The notes under the pieces: model-generated
Told to the model about the DNA's origin: nothing
The model's input: only the letters and a program-made list of their open reading frames with translations
Databases searched by the model: none
Translations under genes and position numbers: made by a program
Part shown: positions 1 through 47,131 of the stretch, piece by piece
Layout of the letters: the number at the start of each line of letters is the position of its first letter
Numbering within the stretch: the first letter of the stretch is position 1
Assembly (NCBI GenBank): GCA_019694575.1
Contig: JAIBBR010000024.1
Location: forward strand, 1 to 47,131
Source: Myxococcaceae bacterium
Lineage (GTDB): Bacteria > Myxococcota > Myxococcia > Myxococcales > Myxococcaceae
Length of the DNA: 47,131 nt
Direction of reading: 5' to 3'

Positions 1-241
1 CTGCGGCCTCGTCAGTCCGCTCCTCGACGTGCCCAACGGCACGCCTCCGGGGCTCCTTCCTCGGGCGCCCGCCTCGCTTCGGTCTCAGCACCCTCGCGAC
101 GGTCCGGTAACCTGTTCGGCGCTCTAGAAGAAGTTGACGAGGCGCCCGCCGCTCTCTAGGTGTGGTGGCTCCCATGCCTCTCTCATTTGTTGAGTTGCCT
201 CCCGTCGCGCGCCCCACCGCTGCGCAGCGCGGAGGTGCCCC
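1..241. other. Upstream region without a recognisable gene
   Basis: No gene was recognised here. On the minus strand a frame is open from an ATG at 175 to the window edge. It contains Arg-rich segments such as GGRPRKEP and uses codons (CTA, AGA) that are rare elsewhere in the window, so it could be the start of a foreign or mobile-element gene, but nothing identifies it. A 20-codon minus-strand frame ending at 124 also has a GGGAGG about 11 bases before its ATG. The stretch leads into pntA and should hold its promoter; no convincing -35/-10 pair was found. Confidence 0.3.
231..235 (+). promoter_or_regulatory. Shine-Dalgarno GGAGG that decides the pntA start
   Basis: GGAGG lies six bases before the ATT at 242. 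There is no in-frame ATG, GTG or TTG between the in-frame TGA at 191 and the TTG at 317. The conserved transhydrogenase N-terminus (IGIPKE) is encoded directly after the ATT. The site therefore supports initiation at ATT 242. Confidence 0.55.
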
Positions 242-1810
242 ATTTTAATCGGCATTCCCAAAGAAACGGGCCACGGCGAAAAACGCGTCGCCGCGTCGCC
301 TGAGTCGGTTCGCAAGTTGAAAACAATGGGCTTTGAGCTGTGCTTCGAGCCAGGCGTGGGAACCTTGGCGGGCTTCACTGACGCCGCCTTCGCCGAAGCC
401 GGCGCCACCGCGTGCACCAACGCCACCGAGGTTTTTTCTCGAGCCGACATTCTCATCAAAGTGCGTGCCCCTTCAGTCGCCGAAGCGGTGCACTTGAAAC
501 AAGGCGCGGTGCTGATTTCGCTGCTCCAAACCGAGCGGCTCACCGTGCTGCTCGAAGCGCTCAATGCGCGCAAAGTGAGCGCCCTTGCGCTCGAGCGCAT
601 ACCCCGCATCACCCGCGCCCAAAAGATGGACGTACTCTCGTCGATGGCCAACCTGGCTGGCTACCGCGCGGTGCTCGAAGCGGCGCACCAGTACCAAGGT
701 TTCTTCGGTGGCCAAGTCACCGCGGCGGGCTCGCTGGCTCCCGCGAAGGTGCTGGTTATCGGCGCCGGTGTGGCCGGCCTCGCCGCCATCGGAGCGGCGA
801 AAGCATTGGGCGCTGAAGTGCGCGCCTTCGACACCCGGGCCGCGGCACGAGAGCAGGTCGAAAGCCTGGGCGCGAAATTTCTCGAAGTCGACTTCAAAGA
901 GAGCGGTGAAGGCGGCGGCGGCTACGCGAAATTAATGAGCCCCGAATTCATCGCCGCCGAAATGAAGCTCTTCAAGGCGCAAGCCAAAGAATGCAACATC
1001 GTCATCACCACCGCGCTCATTCCCGGGGTCAAGGCGCCCATTCTGCTGCCGCGCGACGTGGTCGAAGCGCTCGCGCCCGGTTCAGTCATCGTCGACATGG
1101 CGGCCGAGCAAGGCGGTAACTGCGAGCTGTGCAAGCCGGGCGAGGTCGTCGACTACCAAGGCGTCAAAGTTGTCGGCTACACCGACTTGCCCAGCCGCAT
1201 GGCCGCCACCGCGAGCCGTTTCTTCGCCAACAACGTGCTCCATTTGCTGAGTGAAATGAGCCCCGGCAACACCTTCACAGTCGACACCGGCAACGACGTG
1301 GTGCGGCCAGCGCTGGTCTGCCACGAAGGCCAAACGCTGCCTCCACCCCCCAAGGCCGAGCCCTCGCCCGCTCCCGTGAAAGTGAAAGTGGTGTCGCCGC
1401 CTCCTCCCGGAGCCAAGCCGTTGCAAAACGACATCATGCGGCCCACCCGCTATGCCTGGGGCACGGGGGTGTTTGGGCTCGTGGGCATCAGTGCGCTCTT
1501 TTTGCTGGGGCGCTTTGCCCCACCTGACTTTTTGCAACACTCTACCGTGTTCATTTTGGCGTGCTTCGTCGGCTGGCAAGTCATTTGGAGCGTCAGCCCT
1601 TCGCTGCACACCCCGTTGATGAGCGTCACCAACGCCATTAGCGGCATCATCATTTTGGGAGGCATGCTGCAAATTGGCCAGGGCTTCGAGTGGGCGACGC
1701 TGCTCGGCGCGGCGGCGGTGCTGCTTTCGGCCATCAACATCGCCGGCGGCTTTCTCGTTACCCAGCGCATGCTGAAAATGTTTCGCCGTGAGAGCGCGGG
1801 GGGCCATTGA
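242..1810 (+). CDS. pntA: NAD(P) transhydrogenase subunit alpha (PntA)
   Basis: Alpha subunit of the proton-translocating transhydrogenase of the inner membrane. It binds NAD(H) and, with PntB, couples proton flow to reduction of NADP by NADH. From ATT 242 the product is about 522 residues, close to the E. coli type of alpha subunit in which the soluble domain is fused to membrane helices. The N-terminus reads IGIPKE, as in alanine dehydrogenase/PNT proteins. A Rossmann motif [18 protein letters not shown] starts near residue 174, and a Pro-rich linker leads to about four C-terminal hydrophobic segments (residues about 398-510). The next ordinary in-frame start, TTG 317, would delete conserved sequence, hence the ATT choice. 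An extra C in the CCCC run at 238-241 is the alternative explanation: its removal would put GTG 235 in frame. The stop overlaps the pntB start by one base. Confidence 0.93.
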
Positions 1811-3258
1811 TGAGCGGCCAAACCATTGTCGCCTACCTGGTGGCGGGTGTGCTTTTCATTCGCAGCCTGGGCGAGTTGTCGAAGCAAGAGACCGCCCGCC
1901 GCGGCAACCTGTACGGCATGTTGGGTATGGGCTTGGCCGTGGCCATTGCCGCCACCACCTGGGTGGCCGAGCGCATGGGCACAGGTACCCTGCAAACTTT
2001 CTTAGAAACGCACCGCACGGGCTTGGGCCTGCTCGCGGGGTGTCTCTTCGTCGGTTTCTCGATTGGCGCGGTGCTGGCGCGCCGGGTAGAGATGACCGGC
2101 ATGCCCGAGTTGGTGGCGATTCTGCACAGCTTCGTCGGCTTGGCCGCGGTGCTGGTGGGCGTCTCGTCATACCTTTCGCCTCGGCCTGAAGCGCTCATCA
2201 ACTACACCACCCAAGTGGTGCACGAGATTGAAATTTGGGCGGGCGTGGGCGTCGGCGCGCTTACTTTCACCGGTTCTGTCGTCGCGTGGGGCAAGTTGAA
2301 AGGCAGCATCAGCGGCAAGCCTTTGCTGTTGCCCGGCCGACATGCGCTCAACCTCACGCTGGCAGGCGCCGCGGTCGCGCTCGCGGTGCCGTTTCTGCAA
2401 GCGCATGGCGCTGACGGCATGCCGTGGTTGTTGGCCATGACGGCGGTCGCCGGGCTCATCGGCATTCACTTGGTGATGGCCATTGGCGGCGCCGACATGC
2501 CGGTGGTGGTGTCGATGCTCAACAGCTATTCAGGGTGGGCGGCGGCGGCGGCGGGCTTCATGCTCGCCAATGACTTGCTCATCGTCACCGGCGCGTTGGT
2601 CGGCTCGAGCGGTGCGATTCTTTCCATCATCATGTGCCGCGCGATGAACCGTTCGATTTGGAACGTGATTTTCGGAGGCTTCGGCACCGCTGACTCCAAG
2701 CCCGGCGAAGGCGCGGCGGCGGAGCAAGGCGAGGTGCGCGAAATCAAAGCCGATGAAACCGCGCAACGGCTGAAAGACGCGAAGAGCGTCATCATCGTGC
2801 CGGGCTACGGCATGGCGGTGGCGCGGGCGCAGAGCGCGGTCAACGAGCTCACCAAGACGCTGCGCGAGCAAGGCGTGCAGGTGCGCTTCGCGATTCACCC
2901 CGTGGCGGGCCGTTTGCCGGGGCATATGAACGTGCTGCTGGCCGAGGCCGACGTGCCTTACGACATTGTGCTCGAAATGGAGCACATCAACGCTGACTTC
3001 GCCCACACCGACGTGGTGTTGGTCATTGGCGCCAATGACATTGTGAACCCCGGTGCGTTGAACGATGCGCAGAGCCCGATTTACGGCATGCCGGTGCTCG
3101 AGGTGTGGAAGGCGAAGATGACCGTGGTGCTCAAACGCGGCATGGCGGCAGGCTACGCCGGCGTCGAAAACCCGCTCTTCTTCTTAGACAAAACGCGCAT
3201 GCTGTTTGGCGATGCGCGCAAGTCGATTGAGGCGCTGGTCACTGCCGTGCGGCAGTAG
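1810..3258 (+). CDS. pntB: NAD(P) transhydrogenase subunit beta (PntB)
   Basis: Beta subunit of the same complex, 482 residues. The first two thirds consist of closely spaced hydrophobic helices forming the proton channel. The C-terminal domain binds NADP(H): [15 protein letters not shown] lies near residue 327, followed by the conserved [20 protein letters not shown] region and [14 protein letters not shown]. The ATG overlaps the last base of the pntA stop (TGATG), which implies translational coupling and a two-gene operon. The gene ends two bases before the stop of the oppositely oriented cyclic-di-GMP gene; no terminator hairpin was seen between them. Confidence 0.95.
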
Positions 3259-3260
3259 CT

Positions 3261-5249
3261 TTAGAAACGCGGCCGTTCCATTTTGAATGGCTGGTGAACC
3301 AGCTTCATCGCCTCGTTCGCTTCGACCGGTTTCGAGAAGTAATAGCCTTGCACGTATTCACAGCCGAGCTCCTTCAAGAGCTCCAACTGCTCGTACGTCT
3401 CGACACACTCGGCGATGACGTCCATGCCTAAATTTTTCGCCAACACCACGATGGTGCGCACCAGTTCAGCGTTCTTGTTGCCCGGCTCCAATTTGCGCAC
3501 GAAGGAGCCGTCGATTTTCAAAACATCGATGGGAAATTGGTGCAGGTACGAAAGCGACGAGTAGCCAGTGCCGAAATCGTCGAGCAAGAGCCCCACGCCC
3601 AAGCGTTTGAGCTCCTTCAGCGTCTCAGCCGCGCGCTCTGGCTGTTCAATCACCGCGCTCTCGGTGATTTCGAGCTTCAAATGGCTCAACGTGAGGCCCG
3701 TTTCACGGCCAATGCGAACAATGTCTTCGACGATGTTGGGCGCTGAAAGCTGCCGCGTCGACAAGTTCACCGTCACCGACATTGACTGCGGCAACCCAGC
3801 CTTTCGCCATTGCTGCAATTGGCGGCAGCCTTCTTCAATCACCCAGGCACCGATTTCGACAATCAGCCCCGTCTCTTCAGCCACGGGTATGAACTTGGCC
3901 GGCGGCACCAAGCCCATTTCGGGGTGCTGCCAGCGCACCAAGGCCTCGAAATCGACGACCTGCGCCGTCTTCAGCGACACCACCGGCTGGTAGTGCAGGC
4001 GCAGCTCTTGTCGCGTCACCACTTGGCGCAAGTTGCTCTCTAATTCCAAGCGCGAGCGGGCCCGGGCCTGCATTTCACGGTCGAACACCTGGTGGCGGGC
4101 TTTGCCCTGCTCCTTCGCGCGGTACATCGCAATGTCGGCGTCACGCAGCATGTCGCCCGGCTTTTCGTAACGGGCGTCGTGGTAGGCGATACCGATGCTC
4201 ACCGTGGCGAACACTTTTTGCGCTCCCAGCATGAACGGTGCGCCAAGCGCGGTGTTGACGTGCTGAGCCACGCGCATCGCGTCGCTCACGTCACGCAGGC
4301 CTTCGACCAAAATGCCGAACTCGTCGCCTCCCAAACGCGCCAAGGTGTCACTGCGGCGAACCGCGGTACCGAGCCGCGCCGCCACTTCGCGCAAGAGCCC
4401 ATCACCGGCCTGGTGGCCCAAGCTGTCGTTCACCACCTTGAAACGGTCGAGGTCTAAACAGAGCACCGCGAACGGCGCCTTTTTGTGACGGGCCGCCATT
4501 TCGAAAACATGCTCGAGGCGGTTCAAAAACAACGCCCGGTTCGGCAGGCCGGTGAGCGGGTCGTGAAACGCGTCGTCGAGGAGCTTGGCTTTGGCGCGCT
4601 CGCGTTCAACCACCCGCCCGAGCTGAACACCCACGTCGGCCATCAACGAAAGCACGCTTGCGTCAGGTTCGGTGGCGTCGGCGAAGAAGAATTCGGCCAC
4701 CGCGACGACCACGTTGCCCGCCACCACGGGAAAAGCAAACCCCACGCGCACGCCGCTTTCGACGGCCGACGCAAAACGCGGGACATTCGCGTCAACCGCG
4801 ACGTCGACTACCCACAACGGTTTGCCTTCGCTGAAGCAACGGCCCGGCAAGCCCACGCCTGGCGCCAGCGGAGTGTTTTCAGTCAGGGTGCGAAACGCGT
4901 CGAAGCGGGCTTCGTCGTCGAGGTGCCAAATGCCGGTGGGGCACAAGTGGCCGGTACGGGTGGGAATGTACATGTGGCCAATGGGCCAGTGCATGTGCGT
5001 GCACACCAGGTCGAGCACGGTCTGAAACGCTTGATCGATATTGAGCGCTTCATTCGACGCCGACGCCACCCGCTGCAGCAACAACAGCGCTTGGTGCTTT
5101 TGATACAGGTCGGCCGCCGACTGCTTGGCAATCGCTTCGGCGTCAAGGCGGGCCTGGTGCTCGCGCGCCAAACGCTCCTCGAGCTTGCGCACGGTGTCGG
5201 CCGTCTTGCTGTCGTTCGTGGTCACGTCGCTACCGGCCGAAGCTCGCAT
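3261..5249 (-). CDS. GAF-GGDEF-EAL cyclic-di-GMP signalling protein
   Basis: Cytoplasmic 662-residue protein expected to make and/or degrade cyclic-di-GMP. The order is a coiled-coil N-terminus (about 16-60), a GAF-type sensor domain (about 60-215), a GGDEF domain (about 225-390) and an EAL domain (about 400-650). GGDEF is intact at 307-311, and RRSD at 298-301 fits the RxxD inhibitory site five residues before it. The EAL domain has EAL at 435, VNLSTRQ, EITE at 527-530, DDFGTG at 557-562, VLKID and AECVET, where the family usually has AEGVET. Both activities look possible. No signal peptide or membrane segment is present. The start is ATG 5249; a GTG eight codons in would also fit. It is divergent from manA, with about 97 bp between the starts. 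Confidence 0.93.
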   Translation of the reverse strand: MRASAGSDVTTNDSKTADTVRKLEERLAREHQARLDAEAIAKQSAADLYQKHQALLLLQRVASASNEALNIDQAFQTVLDLVCTHMHWPIGHMYIPTRTGHLCPTGIWHLDDEARFDAFRTLTENTPLAPGVGLPGRCFSEGKPLWVVDVAVDANVPRFASAVESGVRVGFAFPVVAGNVVVAVAEFFFADATEPDASVLSLMADVGVQLGRVVERERAKAKLLDDAFHDPLTGLPNRALFLNRLEHVFEMAARHKKAPFAVLCLDLDRFKVVNDSLGHQAGDGLLREVAARLGTAVRRSDTLARLGGDEFGILVEGLRDVSDAMRVAQHVNTALGAPFMLGAQKVFATVSIGIAYHDARYEKPGDMLRDADIAMYRAKEQGKARHQVFDREMQARARSRLELESNLRQVVTRQELRLHYQPVVSLKTAQVVDFEALVRWQHPEMGLVPPAKFIPVAEETGLIVEIGAWVIEEGCRQLQQWRKAGLPQSMSVTVNLSTRQLSAPNIVEDIVRIGRETGLTLSHLKLEITESAVIEQPERAAETLKELKRLGVGLLLDDFGTGYSSLSYLHQFPIDVLKIDGSFVRKLEPGNKNAELVRTIVVLAKNLGMDVIAECVETYEQLELLKELGCEYVQGYYFSKPVEANEAMKLVHQPFKMERPRF

Positions 5250-5346
5250 CGAGAAAATCGCAAGAGACGACTACCTGCCTTCTAGAATGCCACAGCAAAG
5301 GTGACAGCGCTCACGCATTTGCACGCCTGGCCATTGCCACTACGAT

Positions 5347-6528
5347 GTGCGGGTGGAGCGCCTTCAAAACACCATTCAAGAATATGCCTGGGGCAGTCAG
5401 ACCGCCATCTCTGGGCTGCTGGGTCAGCCTCGCTCGAGCAAGCCCCAAGCCGAGCTGTGGCTGGGCGCGCACCCGCTCGCACCCTCGGCTACACCCCAGG
5501 GTTCTCTGCTGGCGCTGATTGACGGCGACCCGGTCTCGACACTGGGAGCCAGGGTGGCCCAGCGCTTTCAAAACCGGTTGCCTTTTCTGCTCAAGGTGCT
5601 CGCCGCCGACGCTCCGCTTTCGTTGCAGGCACACCCCAGCTTGGCGCAGGCCCAGGCCGGCTTCGCGCGCGAAGAAGCGGCCGGCGTGCCCCTCACCGCC
5701 GCGCACCGCAACTACAAAGACGCCAACCACAAGCCCGAGCTGATTTGCGCGCTCACACCGTTTGAAGCGTTGTGCGGTTTTCGCAAGCTGGGTGCTTCAG
5801 CGCGTCTCTTCGCGGGGCTGGGGCACGCGGTGACGACGTCGCTCTCGGCGGTGTTGCAGTTGGGAGGGCTGGCCGGCGTTTTCGAGACGTTGATGACGAT
5901 GCCCAAAGACCGCACTGCCGCCTTGCTGGCTTCGGTGGTGCCGCAGCTCGAGAAATTGTCGCAAGGCACAGGTGACGAGGCCGTCGCGTACCGTTGTGCG
6001 CACCGGTTGGCACAGGCGTACCCGGGCGACATTGGCGCGGTGAGCTCGCTGCTGCTCAACCATGTCGAGCTGTCTGTGGGCCAAGCGCTCTATCTCGACG
6101 CCGGCAACCTGCATGCCTATTTGCGCGGCGTGGGCATTGAGTTGATGGCGAATTCTGACAACGTGTTGCGTGGCGGGCTGACGCCGAAACATGTCGACGT
6201 GAAAGAGCTGCTGGGGGTGCTCGATTTTTCGGCCGGCCCGGTGAAGGTGCTGGAGCCGACGGAGGCCGCGCCTGGTGAGTGGACCTATGCGACAGCTGCT
6301 GCCGACTTTCGGTTGTCGCGGTTTTCGCTCTCGGCCGCGCATGCGGTGAAGCCTGCGCGTTCGGGCCCCGAGATTTTGCTCTGCACCGAAGGCACGGCCA
6401 CGGTGGAAATGGGCAACGCCTCGCTGACACTCAAGCGAGGCGAATCGGCCTGGGTTGCCGCCGCTGACGGTGCGTACACAGCAAGCGGCAACGGCGTGCT
6501 TTACCGCGCCACCGTGGGCACTCTGTAA
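5347..6528 (+). CDS. manA: Mannose-6-phosphate isomerase, class I
   Basis: Zinc enzyme interconverting fructose-6-phosphate and mannose-6-phosphate, feeding GDP-mannose and polysaccharide synthesis. The 393-residue length is normal for class I. The N-terminus MRVERLQNTIQEYAWGS matches the family's LxNxxQxYAWGS. Zinc-site regions are visible: LSLQAHPSLAQA, KPELICALTPFEALCGF and DAGNLHAYLRGVGIELMANSDNVLRGG. The start is GTG 5347, chosen because it begins just before the conserved segment. Transcription is divergent from the GGDEF-EAL gene, and the FAD dehydrogenase follows after 22 bp, probably in the same transcript. Confidence 0.93.
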   Translation: MRVERLQNTIQEYAWGSQTAISGLLGQPRSSKPQAELWLGAHPLAPSATPQGSLLALIDGDPVSTLGARVAQRFQNRLPFLLKVLAADAPLSLQAHPSLAQAQAGFAREEAAGVPLTAAHRNYKDANHKPELICALTPFEALCGFRKLGASARLFAGLGHAVTTSLSAVLQLGGLAGVFETLMTMPKDRTAALLASVVPQLEKLSQGTGDEAVAYRCAHRLAQAYPGDIGAVSSLLLNHVELSVGQALYLDAGNLHAYLRGVGIELMANSDNVLRGGLTPKHVDVKELLGVLDFSAGPVKVLEPTEAAPGEWTYATAAADFRLSRFSLSAAHAVKPARSGPEILLCTEGTATVEMGNASLTLKRGESAWVAAADGAYTASGNGVLYRATVGTL

Positions 6529-6550
6529 AAAACGGTCTACGGTGCTCCGC

Positions 6551-7939
6551 ATGGACAGTTGGAGCGCTTTTCGCAGTGCGCTTGAGGCGCAGCTGCCCGC
6601 CGATACATGCTCGACCGATGCCGATGACCTCGCCACCTACGGCCGCGACTGGACGCGTGTCTTCGCTCCCGCGCCGAAACTCTTGGTTCGGCCTCGCACG
6701 ACAGCCGAAGTGTCGACGGTGATGCAGCTGGCCACGGCGCACAAGGTAGCGGTGGTTCCCTCTGGTGGACGCACCGGCTTGGCCGGCGGTGCCGTCGCGG
6801 CGAAAGGCGAAGTGGTGCTCTCGTTCGAGCGCATGCGGGCGATAGGGCCCATTGATGCGCTGGGCCTTTCGGTCGTGGTGCAGGCCGGAGCGGTGACAGA
6901 AGCCGTGCACCGCCACTGCGCTGAGGCCGGTTTGTTTTGGCCGGTCGATTTCGCATCGAAGGGCTCTTCACAAGTGGGCGGCAACATCGCTACCAATGCC
7001 GGTGGCGTGCGGGTGATTCGTTACGGGCTCACCCGGCAATGGGTGCTGGGGTTAGAAGTCGTGTTGCCCAGCGGTGAAGTGCTGCAGCTCAACGGCGCGC
7101 TCGAGAAGAACAACACCGGCGTCGACTTGCGGCAGCTGTTCATCGGCAGCGAGGGCATTTTGGGTCTCATCACCCAGGCCACGCTGAAATTGACGCGGCT
7201 GCCGGGCAAAACCGACGTCTTTCTCTTCGCGGTCGACAATTTAAAGGCGGTGCTGAAGCTCTTTTCCACTGCGCGAAAAGGGCCATTCACCCTTTCGGCT
7301 TACGAGTTCTTCACTGACAAATGCACCGCGCGGCTCGAAAAGCATCGCGGCTTGCGGCCCCCGTTCGAGGCAGCCTCATCGCACTATGTGTTGATGGAGG
7401 TCGAAGCAGCCGACGCGGGCGCGCTTGACCCGTGGCTGCAGAAGCTCTTTGAAGACGGGCTGGTGCGCGACGGCACCCTGGCGCAAAGTGAAGAGCAGGC
7501 GAGAGGTCTCTGGGCGCTGCGTGAAGGCATCAGCGAGAGCCTGTCGGCGACGGGGCTGCCGCACAAGAACGACATTGCCTTGCCCATTGAAGCGCTGGGC
7601 GCGTTTTGCACGGAGTTGGACTCAGTGTTTTCTACCCGTTACCCCGGTTGGGAAATTTGCCTCTTCGGGCACATCGGCGACGGGAATTTGCACGTCAACG
7701 TGATGAAGCCCGAGCAGCTGACGAAAGAAGCGTTCTGGGAAAAAACGCACGAGGCCGATGAGCAGCTGTTTTCGCTGGTGAAGAAGTACCACGGCAGCAT
7801 CAGCGCGGAGCACGGCATTGGGTTGTTGAAGAAACCGTTTCTTCACTACTCGCGCAGTGACACTGAGCTGGCTTTGATGCGGGCGTTGAAAGCGGCGTTT
7901 GACCCCCTGGGCATTTTGAACCCCGGCAAGGTGCTGTGA
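6551..7939 (+). CDS. FAD-linked 2-hydroxyacid dehydrogenase (GlcD / D-2-hydroxyglutarate or D-lactate type)
   Basis: Flavoenzyme of 462 residues oxidising a D-2-hydroxyacid to the 2-oxoacid. The FAD_binding_4 domain has VPSGGRTGLAGGA near residue 70 and SQVGGNIATNAGGVRVIRYG near residue 140. The C-terminal domain has GHIGDGNLHVNV (about 373) and SAEHGIG (about 418), with the family ending GILNPGKVL. Sequence alone does not separate D-lactate, glycolate and D-2-hydroxyglutarate as substrate. The gene lies 4.4 kb from serA, whose enzyme can release D-2-hydroxyglutarate; that link is inference. The start is ATG 6551; an upstream extension would overlap manA. Its last 22 bases belong to the 126-bp repeat that recurs at 10824. 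Confidence 0.88.
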   Translation: MDSWSAFRSALEAQLPADTCSTDADDLATYGRDWTRVFAPAPKLLVRPRTTAEVSTVMQLATAHKVAVVPSGGRTGLAGGAVAAKGEVVLSFERMRAIGPIDALGLSVVVQAGAVTEAVHRHCAEAGLFWPVDFASKGSSQVGGNIATNAGGVRVIRYGLTRQWVLGLEVVLPSGEVLQLNGALEKNNTGVDLRQLFIGSEGILGLITQATLKLTRLPGKTDVFLFAVDNLKAVLKLFSTARKGPFTLSAYEFFTDKCTARLEKHRGLRPPFEAASSHYVLMEVEAADAGALDPWLQKLFEDGLVRDGTLAQSEEQARGLWALREGISESLSATGLPHKNDIALPIEALGAFCTELDSVFSTRYPGWEICLFGHIGDGNLHVNVMKPEQLTKEAFWEKTHEADEQLFSLVKKYHGSISAEHGIGLLKKPFLHYSRSDTELALMRALKAAFDPLGILNPGKVL

Positions 7940-8043
7940 CGAGGGTGCAGGTATCAAGGGCGATGCGAAGCAGCGGCATCGGAGCTCTTGGGCTCTGAAC
8001 GAATGAAAACCGCCGACAGCATCACGCTGTTGGGCACCACGAT
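7918..8043. repeat. 126-bp direct repeat, left copy of the islet boundary
   Basis: This stretch matches 10824-10949 with three mismatches, all between 7942 and 7949. It carries the last 22 bases of the FAD dehydrogenase gene, the short gap and the last 90 bases of a mscS-like gene. Identity stops sharply at both ends. Confidence 0.95.
7954..8043 (-). pseudogene. 3' fragment of the MscS-like channel gene
   Basis: This piece is the C-terminal end (VVPNSVMLSAVFIRS onward) of the MscS-like gene whose intact copy ends at 10860. It belongs to the left copy of the 126-bp repeat, and the homology stops at 8043. It has no start of its own and is most simply a remnant of the duplication that accompanied insertion of the islet. 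Confidence 0.85.
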
Positions 8044-8164
8044 GCCAATGGCGTAATTTTCGGGGGGAAGGTCAGGGCGACTGCAAGTCGGCGTCCAAGC
8101 TCGCGGCGTGAACACGCTTCGTCAGCTCAGCCGCTGTCGCGGCCCTTCGTTGAGTTGCGCTGTT

Positions 8165-8521
8165 TCAGTAAGAAAGGTTTGACGCTCTCGATGTCAGCAG
8201 ATCCTTGGCGACGGCTACCTTTATCCTTTGGATCTTCGAGCACTTGCCCTCGTACTTCGCCAGCTCCTCGCGTGCTGACAGAACTTGGCCTTCACCTCGC
8301 GGCACTTCAACGATCACAACCTCGTCTGCGGAGGCAAGAACGGTATAGATGTCCTCGGCCTGCTCGGGAACCCAGTTGAGGACATAAGCACCAGTGACTT
8401 TCACATTCACAGACTCAAGAGCGTTCGCCAATCGGCCATGGCTGCCGTCCTGCAGCGCGAGATTCGAGCGAACCAACTCCTCGCGCAGCTGCTGTTCCGT
8501 GCGGCTTCCAATCAGCTTCAT
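8165..8521 (-). CDS. Uncharacterised 118-residue protein
   Basis: I do not recognise this gene. From ATG 8521 it reads MKLIGSRTEQQLREELVRS, then a segment with YVLNWVPEQAEDIYTVLAS and EVVIVEVPRG, and a Lys-rich C-terminus. It is compact, with no signal peptide or membrane segment, and looks like a small soluble alpha/beta protein. Size and setting (an islet with toxin-antitoxin-like genes) would suit an immunity or antitoxin protein, but that is a guess. The frame is open upstream to 8659, but that extension overlaps an HTH-like remnant on the other strand, so the ATG at 8521 is preferred. Confidence 0.55.
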   Translation of the reverse strand: MKLIGSRTEQQLREELVRSNLALQDGSHGRLANALESVNVKVTGAYVLNWVPEQAEDIYTVLASADEVVIVEVPRGEGQVLSAREELAKYEGKCSKIQRIKVAVAKDLLTSRASNLSY

Positions 8522-8563
8522 TCGAGCAATCCCTGGCCGGCCGAAGGGCCGCTTAGTTTGTAA

Positions 8564-8680
8564 CTGTTCAGCGGGCGAATCGACATCGGGAAGCTGCCCC
8601 ACCTGCGCATCGTGAACAGCATTCGCATTCGGTCGGAGGACCTCGAACTGCTCCTCCACGAAGTGAAGACCTTACCCTGA
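8564..8680 (+). pseudogene. Remnant of an HTH_17 / excisionase-type DNA-binding domain
   Basis: A frame that opens right after TAA at 8561 and ends at TGA 8680 encodes about 38 residues, including SGRIDIGKLPHLRIVNSIRI and RSEDLELLL. This resembles the second half of the helix-turn-helix_17 domain (the sGxlPxxrIgrxxRIpredLexxL pattern) found in excisionases and MerR-like small regulators. The N-terminal recognition part and a start codon are missing, so it is treated as a fragment. A chance resemblance cannot be excluded. Confidence 0.35.
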
Positions 8681-8700
8681 GATCTAGCGGTTAGGCGATA

Positions 8701-8961
8701 TCACAGTGCGTGCGATTGGGTCTCAAGCTGCTTGCGAAGCTTCTGGTGAATGGCATCAGGGGCAAGGTCGGCGCCGGTTGGCCAACATGGGACACCGAAT
8801 TGGTCGAGGCTCACCTGCTTGAAGAGCGACTCGTCACGCAGCGGCGCGAACACCGGGCCGAAGAGCCGATCAGCAAGGTCAATGACCCCCGCTACGCCAT
8901 CGGAGAACTCCACGTAGAGTCGATACCCCGACCGTGGTTCTACTTTTGTCGCTCGCGTCAT
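8701..8961 (-). CDS. DUF2442 family protein
   Basis: Small 86-residue protein with the DUF2442 pattern: an N-terminal strand (YRLYVEFSDGVAGVIDL), then LFGPVFAPLRDESLFKQVSLD and the family-typical WPTGADLAPDAI near the C-terminus. DUF2442 genes are often found directly beside DUF4160 genes, as here, and such pairs have been suspected to be toxin-antitoxin-like; no function is established from this sequence. The ATG at 8961 lies three bases after the DUF4160 stop, so the two are co-transcribed. Confidence 0.75.
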   Translation of the reverse strand: MTRATKVEPRSGYRLYVEFSDGVAGVIDLADRLFGPVFAPLRDESLFKQVSLDQFGVPCWPTGADLAPDAIHQKLRKQLETQSHAL

Positions 8962-8964
8962 CGG

Positions 8965-9186
8965 TCACTCCAGTGGGTCAATCGAAAGCAATGGCTGATG
9001 CTCAGCTGCTCGTTCCCAGTCGGCTCGAAGTTCATCTCGGTGCTCGACGGCCCACTCAACTGCAAGCGCCAAGACCCGTTTAGGCAATGAACCACCGATG
9101 ACATCGAGGCTCTCGATGGAAATCTGGGCACGGTGGTCGCCGTAGTAGGCGTGGAAATGAGCAGGCGCATGATCGTCGCAGTACAT
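8965..9186 (-). CDS. DUF4160 family protein, N-terminus short or frameshifted
   Basis: The 73 residues begin MYCDDHAPAHFHAYYGDH, the hallmark of DUF4160 (MYxxDHxPPHFHAxYG), and end with LSIDPLE, also typical. Family members usually carry about 10-15 residues before this motif (ending in a stretch like IRIxMY). Here the frame is closed by TAA a few codons upstream, while a neighbouring frame encodes MTWGKRMKIRG just before it. Either initiation is at ATG 9186, which has CGAGG close upstream, or a one-base shift has separated the N-terminus. It is the first gene of the pair with DUF2442. Confidence 0.65.
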   Translation of the reverse strand: MYCDDHAPAHFHAYYGDHRAQISIESLDVIGGSLPKRVLALAVEWAVEHRDELRADWERAAEHQPLLSIDPLE

Positions 9187-9436
9187 GAACCTCGAATTTT
9201 CATTCTCTTACCCCATGTCATTGGCGCTCACTTACACCGGCGCGGCCCCGCTCAGCGGCCACGAGGTTCGAGACGTTCTTGACGGTCACTGCAGGGGTGC
9301 TTTCGGTCTTCGCGCACCAGCCCTCACTGTTGCCCAGCCCGGCTTTGCAGTTTGAAATTCCACATCTTTCAGCACGAGGCAGGACTGGCTCGGGTCTCTT
9401 TGGCGTGCTGACGTCCCGATGCGACCTTTGGTTCGG

Positions 9437-10315
9437 CTAAAAGCCACCCTGCGCGCGCTCCCCGGTGAGCCAGACTTCTCGACTGGGCGGGGAAAGCCCG
9501 CCGTCGGGGGTCAGCCCCCACCACCGCCCCCACGCTGGTCGAGCGCGATCCCAGTACTCCTGCTCGGTCGTGGCCCGAATGGCGTCGTTACTGCTGCGCA
9601 TGGCGTTGACAAGATCACTGCCAAAGTCGTCCACGTCCTCCTCGAAGAGCAGGCACGGCACGGCATCGATTTGGCGATCCCAGCCGGCGAGCACCGCCGC
9701 CGCGTGATTGCTGAGCGTAGCGCCGGTGGAATAGTCGCCATGCCATTCGGTGAGACGCGTCATGTCGGCGCGCTTCTGCTCGACGAGCGGCCGCAGGTGC
9801 CTCGCTGCGCGCCAGTGAATCAACCGCAGCGCTTCGGCCTGCGCGACGGGGTTACCCCCTGCGAGTGCTTCGGTGGCGGCGGCGAGCGCGAAGCCTCCAA
9901 GCTCGTGCAGGCCCGCCGGCGGGTGATCGTTCACCACCTTGGCACTCGCGAGCTCGGCGAAGCGCGCGCGACCCTCGTTCACCTCTGCCTCTCCCAACTT
10001 TGCCAGGGCGCGATACCCGCTCACGTCACCCCATTTCAGCGAGCGCCGAAGCGCCATCTCGAGCCAAGCCTTCACCCGGCGTCTCGTCTCTTCGTCTCCT
10101 TTGCTCGCGCGCAGCTCCATTTCTGGGAGCAGCTCGGCGCCACGATGGCTCGCATGAACCACAGCCTCACGCCACACCGCGGTGCGCGGGTCGTCGAAGC
10201 CAAGCTCGATTCCCGGTCGCGGCTCCACACCGTTTTTTGAGCACGCAATCATCGATAGGGCGACAACAGAGATGGCTCCAGCGATCACTTGAGCCACGAC
10301 CGTCAATCGGTTCAT
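9437..10315 (-). CDS. Putative lipoprotein of unknown function
   Basis: I do not recognise the family. From ATG 10315 the 292-residue product starts MNRLTVVAQVIAGAISVVALSMIAC. This is a lipoprotein-type signal peptide with Cys after a hydrophobic core, although Met at -3 makes the lipobox imperfect. The mature part is helical, Ala/Glu/Arg-rich, with segments such as RRRVKAWLEMALRRSLKWGD and AEALRLIHWRAARHLRPLVE that could form helical (Sel1/TPR-like) repeats, and a Trp-rich C-terminus. A start at 10351 would put twelve extra residues before the signal peptide. It is the largest gene of the islet. Confidence 0.55.
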   Translation of the reverse strand: MNRLTVVAQVIAGAISVVALSMIACSKNGVEPRPGIELGFDDPRTAVWREAVVHASHRGAELLPEMELRASKGDEETRRRVKAWLEMALRRSLKWGDVSGYRALAKLGEAEVNEGRARFAELASAKVVNDHPPAGLHELGGFALAAATEALAGGNPVAQAEALRLIHWRAARHLRPLVEQKRADMTRLTEWHGDYSTGATLSNHAAAVLAGWDRQIDAVPCLLFEEDVDDFGSDLVNAMRSSNDAIRATTEQEYWDRARPAWGRWWGLTPDGGLSPPSREVWLTGERAQGGF

Positions 10316-10405
10316 GCCCAAATCTTCTCCGACATCGAAGGGCACCGACATCGGTTGATCGACCGATGTTCCCGAGTTCTGCGCGACTGACCGGCAACGC
10401 GCTGC

Positions 10406-10621
10406 TCACACCGCTTTTTTCAACCTGCGACCCTTGGTTTTCAACCAAGTGAGGTGGACCCACTCGGCGGTTGCGATCTTCCTGCTGATGTATGCGCCGA
10501 GTTCCCAGGAGTGCCCGACAAGCACGGTGTTCACCGCCTGGTACCCACGGGCGCGAGCCTTCTCGATGAGCGCAATGACCTCCGCGAAGCGCTCGTCCGC
10601 TCCCGCGAGCATCTGTTTCAC
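10406..10621 (-). pseudogene. Truncated DUF1016 (YhcG-like) gene, N-terminal piece
   Basis: The 71-residue frame contains FAEVIALIEKARARGYQAVN followed by TVLVGHSWELGAYISRKIATAEW. This is the N-terminal DNA-binding part of DUF1016/YhcG proteins (consensus like AVNxELVxLYWxIGxYISxKIxxxEWG). The resemblance stops abruptly after EW; the rest (Lys/Arg-rich, then TGA) is unrelated, and the PDDEXK nuclease part is absent. A 7-bp perfect inverted repeat with a 3-base loop (10433-10449) sits near the break. YhcG-type nucleases occur in defence and mobile regions. The gene is a remnant. Confidence 0.65.
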
Positions 10622-10823
10622 CGCTGCAACACCGTTAGCTCCTCGATGTCGTCGGGTGGCGAAAAGATTCTCAACACGGTGATGGTTCAGTTGACGAACC
10701 CTTAAAGGCTTTCTCTGAACTGCATTGGTTTACATTCAGCGCGTTGACGTTTTTTTGTTCTGTGCGCCATGCAGGGTTCGACGGCCAAGCGGCTTTACGA
10801 AGTCAGGGCGAAGAATGGGTAAA

Positions 10824-10949
10824 GAACCCCGGCAAGGTGCTGTGACGCAGGTGCGGGTATCAAGGGCGATGCGAAGCAGCGGCATCGGAGCTCTTGGGCT
10901 CTGAACGAATGAAAACCGCCGACAGCATCACGCTGTTGGGCACCACGAT
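10824..10949. repeat. 126-bp direct repeat, right copy of the islet boundary
   Basis: Partner of 7918-8043, with three mismatches. Here the bases matching the end of the FAD dehydrogenase gene are not attached to that gene, whereas the mscS-like part continues into the intact gene. The arrangement is that of a long target duplication around an insert, or of recombination between short homologies. Confidence 0.95.
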
Positions 10950-11429
10950 TGAGCCACCGTTGGCGGCCTCGAGCCGCGTGTACCCAAGCGTGAATTGTTT
11001 CACCGTGCCCGTCTGAGGTACTCCCGAAGGCAAATAGACGGTGAGCACCTGGTCCAGCTCAAACGGTCGATAGAGCAGAATCGCGATGCCGGCGATGAGC
11101 TGCCCGAGCGTGTTCTGGGCAGCGAGACCGACGACCAACGAAATGACGCCCGCGCTCGCCAGCAGTGCGCCACCCAGCTGTCTCAGCGCCGGCACCACGT
11201 GCGAATAGAGAATAGCGGCCATGAGAAATGCGCCGATGCGCAACAACTGGGCAATGAAAGTCGCCGAAGTTCGGTTGACAAACAGCGTGGGGCGACTGGC
11301 AACGTGATGACTCCAGACGCCCACCAGGCGGGCCGCGAGCATCGCCATGAAGAGAAAGACCAAACCGTAGGCGAGCGCTCCCGGTGTTGTCGCGGGGTTC
11401 AAAAGGTCGTGACCAAGCGAGTCGAACAT
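10860..11429 (-). CDS. Short MscS-family mechanosensitive channel protein
   Basis: Inner-membrane protein of 189 residues with a minimal MscS core. Three hydrophobic segments (about 20-36, 62-80, 87-120) are present, the last being the pore helix region (SAGVISLVVGLAAQNTLGQL). A shortened beta domain follows (GTVKQFTLGYTRLEAANGGS, IVVPNSVML). The large C-terminal vestibule of E. coli MscS (286 residues in all) is missing, so it ends soon after the beta domain. Likely role: pressure-relief or ion channel. The last 90 bases lie in the right copy of the 126-bp repeat. mscL follows 2.2 kb further on. Confidence 0.8.
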   Translation of the reverse strand: MFDSLGHDLLNPATTPGALAYGLVFLFMAMLAARLVGVWSHHVASRPTLFVNRTSATFIAQLLRIGAFLMAAILYSHVVPALRQLGGALLASAGVISLVVGLAAQNTLGQLIAGIAILLYRPFELDQVLTVYLPSGVPQTGTVKQFTLGYTRLEAANGGSIVVPNSVMLSAVFIRSEPKSSDAAASHRP

Positions 11430-11471
11430 CTCACTCCACAGCTAAACACGACCGCGAGCGGGCCTCACCAT

Positions 11472-12252
11472 TTACCGCTTCACTGCCCGGCAGTTGAGGC
11501 GCACGTAGTCGAGCGTCCACGGAGCGCCACCCGCTCCCGCTCGCTGCACCACGTCATCGAGAAATGCTTGCCGCTCATCTTCGGGCAGCGCAAGCAAATG
11601 GTGACGCAACACCACGTTAGAAACGAAGACCCGAAAATCTTCGGCACTGACGAATGGGGTCGGGGCCGGGGTGAGCGACAATTCCGTCACTTCAAAACCA
11701 TTCTGCGTTAAGTGCCCGCGCGTCGAATCGAGCGAGGCAAAGTTCCACCCGGGCTCGAAAGCCGACGAAATATTCACTCCACCGCGCCGAACGGGTGACG
11801 TCGCCCACCAGCCCCAAGAAGCGGTGGAGATTGCCCTCACCTCCCCACTGCGCGTGCAACCGGCCGCCGGTTTTCAGCGCCCGCGCCAATGACGTGAAGA
11901 GCGCCGCGTGGTCAGCCACCCAATGAAAAGTCGCGGTGCTGAAAACGACGTCGACTGGCTCACCCAATGCGAGCGCCTGCGCTTCGGCGTGAACAAGCGA
12001 CACCCGCGTGCCAAAACGTTTCAACTCACGGGCCGCCACGTCGAGCATGGGCTGTGAAGTGTCGACCCCCATCACCTGCCCCCTCGGCAACCGCTCAGCC
12101 AACAACGCCGTCAGCCGCCCGCTGCCGCAGCCCACGTCGAGCACCGCTTCGTCGCCTTCGAGCGGCAACGCGGCGAGCACTTTCTTTCCCCATTGCCACG
12201 CAGGCTCTGACACCCGGTGGTAAATCTCTGCGTTCCAGTCGGGCTGAGCCAT
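11472..12252 (-). pseudogene. SAM-dependent methyltransferase (Tam-like), interrupted by a frameshift
   Basis: Class I methyltransferase resembling trans-aconitate methyltransferases. The first frame (from ATG 12252) has LDVGCGSGRLTALLAERLP, VMGVDTSQPML and VVFSTATFHWVADHAAL. It then loses homology and runs to a stop at 11692. The second frame carries the expected rest: EPGWNFASLDSTRGHL, then FRVFVSNVVLRHHLLALPE, ending at 11472. The frames join at about 11755-11760, where one extra base (ttt-c-gag on the coding strand) accounts for the break. The joined product would be about 260 residues, the normal length. It is divergent from serA. Either a recent inactivation or a sequencing indel. Confidence 0.8.
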
Positions 12253-12336
12253 GCGCGGCTTCAATCTTTACCCCCCTGCGATACTGATGTCAGCTGGGCC
12301 TTGACTAAGCCAGCCATCGCGGTACGCGTCGCGCAC

Positions 12337-13545
12337 ATGGCAGCGCCACTCAAAGTACTTCTGCTCGAAAACATTCATGCCTTGGCCGAAGAAATGCTGA
12401 AAAAGCATGGCTTCGAAGTCATTCGCGCCGACGGAGCGCTCAAAGAAGACGAGCTCATCAAAAAGCTCGCCGGCGTGCAGTTGCTCGGCATTCGCAGCAA
12501 AACCCACGTCACCCCGCGCGTGCTTGAAGCGGCTCCCGACTTGCTCGGTATTGGCGCCTTCTGCATTGGCACCAACCAAATCGCGCTTCACGCGGCGATG
12601 AAGCGCGGCGTCTGCGTGTTCAACGCCCCCTTCAGCAACACCCGCAGCGTGGCCGAGTTGATTATGGCCGAAGTCATCATGCTCTCGCGCCAGTTGGGCG
12701 ACCGGGTGATGGAAATGCACCAAGGCAGCTGGCGTAAAGTCGCCGCCGGCTCTCACGAAGTGCGCGGCAAAACCCTCGGCGTGGTGGGTTACGGCCACAT
12801 CGGCAGCCAAGTCGGCATTCTCGCCGAGTTCTTCGGCATGCGCGTTTTGTACTTCGACACCGCCGCCAAGTTGCCGCTGAGCAACAACGCCAGTTGCCCC
12901 AACTTAGAAACGCTGCTCACGAATTCAGACTTCGTCACCCTGCATGTGCCCGAAACACCGCAGACCAAGGGCCTCATCGGCGCCGCGCAGCTTGCGCAAA
13001 TGAAGAAGGGGGCATGCCTCATCAACGCCAGCCGCGGCACGGTGGTCGACTTGGCCGCGCTTGCGCACGTACTCGGCAATGGCCAACTGGGAGGCGCCGC
13101 CATCGACGTCTTTCCCGACGAGCCCGACGCCAACTCGAGTGAAGGCTTCAAGACAGAATTGCAGGGTTTGAAGAATGTGCTGCTCACTCCGCACATCGGT
13201 GGCTCGACGCTCGAAGCCCAAGAGGCCATTGGCCGCGAAGTCGCCTCGAGCTTGATTGCTTTCGGTACCGCCGGCGCTTCGGTGGGCAGCGTAAATTTCC
13301 CCTCGGTAGAGTTGGCGGCCACCCCCGGCACTTACCGGGTGGTGCACGTGCACCAAAACGTGCCTGGCGTATTGCGCGACGTGAACCGCATCGTGTCGGA
13401 AGAAAACGGCAATATTCACGCGCAAGTCCTTTCGACCAACGCCGATATCGGCTACCTGGTCATGGACTTGGACTCCAACGTCAGCCAGAGGGTATGCGAC
13501 GCAATGAAGCGAGTGCCCACCACCATTCACGCGCGGGCACTTTAA
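12337..13545 (+). CDS. serA: D-3-phosphoglycerate dehydrogenase with ACT domain
   Basis: First enzyme of serine synthesis, oxidising 3-phosphoglycerate with NAD. The 402 residues match the E. coli-type SerA (about 410). Substrate-binding lobe halves surround the NAD domain. Visible features: VVGYGHIGSQVG (dinucleotide motif), INASRGTVVD (catalytic Arg), DVFPDEPD, and TPHIGGSTLEAQEAIG (catalytic His). The C-terminal ACT domain begins near HVHQNVPGVLRDVNRIV, pointing to serine feedback control. The ATG at 12337 gives MAAPLKVLLLENIH, matching the family start; the frame is open 40 codons upstream without homology. Confidence 0.94.
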   Translation: MAAPLKVLLLENIHALAEEMLKKHGFEVIRADGALKEDELIKKLAGVQLLGIRSKTHVTPRVLEAAPDLLGIGAFCIGTNQIALHAAMKRGVCVFNAPFSNTRSVAELIMAEVIMLSRQLGDRVMEMHQGSWRKVAAGSHEVRGKTLGVVGYGHIGSQVGILAEFFGMRVLYFDTAAKLPLSNNASCPNLETLLTNSDFVTLHVPETPQTKGLIGAAQLAQMKKGACLINASRGTVVDLAALAHVLGNGQLGGAAIDVFPDEPDANSSEGFKTELQGLKNVLLTPHIGGSTLEAQEAIGREVASSLIAFGTAGASVGSVNFPSVELAATPGTYRVVHVHQNVPGVLRDVNRIVSEENGNIHAQVLSTNADIGYLVMDLDSNVSQRVCDAMKRVPTTIHARAL

Positions 13546-13593
13546 GTTCCCTCCTTTCTCAACTTTTACCCACGCACTTCAAGGAGCAGCACC

Positions 13594-14010
13594 ATGTTGA
13601 AAGGTTTTCGAGATTTTCTCATTCGCGGCAACGTCGTCGACTTGGCGGTGGCCGTCATTATCGGCGCCGCCTTTGGTGAAGTGGTCGGCGCTTTCACCAA
13701 GGCCGTGCTCGACCCCCTGATGATGATGATTGGCGACCCCACCAAGGGTCAAGACCTGGGCTTGCTCAACATTCCGCTGCGGCACGACGAAACCGGCAAA
13801 GTGTTGGTGTCGATGAACTTCAACCTCATCGTCAGCGCCCTGGTGAATTTCGTGCTCAAAGCGGCGGTGATTTATTTCCTCATCGTCACGCCAGTGCGCA
13901 AGCTGGTTGAAGGCATGAAGAAAGAAGAGGCCGCCAAGCCACCTCCCGAGCCTCCTGCGCAAGAGAAACTGCTTACCGAGATTCGCGATTTGCTCAAGGC
14001 GCGCGGGTAG
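13594..14010 (+). CDS. mscL: Large-conductance mechanosensitive channel MscL
   Basis: Pentameric inner-membrane pressure valve, 138 residues, normal length. The N-terminus MLKGFRDFLIRGNVVDLAVA and the first helix AVIIGAAFGEVVGAFTKAV are highly characteristic. The second helix is around LVNFVLKAAVIYFLIVTPV. A charged Pro-rich linker (KKPP-like region near 110-125) and a short C-terminal helix end it. AAGGAG lies about 8 bases before the ATG. It stands 48 bp after serA. Confidence 0.96.
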   Translation: MLKGFRDFLIRGNVVDLAVAVIIGAAFGEVVGAFTKAVLDPLMMMIGDPTKGQDLGLLNIPLRHDETGKVLVSMNFNLIVSALVNFVLKAAVIYFLIVTPVRKLVEGMKKEEAAKPPPEPPAQEKLLTEIRDLLKARG

Positions 14011-14090
14011 CGTCACAGACACACCGTGACTTCGACGCAGTGATGGGAGCCCTCGCCCAGCCTGTTTTAGACTAAAAGACCTAGTTTCCC

Positions 14091-15560
14091 GTGCTCTTCA
14101 ACTCGTACGCGTTTCTGGTCGGCTTTCTGCCACTGGCGCTCATTGCCTTCTTCGGCTTGGGCCGTATGAAGAGCATGCGCTGGGCGCTCGGCGCGCTGGT
14201 GGTGGCTTCCATCACCTTCTACGCCTATTGGGACTGGCACAATTTAAAAGTGCTGGTGCCTTCGTTGGTGGTGAACTTCGTGCTCGGCCGGGCCCTCACC
14301 GCGCGCGCCGAGCAGAAGCAGCCGACCCAACTGCTCGTCACCCTGGGTGTCATCTTCAACTTAGGGCTGCTCGGGTACTTCAAGTACACCGACTTTCTGC
14401 TCCAGACGGCAACGCAGTTGTCGGGCATGCCTTTCGCGCTGCAGCACATCGTTTTGCCGCTTGGCATCTCGTTCTTCACCTTCGAGCAAATCGCGTACAT
14501 CGTCGATTCGTCGCGGGGTAAGTCGCGGCCTTATTCGTTTCTCGAATATCTGCTTTTCGTCACCTTCTTTCCCCACCTCATTGCCGGGCCCATTATTCAG
14601 CACGACGAGCTGCTCAATCAGCTCGACGACAAGACGCGGCGCTTCAACACTGAAGCCTTCACCTTGGGCCTCACGCTGCTCATCTTCGGGCTCTTCAAAA
14701 AAGTCGTGCTCGCCGACGCGCTGGTGGTCAACGTGGGGCCCGTTTACGACGACACCTCGGGGCAAGTTCCCACTTTCTTCAACGCCTGGCTCGCTACGCT
14801 CTGCTACTCGCTGCAGCTCTACTTCGACTTCTCGGGCTATTCAGACATGGCCATCGGCTTGGCCCGCATGTTCAACCTGAAGCTGCCAGCCAACTTCGAT
14901 TCTCCGTACAAAGCACACAACATCATCGACTTCTGGCGGCGCTGGCACATGACGCTGTCGCGCTTCTTGCGCAACTACCTTTACATTCCCTTAGGGGGTA
15001 ACCGAGGCGGCAAAACGCGCCGTTACGTCAACTTGATGCTCACCATGTTGCTCGGAGGCCTGTGGCACGGGGCCGGTTGGGGCTTCGTGATTTGGGGCGG
15101 GTTGAACGGCATCTTTCTGGTCATCAACAACCTCTTTCGCAGCTGGCGCGGCGCCAACAAAGAGAACACCCCCGAAGGCCCATTCTGGTTGGTAGAACTT
15201 TCAGGCGGGTTCACCTTCATCTGCATCATGTTGAGCCGCGTGTCGTTTCGTTCTCCCAATTTGGACACGGCCACCGTCGTCTTCAAAGGCTTGCTCGGGC
15301 AAGGCGGTTGGGCGATTGCCGAAGGGCTGCGCAGCGAAGCCAAAACCGTGGCGCTTGCCTTGGCGCTCTTCGCGGTGTGCCGCTTCATGCCCAACACCCA
15401 AGAGCTGCTCGCGACGAAGCAGCCGGTGTTTCAAAAAGTCACCCCCCGACGTCTGCAGTTTGAGTGGAACCCACGCTGGGCTGTGGTGGTGGGCGCCATG
15501 GCCGTCGCTTCGTTAATGCTGCTCACCCGGGTCAGCGAATTTCTCTATTTCCAATTCTAA
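14091..15560 (+). CDS. MBOAT-family membrane O-acyltransferase (AlgI-like)
   Basis: Polytopic 489-residue membrane protein of the AlgI/DltB branch, which moves acyl groups across the membrane for O-acylation of an exported polymer. Typical segments are LFNSYAFLVGFLPLAL at the N-terminus, LPLGISFFTFEQIAYIVD, LQLYFDFSGYSDMAIGLARM, DFWRRWHMTLSRFLRNYLYI and LGGLWHGAGWGFVIWGGLNG. In the last, the invariant MBOAT histidine is near residue 326. The start is GTG 14091. The next gene, an SGNH-like protein, starts four bases after the stop, giving the usual two-protein acylation module. No polysaccharide synthase is adjacent, so the acceptor is unknown. Confidence 0.92.
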   Translation: MLFNSYAFLVGFLPLALIAFFGLGRMKSMRWALGALVVASITFYAYWDWHNLKVLVPSLVVNFVLGRALTARAEQKQPTQLLVTLGVIFNLGLLGYFKYTDFLLQTATQLSGMPFALQHIVLPLGISFFTFEQIAYIVDSSRGKSRPYSFLEYLLFVTFFPHLIAGPIIQHDELLNQLDDKTRRFNTEAFTLGLTLLIFGLFKKVVLADALVVNVGPVYDDTSGQVPTFFNAWLATLCYSLQLYFDFSGYSDMAIGLARMFNLKLPANFDSPYKAHNIIDFWRRWHMTLSRFLRNYLYIPLGGNRGGKTRRYVNLMLTMLLGGLWHGAGWGFVIWGGLNGIFLVINNLFRSWRGANKENTPEGPFWLVELSGGFTFICIMLSRVSFRSPNLDTATVVFKGLLGQGGWAIAEGLRSEAKTVALALALFAVCRFMPNTQELLATKQPVFQKVTPRRLQFEWNPRWAVVVGAMAVASLMLLTRVSEFLYFQF

Positions 15561-15563
15561 GCC

Positions 15564-16889
15564 ATGAGCTCCCAACCCGCCCGGTTCTTGAAATTGCTGG
15601 TGTTGCTGGTGCTCGTGGTGATGGGCGGCCTGGCCTGCATCAACGGCGTGGTCGACCCTTGGGGCCTGTACCACTGGTATTCGAAAGACGGCTTCAACGC
15701 CCATAAACCACGGCAGATTTTCAACGAGCGCATCATTCGCGCTTCAGACATCAACCGCGAGCACCCCGACGTGCTGTTGATGGGCACCTCTCGCGCACAG
15801 GTGGGCTTGTCTCCTGACGCGCCGGCGGTGAAGAACCTCACCCAGCACGCGCTCAACGTCGGCTTCTCAGACGGCACTGCTTACGAGGCCCTGCGTTACC
15901 TGCAGCACGCACATGCGCAGTCACCGGTGAAAGTGGCCATCATTGGGGCCGACTTTCTTTCATTCTCGGGCGCTACCCGAAAGAGCGCCGACTTCACCGA
16001 AGAGCGCCTGGCCGTCACCGCCGACTTTCAACGCCAGTGGATGTACCGCTTGGCCGACGTGCCCAACACACTGCTCTCGCTCGACGCGTTGCGCGCCAGC
16101 CGCCGCACCACGCTGGAGCAATACCTGCCCAGCTATTTTTACCCGGGCGGCCGCCGAAACGAGCACACCATGGCGGCGCGAATCGAAGAGCAAGGTGGCA
16201 TGCACGGCACCTTCATGTGGAGCGAGCATGACTACCTGCGCGAGTACGCCTGCTTTCGCCCCTTCAGCACGGCGCATGACAAGGGCGGTGGCTCTATCGG
16301 CGGGTGGAAAAACCAGCTCGCGGTGACCGACAAAGGTTCAGGCGCGATGGAAGATTTTCGCACCCTCGTCACTTTCGCCCGCCAACAAGGCATCACGCTG
16401 TACGTGTACACTTCTCCCTCGCATGTGCGCTCGCAGGTATTGGTAGAGCAAGCCGGGCTGTGGCCGCAGTACGAAGCATGGAAGGCCGAATTGGTGGCGG
16501 TGCTGGCCGCCAACCACACACCTCTGTGGGAGTTCGGCGGCGCCGACCCACGCTTCACCGCCGAAGCGCTGCCAGCCAAAGGCGACACCACCTCGCGCAT
16601 GAAATGGTACTGGGAATCGTCACATTTTCGACGCGAGCTGGGCGACGTGGCGCTGGAGCGCATTCTCGGCGCGCCCGAGCGTGAAGAAACGCGCGGCTTC
16701 GGAGTGCCGCTCACGCTGGCCAACGTGGAGCAAGAGCTGCAGCGGGTGAAGCGTGAAATCACCACATGGCAAGCCGAGCACCCTGACGAGCTCAAAGAGA
16801 TGACCGCGCAAGCCACCACCGTTTTCGCCACCGAGCGCGCGAAGTGCCCGGCCGGCGAGCCGGTGATGAAGCAGGCTCCAAAGTTGTGA
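15564..16889 (+). CDS. SGNH-like membrane-anchored partner of the MBOAT protein
   Basis: 441 residues with one N-terminal membrane anchor (about 9-28), the rest probably periplasmic. VLLMGTSRAQVGLSPDAP near residue 70 has the GxS nucleophile pattern of SGNH/AlgJ-DltD-like proteins; Ser76 would be the nucleophile. The C-terminal MKWYWESSHFRRELGDVAL resembles the D-x-x-H block of these enzymes, but with Glu/Ser where Asp is usual, before His at about 354. In the AlgI/AlgJ and DltB/DltD systems the partner completes acyl transfer outside the membrane. The four-base gap to the MBOAT gene indicates co-translation. A structural rather than catalytic role is possible. Confidence 0.75.
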   Translation: MSSQPARFLKLLVLLVLVVMGGLACINGVVDPWGLYHWYSKDGFNAHKPRQIFNERIIRASDINREHPDVLLMGTSRAQVGLSPDAPAVKNLTQHALNVGFSDGTAYEALRYLQHAHAQSPVKVAIIGADFLSFSGATRKSADFTEERLAVTADFQRQWMYRLADVPNTLLSLDALRASRRTTLEQYLPSYFYPGGRRNEHTMAARIEEQGGMHGTFMWSEHDYLREYACFRPFSTAHDKGGGSIGGWKNQLAVTDKGSGAMEDFRTLVTFARQQGITLYVYTSPSHVRSQVLVEQAGLWPQYEAWKAELVAVLAANHTPLWEFGGADPRFTAEALPAKGDTTSRMKWYWESSHFRRELGDVALERILGAPEREETRGFGVPLTLANVEQELQRVKREITTWQAEHPDELKEMTAQATTVFATERAKCPAGEPVMKQAPKL

Positions 16890-16921
16890 CCGCGCGGACC
16901 CTACGTTAAGCCCTTCGCTCG

Positions 16922-17341
16922 ATGGCCACCCGCTTCGTTCCCTCCGATGCCGCCTGCCCCGACCACCCTGAACGGGCGGCGGTCGACATTTGCGTGCGCT
17001 GCGGCCGCTTCTTGTGCCAGTCATGCGTCACCAGCCGCGCGGCGAAGGTGATGTGCAAAGGCTGCGCAATGCGGCCAATGGTTCGCGCAGAAGACCCTTT
17101 TCCTCCCTTGGCGGTGGCGCTGTTGGTGATGGGCGTGCTGGGTTTGGTGGTGTTGCCATTGGGTTGGGCCGCTGGGCTCATGGGCCAAAGGCAGCTAAAC
17201 CGCATTGCGCGCGGCGCCGTCACCGAGCGCGGTGAATTTGCGTACCAGTGGGCGCGCGGGTTGGGCTGGGCGAGCTTGGCGGTCACCGTGGTGATGCTGC
17301 TCGCCGGCGCGTGGACATATTGGGGCGACGGCTCAATTTAA
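16922..17341 (+). CDS. B-box-type zinc-binding membrane protein with DUF4190-like segment
   Basis: 139 residues. The N-terminus has paired Cys/His ligands (CPDHPE, DICVRCGRFLCQSC, VMCKGC), resembling a B-box or rubredoxin-like zinc knuckle. Two membrane helices follow (about 61-84 and 113-133) around GLMGQRQLNRIARGAVTERG, the pattern seen in DUF4190 proteins. Proteins with this zinc-finger plus DUF4190 layout are common in myxobacteria; their role is unknown. It starts 32 bp after the SGNH gene and is followed by the palindromic element. Confidence 0.7.
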   Translation: MATRFVPSDAACPDHPERAAVDICVRCGRFLCQSCVTSRAAKVMCKGCAMRPMVRAEDPFPPLAVALLVMGVLGLVVLPLGWAAGLMGQRQLNRIARGAVTERGEFAYQWARGLGWASLAVTVVMLLAGAWTYWGDGSI

Positions 17342-17350
17342 GGGGTAGCG

Positions 17351-17466
17351 GGTGCCGGACTTTCCAAAATTCCAAAGTGATGGTCGGCCCGTCGATCAGC
17401 CCAAGCGAAGCACCCGTGCAGCCGAACCTGCGGCACAGAGTTTGGAATTTTGGAAAGTCCGGCACC
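17351..17466. repeat. 116-bp element with perfect 26-bp terminal inverted repeats
   Basis: Bases 17351-17376 are exactly the reverse complement of 17441-17466, with a 64-base non-repeated centre. The arms start GGTGCCGGACTTTCC and can fold into a very long hairpin. The size and shape fit a miniature inverted-repeat element or a large REP/BIME-like unit; a double-sided transcription stop for the convergent genes on either side is also possible. No transposase is present. Confidence 0.9.
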
Positions 17467-17518
17467 AGGTCTATGTGGCGGCGACCCGCTTTTCGTGCTC
17501 TCTTGTTTTATGTTTTCT

Positions 17519-18361
17519 TTAGCCTGCCGCTTGGGGCTTGGTCGTCAGCCCCTGCCGCGCCAAGAAGGCGGCGAAGTCGGGCCAGTGCGCTCCGGCGAAG
17601 TCGAAATCACCCGCGGCATAGGGTTGCGCAGCGGTAAGGGCAGCTTGCGGCGAATTGCCGAGCCGGTCTTGCGCGTAGGCCCGCAGCACATTGAGCAACC
17701 GCGACAGCGGCCCTAACACCGAGCGGTTATCGGCAGCGCGCGGCTCCAACATGTTGGCGACCGCTTCGAAGTGGCCTTGCATCGCCAGCACCATGACTTC
17801 GGCCAAAATCGCTTGCGGCACCGGCTCATGCCCACGCCGCTGCTGCACGGTTTCGAGCCATTGACTGGCCATTTGAACGTCGCCCTTCAACGCGAAACAA
17901 AACGCGATGTGCGCGGCAGAAGCCCCGTAGAGCCCCTTCACCCGTTTCATCGTGCGCCCACGCTCGCAAGCGCCGAAGAGCTCGAGCGCCCGGGCGACAT
18001 TGCCTGCGCGCAGCTCGACAATGCCCAAGTGGTACACCGACCAGGTGCGCTGCAAGCCCCACGAACGGCCAGCTGCGAGCTTGAAACCCAACCGCGCCGC
18101 GCCCAATTCGCCACTGTTCATCAGCGAAACCGAGGCCAGGTGCGCCGTTTCCCACCGTTTGATTTGCACCACGAAAAGGGCGAGCGTCACCAGCACTGCC
18201 GCGCCCGCGCCCATCACCACGCGCACCGGGTTGCTGACGAAAATGAACATCAGCACGAAAACCAAAAGCAGCAGCACCCACACCACCCACATGGGGCCAA
18301 AGCGGCTGGGGCGCAACGCGCGCTCGCGAGGCAAAGGCAACGCCTGAATGTTCACTGCCAT
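17519..18361 (-). CDS. Membrane-anchored TPR-like protein
   Basis: 280 residues. Two membrane helices at about 22-42 and 46-66 are followed by a soluble helical part with TPR-like pairs (SLMNSGELGAARLGFKLAAG, YHLGIVELRAGNVARALELF, ALKGDVQMASQWLETVQQRR, LAMQGHFEAVANML). Such domains bind partner proteins; no catalytic motif was seen. The ATG at 18361 is two bases after the cytidine deaminase stop, so the two form an operon. Function unknown. Confidence 0.75.
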   Translation of the reverse strand: MAVNIQALPLPRERALRPSRFGPMWVVWVLLLLVFVLMFIFVSNPVRVVMGAGAAVLVTLALFVVQIKRWETAHLASVSLMNSGELGAARLGFKLAAGRSWGLQRTWSVYHLGIVELRAGNVARALELFGACERGRTMKRVKGLYGASAAHIAFCFALKGDVQMASQWLETVQQRRGHEPVPQAILAEVMVLAMQGHFEAVANMLEPRAADNRSVLGPLSRLLNVLRAYAQDRLGNSPQAALTAAQPYAAGDFDFAGAHWPDFAAFLARQGLTTKPQAAG

Positions 18362-18363
18362 CG

Positions 18364-18801
18364 CTAAGCGTTACCCTTTTTGTTTTTGCTCTGGGCGAGC
18401 AGTGGCAAGAAAGAAGCGGTGAAGGTGTGCGGCAACAACCCGCCCAGGGTGTAGCTGGCCTCCAAGCCGCTCAAGGTGCGCGAGCGAATTTCGAGCTCGG
18501 GTGGCGCGAACTCGGCGAGCACCTGCCGGCACATGCCACAAGGCGGCGTGGGAATTTCACTGTCAACCACGATGGCCACTGCCCGCGGCCGGCCACCTTG
18601 TAATTGCATTTGCCCCACCGCGTGACGCTCGGCACAGACGGTGAGGCCGTAGCTGGCGTTCTCGACGTTGCAGCCCTGCACGGTTTGGCCGTTGTCGCAG
18701 AGAATCGCCGCGCCCACCGCGAAACCCGAGTACGGCGCGTGCGCGGCTTTTCGGGCCTTTTCTGCTTGGGTGAAGAGCGCCTTCCAAGAAATGACCGGCA
18801 T
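18364..18801 (-). CDS. cdd: Cytidine deaminase
   Basis: Zinc hydrolase turning cytidine and deoxycytidine into uridine and deoxyuridine in pyrimidine salvage. The 145 residues match the short tetrameric class. HAPYSGFAVGAAI is the substrate loop, NVENASYGLTVCAER contains the first zinc Cys and the catalytic Glu, and PTPPCGMCRQVLAEF contains the other two zinc Cys. It is co-transcribed with the downstream TPR-like gene. Confidence 0.95.
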   Translation of the reverse strand: MPVISWKALFTQAEKARKAAHAPYSGFAVGAAILCDNGQTVQGCNVENASYGLTVCAERHAVGQMQLQGGRPRAVAIVVDSEIPTPPCGMCRQVLAEFAPPELEIRSRTLSGLEASYTLGGLLPHTFTASFLPLLAQSKNKKGNA

Positions 18802-18856
18802 GGGCGCGGCACTCTACACAGTTCAGATCAGCGCAGCTGGAGAGAACGACAATATG

Positions 18857-18870
18857 TAAAGTCTGACACC
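18857..18870. repeat. 14-bp motif related to the arms of the 17.35-kb palindrome
   Basis: TAAAGTCTGACACC lies immediately before the TTG start of the protease gene. It matches the outer part of the 17441-17466 arm (GAAAGTCCGGCACC) at 11 of 14 positions. It may be a half-site of the same repeat family or a chance match; only one arm is seen. Confidence 0.35.
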
Positions 18871-19869
18871 TTGAAAGCCGCTGCACCGCCACCTGCTCCT
18901 CCTGCGTCGGGTTGGAGCACCCCCGCTGTCGCTGTCATCGCGCTCACCTGCGTGGGGCTCGGGTACGGCCTTCGTTCGCTGCGTTCATCACCCACGGCTC
19001 AAGTCGCCGCGGCTCCAGCGGTGGTGGCGTGGAGTCCGCCGCCTGTGCTCGATGACACCGTTGAACCCGCTTTTGCTCCTTCTGCCGCTGAAGAGGTGCC
19101 CAAGCTGGAACCTGTTCCCATGCCCACGTCTGTTGTCGTTCGTGAGCCTGAACCAGCACCCGTGAAACCCGCCGCGCCCCCGGCGAAATTCGCCAACCAG
19201 AAACGCTTCGTGGTGCCGTACAAGCCCAACGAAGGCGACACGGCGCGCATCATCATTCCCGTCAAAATCAACGGAGGCCCCACGGTGGCGATGGCGCTCG
19301 ACACGGGAGCTCCCGGTACGCTCATCACCTTCAAGCTCGCTGCACGGCTGGGCATTCTTCGCGAAGGCGACGGTCGCTTGGTGACGAAAGCGGGCGGCAT
19401 TGGCGGCACGGCGAACGCAGCCTTGGTGGTGCTCGATTCGTTGTCAGTGGGTGAGGCGAAAAGTGATTTCGTACCCGCGACGGTGACCGAGCTTTTTACG
19501 GACGCCTTCGAGGGGCTGGTGGGCATGGACTTTCTCGCCGGCTACTCATTGCAAATCGACACCGACCACCACGAGCTGATTTTTATCGAGCTGCCCACAG
19601 GGCCGGGGTGGCCGGCGGGCCATGACGAGACATGGTGGCGGCGCACTTTTCGGCAAGTCAAAGGCCAGCGCGAACACTGGAAAGCGCTACAAGTCTCGAT
19701 GCAAGAGCGCATCAACCGGTCGATGAGCTCAGCGGGCGAAGAAGCCGATGAGCTAAAAAAACTGCTCACTTTTTGTGAATCGCAGCACCGCGAAGCTGAA
19801 ATCTTAGAGCGGCGTCTTGACCGTTACGCCGCCAACCATTCGGTACCGCTCGAATGGCGCCGGCCTTAA
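18871..19869 (+). CDS. Retropepsin-like membrane-anchored aspartic protease
   Basis: About 332 residues from TTG 18871. A single membrane helix (about 15-32) is followed by a Pro/Ala/Val-rich spacer (about 40-105) and a retropepsin-type domain. VAMALDTGAPGTLITFKLAA contains the catalytic Asp144-Thr-Gly, and GLVGMDFLAGYSLQID is the family's second conserved segment. Bacterial members (PF13650/PF13975) act as single-domain dimers. A C-terminal helical tail with a Trp/Arg-rich part and coiled-coil character follows. The start is uncertain: the best-spaced Shine-Dalgarno (GGAGAG, 18840) leads to an ATG followed at once by TAA, in another frame, so TTG 18871 was taken. Divergent from cdd. Confidence 0.78.
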   Translation: MKAAAPPPAPPASGWSTPAVAVIALTCVGLGYGLRSLRSSPTAQVAAAPAVVAWSPPPVLDDTVEPAFAPSAAEEVPKLEPVPMPTSVVVREPEPAPVKPAAPPAKFANQKRFVVPYKPNEGDTARIIIPVKINGGPTVAMALDTGAPGTLITFKLAARLGILREGDGRLVTKAGGIGGTANAALVVLDSLSVGEAKSDFVPATVTELFTDAFEGLVGMDFLAGYSLQIDTDHHELIFIELPTGPGWPAGHDETWWRRTFRQVKGQREHWKALQVSMQERINRSMSSAGEEADELKKLLTFCESQHREAEILERRLDRYAANHSVPLEWRRP

Positions 19870-19902
19870 GACACCGCTCGAAAATGCTAAAGGCTTGTCC
19901 CC

Positions 19903-20691
19903 ATGTCTCGACCCCTCGCTCTCATCACCGGAGGCACCCGTGGCGTCGGCCGTGCCTTGAGCCTGCGCCTGGCCCAACGCGGTTACGACATCGTCGCCAC
20001 TTACCGCCGCGACACTGAAGCCGCCACCGCGCTGGAAAAAGAAGTCGCCGCACTGGGCACCACCTGCGTCACCCAAGCCGCCGACCAGTTAGAGCCAGAC
20101 ACGCTCAACGCTGTCTTTGACTTCATTCAAACGCGCTGGGGTCACCTCGACGCCTTCGTGGCCAACGCGGCGTCGACGAAATTCGCGCCGCTGCTCGACA
20201 CCAAAGCCCACCAAATGGACAAGACATTCAACGTCACGGTGAAGAGCTTTTTGCTCGGCAGCCAACGTGCCGCGCCGCTGCTGAAGGGGCGAAGCGGCGC
20301 CATTGTCGCCGTCTCAGGCATGGACTCACGCATGCCACTGCCTTTTCACGGCCTGCTCGGAGCGATGAAAGGCGCACTGGAAATTCTGGTGAAGTACCTG
20401 GCCGCCGAGCTCGCCGCCGACGGCATTCGCGTCAACGCAGTAAACCCGGGCTACATCGACACCGATTCGTCGCGGTTTTACGTCGGCGACGCGTGGGAAA
20501 AACTCGCTCCAATGTTGAGCGCCATGGTGCCCGCCGGCCGGGTGGGCAGCACTGACGACATTGCCCGCGCCATCGAATGGTTGTGCACGGCCGACTCTGC
20601 CTATGTCAACGGCACCACGCTGGTCGTCGATGGCGGGCTCGAAGTGAATTACCAGATGCACGCCGGCAGCAGGCTTTTGACCTACCCGTGA
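19903..20691 (+). CDS. SDR-family oxidoreductase, FabL-like, lacking the catalytic Tyr
   Basis: 262-residue short-chain dehydrogenase/reductase. TGGTRGVG is the cofactor-binding motif, followed by ANAAS and, towards the C-terminus, [20 protein letters not shown] and [11 protein letters not shown]. The overall pattern ([25 protein letters not shown]) is closest to FabL-type enoyl-ACP reductases. Ser138 and Lys156 of the active site are present. The Tyr is not: a YxxxK Tyr would be at Leu152 and a FabL-type YxxxxxxK Tyr at His149 ([10 protein letters not shown]). The protein may be non-catalytic or use another residue. Its stop overlaps the start of the PlsC gene, which suggests a lipid-related role. 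Confidence 0.85.
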
Positions 20692-21407
20692 GGCGCCTCG
20701 TCACATTTTATTACTGGGCGATTTTTCTGGGCACCGCCATACCCGGCGTGATGCTGCTGGCGCTTTTTCGGCTGCTCACGTTTACCGTCGACCCGTACGC
20801 GCGGTGGTCGCACACATTCTTGGCCTGGTGGACCCACCCCTATTTGAAAGCGTGGCCACTGTGGCGGGTGCGCATTGAAGGCACTGAACATTTGCCGAAA
20901 GGCCCCTGTGTGATGGTGGCGAACCACCAGTCAGCGATGGACGTAGTGGCTTGTCTGGGGTTGCCGTACTCGTTCAAATTCGTCTCGAAAGCTTCGCTGC
21001 GCTCGGTGCCCATCGTCGGGCTGTCGATGCGGCTGGCGCGGTACGTCTTCGTTGAACGCGGTGACATGCGCTCAACCCGCAGCATGGTGGAGCAGTGCCG
21101 GCAGTGGCTGCAACACGGCATTTCGCTGCTCATCTTTCCCGAAGGCACTTATTCGGGCGGGCAGAAATTGCTGCCCTTCAAGCGCGGCGCGTTTGCGTTG
21201 GCGATTGCAGAACAGGTGCCGGTGGTGCCCGTGGTGCTGCGCGGCACCACCGACGTGCTCTTCGAAGACGGTCCGCTCATGGGTACCCGCGCCGACGTCA
21301 GCGTGACGGTGCTGCCGCCCATTGCCGTTTCTTCAGCAGATGACGACAGTGAATTGGCTGAACGTACCCGGCGAATTTTCAATGAGCAGCTGGGCCGGTT
21401 GGGCTGA
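20688..21407 (+). CDS. plsC: 1-acyl-sn-glycerol-3-phosphate acyltransferase (PlsC family)
   Basis: 239-residue membrane-bound acyltransferase that would convert lysophosphatidic to phosphatidic acid or acylate a related lipid. An N-terminal hydrophobic segment (about 6-30) precedes NHQSAMD (HX4D, His80 and Asp85). [30 protein letters not shown] and [11 protein letters not shown], the further acyltransferase blocks, are all present. The GTG start overlaps the SDR stop (GTGA), so the two are translationally coupled. A second PlsC-like gene is at 43085. Confidence 0.9.
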
Positions 21408-21450
21408 AGGCAGCGCGGCAGGTGTTCGTCGTGGTACACCGTCAAGCCCC

Positions 21451-23133
21451 ATGCCGCACAAGAAGCTCGGAGCACCGCAGAGCCTCTTTCACCGCTGGTG
21501 CGAAACACCGTCTGACGACACCCTGGCGCGCGTTTACGCCGACTCGCTCACCGAGCGCGGAGACTCGCTGGGCGAAGTCATCGCGCTGGCCATCGAAGCA
21601 GACGCGGCAACTGCCAGCATCAACCCCTGGCTGCAAATGGCGCAAGAAACCGCGCAAGCGCTCGAGCCACGCGCCGAAGTCAGCCTCGAACCGGGCGCCG
21701 CCATCGCGCTCACCCTGCCGGCCGAGGCTTGGCTCGTGCACCGCAAAGCGCTGCGCGAGCAGCTGCCCGTCACCGCGCTCAATTTGACGGTCGTCGAGCC
21801 AGAGCATCTGCGCGCGCTCGGCCGAGCCGGGGTGCTGGGCCCGCTGCGGGCGCTCACCATCAGCTTCGGCTCGCGCAACAATGGGGCCCCCAGCGACCTG
21901 GCCGCGTTTTTGGGCTCTTCTGACCTCGCGAAGGTGACCGCGCTGTCGTTACCCATCGCCACGCCCGAAGCCATCGACGCGGTGGCCGGCGCTCGCCACT
22001 TGCACCAACTCACCACGCTGCGGCTACACGAAGCGCCAGGCGGCATTCCCTTGGGTACGCGGGGGTTACAAGCCTTAAGTCTCGCGCGCCACCTTCACGC
22101 GCTGCACACATTGGAGCTGCACTCGAGCCGCCTCGAAGAAGCCGGGCTCGACGCGCTTGGGCAAACCCAGTGGCCGCTGCAAGACGTGCGGCTGCACGGT
22201 TTTGCCGATGAGCCGTGGCTGCATTGGTTGTCGAAGCCGGCATGGAGCCAAAGGCTGCGCGCGCTCGACGTCAGCACCACGTGCGCGGCGCTCGAAAAAC
22301 CGACGCTCCCCAAGGCGATTGCCTGGCCATTTCTAAAGACACTCACCGTGCGTGAAGCCCGCGCCGTCACGTCTTCTGGGCCGCACCACGACGCACTGCT
22401 CACCGACTGGTGGGAGCGGCTCCAGGTGCCGGCACTCACCCACTTGTGCTTGCGCACACAGCAAGCGGGCCCCGTCTTCGCCGCGGCACTCACCCGTCAG
22501 CGTTTTAGCGAACAACTTCAGTCGCTCACGCTCTCGATGCGCCTCGATGACGCGTCGTTGAGCGCCCTGGCTTTCGGCCGGTGGAAAATGCTGCGCACGC
22601 TCGACGTGAAAGAAGGCACTCTCACCGAAGCCGGCACGCGGGCGTTGAGCGCTTCGGGCCTGCCGCGCGCGCTCGAGGCGTTGCACCTTGGCTCGTCACT
22701 CGATGCCGCGGCGGTGAACGCACTGACCAAAGCCGAATGGCCAAAGCTGCGCACCTTAAGCGTCAACGGCGATTGGGAAGGTTTGCTCGACGCTCCCGTT
22801 TTTGCCGCCCTCGAGCAGCTCACCGGCGCGCCGCAACGCGACGTGGCCGAAGCCTACGTGCGTGCGCCCGACTCGCAACTCACCGAATTGCATTTGCAGG
22901 GCCCTACCCGTGAAGCGCTCTTCGCGCTCGCCGGTACACCGCACACCGCGCGGTTGCGCAAACTCGTCATCGCGGGAGCTCAACAGCTCGACAACGCAGT
23001 GGCCGAAGCGCTCGTGTCGTCGCCGCATGTGCGCCCACACACGCTTTTCATTCGCCATGCGCACGGGCTCACCGCGCAGGGCAAAGCGACTTTGCTGCAA
23101 CGCTTTCGCCGTGGGTTGGTGCTGCAAGACTGA
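21451..23133 (+). CDS. TIGR02996-domain protein with degenerate leucine-rich repeats
   Basis: About 560 residues. Near residues 20-50, TLARVYADSLTERGDSLGEV fits TIGR02996, a short domain that accompanies repeats in Myxococcus and Gemmata. The rest is a series of irregular leucine-rich units, for example LRALTISF, LTTLRLHEAP, LHTLELHSS, LRTLDVKEGTLTEAG and LRTLSVNGD. It is probably a cytoplasmic interaction protein; no signal peptide or catalytic motif is visible. The start was placed at ATG 21451, 43 bp after plsC; the frame is open back to 21322 but overlaps plsC. Confidence 0.75.
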   Translation: MPHKKLGAPQSLFHRWCETPSDDTLARVYADSLTERGDSLGEVIALAIEADAATASINPWLQMAQETAQALEPRAEVSLEPGAAIALTLPAEAWLVHRKALREQLPVTALNLTVVEPEHLRALGRAGVLGPLRALTISFGSRNNGAPSDLAAFLGSSDLAKVTALSLPIATPEAIDAVAGARHLHQLTTLRLHEAPGGIPLGTRGLQALSLARHLHALHTLELHSSRLEEAGLDALGQTQWPLQDVRLHGFADEPWLHWLSKPAWSQRLRALDVSTTCAALEKPTLPKAIAWPFLKTLTVREARAVTSSGPHHDALLTDWWERLQVPALTHLCLRTQQAGPVFAAALTRQRFSEQLQSLTLSMRLDDASLSALAFGRWKMLRTLDVKEGTLTEAGTRALSASGLPRALEALHLGSSLDAAAVNALTKAEWPKLRTLSVNGDWEGLLDAPVFAALEQLTGAPQRDVAEAYVRAPDSQLTELHLQGPTREALFALAGTPHTARLRKLVIAGAQQLDNAVAEALVSSPHVRPHTLFIRHAHGLTAQGKATLLQRFRRGLVLQD

Positions 23134-23220
23134 CAGACTGACAATGCCAGGTTGTTTTTTGAGATTGAACGAGCGCAAGCTTCGCCCGAAAAAAATGTCT
23201 CGCGCACCACGGAGCATGCC

Positions 23221-24249
23221 ATGCAGCGATTCACACCATTGGCGCTGTTCGTTTTGGCGACGTCATGCACACTCACCTGCTGCGGGCGCTTTACGGCGGT
23301 TGAGGCCAACGACGCGGGCATCATCGCCGCCAACCCCGACGGCGGGGCGCTGACAAGCGGCGACGGAGGAACCCCCTTTGACGCTGGGCCACAGCGCCCA
23401 CCTGCCGACAGCGGCGTACCAGACGCCGGAGCAGCCGACGCGGGCGCGAGCATCACGCGCGAAGTGACCGTGCTCACCATCAACCTGTGGCACGATTTTC
23501 CCAACTTTACTGACCTCGACAAGCGCACCCAAATGGTGGCCGACTTCGTTCAGCAGCGGCAGCCTGACTTCGTCGCCGCGCAAGAAGCGGGCGAGAACGG
23601 GCTCATCAAAAACCGCTGCAAAGTCATCGCTGAAAAAGCGGGTTATCAATACCGCTGGGTGTCTGAAGGCGGTTTTCCCGCGGTGTTCGCCGAAGGCCCG
23701 TGCGTGCTCAGCCGCTGGCCGGTGATAGACGAGCAATTCATCGACTTGCCTCACCCGCAGCAGTCAGGCCTGGTGGTGCGCAAAGCCCAGGCGCTGCGCG
23801 TGCAATGGCCGCTAGGCCCGCTGACAATGGTGAGCACCCACTGGAGCAACGGCAACGACGCCGAAAACGACCGCGTTGACCAAGCCGCCGCGGTGTACCA
23901 ACTGGTGCGCCAATACGCTGGCCCGCTGCCCGTCTTCGTGGGAGGCGACTTGAATTCAACTCCCAACACACCGCCGATGACATTTTTGCGCGGCGAACAG
24001 GCGGTCAACGGCGTCACGTCGACCATGAAAGACGCGTGGCTGCAAGCACGGCCCAATGACCCTGGCCTCACCGCTTCAGCAGGCGCACCTGATGAGCGCA
24101 TCGACTATTTGTATATGGACCCTGGCACTCACTCACAGACACGCGTCATTGACTGCGAAGTGGTGCTCAACCAGGCCACCAACGGCGTGTACCCGTCAGA
24201 CCATTACGGCGTGCTGTGCCGCTTCGAAATTGCCACCCCAGCCAATTAA
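23221..24249 (+). CDS. Exported endonuclease/exonuclease/phosphatase-family lipoprotein
   Basis: 342 residues. The signal peptide ends in SCTLTCC, a lipobox giving a surface or periplasmic lipoprotein, followed by an Asp/Gly/Ala-rich linker (about 30-78). The EEP domain then shows VLTINLWHDF, FVAAQEAG (catalytic Glu), VSTHWSNG, VGGDLNSTPNT (Asp/Asn pair), DERIDYLYMD and PSDHYGVLCRF (Asp-His). All core metal and catalytic residues appear present. The substrate could be DNA, a sphingolipid or an inositol phosphate. The start ATG 23221 lies eight bases after CGGAG. Confidence 0.85.
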   Translation: MQRFTPLALFVLATSCTLTCCGRFTAVEANDAGIIAANPDGGALTSGDGGTPFDAGPQRPPADSGVPDAGAADAGASITREVTVLTINLWHDFPNFTDLDKRTQMVADFVQQRQPDFVAAQEAGENGLIKNRCKVIAEKAGYQYRWVSEGGFPAVFAEGPCVLSRWPVIDEQFIDLPHPQQSGLVVRKAQALRVQWPLGPLTMVSTHWSNGNDAENDRVDQAAAVYQLVRQYAGPLPVFVGGDLNSTPNTPPMTFLRGEQAVNGVTSTMKDAWLQARPNDPGLTASAGAPDERIDYLYMDPGTHSQTRVIDCEVVLNQATNGVYPSDHYGVLCRFEIATPAN

Positions 24250-24416
24250 AGTTCGGCTTGACGTGAAGTCACGCTCCCTACACCCGCGTACACAGAGCGA
24301 CCGACTGGAGTGTGAACTGCGGGTGAATTGATTGCCTGCAGGCCACAGTGCTGTGGGCAACCTGCCGAAAATAAAAGGGGCAGCCACACGGGCCCGGCCT
24401 TGCAGTGTTCTCCAAG

Positions 24417-24440
24417 CGAAACGACACCTTGGGTGTTTCG
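24417..24440 (+). promoter_or_regulatory. Hairpin just before the ribosome-binding site of the lectin-like lipoprotein gene
   Basis: CGAAA (24417-24421) pairs with TTTCG (24436-24440) and CACC (24425-24428) with GGTG (24432-24435), leaving a three-base loop and a three-base bulge. AAGG directly after it (24441-24444) is the likely ribosome-binding site of the ATG at 24456. A role in translation control is possible but unproven. Confidence 0.35.
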
Positions 24441-24455
24441 AAGGTACACCTCGGT

Positions 24456-25550
24456 ATGAAATCGCTTGCGCTAACCATCGCTGCCATGGCTTTCACCCTG
24501 GTCGGCTGCGAAGGCGTCATCAGTGGCGTCAATGATTCGTACCGTGGCTCGATGCAGCGCGTGTCTACCGGTGGCGCAGGCGGTGGCGGCGAGAATGTCA
24601 CGGGCACTGGCGGCGGCACTGGCAGTGGTGGCCAAGCAGCAACCGGTGGAGGCACTGGCACAGGCGGCAACACCGGCGGCGGCAACACGGGTGGGGGCAT
24701 AACCAACACGGGCGGCGGCGCGGGCGGCGGCGCGGGCGGCGGCACCAGCGGAACCGGCGGTGGTTTGGTGCAACCTACGGGGGCGTGGAGCCATGAGCCA
24801 GCTGGGGCAACCGTGCTCCTCGATTGCCCGATGGACAGCATGAACTGCGGCGGGCAAATGAAAAATTATTCAGGTAACGGCGGCGGCATCGTGCAAATGC
24901 CCGACGCGCCGTTTTCGCCTGGCGGCGTCTATTACAACCACTTGCCGGCGAACACAGCTTATGGAGACGGCACACAACTCACCTACACCAAGCCGGGGGC
25001 CGGCATCTCTGAGATGTACGTCGGCTTCTATTGGAAGATGAACGCTGATTTTCAGGGCGGAGCCTTCGCCAACAAGTTGTTCTTCGTTCGCACCTTCGAA
25101 AACCCCGCGGGGGGTGAGCCAGTCAATGGCGTGTTTGTGCTGTCGAATGGCCGCGACGAGCAGGGCAACTGGGTACCTTTTCACTTGAACTTCAGTCACA
25201 ACACCGGCGGGGGCAGGCTCGACAACAGCCACGTCTGTGACGCCGACATGGGGTTGACTTGCCGCCCCAACGTCAACGACGTGCCCATCGAGCGCGACAG
25301 GTGGTACTTGATTGAGGCCTATGTGAAGTCGAGCACGTGCATGACGTGCCGCGACGCCACGGTGCGCTGGTGGGTCAACGGCGAGTTGGTGGGCGACTAC
25401 ACCAACCTCAATTACGGCTCAGGCGTGGTGAATGAGTTCGTGTTTGATCACACCTGGGACGGCTACGAAAACATTCAGTGCCAAAACCGCGACTGCAGCA
25501 AAGAGTGGTACCACTACCTTGACCACGTACACCTCAGCACACGCGGCTAA
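24456..25550 (+). CDS. Lipoprotein with Gly/Thr-rich linker and lectin-like C-terminal domain
   Basis: 364 residues. MKSLALTIAAMAFTLVGC is a lipoprotein signal peptide with an LVGC lipobox. A low-complexity Gly/Thr/Asn linker (about 38-105) follows. The C-terminal about 240 residues form a beta-rich, aromatic domain (MYVGFYWKMNADFQGGAF, WVPFHLNFSHN, RWYLIEAYVK, VRWWVNGELVGDYT). This has the look of a concanavalin A-like jelly roll as in laminin G-like or polysaccharide-lyase proteins. Cys pairs (CDADMGLTC, CMTC, CQNRDC) suggest disulfides outside the cytoplasm. Carbohydrate binding is inferred. ATG 24456 was chosen as the start of the signal peptide. Confidence 0.7.
   Translation: MKSLALTIAAMAFTLVGCEGVISGVNDSYRGSMQRVSTGGAGGGGENVTGTGGGTGSGGQAATGGGTGTGGNTGGGNTGGGITNTGGGAGGGAGGGTSGTGGGLVQPTGAWSHEPAGATVLLDCPMDSMNCGGQMKNYSGNGGGIVQMPDAPFSPGGVYYNHLPANTAYGDGTQLTYTKPGAGISEMYVGFYWKMNADFQGGAFANKLFFVRTFENPAGGEPVNGVFVLSNGRDEQGNWVPFHLNFSHNTGGGRLDNSHVCDADMGLTCRPNVNDVPIERDRWYLIEAYVKSSTCMTCRDATVRWWVNGELVGDYTNLNYGSGVVNEFVFDHTWDGYENIQCQNRDCSKEWYHYLDHVHLSTRG
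24567..24768 (+). repeat. Low-complexity GGC-rich linker repeat
   Basis: Irregular tandem units of GGCGGC, ACNGGC and AACACNGGC encode the Gly/Thr/Asn-rich linker of the lipoprotein. The stretch is prone to length change and to assembly error. Confidence 0.85.
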
Positions 25551-25709
25551 CACCACTGCGTCATACCCCGGGCCGAGCCGAAGCGACCTTTGTCACAAGC
25601 AGCACGAGGCGCGACGAAACGGTGAGTTGGTGGCCCCATAACAACGAAGCGATGCGCAGCGAATCATTCGTCGGCGACAGGAGGGATGTGACGCAGTCGT
25701 TTTAAAGAC

Positions 25710-27437
25710 TCAGCGTCGACCAATGGGGTACAGATTGAGCCGCTCATCGAATGACGGGTGCCGCTCGTAAAAAAAGCCCAATCGTTTTTCGGGGCTCTTG
25801 GCGAACGCGGCGTCTTTCTTCAACCGCTCGTCGAATTGCGCCTTCACCGCCGGGTCTTTCAACATCTCGCGCGCCACTTCTTCGGCAATGTAGTCCTCCA
25901 TGTACTCTTTGCTCTCGAAATGGGCGTTGAAAAAGCCCCACGACACCAATGAATCGGGCGCGGCCGGCTCGAGCAAATGCATCAACAACAGCGACTGCGC
26001 CTGAGCAATGGGCACGAAGAGACTGCCCGGCGGCAACTGCAATGGCCCTTGCGCCCACTCACCCTGCACCTTCACCGTGGCGTGCCCTTCGAACGATTCG
26101 GGGCGGCGCTCGAGCTGCGTGGCCTTGAAACGCTCGGCCTCGATGGCTTGCGCCTTCTTCAGCACCTCGAAGCGAATGCCGTGCACCTTCAATTTGCTGC
26201 TCACCAACGCGGCATACGGCGCGGGCACGTAATAGCCTTCGCGCGGCGCCGCCACGGTCACCGCCGGTTGCAGCACGTCGTGCATCGGCACGTTCCACAC
26301 CTGGGGTTTGCTCTCGTCGTACCGGGTCCATTTTTGGCCGCTCACCGTCGACTCTTCGCGGGTGTACGCGTAACCCTGAAACTCAATCGGGTGCGACTGC
26401 TTCTCGTCGGTGCGCCACACCAGCACCACGTCGGCGCCGCGCAAGTCGGCTTGCTGCGCGTCGTTGAGCGCTATCATCGAGCGCCAGGCGGCTCCCACTT
26501 TCACCGCTTGGCCGAGCAGCGCCACGCAGGCGTCGTAAGTGGCGATGACCCGAGCGCGGTAGTCTTTCCACGAATGGGTTTCGACCAGCACGCCGAAGCG
26601 GTTGCGGTAAGCCCAATACGCGTTGGCAAACCGCGGCGGAGCCATGTGCCGCGAAAACCCCGACGCCGGGTCATTGTAGTCATCGAAGCTGGGGTAAAAA
26701 TCGAGCGGCAGGTGGCCCTTGGCGGTCATTTCGCTCAGCACCTCGGTAGAAGTCGCCCGCCCCAACCCCATTAACGTCGACGGCCCCACCCGCTGCGGCT
26801 CGAGCATGATGGAAATGTCGTGCTGAAACTTGGCACCGTCGGTGACATGCAAATCGAGAAACAGCACCGGCTCGTAACGGTTGAGCAACCCCAGCACCGC
26901 CTGCGTCTCGGGTGCGTCGGCTTTCAACCAGTCACGGTTCAAATTGAAGTTCTGCGACGTGGTGCGAAAACCCATTTCTTTCGGCCCCACTTGGTTGGGG
27001 CGGTTGTGGGGGCCAAAGCGCTCATGCCCGTCGACGTTGAGCACGGGAACAAAAACCACGGTGATGGCTTTGAGCCACCCCGGCCCCACCTTGCGGTCTA
27101 ACAAGTCGCGCAGCAGCCAGAAGCCGGCGTCTTTGCCGTCAATCTCACCGGCATGAATGCCGCCCTGCAGGTAAACCACGGGGCGTTTCTTGCTGCGCAC
27201 GGCTGCGTCGCCGAGTGCGCCATCGTCTGAAGCAATGAGCGCCACCATCGGCCGGCCTTCGGGAGTGGTACCGAACTTTTCACACTTCACCCGGCCCGGG
27301 TACCGCTGGGGAAAAGCGTCACACAATGAGAGCACTTCGTCATAGCGGCCGGTTTCGACGTAGCCGCTTCGTTCGCCCTGCGTCGTCAAGGGCGCGGGCA
27401 CCGCCGCGAGCAGCCACACCGTCAAGCCGAGCGTCAC
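25710..27437 (-). CDS. Exported M14-family zinc carboxypeptidase
   Basis: 575 residues from GTG 27437. The N-terminal MTLGLTVWLLAAVPAPLTTQ works as a signal peptide, though with little positive charge. The M14 domain has GGIHAGEIDGKDAG (zinc His95 and Glu98) and VLFLDLHVTDG (third zinc ligand His197). It also has RFGPHNRPNQ, FNLNRDW (substrate Asn/Arg) and FGVLVETHSWKDY (catalytic Glu). A long C-terminal part after about residue 330 is specific to large bacterial members. GGAGAG about eight bases upstream supports the GTG; an earlier in-frame start at 27476 would overlap the helicase gene. It is co-transcribed with the RapA-like gene 14 bp upstream. Confidence 0.87.
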   Translation of the reverse strand: MTLGLTVWLLAAVPAPLTTQGERSGYVETGRYDEVLSLCDAFPQRYPGRVKCEKFGTTPEGRPMVALIASDDGALGDAAVRSKKRPVVYLQGGIHAGEIDGKDAGFWLLRDLLDRKVGPGWLKAITVVFVPVLNVDGHERFGPHNRPNQVGPKEMGFRTTSQNFNLNRDWLKADAPETQAVLGLLNRYEPVLFLDLHVTDGAKFQHDISIMLEPQRVGPSTLMGLGRATSTEVLSEMTAKGHLPLDFYPSFDDYNDPASGFSRHMAPPRFANAYWAYRNRFGVLVETHSWKDYRARVIATYDACVALLGQAVKVGAAWRSMIALNDAQQADLRGADVVLVWRTDEKQSHPIEFQGYAYTREESTVSGQKWTRYDESKPQVWNVPMHDVLQPAVTVAAPREGYYVPAPYAALVSSKLKVHGIRFEVLKKAQAIEAERFKATQLERRPESFEGHATVKVQGEWAQGPLQLPPGSLFVPIAQAQSLLLMHLLEPAAPDSLVSWGFFNAHFESKEYMEDYIAEEVAREMLKDPAVKAQFDERLKKDAAFAKSPEKRLGFFYERHPSFDERLNLYPIGRR

Positions 27438-27451
27438 CGCTTGTTCTCTCC

Positions 27452-30400
27452 TTACCGGTTGATGATGAACGCGCACGCCGAGTCGAGCGTGACGCTGACC
27501 TTGGCCAACGCCTCGAGCAGCGACTGGTAGTACCCGTGTTCCGCGTCGAGCTGGGCTTGGGCCTGCGTTTCTGACAAGCCTTGGTGCTTGAGCGACAGGC
27601 GCATGCGGTGGAGCGTGGTCTGCAGCTCCGCCTCGATGGCGCGCTTGGCATTAGAGACTGACTGGCCGAGCAGGTTGGTCGCCGCTTGGGTGCCCACGGC
27701 CACCGCGGGGTCGACGAAATCGCTCAGCTCGGGAAACGCCGAAAAAATCTCGTCGCCTTTGAGCGAATGGCCGTCGTGCGCACGCAATGTTTCGCTCAGC
27801 GCCGTCTCTAACTTGGGAGCGCCCATCGGCCCCAGTGTCACCGTCACCGGTATCAGCAAGGTGTCGAGAAAGCGCGACAAGTGGCGCGACGGTACTTTCG
27901 CGCCGGCGCTGGTGTCAGAAGCTTCGGCAAACTGCACGTGAAAGAGCATCTCTAAGCCGCGGTGTTTTTGGCCTCCGCGCACTTCGAGAAAACGCGCGCC
28001 GTTGCGGCCATAAGGGCCATCGCGCAGAAAACCGAACAGCGCTTCGACAATGGGGTGGCCGGTGGCGAAGTATTCAATTTCTTCTTGCTCCACCGCGGTG
28101 TCGCGCCAGAAAGTGCCCAACACGGTGCGCTCTTTAGAAATGTCTAACCCCGGCAGCGCTTCGACATTGAGCGCGTGGCCGAAATGAAACGCGCACTGAA
28201 ACGCGTCGACCGACTGGTCAGTGTCGACCCCCAAGCCCACCCGCGCGGCGAGCTCGGTCACTGACTCTTCCAACCGCTCGTCCAAGTCGCGGGCCACGGC
28301 CCACAGACCGTCTTCGAGCGTCTCGTCGTCTTCAGGGTCAATGTGGCTGCGGCGCTGGGCTTTGGTGACCAGCGCGGCCACGCCTTCGCGGTCGAAGCTG
28401 CGGTAGTCGAGCAGCGGGTCATACGCGCGCTGCACTTGCTCGCGGGCCTGCGCCACTTTGGCCTTCAACTCTTTCACGTACGCGGCGCGCTTCTTCTCGG
28501 GCGCCAGCGCCAACTCAGTCAACTTCGGTTCTACTTCTTCGAGCACCGCGTCTAACCCGCCCACGGTTTCTGAGAAAACGCCCACCGCGTCGGCAAGAAC
28601 CGACAGCACGTCGGCAGACAACGTGCCCGCGGCATCGAACACGTGAATGTCTACCGGCTTGGTTTGGCCAATGCGGTCCAACCGGCCGATGCGTTGCTCG
28701 ACGGTGGCGGGGCTCCACGGTAAGTCGTAGTGCACCAGGTGGTGCGCGAATTGAAAGTTGCGCCCTTCACCGCCGACTTCGGTGCAAATGAGCAACTTGG
28801 GCCCTTCGGGGTCTCTAAACCGAGCCACTTGCCGGTCGCGCTCCACGAGAGGCAAATCACCGTGGTACGCCAGCGCTTCAACGCGTTCGTCGACCAGCTT
28901 GGTTTTGAGACTGTCGAGCGTCTCGCGCGCTTCGGTGAAGACGAGCACCTTGGCGTCGGGCTCTTGAGCCCAAATGCGCTTCAAGAGCGCGGTAAACGCG
29001 GTGTACTTCGCGTCGCGGTCAGGCAACGCAAGCTTCAACCCCGCCAAAGAAGGGTGCGCCCGGGTCGCCGCGGCGAAGGCCTGCGGAGACGATTCTAACC
29101 GGCGCAGCAAAGCAGAGAGCACCGCGCCTTTGAGCTGCGTGTCGCCCTGCACCGCTTCTAACGCCGTTTGGCGCGCGCTCTTTTCGGCGGCCGAAAGCTC
29201 AACGGGGTGCCGGTGCAACCGGCGGGTGCTAAAGCCGCCCACCACCGCGCGGCGGTTACGAATCAACCGGTCTGACAGCGAGTACGTTTCAGACAAGTGG
29301 GTGAGCAGCGCTTCGGCGTCGTTGAGCGTCTTCAACGCCGGGTCATCGGGGAACTGCGCGGACAACGCTTCAACCGTGGCGTCGACCGAGGGCGACTTCT
29401 TGCGCCCTGCCGGTTTGTCGAGCAGCGCGCGCACCGCATTCGACACGTCTTCTTGGCGTTTCAACCGCGCTTCGAAGGCTTCAACGGTGGGCGCCATCGA
29501 CGGGTCTACCAGGGTGAGCAACGAATGGTATTCGGCCGGGTCTAACTGCATGGGCGTCGCGGTGAGCAGCAAAAGGCCCCAGCTGTTTTGCGCCACGCCG
29601 GTCGCTGCTTCGAAGGCCTTTTTGCCTTTCAAATGGTGCGCTTCGTCGAAAATCACCAGGTCCCAGTAGGCGTCGGTGCTCGACGCCTGCTGCCGGTGCT
29701 CGGCAGAACGCTGCAGAAGCTCCAAGCTCGTCACCACGAAATCGAACCGCGCCCAAGGTGAAATGTCGGGCCGTTCTTCGAGCGACTTTTCAAAACGCTC
29801 GGCGTCGAGCAGCGTGAAGAGGTGGTTGAACTTGTGAAACAGCTCTACCAGCCACTGCACCGTCAAATGGCTGGGCGCCACCACCAGCACGCGCCGCGCC
29901 AGGCCCGAAAGCCGCAACGCTGAAAACACCATGCCCGCTTCGATGGTTTTACCCAAACCCACTTCGTCGGCCAGAATGAACCGCGGCCGCCGCGCCGAGA
30001 GCACGCGCTGCACCACGCCCACCTGGTGGGGCTTCACCATCACCCGTGAAGCCAGGAGTGCCCCGAGCGCATCTCCGCGGCGCTCGTCGTCGAGCAGCAG
30101 CGCAGAGCGGCGCAACAAGAAGCTGCGTGCATCACCCACGCGGGCTTCTTTGAGCATCGAGAGCGCGTCAGGCCGGGGTGCCTCGGCGCGCAATTCAGAC
30201 TCGGGCAATTCGTCGGTCTCGCCGTCGGCCAAGGTCAGCACGTAGCGGCGCAGGCCCCGGCCGCCTTCCACCTCTTCGGCCACTTTGGCCGCCACGCCCT
30301 TTGCAGTGCGCACCGGAGTGCCGATAGACAGCGCCACGCCTTGCAGCGCTTTGCCTTTGGTCGACACCCACACCGGCTCGCCTTCGCGCGCGGGAAACTG

Positions 30401-30505
30401 CACCAGCGCTTTGGCCCCTTCTTCAGCGAGCGACAGCAAATGCCCCGTGCCCCATTCGGGCTGGGGCAGGTAACGGACCTTCATTCCAAGAACGAGCGGG
30501 CTCAT
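27452..30505 (-). CDS. RapA-like SNF2/DEAD-box ATPase
   Basis: 1017-residue Swi2/Snf2 ATPase with the layout of RapA, the protein that recycles RNA polymerase. The N-terminal beta domains (about 1-105) start GMKVRYLPQPEWGTGHL, as in RapA. ADEVGLGKTIEAG (motif I, about 179-191), DEAHHLKGK (motif II, 287-295) and LLLTATPMQLDP (motif III) follow. The second helicase lobe has VLVFTEARETLDSLK, LLICTEVGGEGRNFQFAHHL and ATVEQRIGRLDRIGQ. The C-terminal about 350 residues include an Arg/Glu-rich helical part. E. coli RapA has 968 residues. Direct RNA polymerase binding is inferred from the architecture. Confidence 0.88.
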   Translation of the reverse strand: MSPLVLGMKVRYLPQPEWGTGHLLSLAEEGAKALVQFPAREGEPVWVSTKGKALQGVALSIGTPVRTAKGVAAKVAEEVEGGRGLRRYVLTLADGETDELPESELRAEAPRPDALSMLKEARVGDARSFLLRRSALLLDDERRGDALGALLASRVMVKPHQVGVVQRVLSARRPRFILADEVGLGKTIEAGMVFSALRLSGLARRVLVVAPSHLTVQWLVELFHKFNHLFTLLDAERFEKSLEERPDISPWARFDFVVTSLELLQRSAEHRQQASSTDAYWDLVIFDEAHHLKGKKAFEAATGVAQNSWGLLLLTATPMQLDPAEYHSLLTLVDPSMAPTVEAFEARLKRQEDVSNAVRALLDKPAGRKKSPSVDATVEALSAQFPDDPALKTLNDAEALLTHLSETYSLSDRLIRNRRAVVGGFSTRRLHRHPVELSAAEKSARQTALEAVQGDTQLKGAVLSALLRRLESSPQAFAAATRAHPSLAGLKLALPDRDAKYTAFTALLKRIWAQEPDAKVLVFTEARETLDSLKTKLVDERVEALAYHGDLPLVERDRQVARFRDPEGPKLLICTEVGGEGRNFQFAHHLVHYDLPWSPATVEQRIGRLDRIGQTKPVDIHVFDAAGTLSADVLSVLADAVGVFSETVGGLDAVLEEVEPKLTELALAPEKKRAAYVKELKAKVAQAREQVQRAYDPLLDYRSFDREGVAALVTKAQRRSHIDPEDDETLEDGLWAVARDLDERLEESVTELAARVGLGVDTDQSVDAFQCAFHFGHALNVEALPGLDISKERTVLGTFWRDTAVEQEEIEYFATGHPIVEALFGFLRDGPYGRNGARFLEVRGGQKHRGLEMLFHVQFAEASDTSAGAKVPSRHLSRFLDTLLIPVTVTLGPMGAPKLETALSETLRAHDGHSLKGDEIFSAFPELSDFVDPAVAVGTQAATNLLGQSVSNAKRAIEAELQTTLHRMRLSLKHQGLSETQAQAQLDAEHGYYQSLLEALAKVSVTLDSACAFIINR

Positions 30506-30696
30506 CGGTGAGCCGCGGCTCTTAGCTTAGGGCACAAGCAAACTGCCAATAGAGAACTTCAGTGGGCAAAATGGTTTTAAGGGTGCTTCACCGGGCATTC
30601 GTCGCGTTCTTTGAGAGTCGCGCAGAGCCGGGGTGAACAAGCAGGCGGGGAAAGGCTAAAAAAGGGGCAACTGAAGACTTATTGAAAGGCACACCC

Positions 30697-31098
30697 ATGT
30701 CGATGCGAGTCGGTCTCAGAAGCACTGCGCTGAAGCTAAACGCTACCCATGCTGCCCTTACCCCGCACCAGAAAGCCATAAAAGCCGCGAAGTTGATAAC
30801 CGAGCACTTCAAGAAGAACAGCCCTAAGTTCCCCAATACAGACGACTACGACACCACCACCACCAAGCGCATTGTGTGGGGCATCAACGAGGTGGGCATT
30901 CAGGTAAAGAAGGCCAGCAACGGTAAATTCGACGTAGTAGTGCCCTTCTACGATTCTAATGGCTACACCCGAGAATCAGATGTTTTCCGGGCCCTCAAAG
31001 TGGTGCTCGGAGGCCATGCCGGACTTCCACCTCCTTCGAAAGAGTTGAAGGCGGCGTTGAAAGGCATACAGCTGACGGTTTTGCGGGTCGGTAACTAA
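30697..31098 (+). CDS. Uncharacterised 133-residue protein
   Basis: Not recognised. The product is basic and soluble: MSMRVGLRSTALKLN, then a helical Lys/Ala-rich part (HQKAIKAAKLITEHFKKN), a Thr-rich stretch and a beta-rich middle (RIVWGINEVGIQVKKASNGK, FDVVVPFYDSNGYTRESDVF). The end is Leu/Lys-rich. Third codon positions are visibly less G/C-biased than in the neighbours, a possible sign of later acquisition. ATG 30697 has AAAGG about eight bases upstream; ATG 30703 is also possible. It converges on the following membrane-protein gene with three bases between them. Confidence 0.6.
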   Translation: MSMRVGLRSTALKLNATHAALTPHQKAIKAAKLITEHFKKNSPKFPNTDDYDTTTTKRIVWGINEVGIQVKKASNGKFDVVVPFYDSNGYTRESDVFRALKVVLGGHAGLPPPSKELKAALKGIQLTVLRVGN

Positions 31099-31101
31099 CG
31101 G

Positions 31102-31683
31102 CTACAGCGGTATGCCAATGCCCACCCGCGTCGTCGGCCACCCCAGCTCAGCGCGCAAATAGATGCTGTCGTTGATGTGGTACATGATGCCCGCGCCCGA
31201 GCTGAACCAAACGGGCCCGAACGGGCCTGACACGTAAAAGCCGTTGCCGAAGTAGAAGTTCACTCCCAAGCCCAGCTTGCCGTACGCGTCGAACCGGGGG
31301 GTGATGTGAAAGGTCCACATCGCCTCTACGGGAATGGTCAGCCCCACCGCGCCGAAACCGCAGCCGTTGTAGTAGCAGAACGCCCCTGCGTAATAGATGT
31401 CGGCGCCAAATTCGAGCTCGAATGAATCGTTCACCCGCGGCAAAAAGCCGTCGTGCATGAGCGGAATTTGATAGCGGGCGCCCAAACCAAAGCCCCAGCC
31501 AGACCAGTACGGCACGGTCGCGAAGAACGACAACATGTGCGGCCGCGTGTGGGTGCTGTCGTCGCGAATGCCTCCCGACGCATTGACGCCTTCTCCGCCT
31601 TCTTGTGCCGCCGCCAAACGGGGAGCCGCCACCGCCACGAAAAGCAATACTGAGGTCCAACGGGTCATTGAGCGCAGGTTCAT
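31102..31683 (-). CDS. Putative outer-membrane beta-barrel protein
   Basis: 193 residues. The signal peptide (RWTSVLLFVAVAAPRLAAAQ) has an Ala-x-Ala cleavage site. The mature part alternates polar and aromatic residues in short strands (GWGFGLGARYQIPL, SFELEFGADIYYAGAF, MWTFHITPRFDAYGKLGLGV, SIYLRAELGWPTTRVGIGIPL), as expected for an outer-membrane barrel. Two Cys (FCYYNGCGFG) may pair. The function is unknown. Confidence 0.7.
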   Translation of the reverse strand: MNLRSMTRWTSVLLFVAVAAPRLAAAQEGGEGVNASGGIRDDSTHTRPHMLSFFATVPYWSGWGFGLGARYQIPLMHDGFLPRVNDSFELEFGADIYYAGAFCYYNGCGFGAVGLTIPVEAMWTFHITPRFDAYGKLGLGVNFYFGNGFYVSGPFGPVWFSSGAGIMYHINDSIYLRAELGWPTTRVGIGIPL

Positions 31684-31826
31684 AAGACGCGCCCTAACAA
31701 ATCACCCGGCCGAGCGCCTCAAGAATTCACGAGAATGAGCGGCGGGCCTCTTTGCTGGCACGGTCGATGCTGTTGCACGTCGGTGCACGGCCAATTTTGG
31801 CCGGCTCACCACGAAAGAAAACAAAA

Positions 31827-32063
31827 ATGGAAAATCGAAAACGCTTCAACGTCTTTTCTATCACGCAGAAGAACAACGCCAATGGCGCAGTGTGGGCGCG
31901 GGCGGGCACGGCCTACACCAACCGCGACGGCTCACTCAATATCTACCTCGACGTGCTCCCGCTCGAAGGGCAGTTGCACTTGCGTGAAGTGCTGAGTCGG
32001 CGTGAAGAAGCCGTGGTACCGGCGCCGAATACCGTGGCCAATTCACACCACGAGCCGCACTAA
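31827..32063 (+). CDS. Small conserved-type protein, 78 residues
   Basis: MENRKRFNVFSITQKNNANG is followed by AVWARAGTAYTNRDGSLNIY and LDVLPLEGQLHLRE, then a short charged tail. The pattern 'W-x-R-x-G-x-A-x-x-N-R-D-G-S-x-N-x-x-L-D-x-L-P' recalls a family of short proteins of unknown function found in many proteobacteria, made of a small beta-sheet. No signal peptide. The ATG at 31827 follows an A-rich stretch; no strong ribosome-binding site. Confidence 0.65.
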   Translation: MENRKRFNVFSITQKNNANGAVWARAGTAYTNRDGSLNIYLDVLPLEGQLHLREVLSRREEAVVPAPNTVANSHHEPH

Positions 32064-32127
32064 TCTGAAGTCTCTGCGGGTGGAGCCCCAGGCTCCGCGC
32101 CGAGAGACTGTCTCTCGAAAGACACCC

Positions 32128-32850
32128 ATGACTGCCTTCAAGACGAAAGGCAGCGCGCCCGTACGCCTTTTGACACCTGCGCTCGAAGACATCGAGCGCA
32201 GGTTGAACCGGCTCGGCGTGGCTGCCTTAAGCAACCGCGAGCTGTGCACTTTGCTCGGCTTCAAGCACCGGCCGCTCATGCGCGCGCTAGAAGAGCGCGG
32301 CTTGGCGACGTTGCTGACCGCCAACGCCGAAGAATTGTCAGAAGCACACGGTTTACCGCCGGGGGCTTGCCACCGGCTGCTCGCCGCCGCTGAATTGGGC
32401 CGCCGCGCCCTGCAAAACGAAGAGCGAAGGCCTTACCTCGCCACGCCCCTTGACGTGCACCGTTATGTGCGGCCCTTGCTCGCCCAAGCCCCGCGTGAAG
32501 AAGTGCACGTGCTCTCGTTCAACACCCGCAACATTCTTTTGCGGCACCACCGCGCCGCGCTGGGCAGCGTCGACAGCTGCCCGGTCGATGTGCGTGAAGT
32601 GTTTGCGCCAGCATTGGCGGCGCGGGCGGCCGGCGTGGTGCTGGTACACAACCACCCGTCGGGCTCTCCCGAGCCATCAGCGGCTGACGTCGAGCTGACC
32701 CACCACTTGGCTTCGGCCGGCAAGCTGCTGGGCGTGAAGCTGCTAGATCATCTCGTCGTCGGCTTCTTGGGCTTCGTGTCGCTCGCTCAGCGTGGCGTTT
32801 TGAGCCGCGCACCCGGCAGCTTCGTGGCCACGCACGCAGGCGAAGGTTGA
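32128..32850 (+). CDS. radC: RadC family JAB/MPN-domain protein
   Basis: 240 residues. The N-terminal helix-hairpin-helix part (about 15-95) is followed by the JAB domain: EEVHVLSFNTRN (Glu125) and VLVHNHPSGSPEPSAADVEL, with His174, His176, Ser184 and Asp187 completing the JAMM metal site. The role of RadC is not settled; older links to DNA repair are doubtful, though the fold suggests a metal-dependent hydrolase. It stands 16 bp before recQ, probably in the same transcript. Confidence 0.9.
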   Translation: MTAFKTKGSAPVRLLTPALEDIERRLNRLGVAALSNRELCTLLGFKHRPLMRALEERGLATLLTANAEELSEAHGLPPGACHRLLAAAELGRRALQNEERRPYLATPLDVHRYVRPLLAQAPREEVHVLSFNTRNILLRHHRAALGSVDSCPVDVREVFAPALAARAAGVVLVHNHPSGSPEPSAADVELTHHLASAGKLLGVKLLDHLVVGFLGFVSLAQRGVLSRAPGSFVATHAGEG

Positions 32851-32866
32851 CCTGGGGCCCACGCTG

Positions 32867-34915
32867 ATGAGAGTCATGCAGGCCGTGACGTCGCCCGCCC
32901 CCCCCCTTTTCGATGCGCCCCGCGCGCTGGAGCGCCACTTCGGTCTCCCCGCCTTTCGCCCCGGGCAAGCCGAAGTCATCGAGAGCGTGCTGTCGGGCCG
33001 CAACACCATGGTGGTGATGCCCACTGGCGCCGGCAAGAGCCTTTGCTACCAATTGCCGGCGATGCTGCTCGACGGGGTGACGTTGGTGGTGTCGCCGCTC
33101 ATCGCCCTGATGAAAGACCAGGTCACCAAGCTCAACGAGCGGGGCATCGCGGCGACGTTCATCAATTCAACCTTGTCAGACATCGAGCGGCAGCAACGGC
33201 AAGAGCAGCTGCGCACCGGGCAATTCAAGCTGGTGTACGTGGCCCCCGAGCGCTTTCGCAGCGAGTCGTTTCTCGAGGCGGTGAAGGCCGCAAACATTTC
33301 GCTCTTCGCCATCGACGAAGCGCACTGCATCTCGCAGTGGGGGCACGACTTTCGCCCCGACTACGCGCGCTTGGGTGAAGCCCGCAAACGGCTGAGGCCT
33401 CCACGCACCGTGGCGTTGACCGCCACCGCCACGCCCGAAGTGCGCGACGACATCACCCGTGTGTTGCTGATGAAAGACCCGCAGGTGTTCGCCGCCGGGT
33501 TTGATCGCCCCAATCTTTTTCTCGAAGTGCTCTCGGTGTCGGGCGACGACGACAAGCGCCGCGCCTGCGTGAAGCTGGCCAAAGAAGAAGGCTCGGGCCT
33601 GGTGTACTGCGCCACCCGCCGCCAGGCCGAAGCGCTTTACCAAGCCATCAAGGGCGAAGGCGTGCCCACCGTGCTGTACCATGCGGGGCTCGACGACCGA
33701 GACCGCGCCAAAGCCCAAGAAAAATTCATGGGCAAAGGCAACTGCGTCGCGGTGGCCACCAACGCCTTTGGCATGGGCATCGACAAGCCCGACATTCGTT
33801 TCATCGCCCACGCCGGCATTCCCCGCGCGGTCGAAGCCTATTACCAAGAAATCGGGCGCGCCGGCCGTGACGGCAGGCCCGCGCACGTGGTGCTGCTCTT
33901 CAACCATGCCGACGTCTTCACCCAAGAGCGCATGATTGAAGCCAACCACCCACCTCCCAGCGTTTTTGCCGACGTGTGGGAAGTGCTGCAGAGCCGGCCC
34001 GACTTCGACAAAGGCATCAGCGCGCTGGCCACCGCGGTCGGCGCTCACGAGCAAGAAGTGTCGGCGGTGCTCAAACACTTAGAGCGTGTCGGGCACCTCA
34101 CCCGCGGCGCGCGTGGAGAAGGCGAGCTGGTATTCGAATTTTCACAGACCAAGCCGCTCTTGTCCGACGACGACACCGCGGCCATTTGGGGCGTGCTCAC
34201 AAAGCGCGGCGCGCGTTCAAACCAAGTAGAGCTCTCGCTCGACGCCCTGGCGCTCAAGGCCGAAGTGCCGCTGGCCAGCGTGCGGCGGGTGCTGCGCCAG
34301 TTAGAAACCACCGGAGCGCTGAAGACGCGCCGGCCTTTCGCCGGGCGGGTGATTCACTGCAATACCCGCTCGTCATTCGAAGCGCTGGGGCTCGACCTCA
34401 CCCGCCTGCGCGCCAACGAAAAGCAGGCCAAGCTGCTGCTCAAGCGCATTACCGACTACGCGTACGCCAAAACGTGCCGCCGCCAATTCATTTTGCGCTA
34501 CTTCGGCGAGAAGCGGGCCGGGGCGTGCCAAGGCTGTGACGTGTGTGTGGGCCCACGGCTGGTGTTGCCGGCTCCGCTCACCGCCAGGCGCGGAGAAATG
34601 CCGTCGTCGAAAGAGCCCTATGTGCCGCCGCCCCACAGCGCGAGGGCCGCTTCGTCGCTGCGCCAATTTCGCCGCGACTTGTCGAGGGCGCTCGACATGC
34701 CGGCGTACATTCTCTTCAACGACGCCAGCCTTTATGAATTGGCGGCAAAGCTGCCCACCAACCGCTTTTCATTTCTCAAAGTGAAAGGCATGAGCGAGCA
34801 AAAGTGGGAACGGGTGGGCCCCAAAGTGATTGAGCTGTGCAGCCTGGCCCGCGCCGCGGGTGACATGCCGATGCTCGCGCCTGACCCTCCGCGACGGCCT
34901 CCTTCGAGGCGGTAA
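32867..34915 (+). CDS. recQ: RecQ-family ATP-dependent DNA helicase with rearranged C-terminal part
   Basis: 682 residues; unwinds DNA 3'-5' in recombination and repair. RPGQAEVI, VVMPTGAGKSLCYQLP (motif I, 54-58), FAIDEAHCISQWGHDFRPDY (motif II plus aromatic-rich loop), ALTATATPEVRDDI and YYQEIGRAGRDGRP (motif VI) are intact. Between the helicase core and the four-Cys zinc element (CRRQFILRYFG...CQGCDVC, about 530-555) lie about 150 residues with two winged-helix-like segments (ISALATAVGAHEQEVSAVLK, LDALALKAEVPLASVRRVLR). In E. coli RecQ the zinc element directly follows the core. A C-terminal HRDC domain (LRQFRRDLSRALDMPAYILF onward) is present. The length exceeds E. coli RecQ (about 609). 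Confidence 0.9.
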   Translation: MRVMQAVTSPAPPLFDAPRALERHFGLPAFRPGQAEVIESVLSGRNTMVVMPTGAGKSLCYQLPAMLLDGVTLVVSPLIALMKDQVTKLNERGIAATFINSTLSDIERQQRQEQLRTGQFKLVYVAPERFRSESFLEAVKAANISLFAIDEAHCISQWGHDFRPDYARLGEARKRLRPPRTVALTATATPEVRDDITRVLLMKDPQVFAAGFDRPNLFLEVLSVSGDDDKRRACVKLAKEEGSGLVYCATRRQAEALYQAIKGEGVPTVLYHAGLDDRDRAKAQEKFMGKGNCVAVATNAFGMGIDKPDIRFIAHAGIPRAVEAYYQEIGRAGRDGRPAHVVLLFNHADVFTQERMIEANHPPPSVFADVWEVLQSRPDFDKGISALATAVGAHEQEVSAVLKHLERVGHLTRGARGEGELVFEFSQTKPLLSDDDTAAIWGVLTKRGARSNQVELSLDALALKAEVPLASVRRVLRQLETTGALKTRRPFAGRVIHCNTRSSFEALGLDLTRLRANEKQAKLLLKRITDYAYAKTCRRQFILRYFGEKRAGACQGCDVCVGPRLVLPAPLTARRGEMPSSKEPYVPPPHSARAASSLRQFRRDLSRALDMPAYILFNDASLYELAAKLPTNRFSFLKVKGMSEQKWERVGPKVIELCSLARAAGDMPMLAPDPPRRPPSRR

Positions 34916-35013
34916 CCAGGCCTACATTCACGCCTTCTTAAATTCTGGTCGCTTCAAGAAGCCGCGAACTACCGGTCTCTGGTCGAAATACGGGAGCTTG
35001 CTCGACAAGCTCC

Positions 35014-37232
35014 ATGGTCTTTTCTTTTCGTTCCTCTGTCTTCGCGGCGCTGCTCACAGGCTGCTTCGTCGCGTGCTCCCCAGAAGACGGGGACTCTCTA
35101 CCAGTGCCTGACGCGGGCACCGAGGCAGGTTTTCAAGTCGTACCCCCTGCGCTCCCTGCTGAACCCGCGCTGCCTGTCTTCACCCCCTGCCCCGCTGGCT
35201 GGCGCACCGTGGGCACCGCGCCCGCGCTCTGCGAGCCGTGGCCCGAGACGGGCATGGCCGCATGCACTTCGGACACCGCGCACTTTCCCGGCCAGCCCAG
35301 CTGCGCCCGAGTCGGCACGGCCTGCCCAACCGGCGAATGGGACGACAATTTTCCCACGGGCAAAACCGTGCGCTTCGTGCGCGCCAGCGCCGCACCGGGG
35401 GGTACCGGCAGCCGCGCAGCTCCTTTCGCCTCCTTGGCGGAAGCGTTGACCCAAGCCCAGCCCGGCGACATCGTCGCGCTGGGCAAGGGCACGTACACCA
35501 CGCAGACGGCAGTACCTCGCGAAGTAACGCTCTGGGGCGCTTGCGTAGCGCAGACCACGGTTCAACGCGCAGCAGGGAGCAGCGTTGAAGGCGTTGTCAC
35601 TTCGAGAAGCGCCGGTGTCGCCGTCAAAAACCTGCGCATTACGGGCCCCGGGGTGGGCCTCTTGGCGCTGGGCCGCCAAGCCCAGCTCGATGCCGAAGAC
35701 GTCGTCATTGAAGGGGCGAGTGAAGTCGGCTGGTCATCTGAATCAGGCGCCCAAAGCACCGGGCGACGCGTAGTGATTCGCCACACCACGTTGGGAACAG
35801 CGGTGGCGTACGAAGGCGCGGGCATTCAAGTGACGTTGGGTAGCTCTCTCGACGCCTCGAGCGTGGTGCTTGATGGCAACCGCTCGAGTGGGCTGGCCCT
35901 CGACGGCGCGGGTACCCGCGTCACCTTGAGCGACGTGGCCATCGTCAACACCTTGCCCACCCCGAAAGACAACACGGCTGGCCGCGGCGTGCTTTGCCAA
36001 TCGGGAGCGTTGCTCACCCTGCAGCGCGCGGTGATTGAAAAGAACCACCACTATGGCCTGCGGCTGGTGCAAGCGAAGGCACAGCTCACCGACGTGCTGG
36101 TGCGCGAAACGACGCCGCGCGTGTCAGACAACGCGGTCGGCGCCGGCCTCTATGCGCTCAACGGCGAGCTCACCGCCCAACGCACCCGCTCTGACGGCAA
36201 CCAAGGCGTGGGCATTTGGCTGCGCGACCCCGACAGCCGAGGCGTGCTCAAAGACGTGGTGATGCAAGAAAACCGGGGCAAAAGGCCACCGCGTCAGGCC
36301 CTGGGCTGACGGTCAGCGGAGGCGCACAAGCCTCGGCGGAACGCGCCTTCTTGGCCCGCAACCAAACCGTGGGGTTGGAAGTGGCGATGCAAAACACCCG
36401 CGTCACGCTGACAGACGCCGTGGTGGTCGACACCCTGCCTGACGTCAACAAAGAGGGCGGTTACGGCATATTCGTGCATGCCCAAGCCAACGCGACGCTG
36501 ACGCGCGGCCGTTTCGAGCGCAACCACGCGACTGGGCTGGCATTCAGCGGCTCGGCACCTGCTCAACTCAACGACGTGGTGGTTCGTGAAACGCAAGAAG
36601 ACGCGAAAGCCAACGCCACCGCGCTGCTATTGGCAGACGGCGCGGTGACTGAAATGAACCGGCTTCTGCTCGACAAGAATGCGGTGCGCGGCTTTCTTGT
36701 CAGCGGTGCAAACACCCAACTCACCCTCAATGACGCCACGGTGCGCGGCACCTTGCCTGACAGCAAGTGGGGCTTCGACGGCACAGGCGCCGTCATCGCC
36801 GACCATGCTCGCCTGGTCGGCGCACGCTGGGCTTTTCAGCACAACAAGAGCACCGGCCTCATCGTCGGTGAGCAGGCGACGGTTGACGCGACCGAGGTAT
36901 CGGTGACCGACACCTCGCGAGCACCTTGCTATCTTGCTCCCGACTGCGATGGGCTGTTGACGATGGGCATCGTTGCCATCGATGGCGGCCGCGCCACGCT
37001 GCAACGCTTCATCATCGCCCGCAACGAAGGTGTCGGCATTGCCCTCGCAGACGGGGGTGAATTCGACCTCACCGACGGCGAAATCGCTCAGCATGCCGTG
37101 GGTGCGAACATCGTTTCTGAAACCTTCGATGTCGGCCGCATTTCTGAACGCGTCAACTACCGTGACAACGGCCAGAAGCTGAGCGCCTCCATCGTGCCGT
37201 TGCCGAAGGTGCCGGTCAGTCCCGCTCTCTAA
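35014..37232 (+). pseudogene. DUF1565-type beta-helix lipoprotein, split by a frameshift
   Basis: Two overlapping frames together encode one right-handed beta-helix lipoprotein of about 740 residues. MVFSFRSSVFAALLTGCFVAC is a signal peptide with a lipobox. GTGSRAAPFASLAEALTQAQ, PGDIVALGKGTYTT is the DUF1565 start, followed by many coil repeats (VKNLRITGPGVGLLALG, LTDVLVRETTPRVSDNAVGA, LNDVVVRETQEDAKANATAL). The first frame stops at 36309; the second continues the same repeats to 37232. They join near 36275-36283 (GGGG and AAAA runs), where one base appears to be missing. This may be a sequencing indel in a homopolymer or true inactivation. A surface or outer-membrane location is expected. 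Confidence 0.8.
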
Positions 37233-37263
37233 AAACCGAGCGCCACAGCGCACCGAAAAACCC

Positions 37264-37644
37264 CTACCCGGCGTTCTCATCGTGCTGCTGACGCGAGAGC
37301 AAGCTGCGCTGAAACAGCCACATCGCCACGCCGATGCCCATGCCGATGAGCATCATCACCAGCACGGTGGTGCCGCCGTAAATGAGCCGCAAGGTGAAGC
37401 CCGACACTTTGTCGTCGAGGTAAGCTTCGCGCAGCGGCTCGAGCAACCCGAACAAATGCAGCACCCTCGCGGGAAAGGCTTCTAAATTGCGCACCAGGGG
37501 CTCTAACCAGCGGGGGTTCCACACCCGGCCCGCGAGCTCAGTGAAGAGCGCCAGCGCCAAATACAACGCGCTCACCAACAAGCCATTGGCCAGGCTAATG
37601 CGAAAAACCGGCACCGGCTGGGCCGGGTTGTTGGGTGAGCTCAC
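37264..37644 (-). CDS. Small membrane protein, 126 residues
   Basis: Two hydrophobic segments (about 14-36 and 90-112: ISLANGLLVSALYLALALFT, TTVLVMMLIGMGIGVAMWLF) flank a charged middle with EPLVRNLEAFPARVLHLFGL. No known domain. The ATG overlaps the stop of the preceding 1221-residue TPR gene (ATGA type, four bases), so translation is coupled and the two proteins may work together in the membrane. Confidence 0.65.
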   Translation of the reverse strand: MSSPNNPAQPVPVFRISLANGLLVSALYLALALFTELAGRVWNPRWLEPLVRNLEAFPARVLHLFGLLEPLREAYLDDKVSGFTLRLIYGGTTVLVMMLIGMGIGVAMWLFQRSLLSRQQHDENAG

Positions 37645-40600
37645 AGCTTCTTCTTTAGCGCAGGCAACGCCTTGCGTACCCGTGAGATGTCGGCCTGGTT
37701 CTGGCTGTACTGTAAAAACGCTTCGTACTCAGCCACCACCGCGGGCAGCGCCTGGGGCCCGTCTTTGAGCAACAGGTCACCGCGCGAAAGGCGAGCCTGG
37801 GCCCACGAAGGGTCAAGCTCGACGGCCTTCTGCAGTTCAGTGCGCGCTTGGTCTTGGCTGTCTTTGGAGCGGCTGGCCACCATGCCCGCCGCGTAGTGCG
37901 CCGGGGCGCTGAAGGGGCCATTTTCCACCGCTTCGTCAGCCGCTTTTTTCGCCTCTTTGGTCTGGTTCATGGCCAGGTACACGCGCGCCAAGGTGGCGTA
38001 ACCCAGCGCTTTGTCCCACGCGGTGTGGGCGTTTTTCAGTGCGTCTTGCAATTCTTTCACCGCGTTCTTGGTGCCCAAAGGCCGGGCGTGCAATGGCCCA
38101 ATCACGCCGCACGCGCTCTTGGGGTCTTCGCGCCGGGCCGCGTCATACGCTGGAGCCGCCGCGTCAGGCACGCCCTGCCGGGCGAAGGCATGACCGATTT
38201 CGCAGAACGTTTCGGCGTCTTTGGCATCGAGCTGGTTGGCGCGCTGCAGGGCGGCAATGGCGCCGCGCTGGTCACCATTGGCGAAGAGAATCTGTGCTTT
38301 GTAGCGAAACCCGGGGCCGTCTTCAGAGCGCTCGTCGAGGCCCTTGGTAATGAAGGTCTTCGCCTTCTTCACTTCGCCATTGTGCAAGAGCGCGACGGCC
38401 ATGCCCACCTGCGCTTCTTCTGACTGGGGGTTGTCTTGTAACCAGGCCTCGGTCTGCGCCAGCGCTTCGGCGTTTTTGCCCAACGCCAACAGGCAGCGCG
38501 TCAACAGCCGCCGGGCCGGCGCGTGCGAACCATTGCGCGACACCGCGGTGGTGAGCGGGTCGACCGCCATTTCAGGCAGCGACAGTTGATTCAAAAGCAG
38601 CTCGCCCAACAAGGTGTTTGCTTCGTAGTCGTTGGGGTCTTTGGCGGCGTCAGTCAGCGTGCCCTTGGCTTTGTCGAGCGCGCCCTTTTGCATGTACACG
38701 CGCGCCAAGGCGACCTGAATCACCGCTTTGTTCTTTTTGCTCGCCGCGGCCAGTTTTTCCAACGTGGTGGCGGCTTTGTCGGCTTGGTCTTCTCCCGCGT
38801 CAGCCAGGGCCAAATACGCCGCCGCTTCGGTCGACACTTTGTTGCCCACCGCGGTGCTCTGCAGCTCTTGGCGGCCCTTTTTGTACTCACCCAGCCGCAC
38901 CCAGGCGATGCCGCGCAGCAAAGCCAAGCGCCGCAACTTGCTGTCTCCCGGCAAGCGGGTGAGCAGGTCTTTTTCGCGGCTCCGGGCCAGCAGCACGCGG
39001 CCCAAACCTTCTTTCGCCTCTTCGCTCTTGGGCGAAAGCTTAATGGCCTCTTCGTACGCGTCTTGGGCCCGGCCCATTTGCCCGGCGTTTCGGTAAGCAA
39101 GGCCCAACGCCATCGCAAAGTCGAATGACGCTTCTTTGTACTTCTGCTCGCCTTCGGTAAGCACTTTGAGCGCGTCGGCGTGGCGCCCGTTGGCCGAAAG
39201 CAGCCGGCCGTACACCAGCTCACGCCGCACCCACAGCGCGGGAGGAATTGTCACCACCGTGGGCAGCTTCTCGACTTCGCGCAGCGCGTCGCCCAACTCG
39301 CGGCCCAAGTCGAGGCGGGCGTCGGCCAGCCCCAACACGGCTCCTGGGTGGTTGCTCGACACCTGCACCGCCAAACTGAAGTGCTTGTACGCCGACTCGA
39401 AGTCTTGCAGCGAAAGTGCATATTCGCCCAAGTCGACCAGCGCCCGGGTGTTGCTCGGCCACAGCCGCAGCGCCTCTTTGAGCTTGGTTTCTGCTTCTGC
39501 GCCCTTACCGTCGAGCAACAGCTCATGGCCGATGACAGCCTTCACTTCAGACTTTTCTATCGCCGACGACAGCAAGGCCTGCTTGAGGGGCGGGCGTTGG
39601 TAGGGGTCAGCGAGCAGCCACTGCGACACCAGCACCAACTCGGGGTAATCAGCGCCCACGCCCGAGCGGCTCAGCGCGTCGCGCGCGTGGGCGCGGTCTT
39701 CTTCTTTGCGGCCGTGCTCGGCGAACATCAGCGCATGCGCATAACCTTTGAGCGCCCAGGCTTGCACGCTGCCGCTGTCCATCGTGAGGGCATGGTTCAA
39801 AGAGTCTAACGCCACCAAGTACTGCTCACGGGTATCGGCGTTGATGGCGGCTTTGCCTTCGCCGACCGCGGTGGCCAAGTCTTTGCCACGGTTCACCATG
39901 CGCGTGTACAGGTACGCGAGGGGCAAACCGGCCACCACCACCAGCAGCACCACGGTGATGGCGACTTTGCGGCCATGGCGCTGCAAGAACGTCTTCTCGG
40001 CCAACTTGGCGTCGAGCGCTTTGCGCCGTTGCCGCTCTTCTTCTTTGCCAATGGCGTCGAGCGCCTGGGTACTCATCACCGTGTGGCCGGTGTCGTGCGC
40101 CGCAGGCGGCGGCTCCGCTTCAAAATCGGGAATGTCCAAGAGCAGCGCGCGGCGGCCGTGGGAGGCTTCAGGCGGTGGCGTGGCAGTGCGGTAAAACGCG
40201 TTGCTCTTCCCATTGCGCCGCGACTCCACCGAGGCGGGCATTTCGTTGGGCATCGACGCCACGTCGTCGAGCAGGCCACCCTTTTGGGGCGTCGGGCTCT
40301 CGGCCATGAGCTCTTGCGAGGGAATGATGGTGGGCTCGGGAGCCTTGTCACCCGCTGTTTCGACTCGGGTAAGCACGGGAATGTTCGGGTTGACGCTCTT
40401 GGCCACCTTCGCCGCCGCGGGTGAAGTGGGTGGCGAGGCGGGCGTGCCCGGCCCGGGAGGACCTTCTGGCTTCTGGGCGGCCAACGCTTCGAAGGTGCTG
40501 GTGAGACCGTGCAGCATTTCTAAGCTGTCGCCGCCGTCGGGGGCGATTTGCGCGAAGGGGTCGTCACCCAGCGCCACACCTGGCGGGGTGTCTTCTTTGG

Positions 40601-41306
40601 GCTTGGGCAGCGCGGCTTGGGTATCGGTCGAAGGTTCGTCGACGTCACCCAGCATCAAAGCAGTCAAGAGCGGGTTGGGGGCCGACGGCGGAGGCGGCGC
40701 GACGGCCTGGGTGACCAAGGTGGGGTCAGGCGCCGACGGCCCTCGGGGCACCGGAGTACTCACCCTCGGCACGGGCGTGGGGTTTGATCTGCGGGGCGAC
40801 CGCATTTCAGCGGTGGCCTCGATGGGCGCCATCACCGCGGTCTTTGGCTCATCGCTGCCATCGACCGTGGTGAAGTCAGTCAGCACCGGCGCGGGGCCTC
40901 CGGCCAGGGCGCGTTTGGTCTGCTCTAACCACTGCCGCACACGGTTGTCGTTGGGCTGCAACGCCGCGGCCTTGCGCAAAATGGGCAGCGCGCTGCGGTA
41001 AAGGCCTTTGTGGAGCAGGGCTTCGCCAATCAAGTTGTAGGCGTGAGGGTTTTCGCGGTCGATGCCCATGGCCAGGTCGAACTGGGTCATCGCTTCTGAG
41101 GGCTTGCCCAGGTTGATGAGCGCCTTGCCCCACAGCACGCGGCCCACCACCGAGCTGGGGTGGTGTTGCAGGCCGTTTTTGCACACGTCGATGGCATGAG
41201 GGTGGTCACCGCGCTCGATGAGCGCCTTGGCCAGCTCGACGAAAACGGTCGAGGCGGGGTCTTGTGCGAGAACTTGTTCGTACCGCTCGACCAGCGACTT
41301 CGACAT
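37641..41306 (-). CDS. Large TPR membrane protein
   Basis: 1221 residues. N-terminal TPR units (1-130: VFVELAKALIERGDHPHAID, VLWGKALINLGKPSEAMTQF, NLIGEALLHKGLYRSALPIL). A long Pro/Ser-rich disordered part (about 140-440) follows, then one membrane helix (about 453-473: ITVVLLVVVAGLPLAYLYTR). The C-terminal about 740 residues carry many TPR units (for example SLQDFESAYKHFSLAVQV, AYRNAGQMGRAQDAYEEAIK). The domains on the two sides of the membrane would be cytoplasmic and periplasmic. Such proteins act as scaffolds; its partners are unknown. The four-base overlap with the next gene points to a two-gene operon. Confidence 0.85.
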   Translation of the reverse strand: MSKSLVERYEQVLAQDPASTVFVELAKALIERGDHPHAIDVCKNGLQHHPSSVVGRVLWGKALINLGKPSEAMTQFDLAMGIDRENPHAYNLIGEALLHKGLYRSALPILRKAAALQPNDNRVRQWLEQTKRALAGGPAPVLTDFTTVDGSDEPKTAVMAPIEATAEMRSPRRSNPTPVPRVSTPVPRGPSAPDPTLVTQAVAPPPPSAPNPLLTALMLGDVDEPSTDTQAALPKPKEDTPPGVALGDDPFAQIAPDGGDSLEMLHGLTSTFEALAAQKPEGPPGPGTPASPPTSPAAAKVAKSVNPNIPVLTRVETAGDKAPEPTIIPSQELMAESPTPQKGGLLDDVASMPNEMPASVESRRNGKSNAFYRTATPPPEASHGRRALLLDIPDFEAEPPPAAHDTGHTVMSTQALDAIGKEEERQRRKALDAKLAEKTFLQRHGRKVAITVVLLVVVAGLPLAYLYTRMVNRGKDLATAVGEGKAAINADTREQYLVALDSLNHALTMDSGSVQAWALKGYAHALMFAEHGRKEEDRAHARDALSRSGVGADYPELVLVSQWLLADPYQRPPLKQALLSSAIEKSEVKAVIGHELLLDGKGAEAETKLKEALRLWPSNTRALVDLGEYALSLQDFESAYKHFSLAVQVSSNHPGAVLGLADARLDLGRELGDALREVEKLPTVVTIPPALWVRRELVYGRLLSANGRHADALKVLTEGEQKYKEASFDFAMALGLAYRNAGQMGRAQDAYEEAIKLSPKSEEAKEGLGRVLLARSREKDLLTRLPGDSKLRRLALLRGIAWVRLGEYKKGRQELQSTAVGNKVSTEAAAYLALADAGEDQADKAATTLEKLAAASKKNKAVIQVALARVYMQKGALDKAKGTLTDAAKDPNDYEANTLLGELLLNQLSLPEMAVDPLTTAVSRNGSHAPARRLLTRCLLALGKNAEALAQTEAWLQDNPQSEEAQVGMAVALLHNGEVKKAKTFITKGLDERSEDGPGFRYKAQILFANGDQRGAIAALQRANQLDAKDAETFCEIGHAFARQGVPDAAAPAYDAARREDPKSACGVIGPLHARPLGTKNAVKELQDALKNAHTAWDKALGYATLARVYLAMNQTKEAKKAADEAVENGPFSAPAHYAAGMVASRSKDSQDQARTELQKAVELDPSWAQARLSRGDLLLKDGPQALPAVVAEYEAFLQYSQNQADISRVRKALPALKKKL

Positions 41307-41394
41307 GAGCGAAAGGAACTTAGAACTTATGACGCGAAGCGACCAGTTGTTCGACGACCGAAAGACCTTTTCAGTCTGCTAACTTCGAAAGGCC

Positions 41395-41868
41395 ATGCAC
41401 TTGACGAGTCGACGCGCCATTGCCTTGGGGTTGTTTTTTTTCACCGTGCTGGGCGCCGCCTGTGTCACGGGCCGGGCCAGCAAGCCCGACTCAGAGACGC
41501 TCAAGCCCCGCATCGAAGATTTTCACTTGAGGTCACGCTGGCGAGACTACCGGGGAGCCGCCGAGCTTTTGGTGCCCGAGCGCCGGACACCCTTTTTGAA
41601 GGCCCGCTCGGCAAAAAACGACGAGAAAGACCTGTCGATTACCGATTACCAACTCGAAGAATGCACCTTCTCGAGCGACGGCACGCGGGCCGAATGCATT
41701 TCGAATATCTCATGGGTTCGCCTGCCCTCGCCCAGTGAATCACGCGCCACTGTCACCAGCGTCTTCGTGTGGGACGGCAGCAATTGGTACCTGGCCCAGC
41801 AAGATGAAGGGCCCTTCGCCGCCGAGCTCTCGCAGCCGTACAAGCAGCCCGAGCCGGCGAAGCCGTAA
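41395..41868 (+). CDS. Small lipoprotein
   Basis: 157 residues. MHLTSRRAIALGLFFFTVLG followed by AAC is a clear lipoprotein signal. The mature part contains HLRSRWRDYRGAAELLVPER, ITDYQLEECTFSSDGTRAEC (two Cys) and VFVWDGSNWYLAQQDEGPF. This order resembles small NTF2-like/SnoaL-type lipoproteins that end in W-x-x-x-x-Q-x-x-G. Function unknown. Divergent from the large TPR gene, with 88 bp between starts. Confidence 0.75.
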   Translation: MHLTSRRAIALGLFFFTVLGAACVTGRASKPDSETLKPRIEDFHLRSRWRDYRGAAELLVPERRTPFLKARSAKNDEKDLSITDYQLEECTFSSDGTRAECISNISWVRLPSPSESRATVTSVFVWDGSNWYLAQQDEGPFAAELSQPYKQPEPAKP

Positions 41869-41912
41869 AAAAGTCTGGCGCTTGTTTCGTGCGGAGCTTT
41901 GAAGATGCGGGC

Positions 41913-41959
41913 AAAAAAAAAATCGCCCGTCGTCTCGGGGCCGGCCGAGGCGACGGGCG
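41913..41959 (-). terminator. Intrinsic terminator, minus strand
   Basis: CGCCCGTCG (41924-41932) pairs perfectly with CGACGGGCG (41951-41959), extended by CTCGG/CCGAG around a six-base loop with one mismatched pair between the stems. Ten A residues at 41913-41922 become a U-run after the hairpin for minus-strand transcription. It would end the candidate RNA or the epimerase operon read from 43.9 kb. Confidence 0.88.
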
Positions 41960-42040
41960 TCGGGAGTTCCCCAATGGAACGCCCTCACCGAGCGGCACAT
42001 AGAGCAACACAGGTGCCAGCGCTGCTTTTTCATCTAACGA
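41913..42040 (-). ncRNA. Candidate small RNA, about 125 nt
   Basis: On the minus strand a promoter-like pair (TTGCCA and AATTAT, 16 bases apart) would start a transcript near 42040 that ends at a strong hairpin/U-run terminator. Between them two further hairpins can form: GGCAC with GTGCC (42013-42017 and 41994-41998) and GTTCC with GGAAC (41976-41980 and 41966-41970). No convincing coding frame: an ATG at 42033 opens a frame running through the terminator and beyond, with no ribosome-binding site. It could also be part of the 3' region of the epimerase operon. Confidence 0.4.
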
Positions 42041-42074
42041 TTTGAAATAATTATTGTTTTAACGATTTTGGCAA
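42035..42074 (-). promoter_or_regulatory. AT-rich promoter-like region with palindrome and direct repeats
   Basis: Within a high-GC window this block holds a perfect 10-bp palindrome (AATAATTATT, 42046-42055) between two direct 9-bp repeats (TAACGATTT at 42035 and 42060, 25 bp apart). On the minus strand TTGCCA (42069-42074) and AATTAT (42047-42052) make a sigma-70-type pair with 16-base spacing. The repeats could be operator half-sites. Confidence 0.5.
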
Positions 42075-42143
42075 TTCGCCGTGCGGGTAGATCGCGACAC
42101 TTTGGTCAGGGAGCGACTTCCCTACATCGCCCTCACCGCCACA

Positions 42144-43073
42144 CTACCCGCCGATAACGGAGCGAATTGTCTCACGCAAGGTGAGCTTCGGTCGCCACGG
42201 CGTTTCGTTGAGCCAACGCGAGCCGTCGACCGCGCAGAGAAACTGAATGTGATCTAACTCTTCGGGAGGAAAGCTGGCGAACCGGTAACGAAACAGCGTG
42301 CTCAACAGCGGGCGCGCCACCAAGTGAGGCACCGGCAGAGGCTCGCTGCCCAACTCGGCGAAGACCTTCGACAATGGCACTTCGCCCGGCCCGGTGACGT
42401 TGTAGACCCCGCGATGCCCTGGTGCGAGGGCTTCGACCAGCGCTCCGGCCACGTCGTCCATGTGAATCAACTGCACCATCGGGTCGAAGCCGGCCATCAA
42501 CCACGGGCGCTTCAACCGCAAGAAGTTCGACGGGGCGTTCTTGATGGTGGGCCCGACGATGTGCACCGGGCGCAGCACCACCGTCTCGACTTTCGAATGC
42601 TTCCAGAAAAAGGCGTGCGCCAGCATGTCGACTTCAATCAAGTCGCGCACCGAAGGAAAACGCGAGGCAGCCATCAGCGGCGCGTCTTCAGTGAGAAAAT
42701 TCGAATTGTCGGGCGACGGGCCGTAGACGTTGGCTGAAGACAGCACCACCACCTTCTTCACGTTGTGCTTCGCCGCGCACTCCAAAATGCGCATCGTGCC
42801 GCGCACGTTGAAGTTGTGGTGGTCTTCGCTCGACATGCGCGGGTCGTGAAGAATGCCCATGTGAATGATGGCTTTGATGGGCACCCGTCGAAACACGTCT
42901 TCGACTTTCTTTTTTCGAATATCGAGCTCGTGCATCTCTAAGTCTTTCGGCTTGCCGATGAACGGGCGACGGTCGATACCAATCACGCGCTCTTTCAAAT
43001 GCAGCAGCTTGGCCACGGCGCGGCCCAAGTTGCCGCTGATGCCCGTCACCATCACTCCTGCACGCGTGCTCAT
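42144..43073 (-). CDS. NAD-dependent epimerase/dehydratase-like SDR without YxxxK
   Basis: 309-residue extended SDR from ATG 43073. VTGISGNLGRAVAKLL is the NAD-binding motif, VIGIDRRPF the adenosine-site strand end, VVLSSANVYGPSPDN the Ser region, and VLRPVHIVGPT and NVTGPGEVPLSKVFAELG lie further on. Where a GalE-type enzyme has YxxxK, this protein has FPSVRDLIEVDMLA (140-152), so the catalytic Tyr/Lys pair is not visible. Such sequences occur beside acyltransferases in myxobacteria and related groups; the substrate is unknown. It starts 11 bases after the stop of the PlsC-like gene. A GTG six codons upstream would overlap that gene. Confidence 0.82.
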   Translation of the reverse strand: MSTRAGVMVTGISGNLGRAVAKLLHLKERVIGIDRRPFIGKPKDLEMHELDIRKKKVEDVFRRVPIKAIIHMGILHDPRMSSEDHHNFNVRGTMRILECAAKHNVKKVVVLSSANVYGPSPDNSNFLTEDAPLMAASRFPSVRDLIEVDMLAHAFFWKHSKVETVVLRPVHIVGPTIKNAPSNFLRLKRPWLMAGFDPMVQLIHMDDVAGALVEALAPGHRGVYNVTGPGEVPLSKVFAELGSEPLPVPHLVARPLLSTLFRYRFASFPPEELDHIQFLCAVDGSRWLNETPWRPKLTLRETIRSVIGG

Positions 43074-43084
43074 CGCTTCAACCC

Positions 43085-43915
43085 TCACCAAAAGACGTGC
43101 TGCCGCTCTTTCACACCTGCATCGAGCATGCCCTGAACACGGTCGCGCACCGACTGCACTTTCTTTTCGAGCTCTTGGTCGTCTTCATCGGCGGTGCCGG
43201 TGAACGTCATCGGCTCGCCGAAATAAATGCGGTACTTGGTCGGCAGGGGGAAAGGCACGCCCGTCGGCGTTACCGGCAAGTACGGAATGCCCAGCACCTT
43301 GGCCACACTGCGCACCTGCATGAGCGCAGGCGACTGCTCTTCGGCGCCCACCACGCCAATCGGCACAATCGGTGTCTTGGTCTCGAGCGCGAGCCGCATG
43401 AAGCCCAGGCCAAACGCCTGCAGTTGGTAGCGCTGGGCGTAGAGCTTGCCCAAGCCGCGCACCCCTTCGGGGAAAACGAGAATCGCTTCTTCGTTCTCGA
43501 GCAAGCGGCGGCAATTTTCAGGCGTGCCGACAATTTGGCCCACCCGCGCCATGAAGGTCGACACATACGGCAACGACGGCACCCACTTTTCGACCATGGC
43601 GCGAACCGCGCGCGCCGGGCGGCCTTCGGTGAGCAGCGCCACGGCAATCATCGCCGCGTCCATCGGCAGTTGGCCTGAGTGGTTACTGACGAGCAGCACC
43701 CGCCCTTGGGGCACCTTCTCGATGCCGAAGGTCTGCACCCGGTGGTAGTGCTTGTAGAGCCACAAGAACGGCGCCATCGCCGCGAGCGTGTATTCGAGGC
43801 TGAAGCCGAAAGGGTCGACCCCGAATTCATTCTCGTTGCGGCGCAGGCCCGCCAACTTCTCGTCGCGCGAAGGGCCAAGCATGCTTTCGGTCCACTTCTT
43901 GAGCCGGTGCCTCAC
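43085..43915 (-). CDS. PlsC-family acyltransferase
   Basis: 276 residues. Acyltransferase motifs: VSNHSGQLPMDAAMIAVAL (the HX4D block reads HSGQLPMD, with one extra residue between His and Asp), VGTPENCRRLLENEEAILVF, FPEGVRGLGK and TPIVPIGVVGAEEQ. The N-terminus is charged, with a hydrophobic part near 45-60. A lipid acceptor is likely, but the HX5D spacing differs from classical PlsC and is typical of a hemolysin/DUF-type subgroup. First gene of a two-gene unit with the epimerase-like SDR. Confidence 0.85.
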   Translation of the reverse strand: MRHRLKKWTESMLGPSRDEKLAGLRRNENEFGVDPFGFSLEYTLAAMAPFLWLYKHYHRVQTFGIEKVPQGRVLLVSNHSGQLPMDAAMIAVALLTEGRPARAVRAMVEKWVPSLPYVSTFMARVGQIVGTPENCRRLLENEEAILVFPEGVRGLGKLYAQRYQLQAFGLGFMRLALETKTPIVPIGVVGAEEQSPALMQVRSVAKVLGIPYLPVTPTGVPFPLPTKYRIYFGEPMTFTGTADEDDQELEKKVQSVRDRVQGMLDAGVKERQHVFW

Positions 43916-44035
43916 GGTGCACCGTTTACCCTAAACGCCCGGTTCACTTCACGCGCTCAAAAGATGAGAGCTGCGATTGGCGCTTGCGCTCTGCTCCAGT
44001 GCTATTTTTTTCGACACTTTTTCAAGGAGCGGCCC

Positions 44036-44467
44036 ATGGTTGGAATTCGCGTCAACACCCGCGCTGCAAAAACGGTTTCTCTTCGGCCCGGGCAAGCGGC
44101 CGGCAACCTTTCGGGGAAAATTCGGCTCGCCAATATGAACTTCGACTTCGCCTATTTCGTGAAGCCAGACCCGAAGAACAAAAAGGGGTACCTCTATGGC
44201 TTGCGGCCAGTGGCGAAGAACGGCGGCCGGCTCACCAGCGACATCGCGCGCGTCGAATTCATGTTGCACCCGTCGTACTCCAAGCCACACCAGTTGCCCC
44301 GCGGGCCTCGGTTCGAGCTGGCGACCTACAGTCTTTTAAAAAACGCGGCGCCGGTCGCGGCGCGGGTGCACTTGAAGAGCAAGCCTGGCGAAGTGCAGGT
44401 CGTCAACGTCACTTTTCACGCTACCCAAGCACCGCAGTTGAATGGCTTAACGAAAAGTGTGCCTTAA
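44036..44467 (+). CDS. Small protein with prokaryotic-YEATS-like segment
   Basis: 143 residues. ATG 44036 has AAGGAG eight bases upstream. The middle, IARVEFMLHPSYSKPHQLPR (70-89) followed by FELATYSLL and VAARVHLKSKPGEVQVVNVTF, resembles the pattern of prokaryotic YEATS domains (strand, hydrophobic-LHP-[ST]-aromatic, K/NP, then FEL). In eukaryotes YEATS domains read acylated lysines; bacterial ones occur in signalling and conflict proteins. The typical G-W-G after FEL is absent here, so the assignment is tentative. No signal peptide. A gene of its own, divergent from the PlsC operon by 120 bp. Confidence 0.6.
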   Translation: MVGIRVNTRAAKTVSLRPGQAAGNLSGKIRLANMNFDFAYFVKPDPKNKKGYLYGLRPVAKNGGRLTSDIARVEFMLHPSYSKPHQLPRGPRFELATYSLLKNAAPVAARVHLKSKPGEVQVVNVTFHATQAPQLNGLTKSVP

Positions 44468-44743
44468 AGGGCCTTGAGTACAGTGTCGGGCTGCCGCGCA
44501 CGGGCCAGGTGTGGCGCTGCGCTTGGCTGATTTTGCATTGAGTGGCGAGTAGGCCGAAGGGCGAATCGCCGTGCCGTTGTGGGGCCTTGCTCGGGTTGCC
44601 TGCTCTTTTCGCGGTCAAGGTCTGGCCTCCCCCGCGACGACTTCGCTTGTCTGACGTATGGGGAAATTATGCATGAAAAGGGCGAGATTAATTCAGCCTA
44701 ATTCAATTGTCGGTTTGACCTTTACCCCCCCTTGCGCGTGGAG
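44468..44743. other. Gene-free stretch with nothing recognised
   Basis: These 276 bases lie between the convergent YEATS-like and ATPase/TPR genes. The second half is AT-richer (around 44666-44710) and followed by GGTTTGACCTTTACCCCCCC (44712-44731), a pattern loosely like repeat-element ends. No ORF with coding character, terminator hairpin or tRNA was seen. Confidence 0.5.
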
Positions 44744-47131
44744 CTACGGGAAGCCCGGCAACAATGCGCGAACGAAAGCGGCAGGGCGTTTCACGCCGCG
44801 CTTGGTGAAAAACTGGTCAGAGCTCGCCACCAAGGCTTCGCCGCTGCTGCCCTTCAAGTTGAGGCCACGCATGCGCATCGCCGCGTAAGCGTAAATGTTC
44901 ATGCCCACTGATTCGAGCAACTCTTGGCTGCGCGCAAAGTGCACCGCCGCTTGTGCTGCATCGCCGTTTTGCACCCACACCCCACCGCGCAACAAGCCGG
45001 CGAGGCCATTGGCGGCACTCACTTTTTCGCGCTCCAGTTTTCGCGCTGCGTGCTCGGTGTCTTGGAGGTTACCCGTCGCCAGCGCCATCAGGCCTTCGTG
45101 ATAGCGCGTGACGATGCGCACCAGCTGAATATGCAGCAGCCCCGAGGCCTTGATGTCGGCCCGCCGCGCGTCGAAGCGCCGCTTCGCTTCGTCGGTATTG
45201 CCTTCGTAAAAGTACGAAGCCATCGTGGCCAGCAAGCCCCAAAAGTGCTGCACGAAAAAACCTTCGCGCACGAAAGAATTGAGCGCATCGTCGACGCGGT
45301 TGCGCGCTGCCACCGGGTCGTCGGCCATTAACCGCACCCAGGGGGTGGCCCGCACGCGAATGTTGGTGAGCGCGTAGATGTCTCGGTGGGCGCCGGCCGA
45401 GCCTTCGGCTTCTCGGGCGCGGGTGCGCACTTCTGAAAATTCGCCCATGAAGAGCTCGGTCTGCACCAGGTACTGCAACGCGGTTGAAGATTCCCACGTC
45501 ATGCCGGGGCACTTTTCGCGAAACATCGCTTCGGCTTTTTCGAAATGCGGGCGGCCCTCGTGAATGCGCATTTGCCCCAGCGCTTCGCAACCCGTCATCA
45601 GGGTGTGCAGGCCTTCCAAGTGGTTATTGGGGTTGGCGTCAATCAACGCCCGCAGCCGACCGAGCACCTCGAGCGTTTGCTCACGGTGCGGCAAGCCCTG
45701 CAGCGCATGAAAACCGGCTTCGAGCGCCAGCGCCCGGCCCACACGGTACGGCTCGCCACAGTCGAGCGCGTGACGGCAGTGCACGAATTGAAACGCGTTG
45801 CCGCGCAGCGGGTCGATGAGGCCATAACCTTTCGCCGCCGCCCAGTACGCGTCGACGCGTAACAGCTCTGGCGCAGGCACGTCTTTTTCGGCCCGCAAGT
45901 GAAAGCCCAACCCGCGCCATTGCACGCGCAGCCGGTTGTAAATGGCAAACCAGCGCGTGCTGCGCCGCGACGCGGGGTTCACTTCGCCCAATTCAGCCAG
46001 CACCGCCTTCAACACCGCGATGCCTTCTTCGAAGTGGCCGCTGTGCAAAAGCAACTCGGCTGCGCGCCGCTGGTAGTCGAGCTTTTCGTGCGGCGTCACC
46101 AATTCAATCAGCGACAAATACGTGCTGGCCGCTTCTTTCGAGCGCCCCGCCAACGCCAACGCGTCGGCGCCGGCCTTGAGCAACCGCGCAAACTCGCTGC
46201 CCCGCTTGCCCGCCAATGCCCGGCGAAAGAGCCGCGCCGCGCGCTCGAAAGCCAACACCGACATCGCCCGCACCGCCGCCATTTCAGCTGCCTGCGACGC
46301 TTTCTCGCTTTCGCCCGCTTGCTCGTACCAGTCGGCCAAAGTCTCGGCGTCTGAACCGGGGCTCGCCTCTAACGCCTGGGCCAACTTCAGAAAAATACTG
46401 CATTGCGCGGCGGGGGTGAGCTGGCTCTGCACTGCTTTGCCGAGGTGCTCGTCGTACACCTCGAGCCACTCGTCGTTGAGCGACATCTGCGTGGTAGAAA
46501 GCATGCGCAGTGCCTTTAGGCCCACGAGCGGGTCTGACACTTCGGCATCGAGCGCCGCCGCGTGCCAGGCCACCAACCGCTCTACTGGCCGCCCTGCCAC
46601 CGCCACCACTTCGAGCAACCGCCGCGCGGGTTCCGAAAGGCCCTCGATGCGCGCCTTCACCCAGTCGCTCAACGTCGCCGCGCCCAAAGGCCCCGCACCA
46701 CGGCTTTGAATCAATGACACCAGCGCCTCGATGAGCCACGGGCTGCCGCCTGCTTCGCGCACCACGGCTTTGATGTCGCCGGGTATGCCTCCCAGCAAAG
46801 AGCGGGCGTACGACTCGGCCGCGGGCCCTTCGAGCGGAGCCAGCGACAACCGGGTGACCATGGCCTGCGGGGGCACAGGGTGGTGCACCTCGCCGAGCAT
46901 TTTTTCGAGCGACTTGAGCAGCACGCCTTTCGCGCCGTCGCGCACGGGCCGGCTGGCGGCGACAAAGAGAAAAGACGGTACGTCGGGAGGCTGTAAAATC
47001 GCTTCTAACAACGCTGCGCTCTCGTCATCACCCCACTGCAAGTCGTCTAAAAAAATCGCCAGTGGGTAACGCTCGGCCACGCGGGCCAACATTTCACGCA
47101 GGGCGCGAAACGCGCGGCGGCGCAATTCTAA
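44744..47131 (-). CDS. ATPase/TPR regulatory protein, C-terminal part (start outside window)
   Basis: The frame is open to the window edge, so the N-terminus is missing; at least 795 residues are present. Near the edge, RYPLAIFLDDLQWGDDESAA is the Walker B region of an AAA_16/STAND-type ATPase; the P-loop would lie upstream. FVAASRPVRDG, then a helical region and many TPR-like units follow (LLLHSGHFEEGIAVLKAVLA, YFYEGNTDEAKRRFDARRAD, LATGNLQDTEHAARKLEREK). In myxobacteria this ATPase-TPR block is often the C-terminal half of a Ser/Thr protein kinase or adenylate-cyclase-type regulator; which applies here cannot be seen. Confidence 0.8.
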   Translation of the reverse strand, partial: LELRRRAFRALREMLARVAERYPLAIFLDDLQWGDDESAALLEAILQPPDVPSFLFVAASRPVRDGAKGVLLKSLEKMLGEVHHPVPPQAMVTRLSLAPLEGPAAESYARSLLGGIPGDIKAVVREAGGSPWLIEALVSLIQSRGAGPLGAATLSDWVKARIEGLSEPARRLLEVVAVAGRPVERLVAWHAAALDAEVSDPLVGLKALRMLSTTQMSLNDEWLEVYDEHLGKAVQSQLTPAAQCSIFLKLAQALEASPGSDAETLADWYEQAGESEKASQAAEMAAVRAMSVLAFERAARLFRRALAGKRGSEFARLLKAGADALALAGRSKEAASTYLSLIELVTPHEKLDYQRRAAELLLHSGHFEEGIAVLKAVLAELGEVNPASRRSTRWFAIYNRLRVQWRGLGFHLRAEKDVPAPELLRVDAYWAAAKGYGLIDPLRGNAFQFVHCRHALDCGEPYRVGRALALEAGFHALQGLPHREQTLEVLGRLRALIDANPNNHLEGLHTLMTGCEALGQMRIHEGRPHFEKAEAMFREKCPGMTWESSTALQYLVQTELFMGEFSEVRTRAREAEGSAGAHRDIYALTNIRVRATPWVRLMADDPVAARNRVDDALNSFVREGFFVQHFWGLLATMASYFYEGNTDEAKRRFDARRADIKASGLLHIQLVRIVTRYHEGLMALATGNLQDTEHAARKLEREKVSAANGLAGLLRGGVWVQNGDAAQAAVHFARSQELLESVGMNIYAYAAMRMRGLNLKGSSGEALVASSDQFFTKRGVKRPAAFVRALLPGFP

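Follow-up and report, generated by a model that had tools for sequence, protein, structure and literature searches.

A toxin-antitoxin islet between 126-bp direct repeats in a Myxococcaceae genome and similar gene-end islets at seven other sites: a possible case of homology-anchored acquisition

The movement and retention of chromosomal toxin-antitoxin genes without the machinery of mobile elements is an open question. Integrative elements of the CIME type lack an integrase of their own and are bounded by direct repeats at the 3' ends of genes. The nearest described pattern to the locus analysed here is insertion with long target duplication, described for restriction-modification genes of Helicobacter (Nobusato et al. 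2000, Gene 259:99; in PMC1643837, PMC3874152), where, so far as these accounts describe it, a small insert without a recombinase and with an addiction-type module lies between variable direct repeats of about 100 bp, the case resting on strain comparison. Homology-facilitated illegitimate recombination with displacement of gene ends has been proposed for Vibrio type VI effector-immunity arrays, and the same route has been discussed for rhs genes (PMC5361080). Among toxin-antitoxin systems, dhiTA of Dickeya dadantii is an experimentally demonstrated type II system with the toxin gene first (PMC8198452). Our searches of open-access full texts did not turn up any account in which toxin-antitoxin genes move with long target duplications.

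The window (47,131 bp) is an entire 47-kb contig, C32, of a Myxococcaceae-related genome of 5.28 Mb in 220 contigs. The features of the islet and its flanks are the following.

6530..7939, + strand: gene for an FAD-linked oxidase/dehydrogenase (Pfam PF02913 2e-51, PF01565 5e-36); the left repeat starts with its last 22 bp
7918..8043, + strand: left repeat copy, with the true FAD-gene end (22 bp), a 14-bp gap and a dead 90-bp 3' piece of mscS
8044..10823, no strand: insert of 2,780 bp, 60.6% GC (window 62.3%)
8165..8659, - strand: 164-aa ORF without a family (nothing above the Pfam cut-off, no PADLOC or NCBIfam match)
8701..8961, - strand: DhiA-like antitoxin gene, DUF2442 (PF10387 1.7e-12; NCBIfam DhiA 1.5e-5, under its cut-off)
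8965..9186, - strand: DhiT-like toxin gene, DUF4160 (PF13711 3e-17; NCBIfam DhiT 2.6e-15, under its cut-off)
9262..9293, - strand: 32 bp left over from the beginning of an AbiEii toxin gene (97% identity to the AbiEi/AbiEii junction on contig C151 of the same genome)
9289..9354, no strand: 66-bp stretch with 85% identity to contig C80 of the same genome
9437..10351, - strand: 304-aa ORF with a lipoprotein-like start, without a family in Pfam, PADLOC and NCBIfam searches
10406..10621, - strand: truncated YhcG/DUF1016 nuclease gene, 71 aa (PF17761 8.7e-5, under the cut-off; PADLOC PDC-S02 3e-15)
10824..10949, + strand: right repeat copy, with a dead FAD-gene end (22 bp), the 14-bp gap and the true mscS 3' end
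10860..11429, - strand: mscS-like channel gene, 189 aa, without the usual MscS C-terminal domain (PF00924 8e-7; NCBIfam MscS)

The original prediction described an accessory islet between near-identical repeats with three mismatches, and the repeats are exactly as described: the two copies align over 126 bp without gaps and in the same orientation at 97.6% identity, differ at 7942, 7943 and 7949, and share an identical run of at most 94 bp. This pair is the sole direct repeat of at least 35 bp at 85% identity in the window (E = 3.6e-59), no third copy was found in the 5.28 Mb and 220 contigs of the genome, and the sequences flanking the copies on their outer sides are unrelated. The repeat covers the 3' ends of two convergent genes whose stop codons are 14 bp apart. 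The predicted assignment of live and dead ends also stands: the left copy contains the stop of the FAD gene at 7939 followed by a piece of mscS leading nowhere, and the right copy contains an orphan FAD-gene end and the mscS stop at 10860. The mscS product aligns with residues 36-176 of the 286 in NCBIfam MscS and all homologues found are longer; the mscS end within the repeat may therefore already be the product of an old truncation.

The cargo was expected to comprise toxin-antitoxin or defence genes together with remnants, which is what the profile searches returned: a DUF4160/DUF2442 pair, a truncated YhcG gene, the AbiEii remnant and two ORFs without a family. Both ORFs of the pair are intact and the DUF4160 gene lies directly upstream of the DUF2442 gene on the same strand, that is, in the toxin-then-antitoxin order of dhiTA (PMC8198452), so that we predict a DhiT/DhiA-like toxin-antitoxin pair; unlike dhiTA, the pair falls under the NCBIfam DhiT and DhiA cut-offs and is known from its sequence. 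The YhcG fragment matches an intact gene of another genome (G019) at 84% DNA identity, and intact relatives are about 400 aa long. A second, damaged DUF4160/DUF2442 copy is present on contig C201 of the same genome (L123:14914-15116), with pieces 85-92% identical and 50 bp missing. An IS91-like origin for the 66-bp match to C80, an idea that came from inspecting the letters by eye, was dropped.

The original prediction had also noted the absence of an integrase or transposase, and Pfam, PADLOC and NCBIfam profiles detect neither among the ORFs of the insert. A transposon is further disfavoured by the length of the duplication (126 bp vs 2-14 bp), and the strongest inverted repeats of the region are unrelated to the ends of the insert. 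As for an integrase-driven element, the insert has no integrase, the genome has no copies of the repeat besides these two and there is no shared att site.

At least seven similar blocks are present in the same genome, so that the window islet looks less like an isolated curiosity than like one instance of a recurrent, homology-anchored acquisition of toxin-antitoxin genes. Isolated direct repeats and nearby gene-end copies were sought in 1.81 Mb of genome slices which, together with the window, make up 1.85 Mb (35% of the genome). The slices contain seven further islets, each lying between direct repeats (46-67 bp) of the 3' end of the neighbouring gene, so that the claimed pattern of an accessory islet between long direct repeats recurs. 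All seven share one anatomy: the cargo follows a gene with an intact 3' end and is followed in turn by a dead, same-orientation copy of that end (no inverted copies in any of the seven).

L237: 65-bp repeat, vWA gene; cargo a nucleotidyltransferase
L163: 66-bp repeat, Band7-SHOCT gene; cargo a PIN/VapC toxin
L234: 58/60-bp repeat, NUDIX-like gene; cargo a ParE-like toxin and an Unstab_antitox antitoxin (the names of the ParE-like toxin and the NUDIX-like protein were given by eye, neither having a Pfam match)
L229: 67/65-bp repeat, MutM gene (mutM); cargo HipAB downstream
L243: 51-bp repeat, copies 100% identical; non-toxin or unknown cargo
L134: 53-bp repeat; non-toxin or unknown cargo
L160: 46-bp repeat; non-toxin or unknown cargo

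A scan for C-terminal echoes yielded seven isolated events, including one FabF-like possible paralogue and one antisense frame of glpK, all on the same strand and none on the opposite one, with a single N-terminal event; its control, 926 genes, gave one low-complexity match only. Control scans of 1.2 Mb from other genomes, which are not a matched sample, produced one comparable case, and we therefore do not claim that the genome is special. That case comes from an isolate, Archangium violaceum Cb vi76 (L082:1070-4041), in which a Tox-REase-5/Imm52 pair lies between 125-bp copies of a gene end, with four of the six differences between the copies synonymous.

In all seven sister islets, the repeat edge lies between -12 and +2 nt from the stop codon (P ~3e-4 under uniform placement). 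Among the four ungapped pairs with differences, 12 of the 14 coding differences are synonymous (2/2 in L163, 2/2 in L237, 4/5 in L134 and 4/5 in L160), one of the synonymous ones being a stop-codon swap, TAA vs TGA. The synonymous excess comprises 14 substitutions, and the excess at third positions has P from ~0.01 to 0.12, depending on the null, if both copies changed. The dead L134 copy has its own stop after two differing residues (GEN* vs GNE*, an alignment judged by eye), and the gapped pairs, L229 and L234, carry frameshifts, as expected for the later history of a dead copy. Because the edges lie at stop codons and the differences are mainly synonymous, the sister repeat pairs appear to fit two alleles that diverged while functional, although the differing sites are few and a mixed null may also account for them.

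These observations bear on the proposal, made in the original prediction, that the repeats are a target duplication formed at insertion. A duplication made on insertion predicts random decay of the dead copy and edges anywhere, and the stop-codon edges, the mostly synonymous differences and the stop codon retained by the dead L134 copy (by eye) make this reading doubtful for the sister islets. The corresponding mechanism, proposed for the Helicobacter restriction-modification genes, with the cargo caught at a break or at nicks ~50-130 bp apart and single-strand fill-in duplicating the target, is nevertheless the leading rival, which we consider less likely than not: a Ku gene is present, the L243 copies are 100% identical, the repeat lengths (126 bp in the window, 46-67 bp at the seven other sites) agree with target repeats of tens to ~100 bp, and the window repeat runs across two gene ends regardless of stop codons. 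The window repeat extends 104 bp past the FAD stop and 36 bp past the mscS stop, and thus breaks the stop-codon rule; because it spans two gene ends without an edge at a stop codon, true target duplication is a serious rival for the window islet itself. All three window mismatches fall in the 14-bp gap and none in the 112 coding bases (P ~0.001, or 0.012 with the adjacent pair taken as one event), and these three differences are too few to decide on the mechanism. Compared with the Helicobacter insertions, so far as these are described in the sources cited above, the islets are alike in the small recombinase-less insert, the variable repeats and the addiction-type module; they differ in that toxin-antitoxin genes rather than restriction-modification genes are involved, in a myxobacterial genome and at several sites of one genome rather than in a comparison of strains, and in that the repeat copies resemble diverged alleles ending at stop codons.

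The reading that we favour, at about even credence, is that the window islet was acquired through homology-anchored recombination rather than through a transposase or an integrase. DNA arriving from a related strain would bring its own allele of the local gene end and, behind it, the toxin-antitoxin cargo, and the common gene end would pair with the resident copy and serve as the anchor. The far end of the fragment, having no homology, would be attached by illegitimate joining immediately upstream of the resident gene end, perhaps through Ku-dependent end joining (a Ku gene is encoded in the genome). With the incoming tail the gene would remain complete, while its resident tail would persist beyond the cargo as a dead direct repeat. 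Arrival of a donor tail with the islet, the resident tail being left behind, would fit homology-facilitated illegitimate recombination (PMC5361080, PMC2884548). An anchor on one side with a non-homologous join on the opposite one is compatible with the geometry and with the allele-like differences. As in the Vibrio arrays (PMC5361080), the anchor would be one-sided, the far end non-homologous, the resident 3' end displaced downstream and the cargo toxin-related; unlike in those arrays, the anchors are unrelated housekeeping-type genes that remain whole, and no more than 46-126 bp is displaced. This narrow range of repeat lengths is not predicted by one-sided recombination, unless there is selection against longer, unstable repeats.

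The arrangement of repeat, cargo and repeat is also exactly what a single crossover leaves, and tyrosine integrases are present elsewhere in the genome. A circle with one repeat copy and the cargo could thus have integrated in a Campbell-type manner, possibly after excision from another strain, which would be the equivalent of an integrase-less cis-mobilizable element. We consider this route improbable, given that the genes and the repeat sequences differ at every islet and hence there is no shared att site, that a crossover would have little homology to work with (46-67 bp), and that no circular form is known. The islets resemble CIME-type elements in lying between direct repeats at gene 3' ends without an integrase and differ from them in having no common attachment sequence. 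Site-specific integration was rejected, the islets having no common repeat sequence.

In a draft of 220 contigs, a mixture of strains could yield differing alleles, and an assembly that chained the alleles of two strains, as might occur in a metagenome-type draft, would mimic such repeats. This explanation is very improbable. Many contig ends share an overlap of exactly 127 bp, suggesting a de Bruijn assembly with k=127, and identical runs in the window repeat do not exceed 94 bp; because 94 bp is shorter than k, the joins should be supported by reads. Judging from the contig overlaps, the assembly has probably joined the sequence correctly across these shorter exact repeats. The slices contain no runs of N, except for one masked contig (L238), the repeat lengths vary, and the Archangium violaceum isolate has the same arrangement. 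A perfect 127-bp inverted overlap at a contig end (L204:1-127 and 8862-8988) is most likely a k-mer effect of the assembly.

Four of the seven sister islets carry cargo of the toxin-antitoxin type (HipAB, ParE-like with antitoxin, PIN/VapC, nucleotidyltransferase), and with the window included the count is five of eight (P from 3e-7 to 3e-4, which depends on an assumed background of 60-250 modules per genome; the direct counts covered PIN, 17, and ParE, 4). The repeats of all five toxin-antitoxin islets are longer than those of the other three (one-sided P 0.018, a small sample). Under homology-anchored acquisition, recombination between the repeats could plausibly delete an islet, and toxin-antitoxin addiction would disfavour cells that lose it, with enrichment of this kind of cargo as the outcome. 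It is a more speculative proposition, which we rate as doubtful, that toxin-antitoxin modules of this myxobacterial lineage spread and persist mainly as 3'-end-anchored islets through one-sided homologous recombination, the repeats making the islets deletable and addiction keeping them, with the result that such cargo becomes enriched and can stand between longer repeats. Where one genome holds numerous insertions that seem to differ in age, and a dead gene-end copy marks each of them, nature provides a set of test cases: donor and resident alleles could be told apart from the repeat pairs, and the deletable geometry tests addiction as a stabiliser of islets.

Among the relatives compared, none of them congeneric, neither an empty site nor a donor allele was found. 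For L237, the vWA and amidotransferase genes are not neighbours in any of 86 family genomes. The FAD gene and mscS are adjacent in none of the 80 FAD loci examined in other genomes, these relatives being outside the genus, distant or without synteny. At these loci the FAD gene lies close to serA, the two being convergent in most relatives, and is never near mscS. In the window (6530-13545), serA occupies 12217-13545 on the + strand, and mscS and a methyltransferase gene stand between it and the FAD gene, which suggests an inversion adjoining the islet; because serA is on the other strand, with these two genes intervening, the FAD locus appears to be rearranged relative to the relatives as well.

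Several other candidates were set aside: the repeats in L225, L226, L176 and L264 are repeats, paralogue-like or low-information, and L148, L193 and L197 are related to the islets but are not 3'-end cases. In L148, a vapBC pair is accompanied by a 44-bp internal piece of gltX, 4.7 kb off and in the same orientation (3023-3780 and 8464-8507). In L197, a 5'-end fragment of a 304-aa gene adjoins a PIN-toxin gene pair (5046-5859 and 7130-7188). In L193, 67 bp of the glpK start region are repeated directly (524-590 and 3566-3632) on either side of genes for a putative lipoprotein and an O-antigen ligase.
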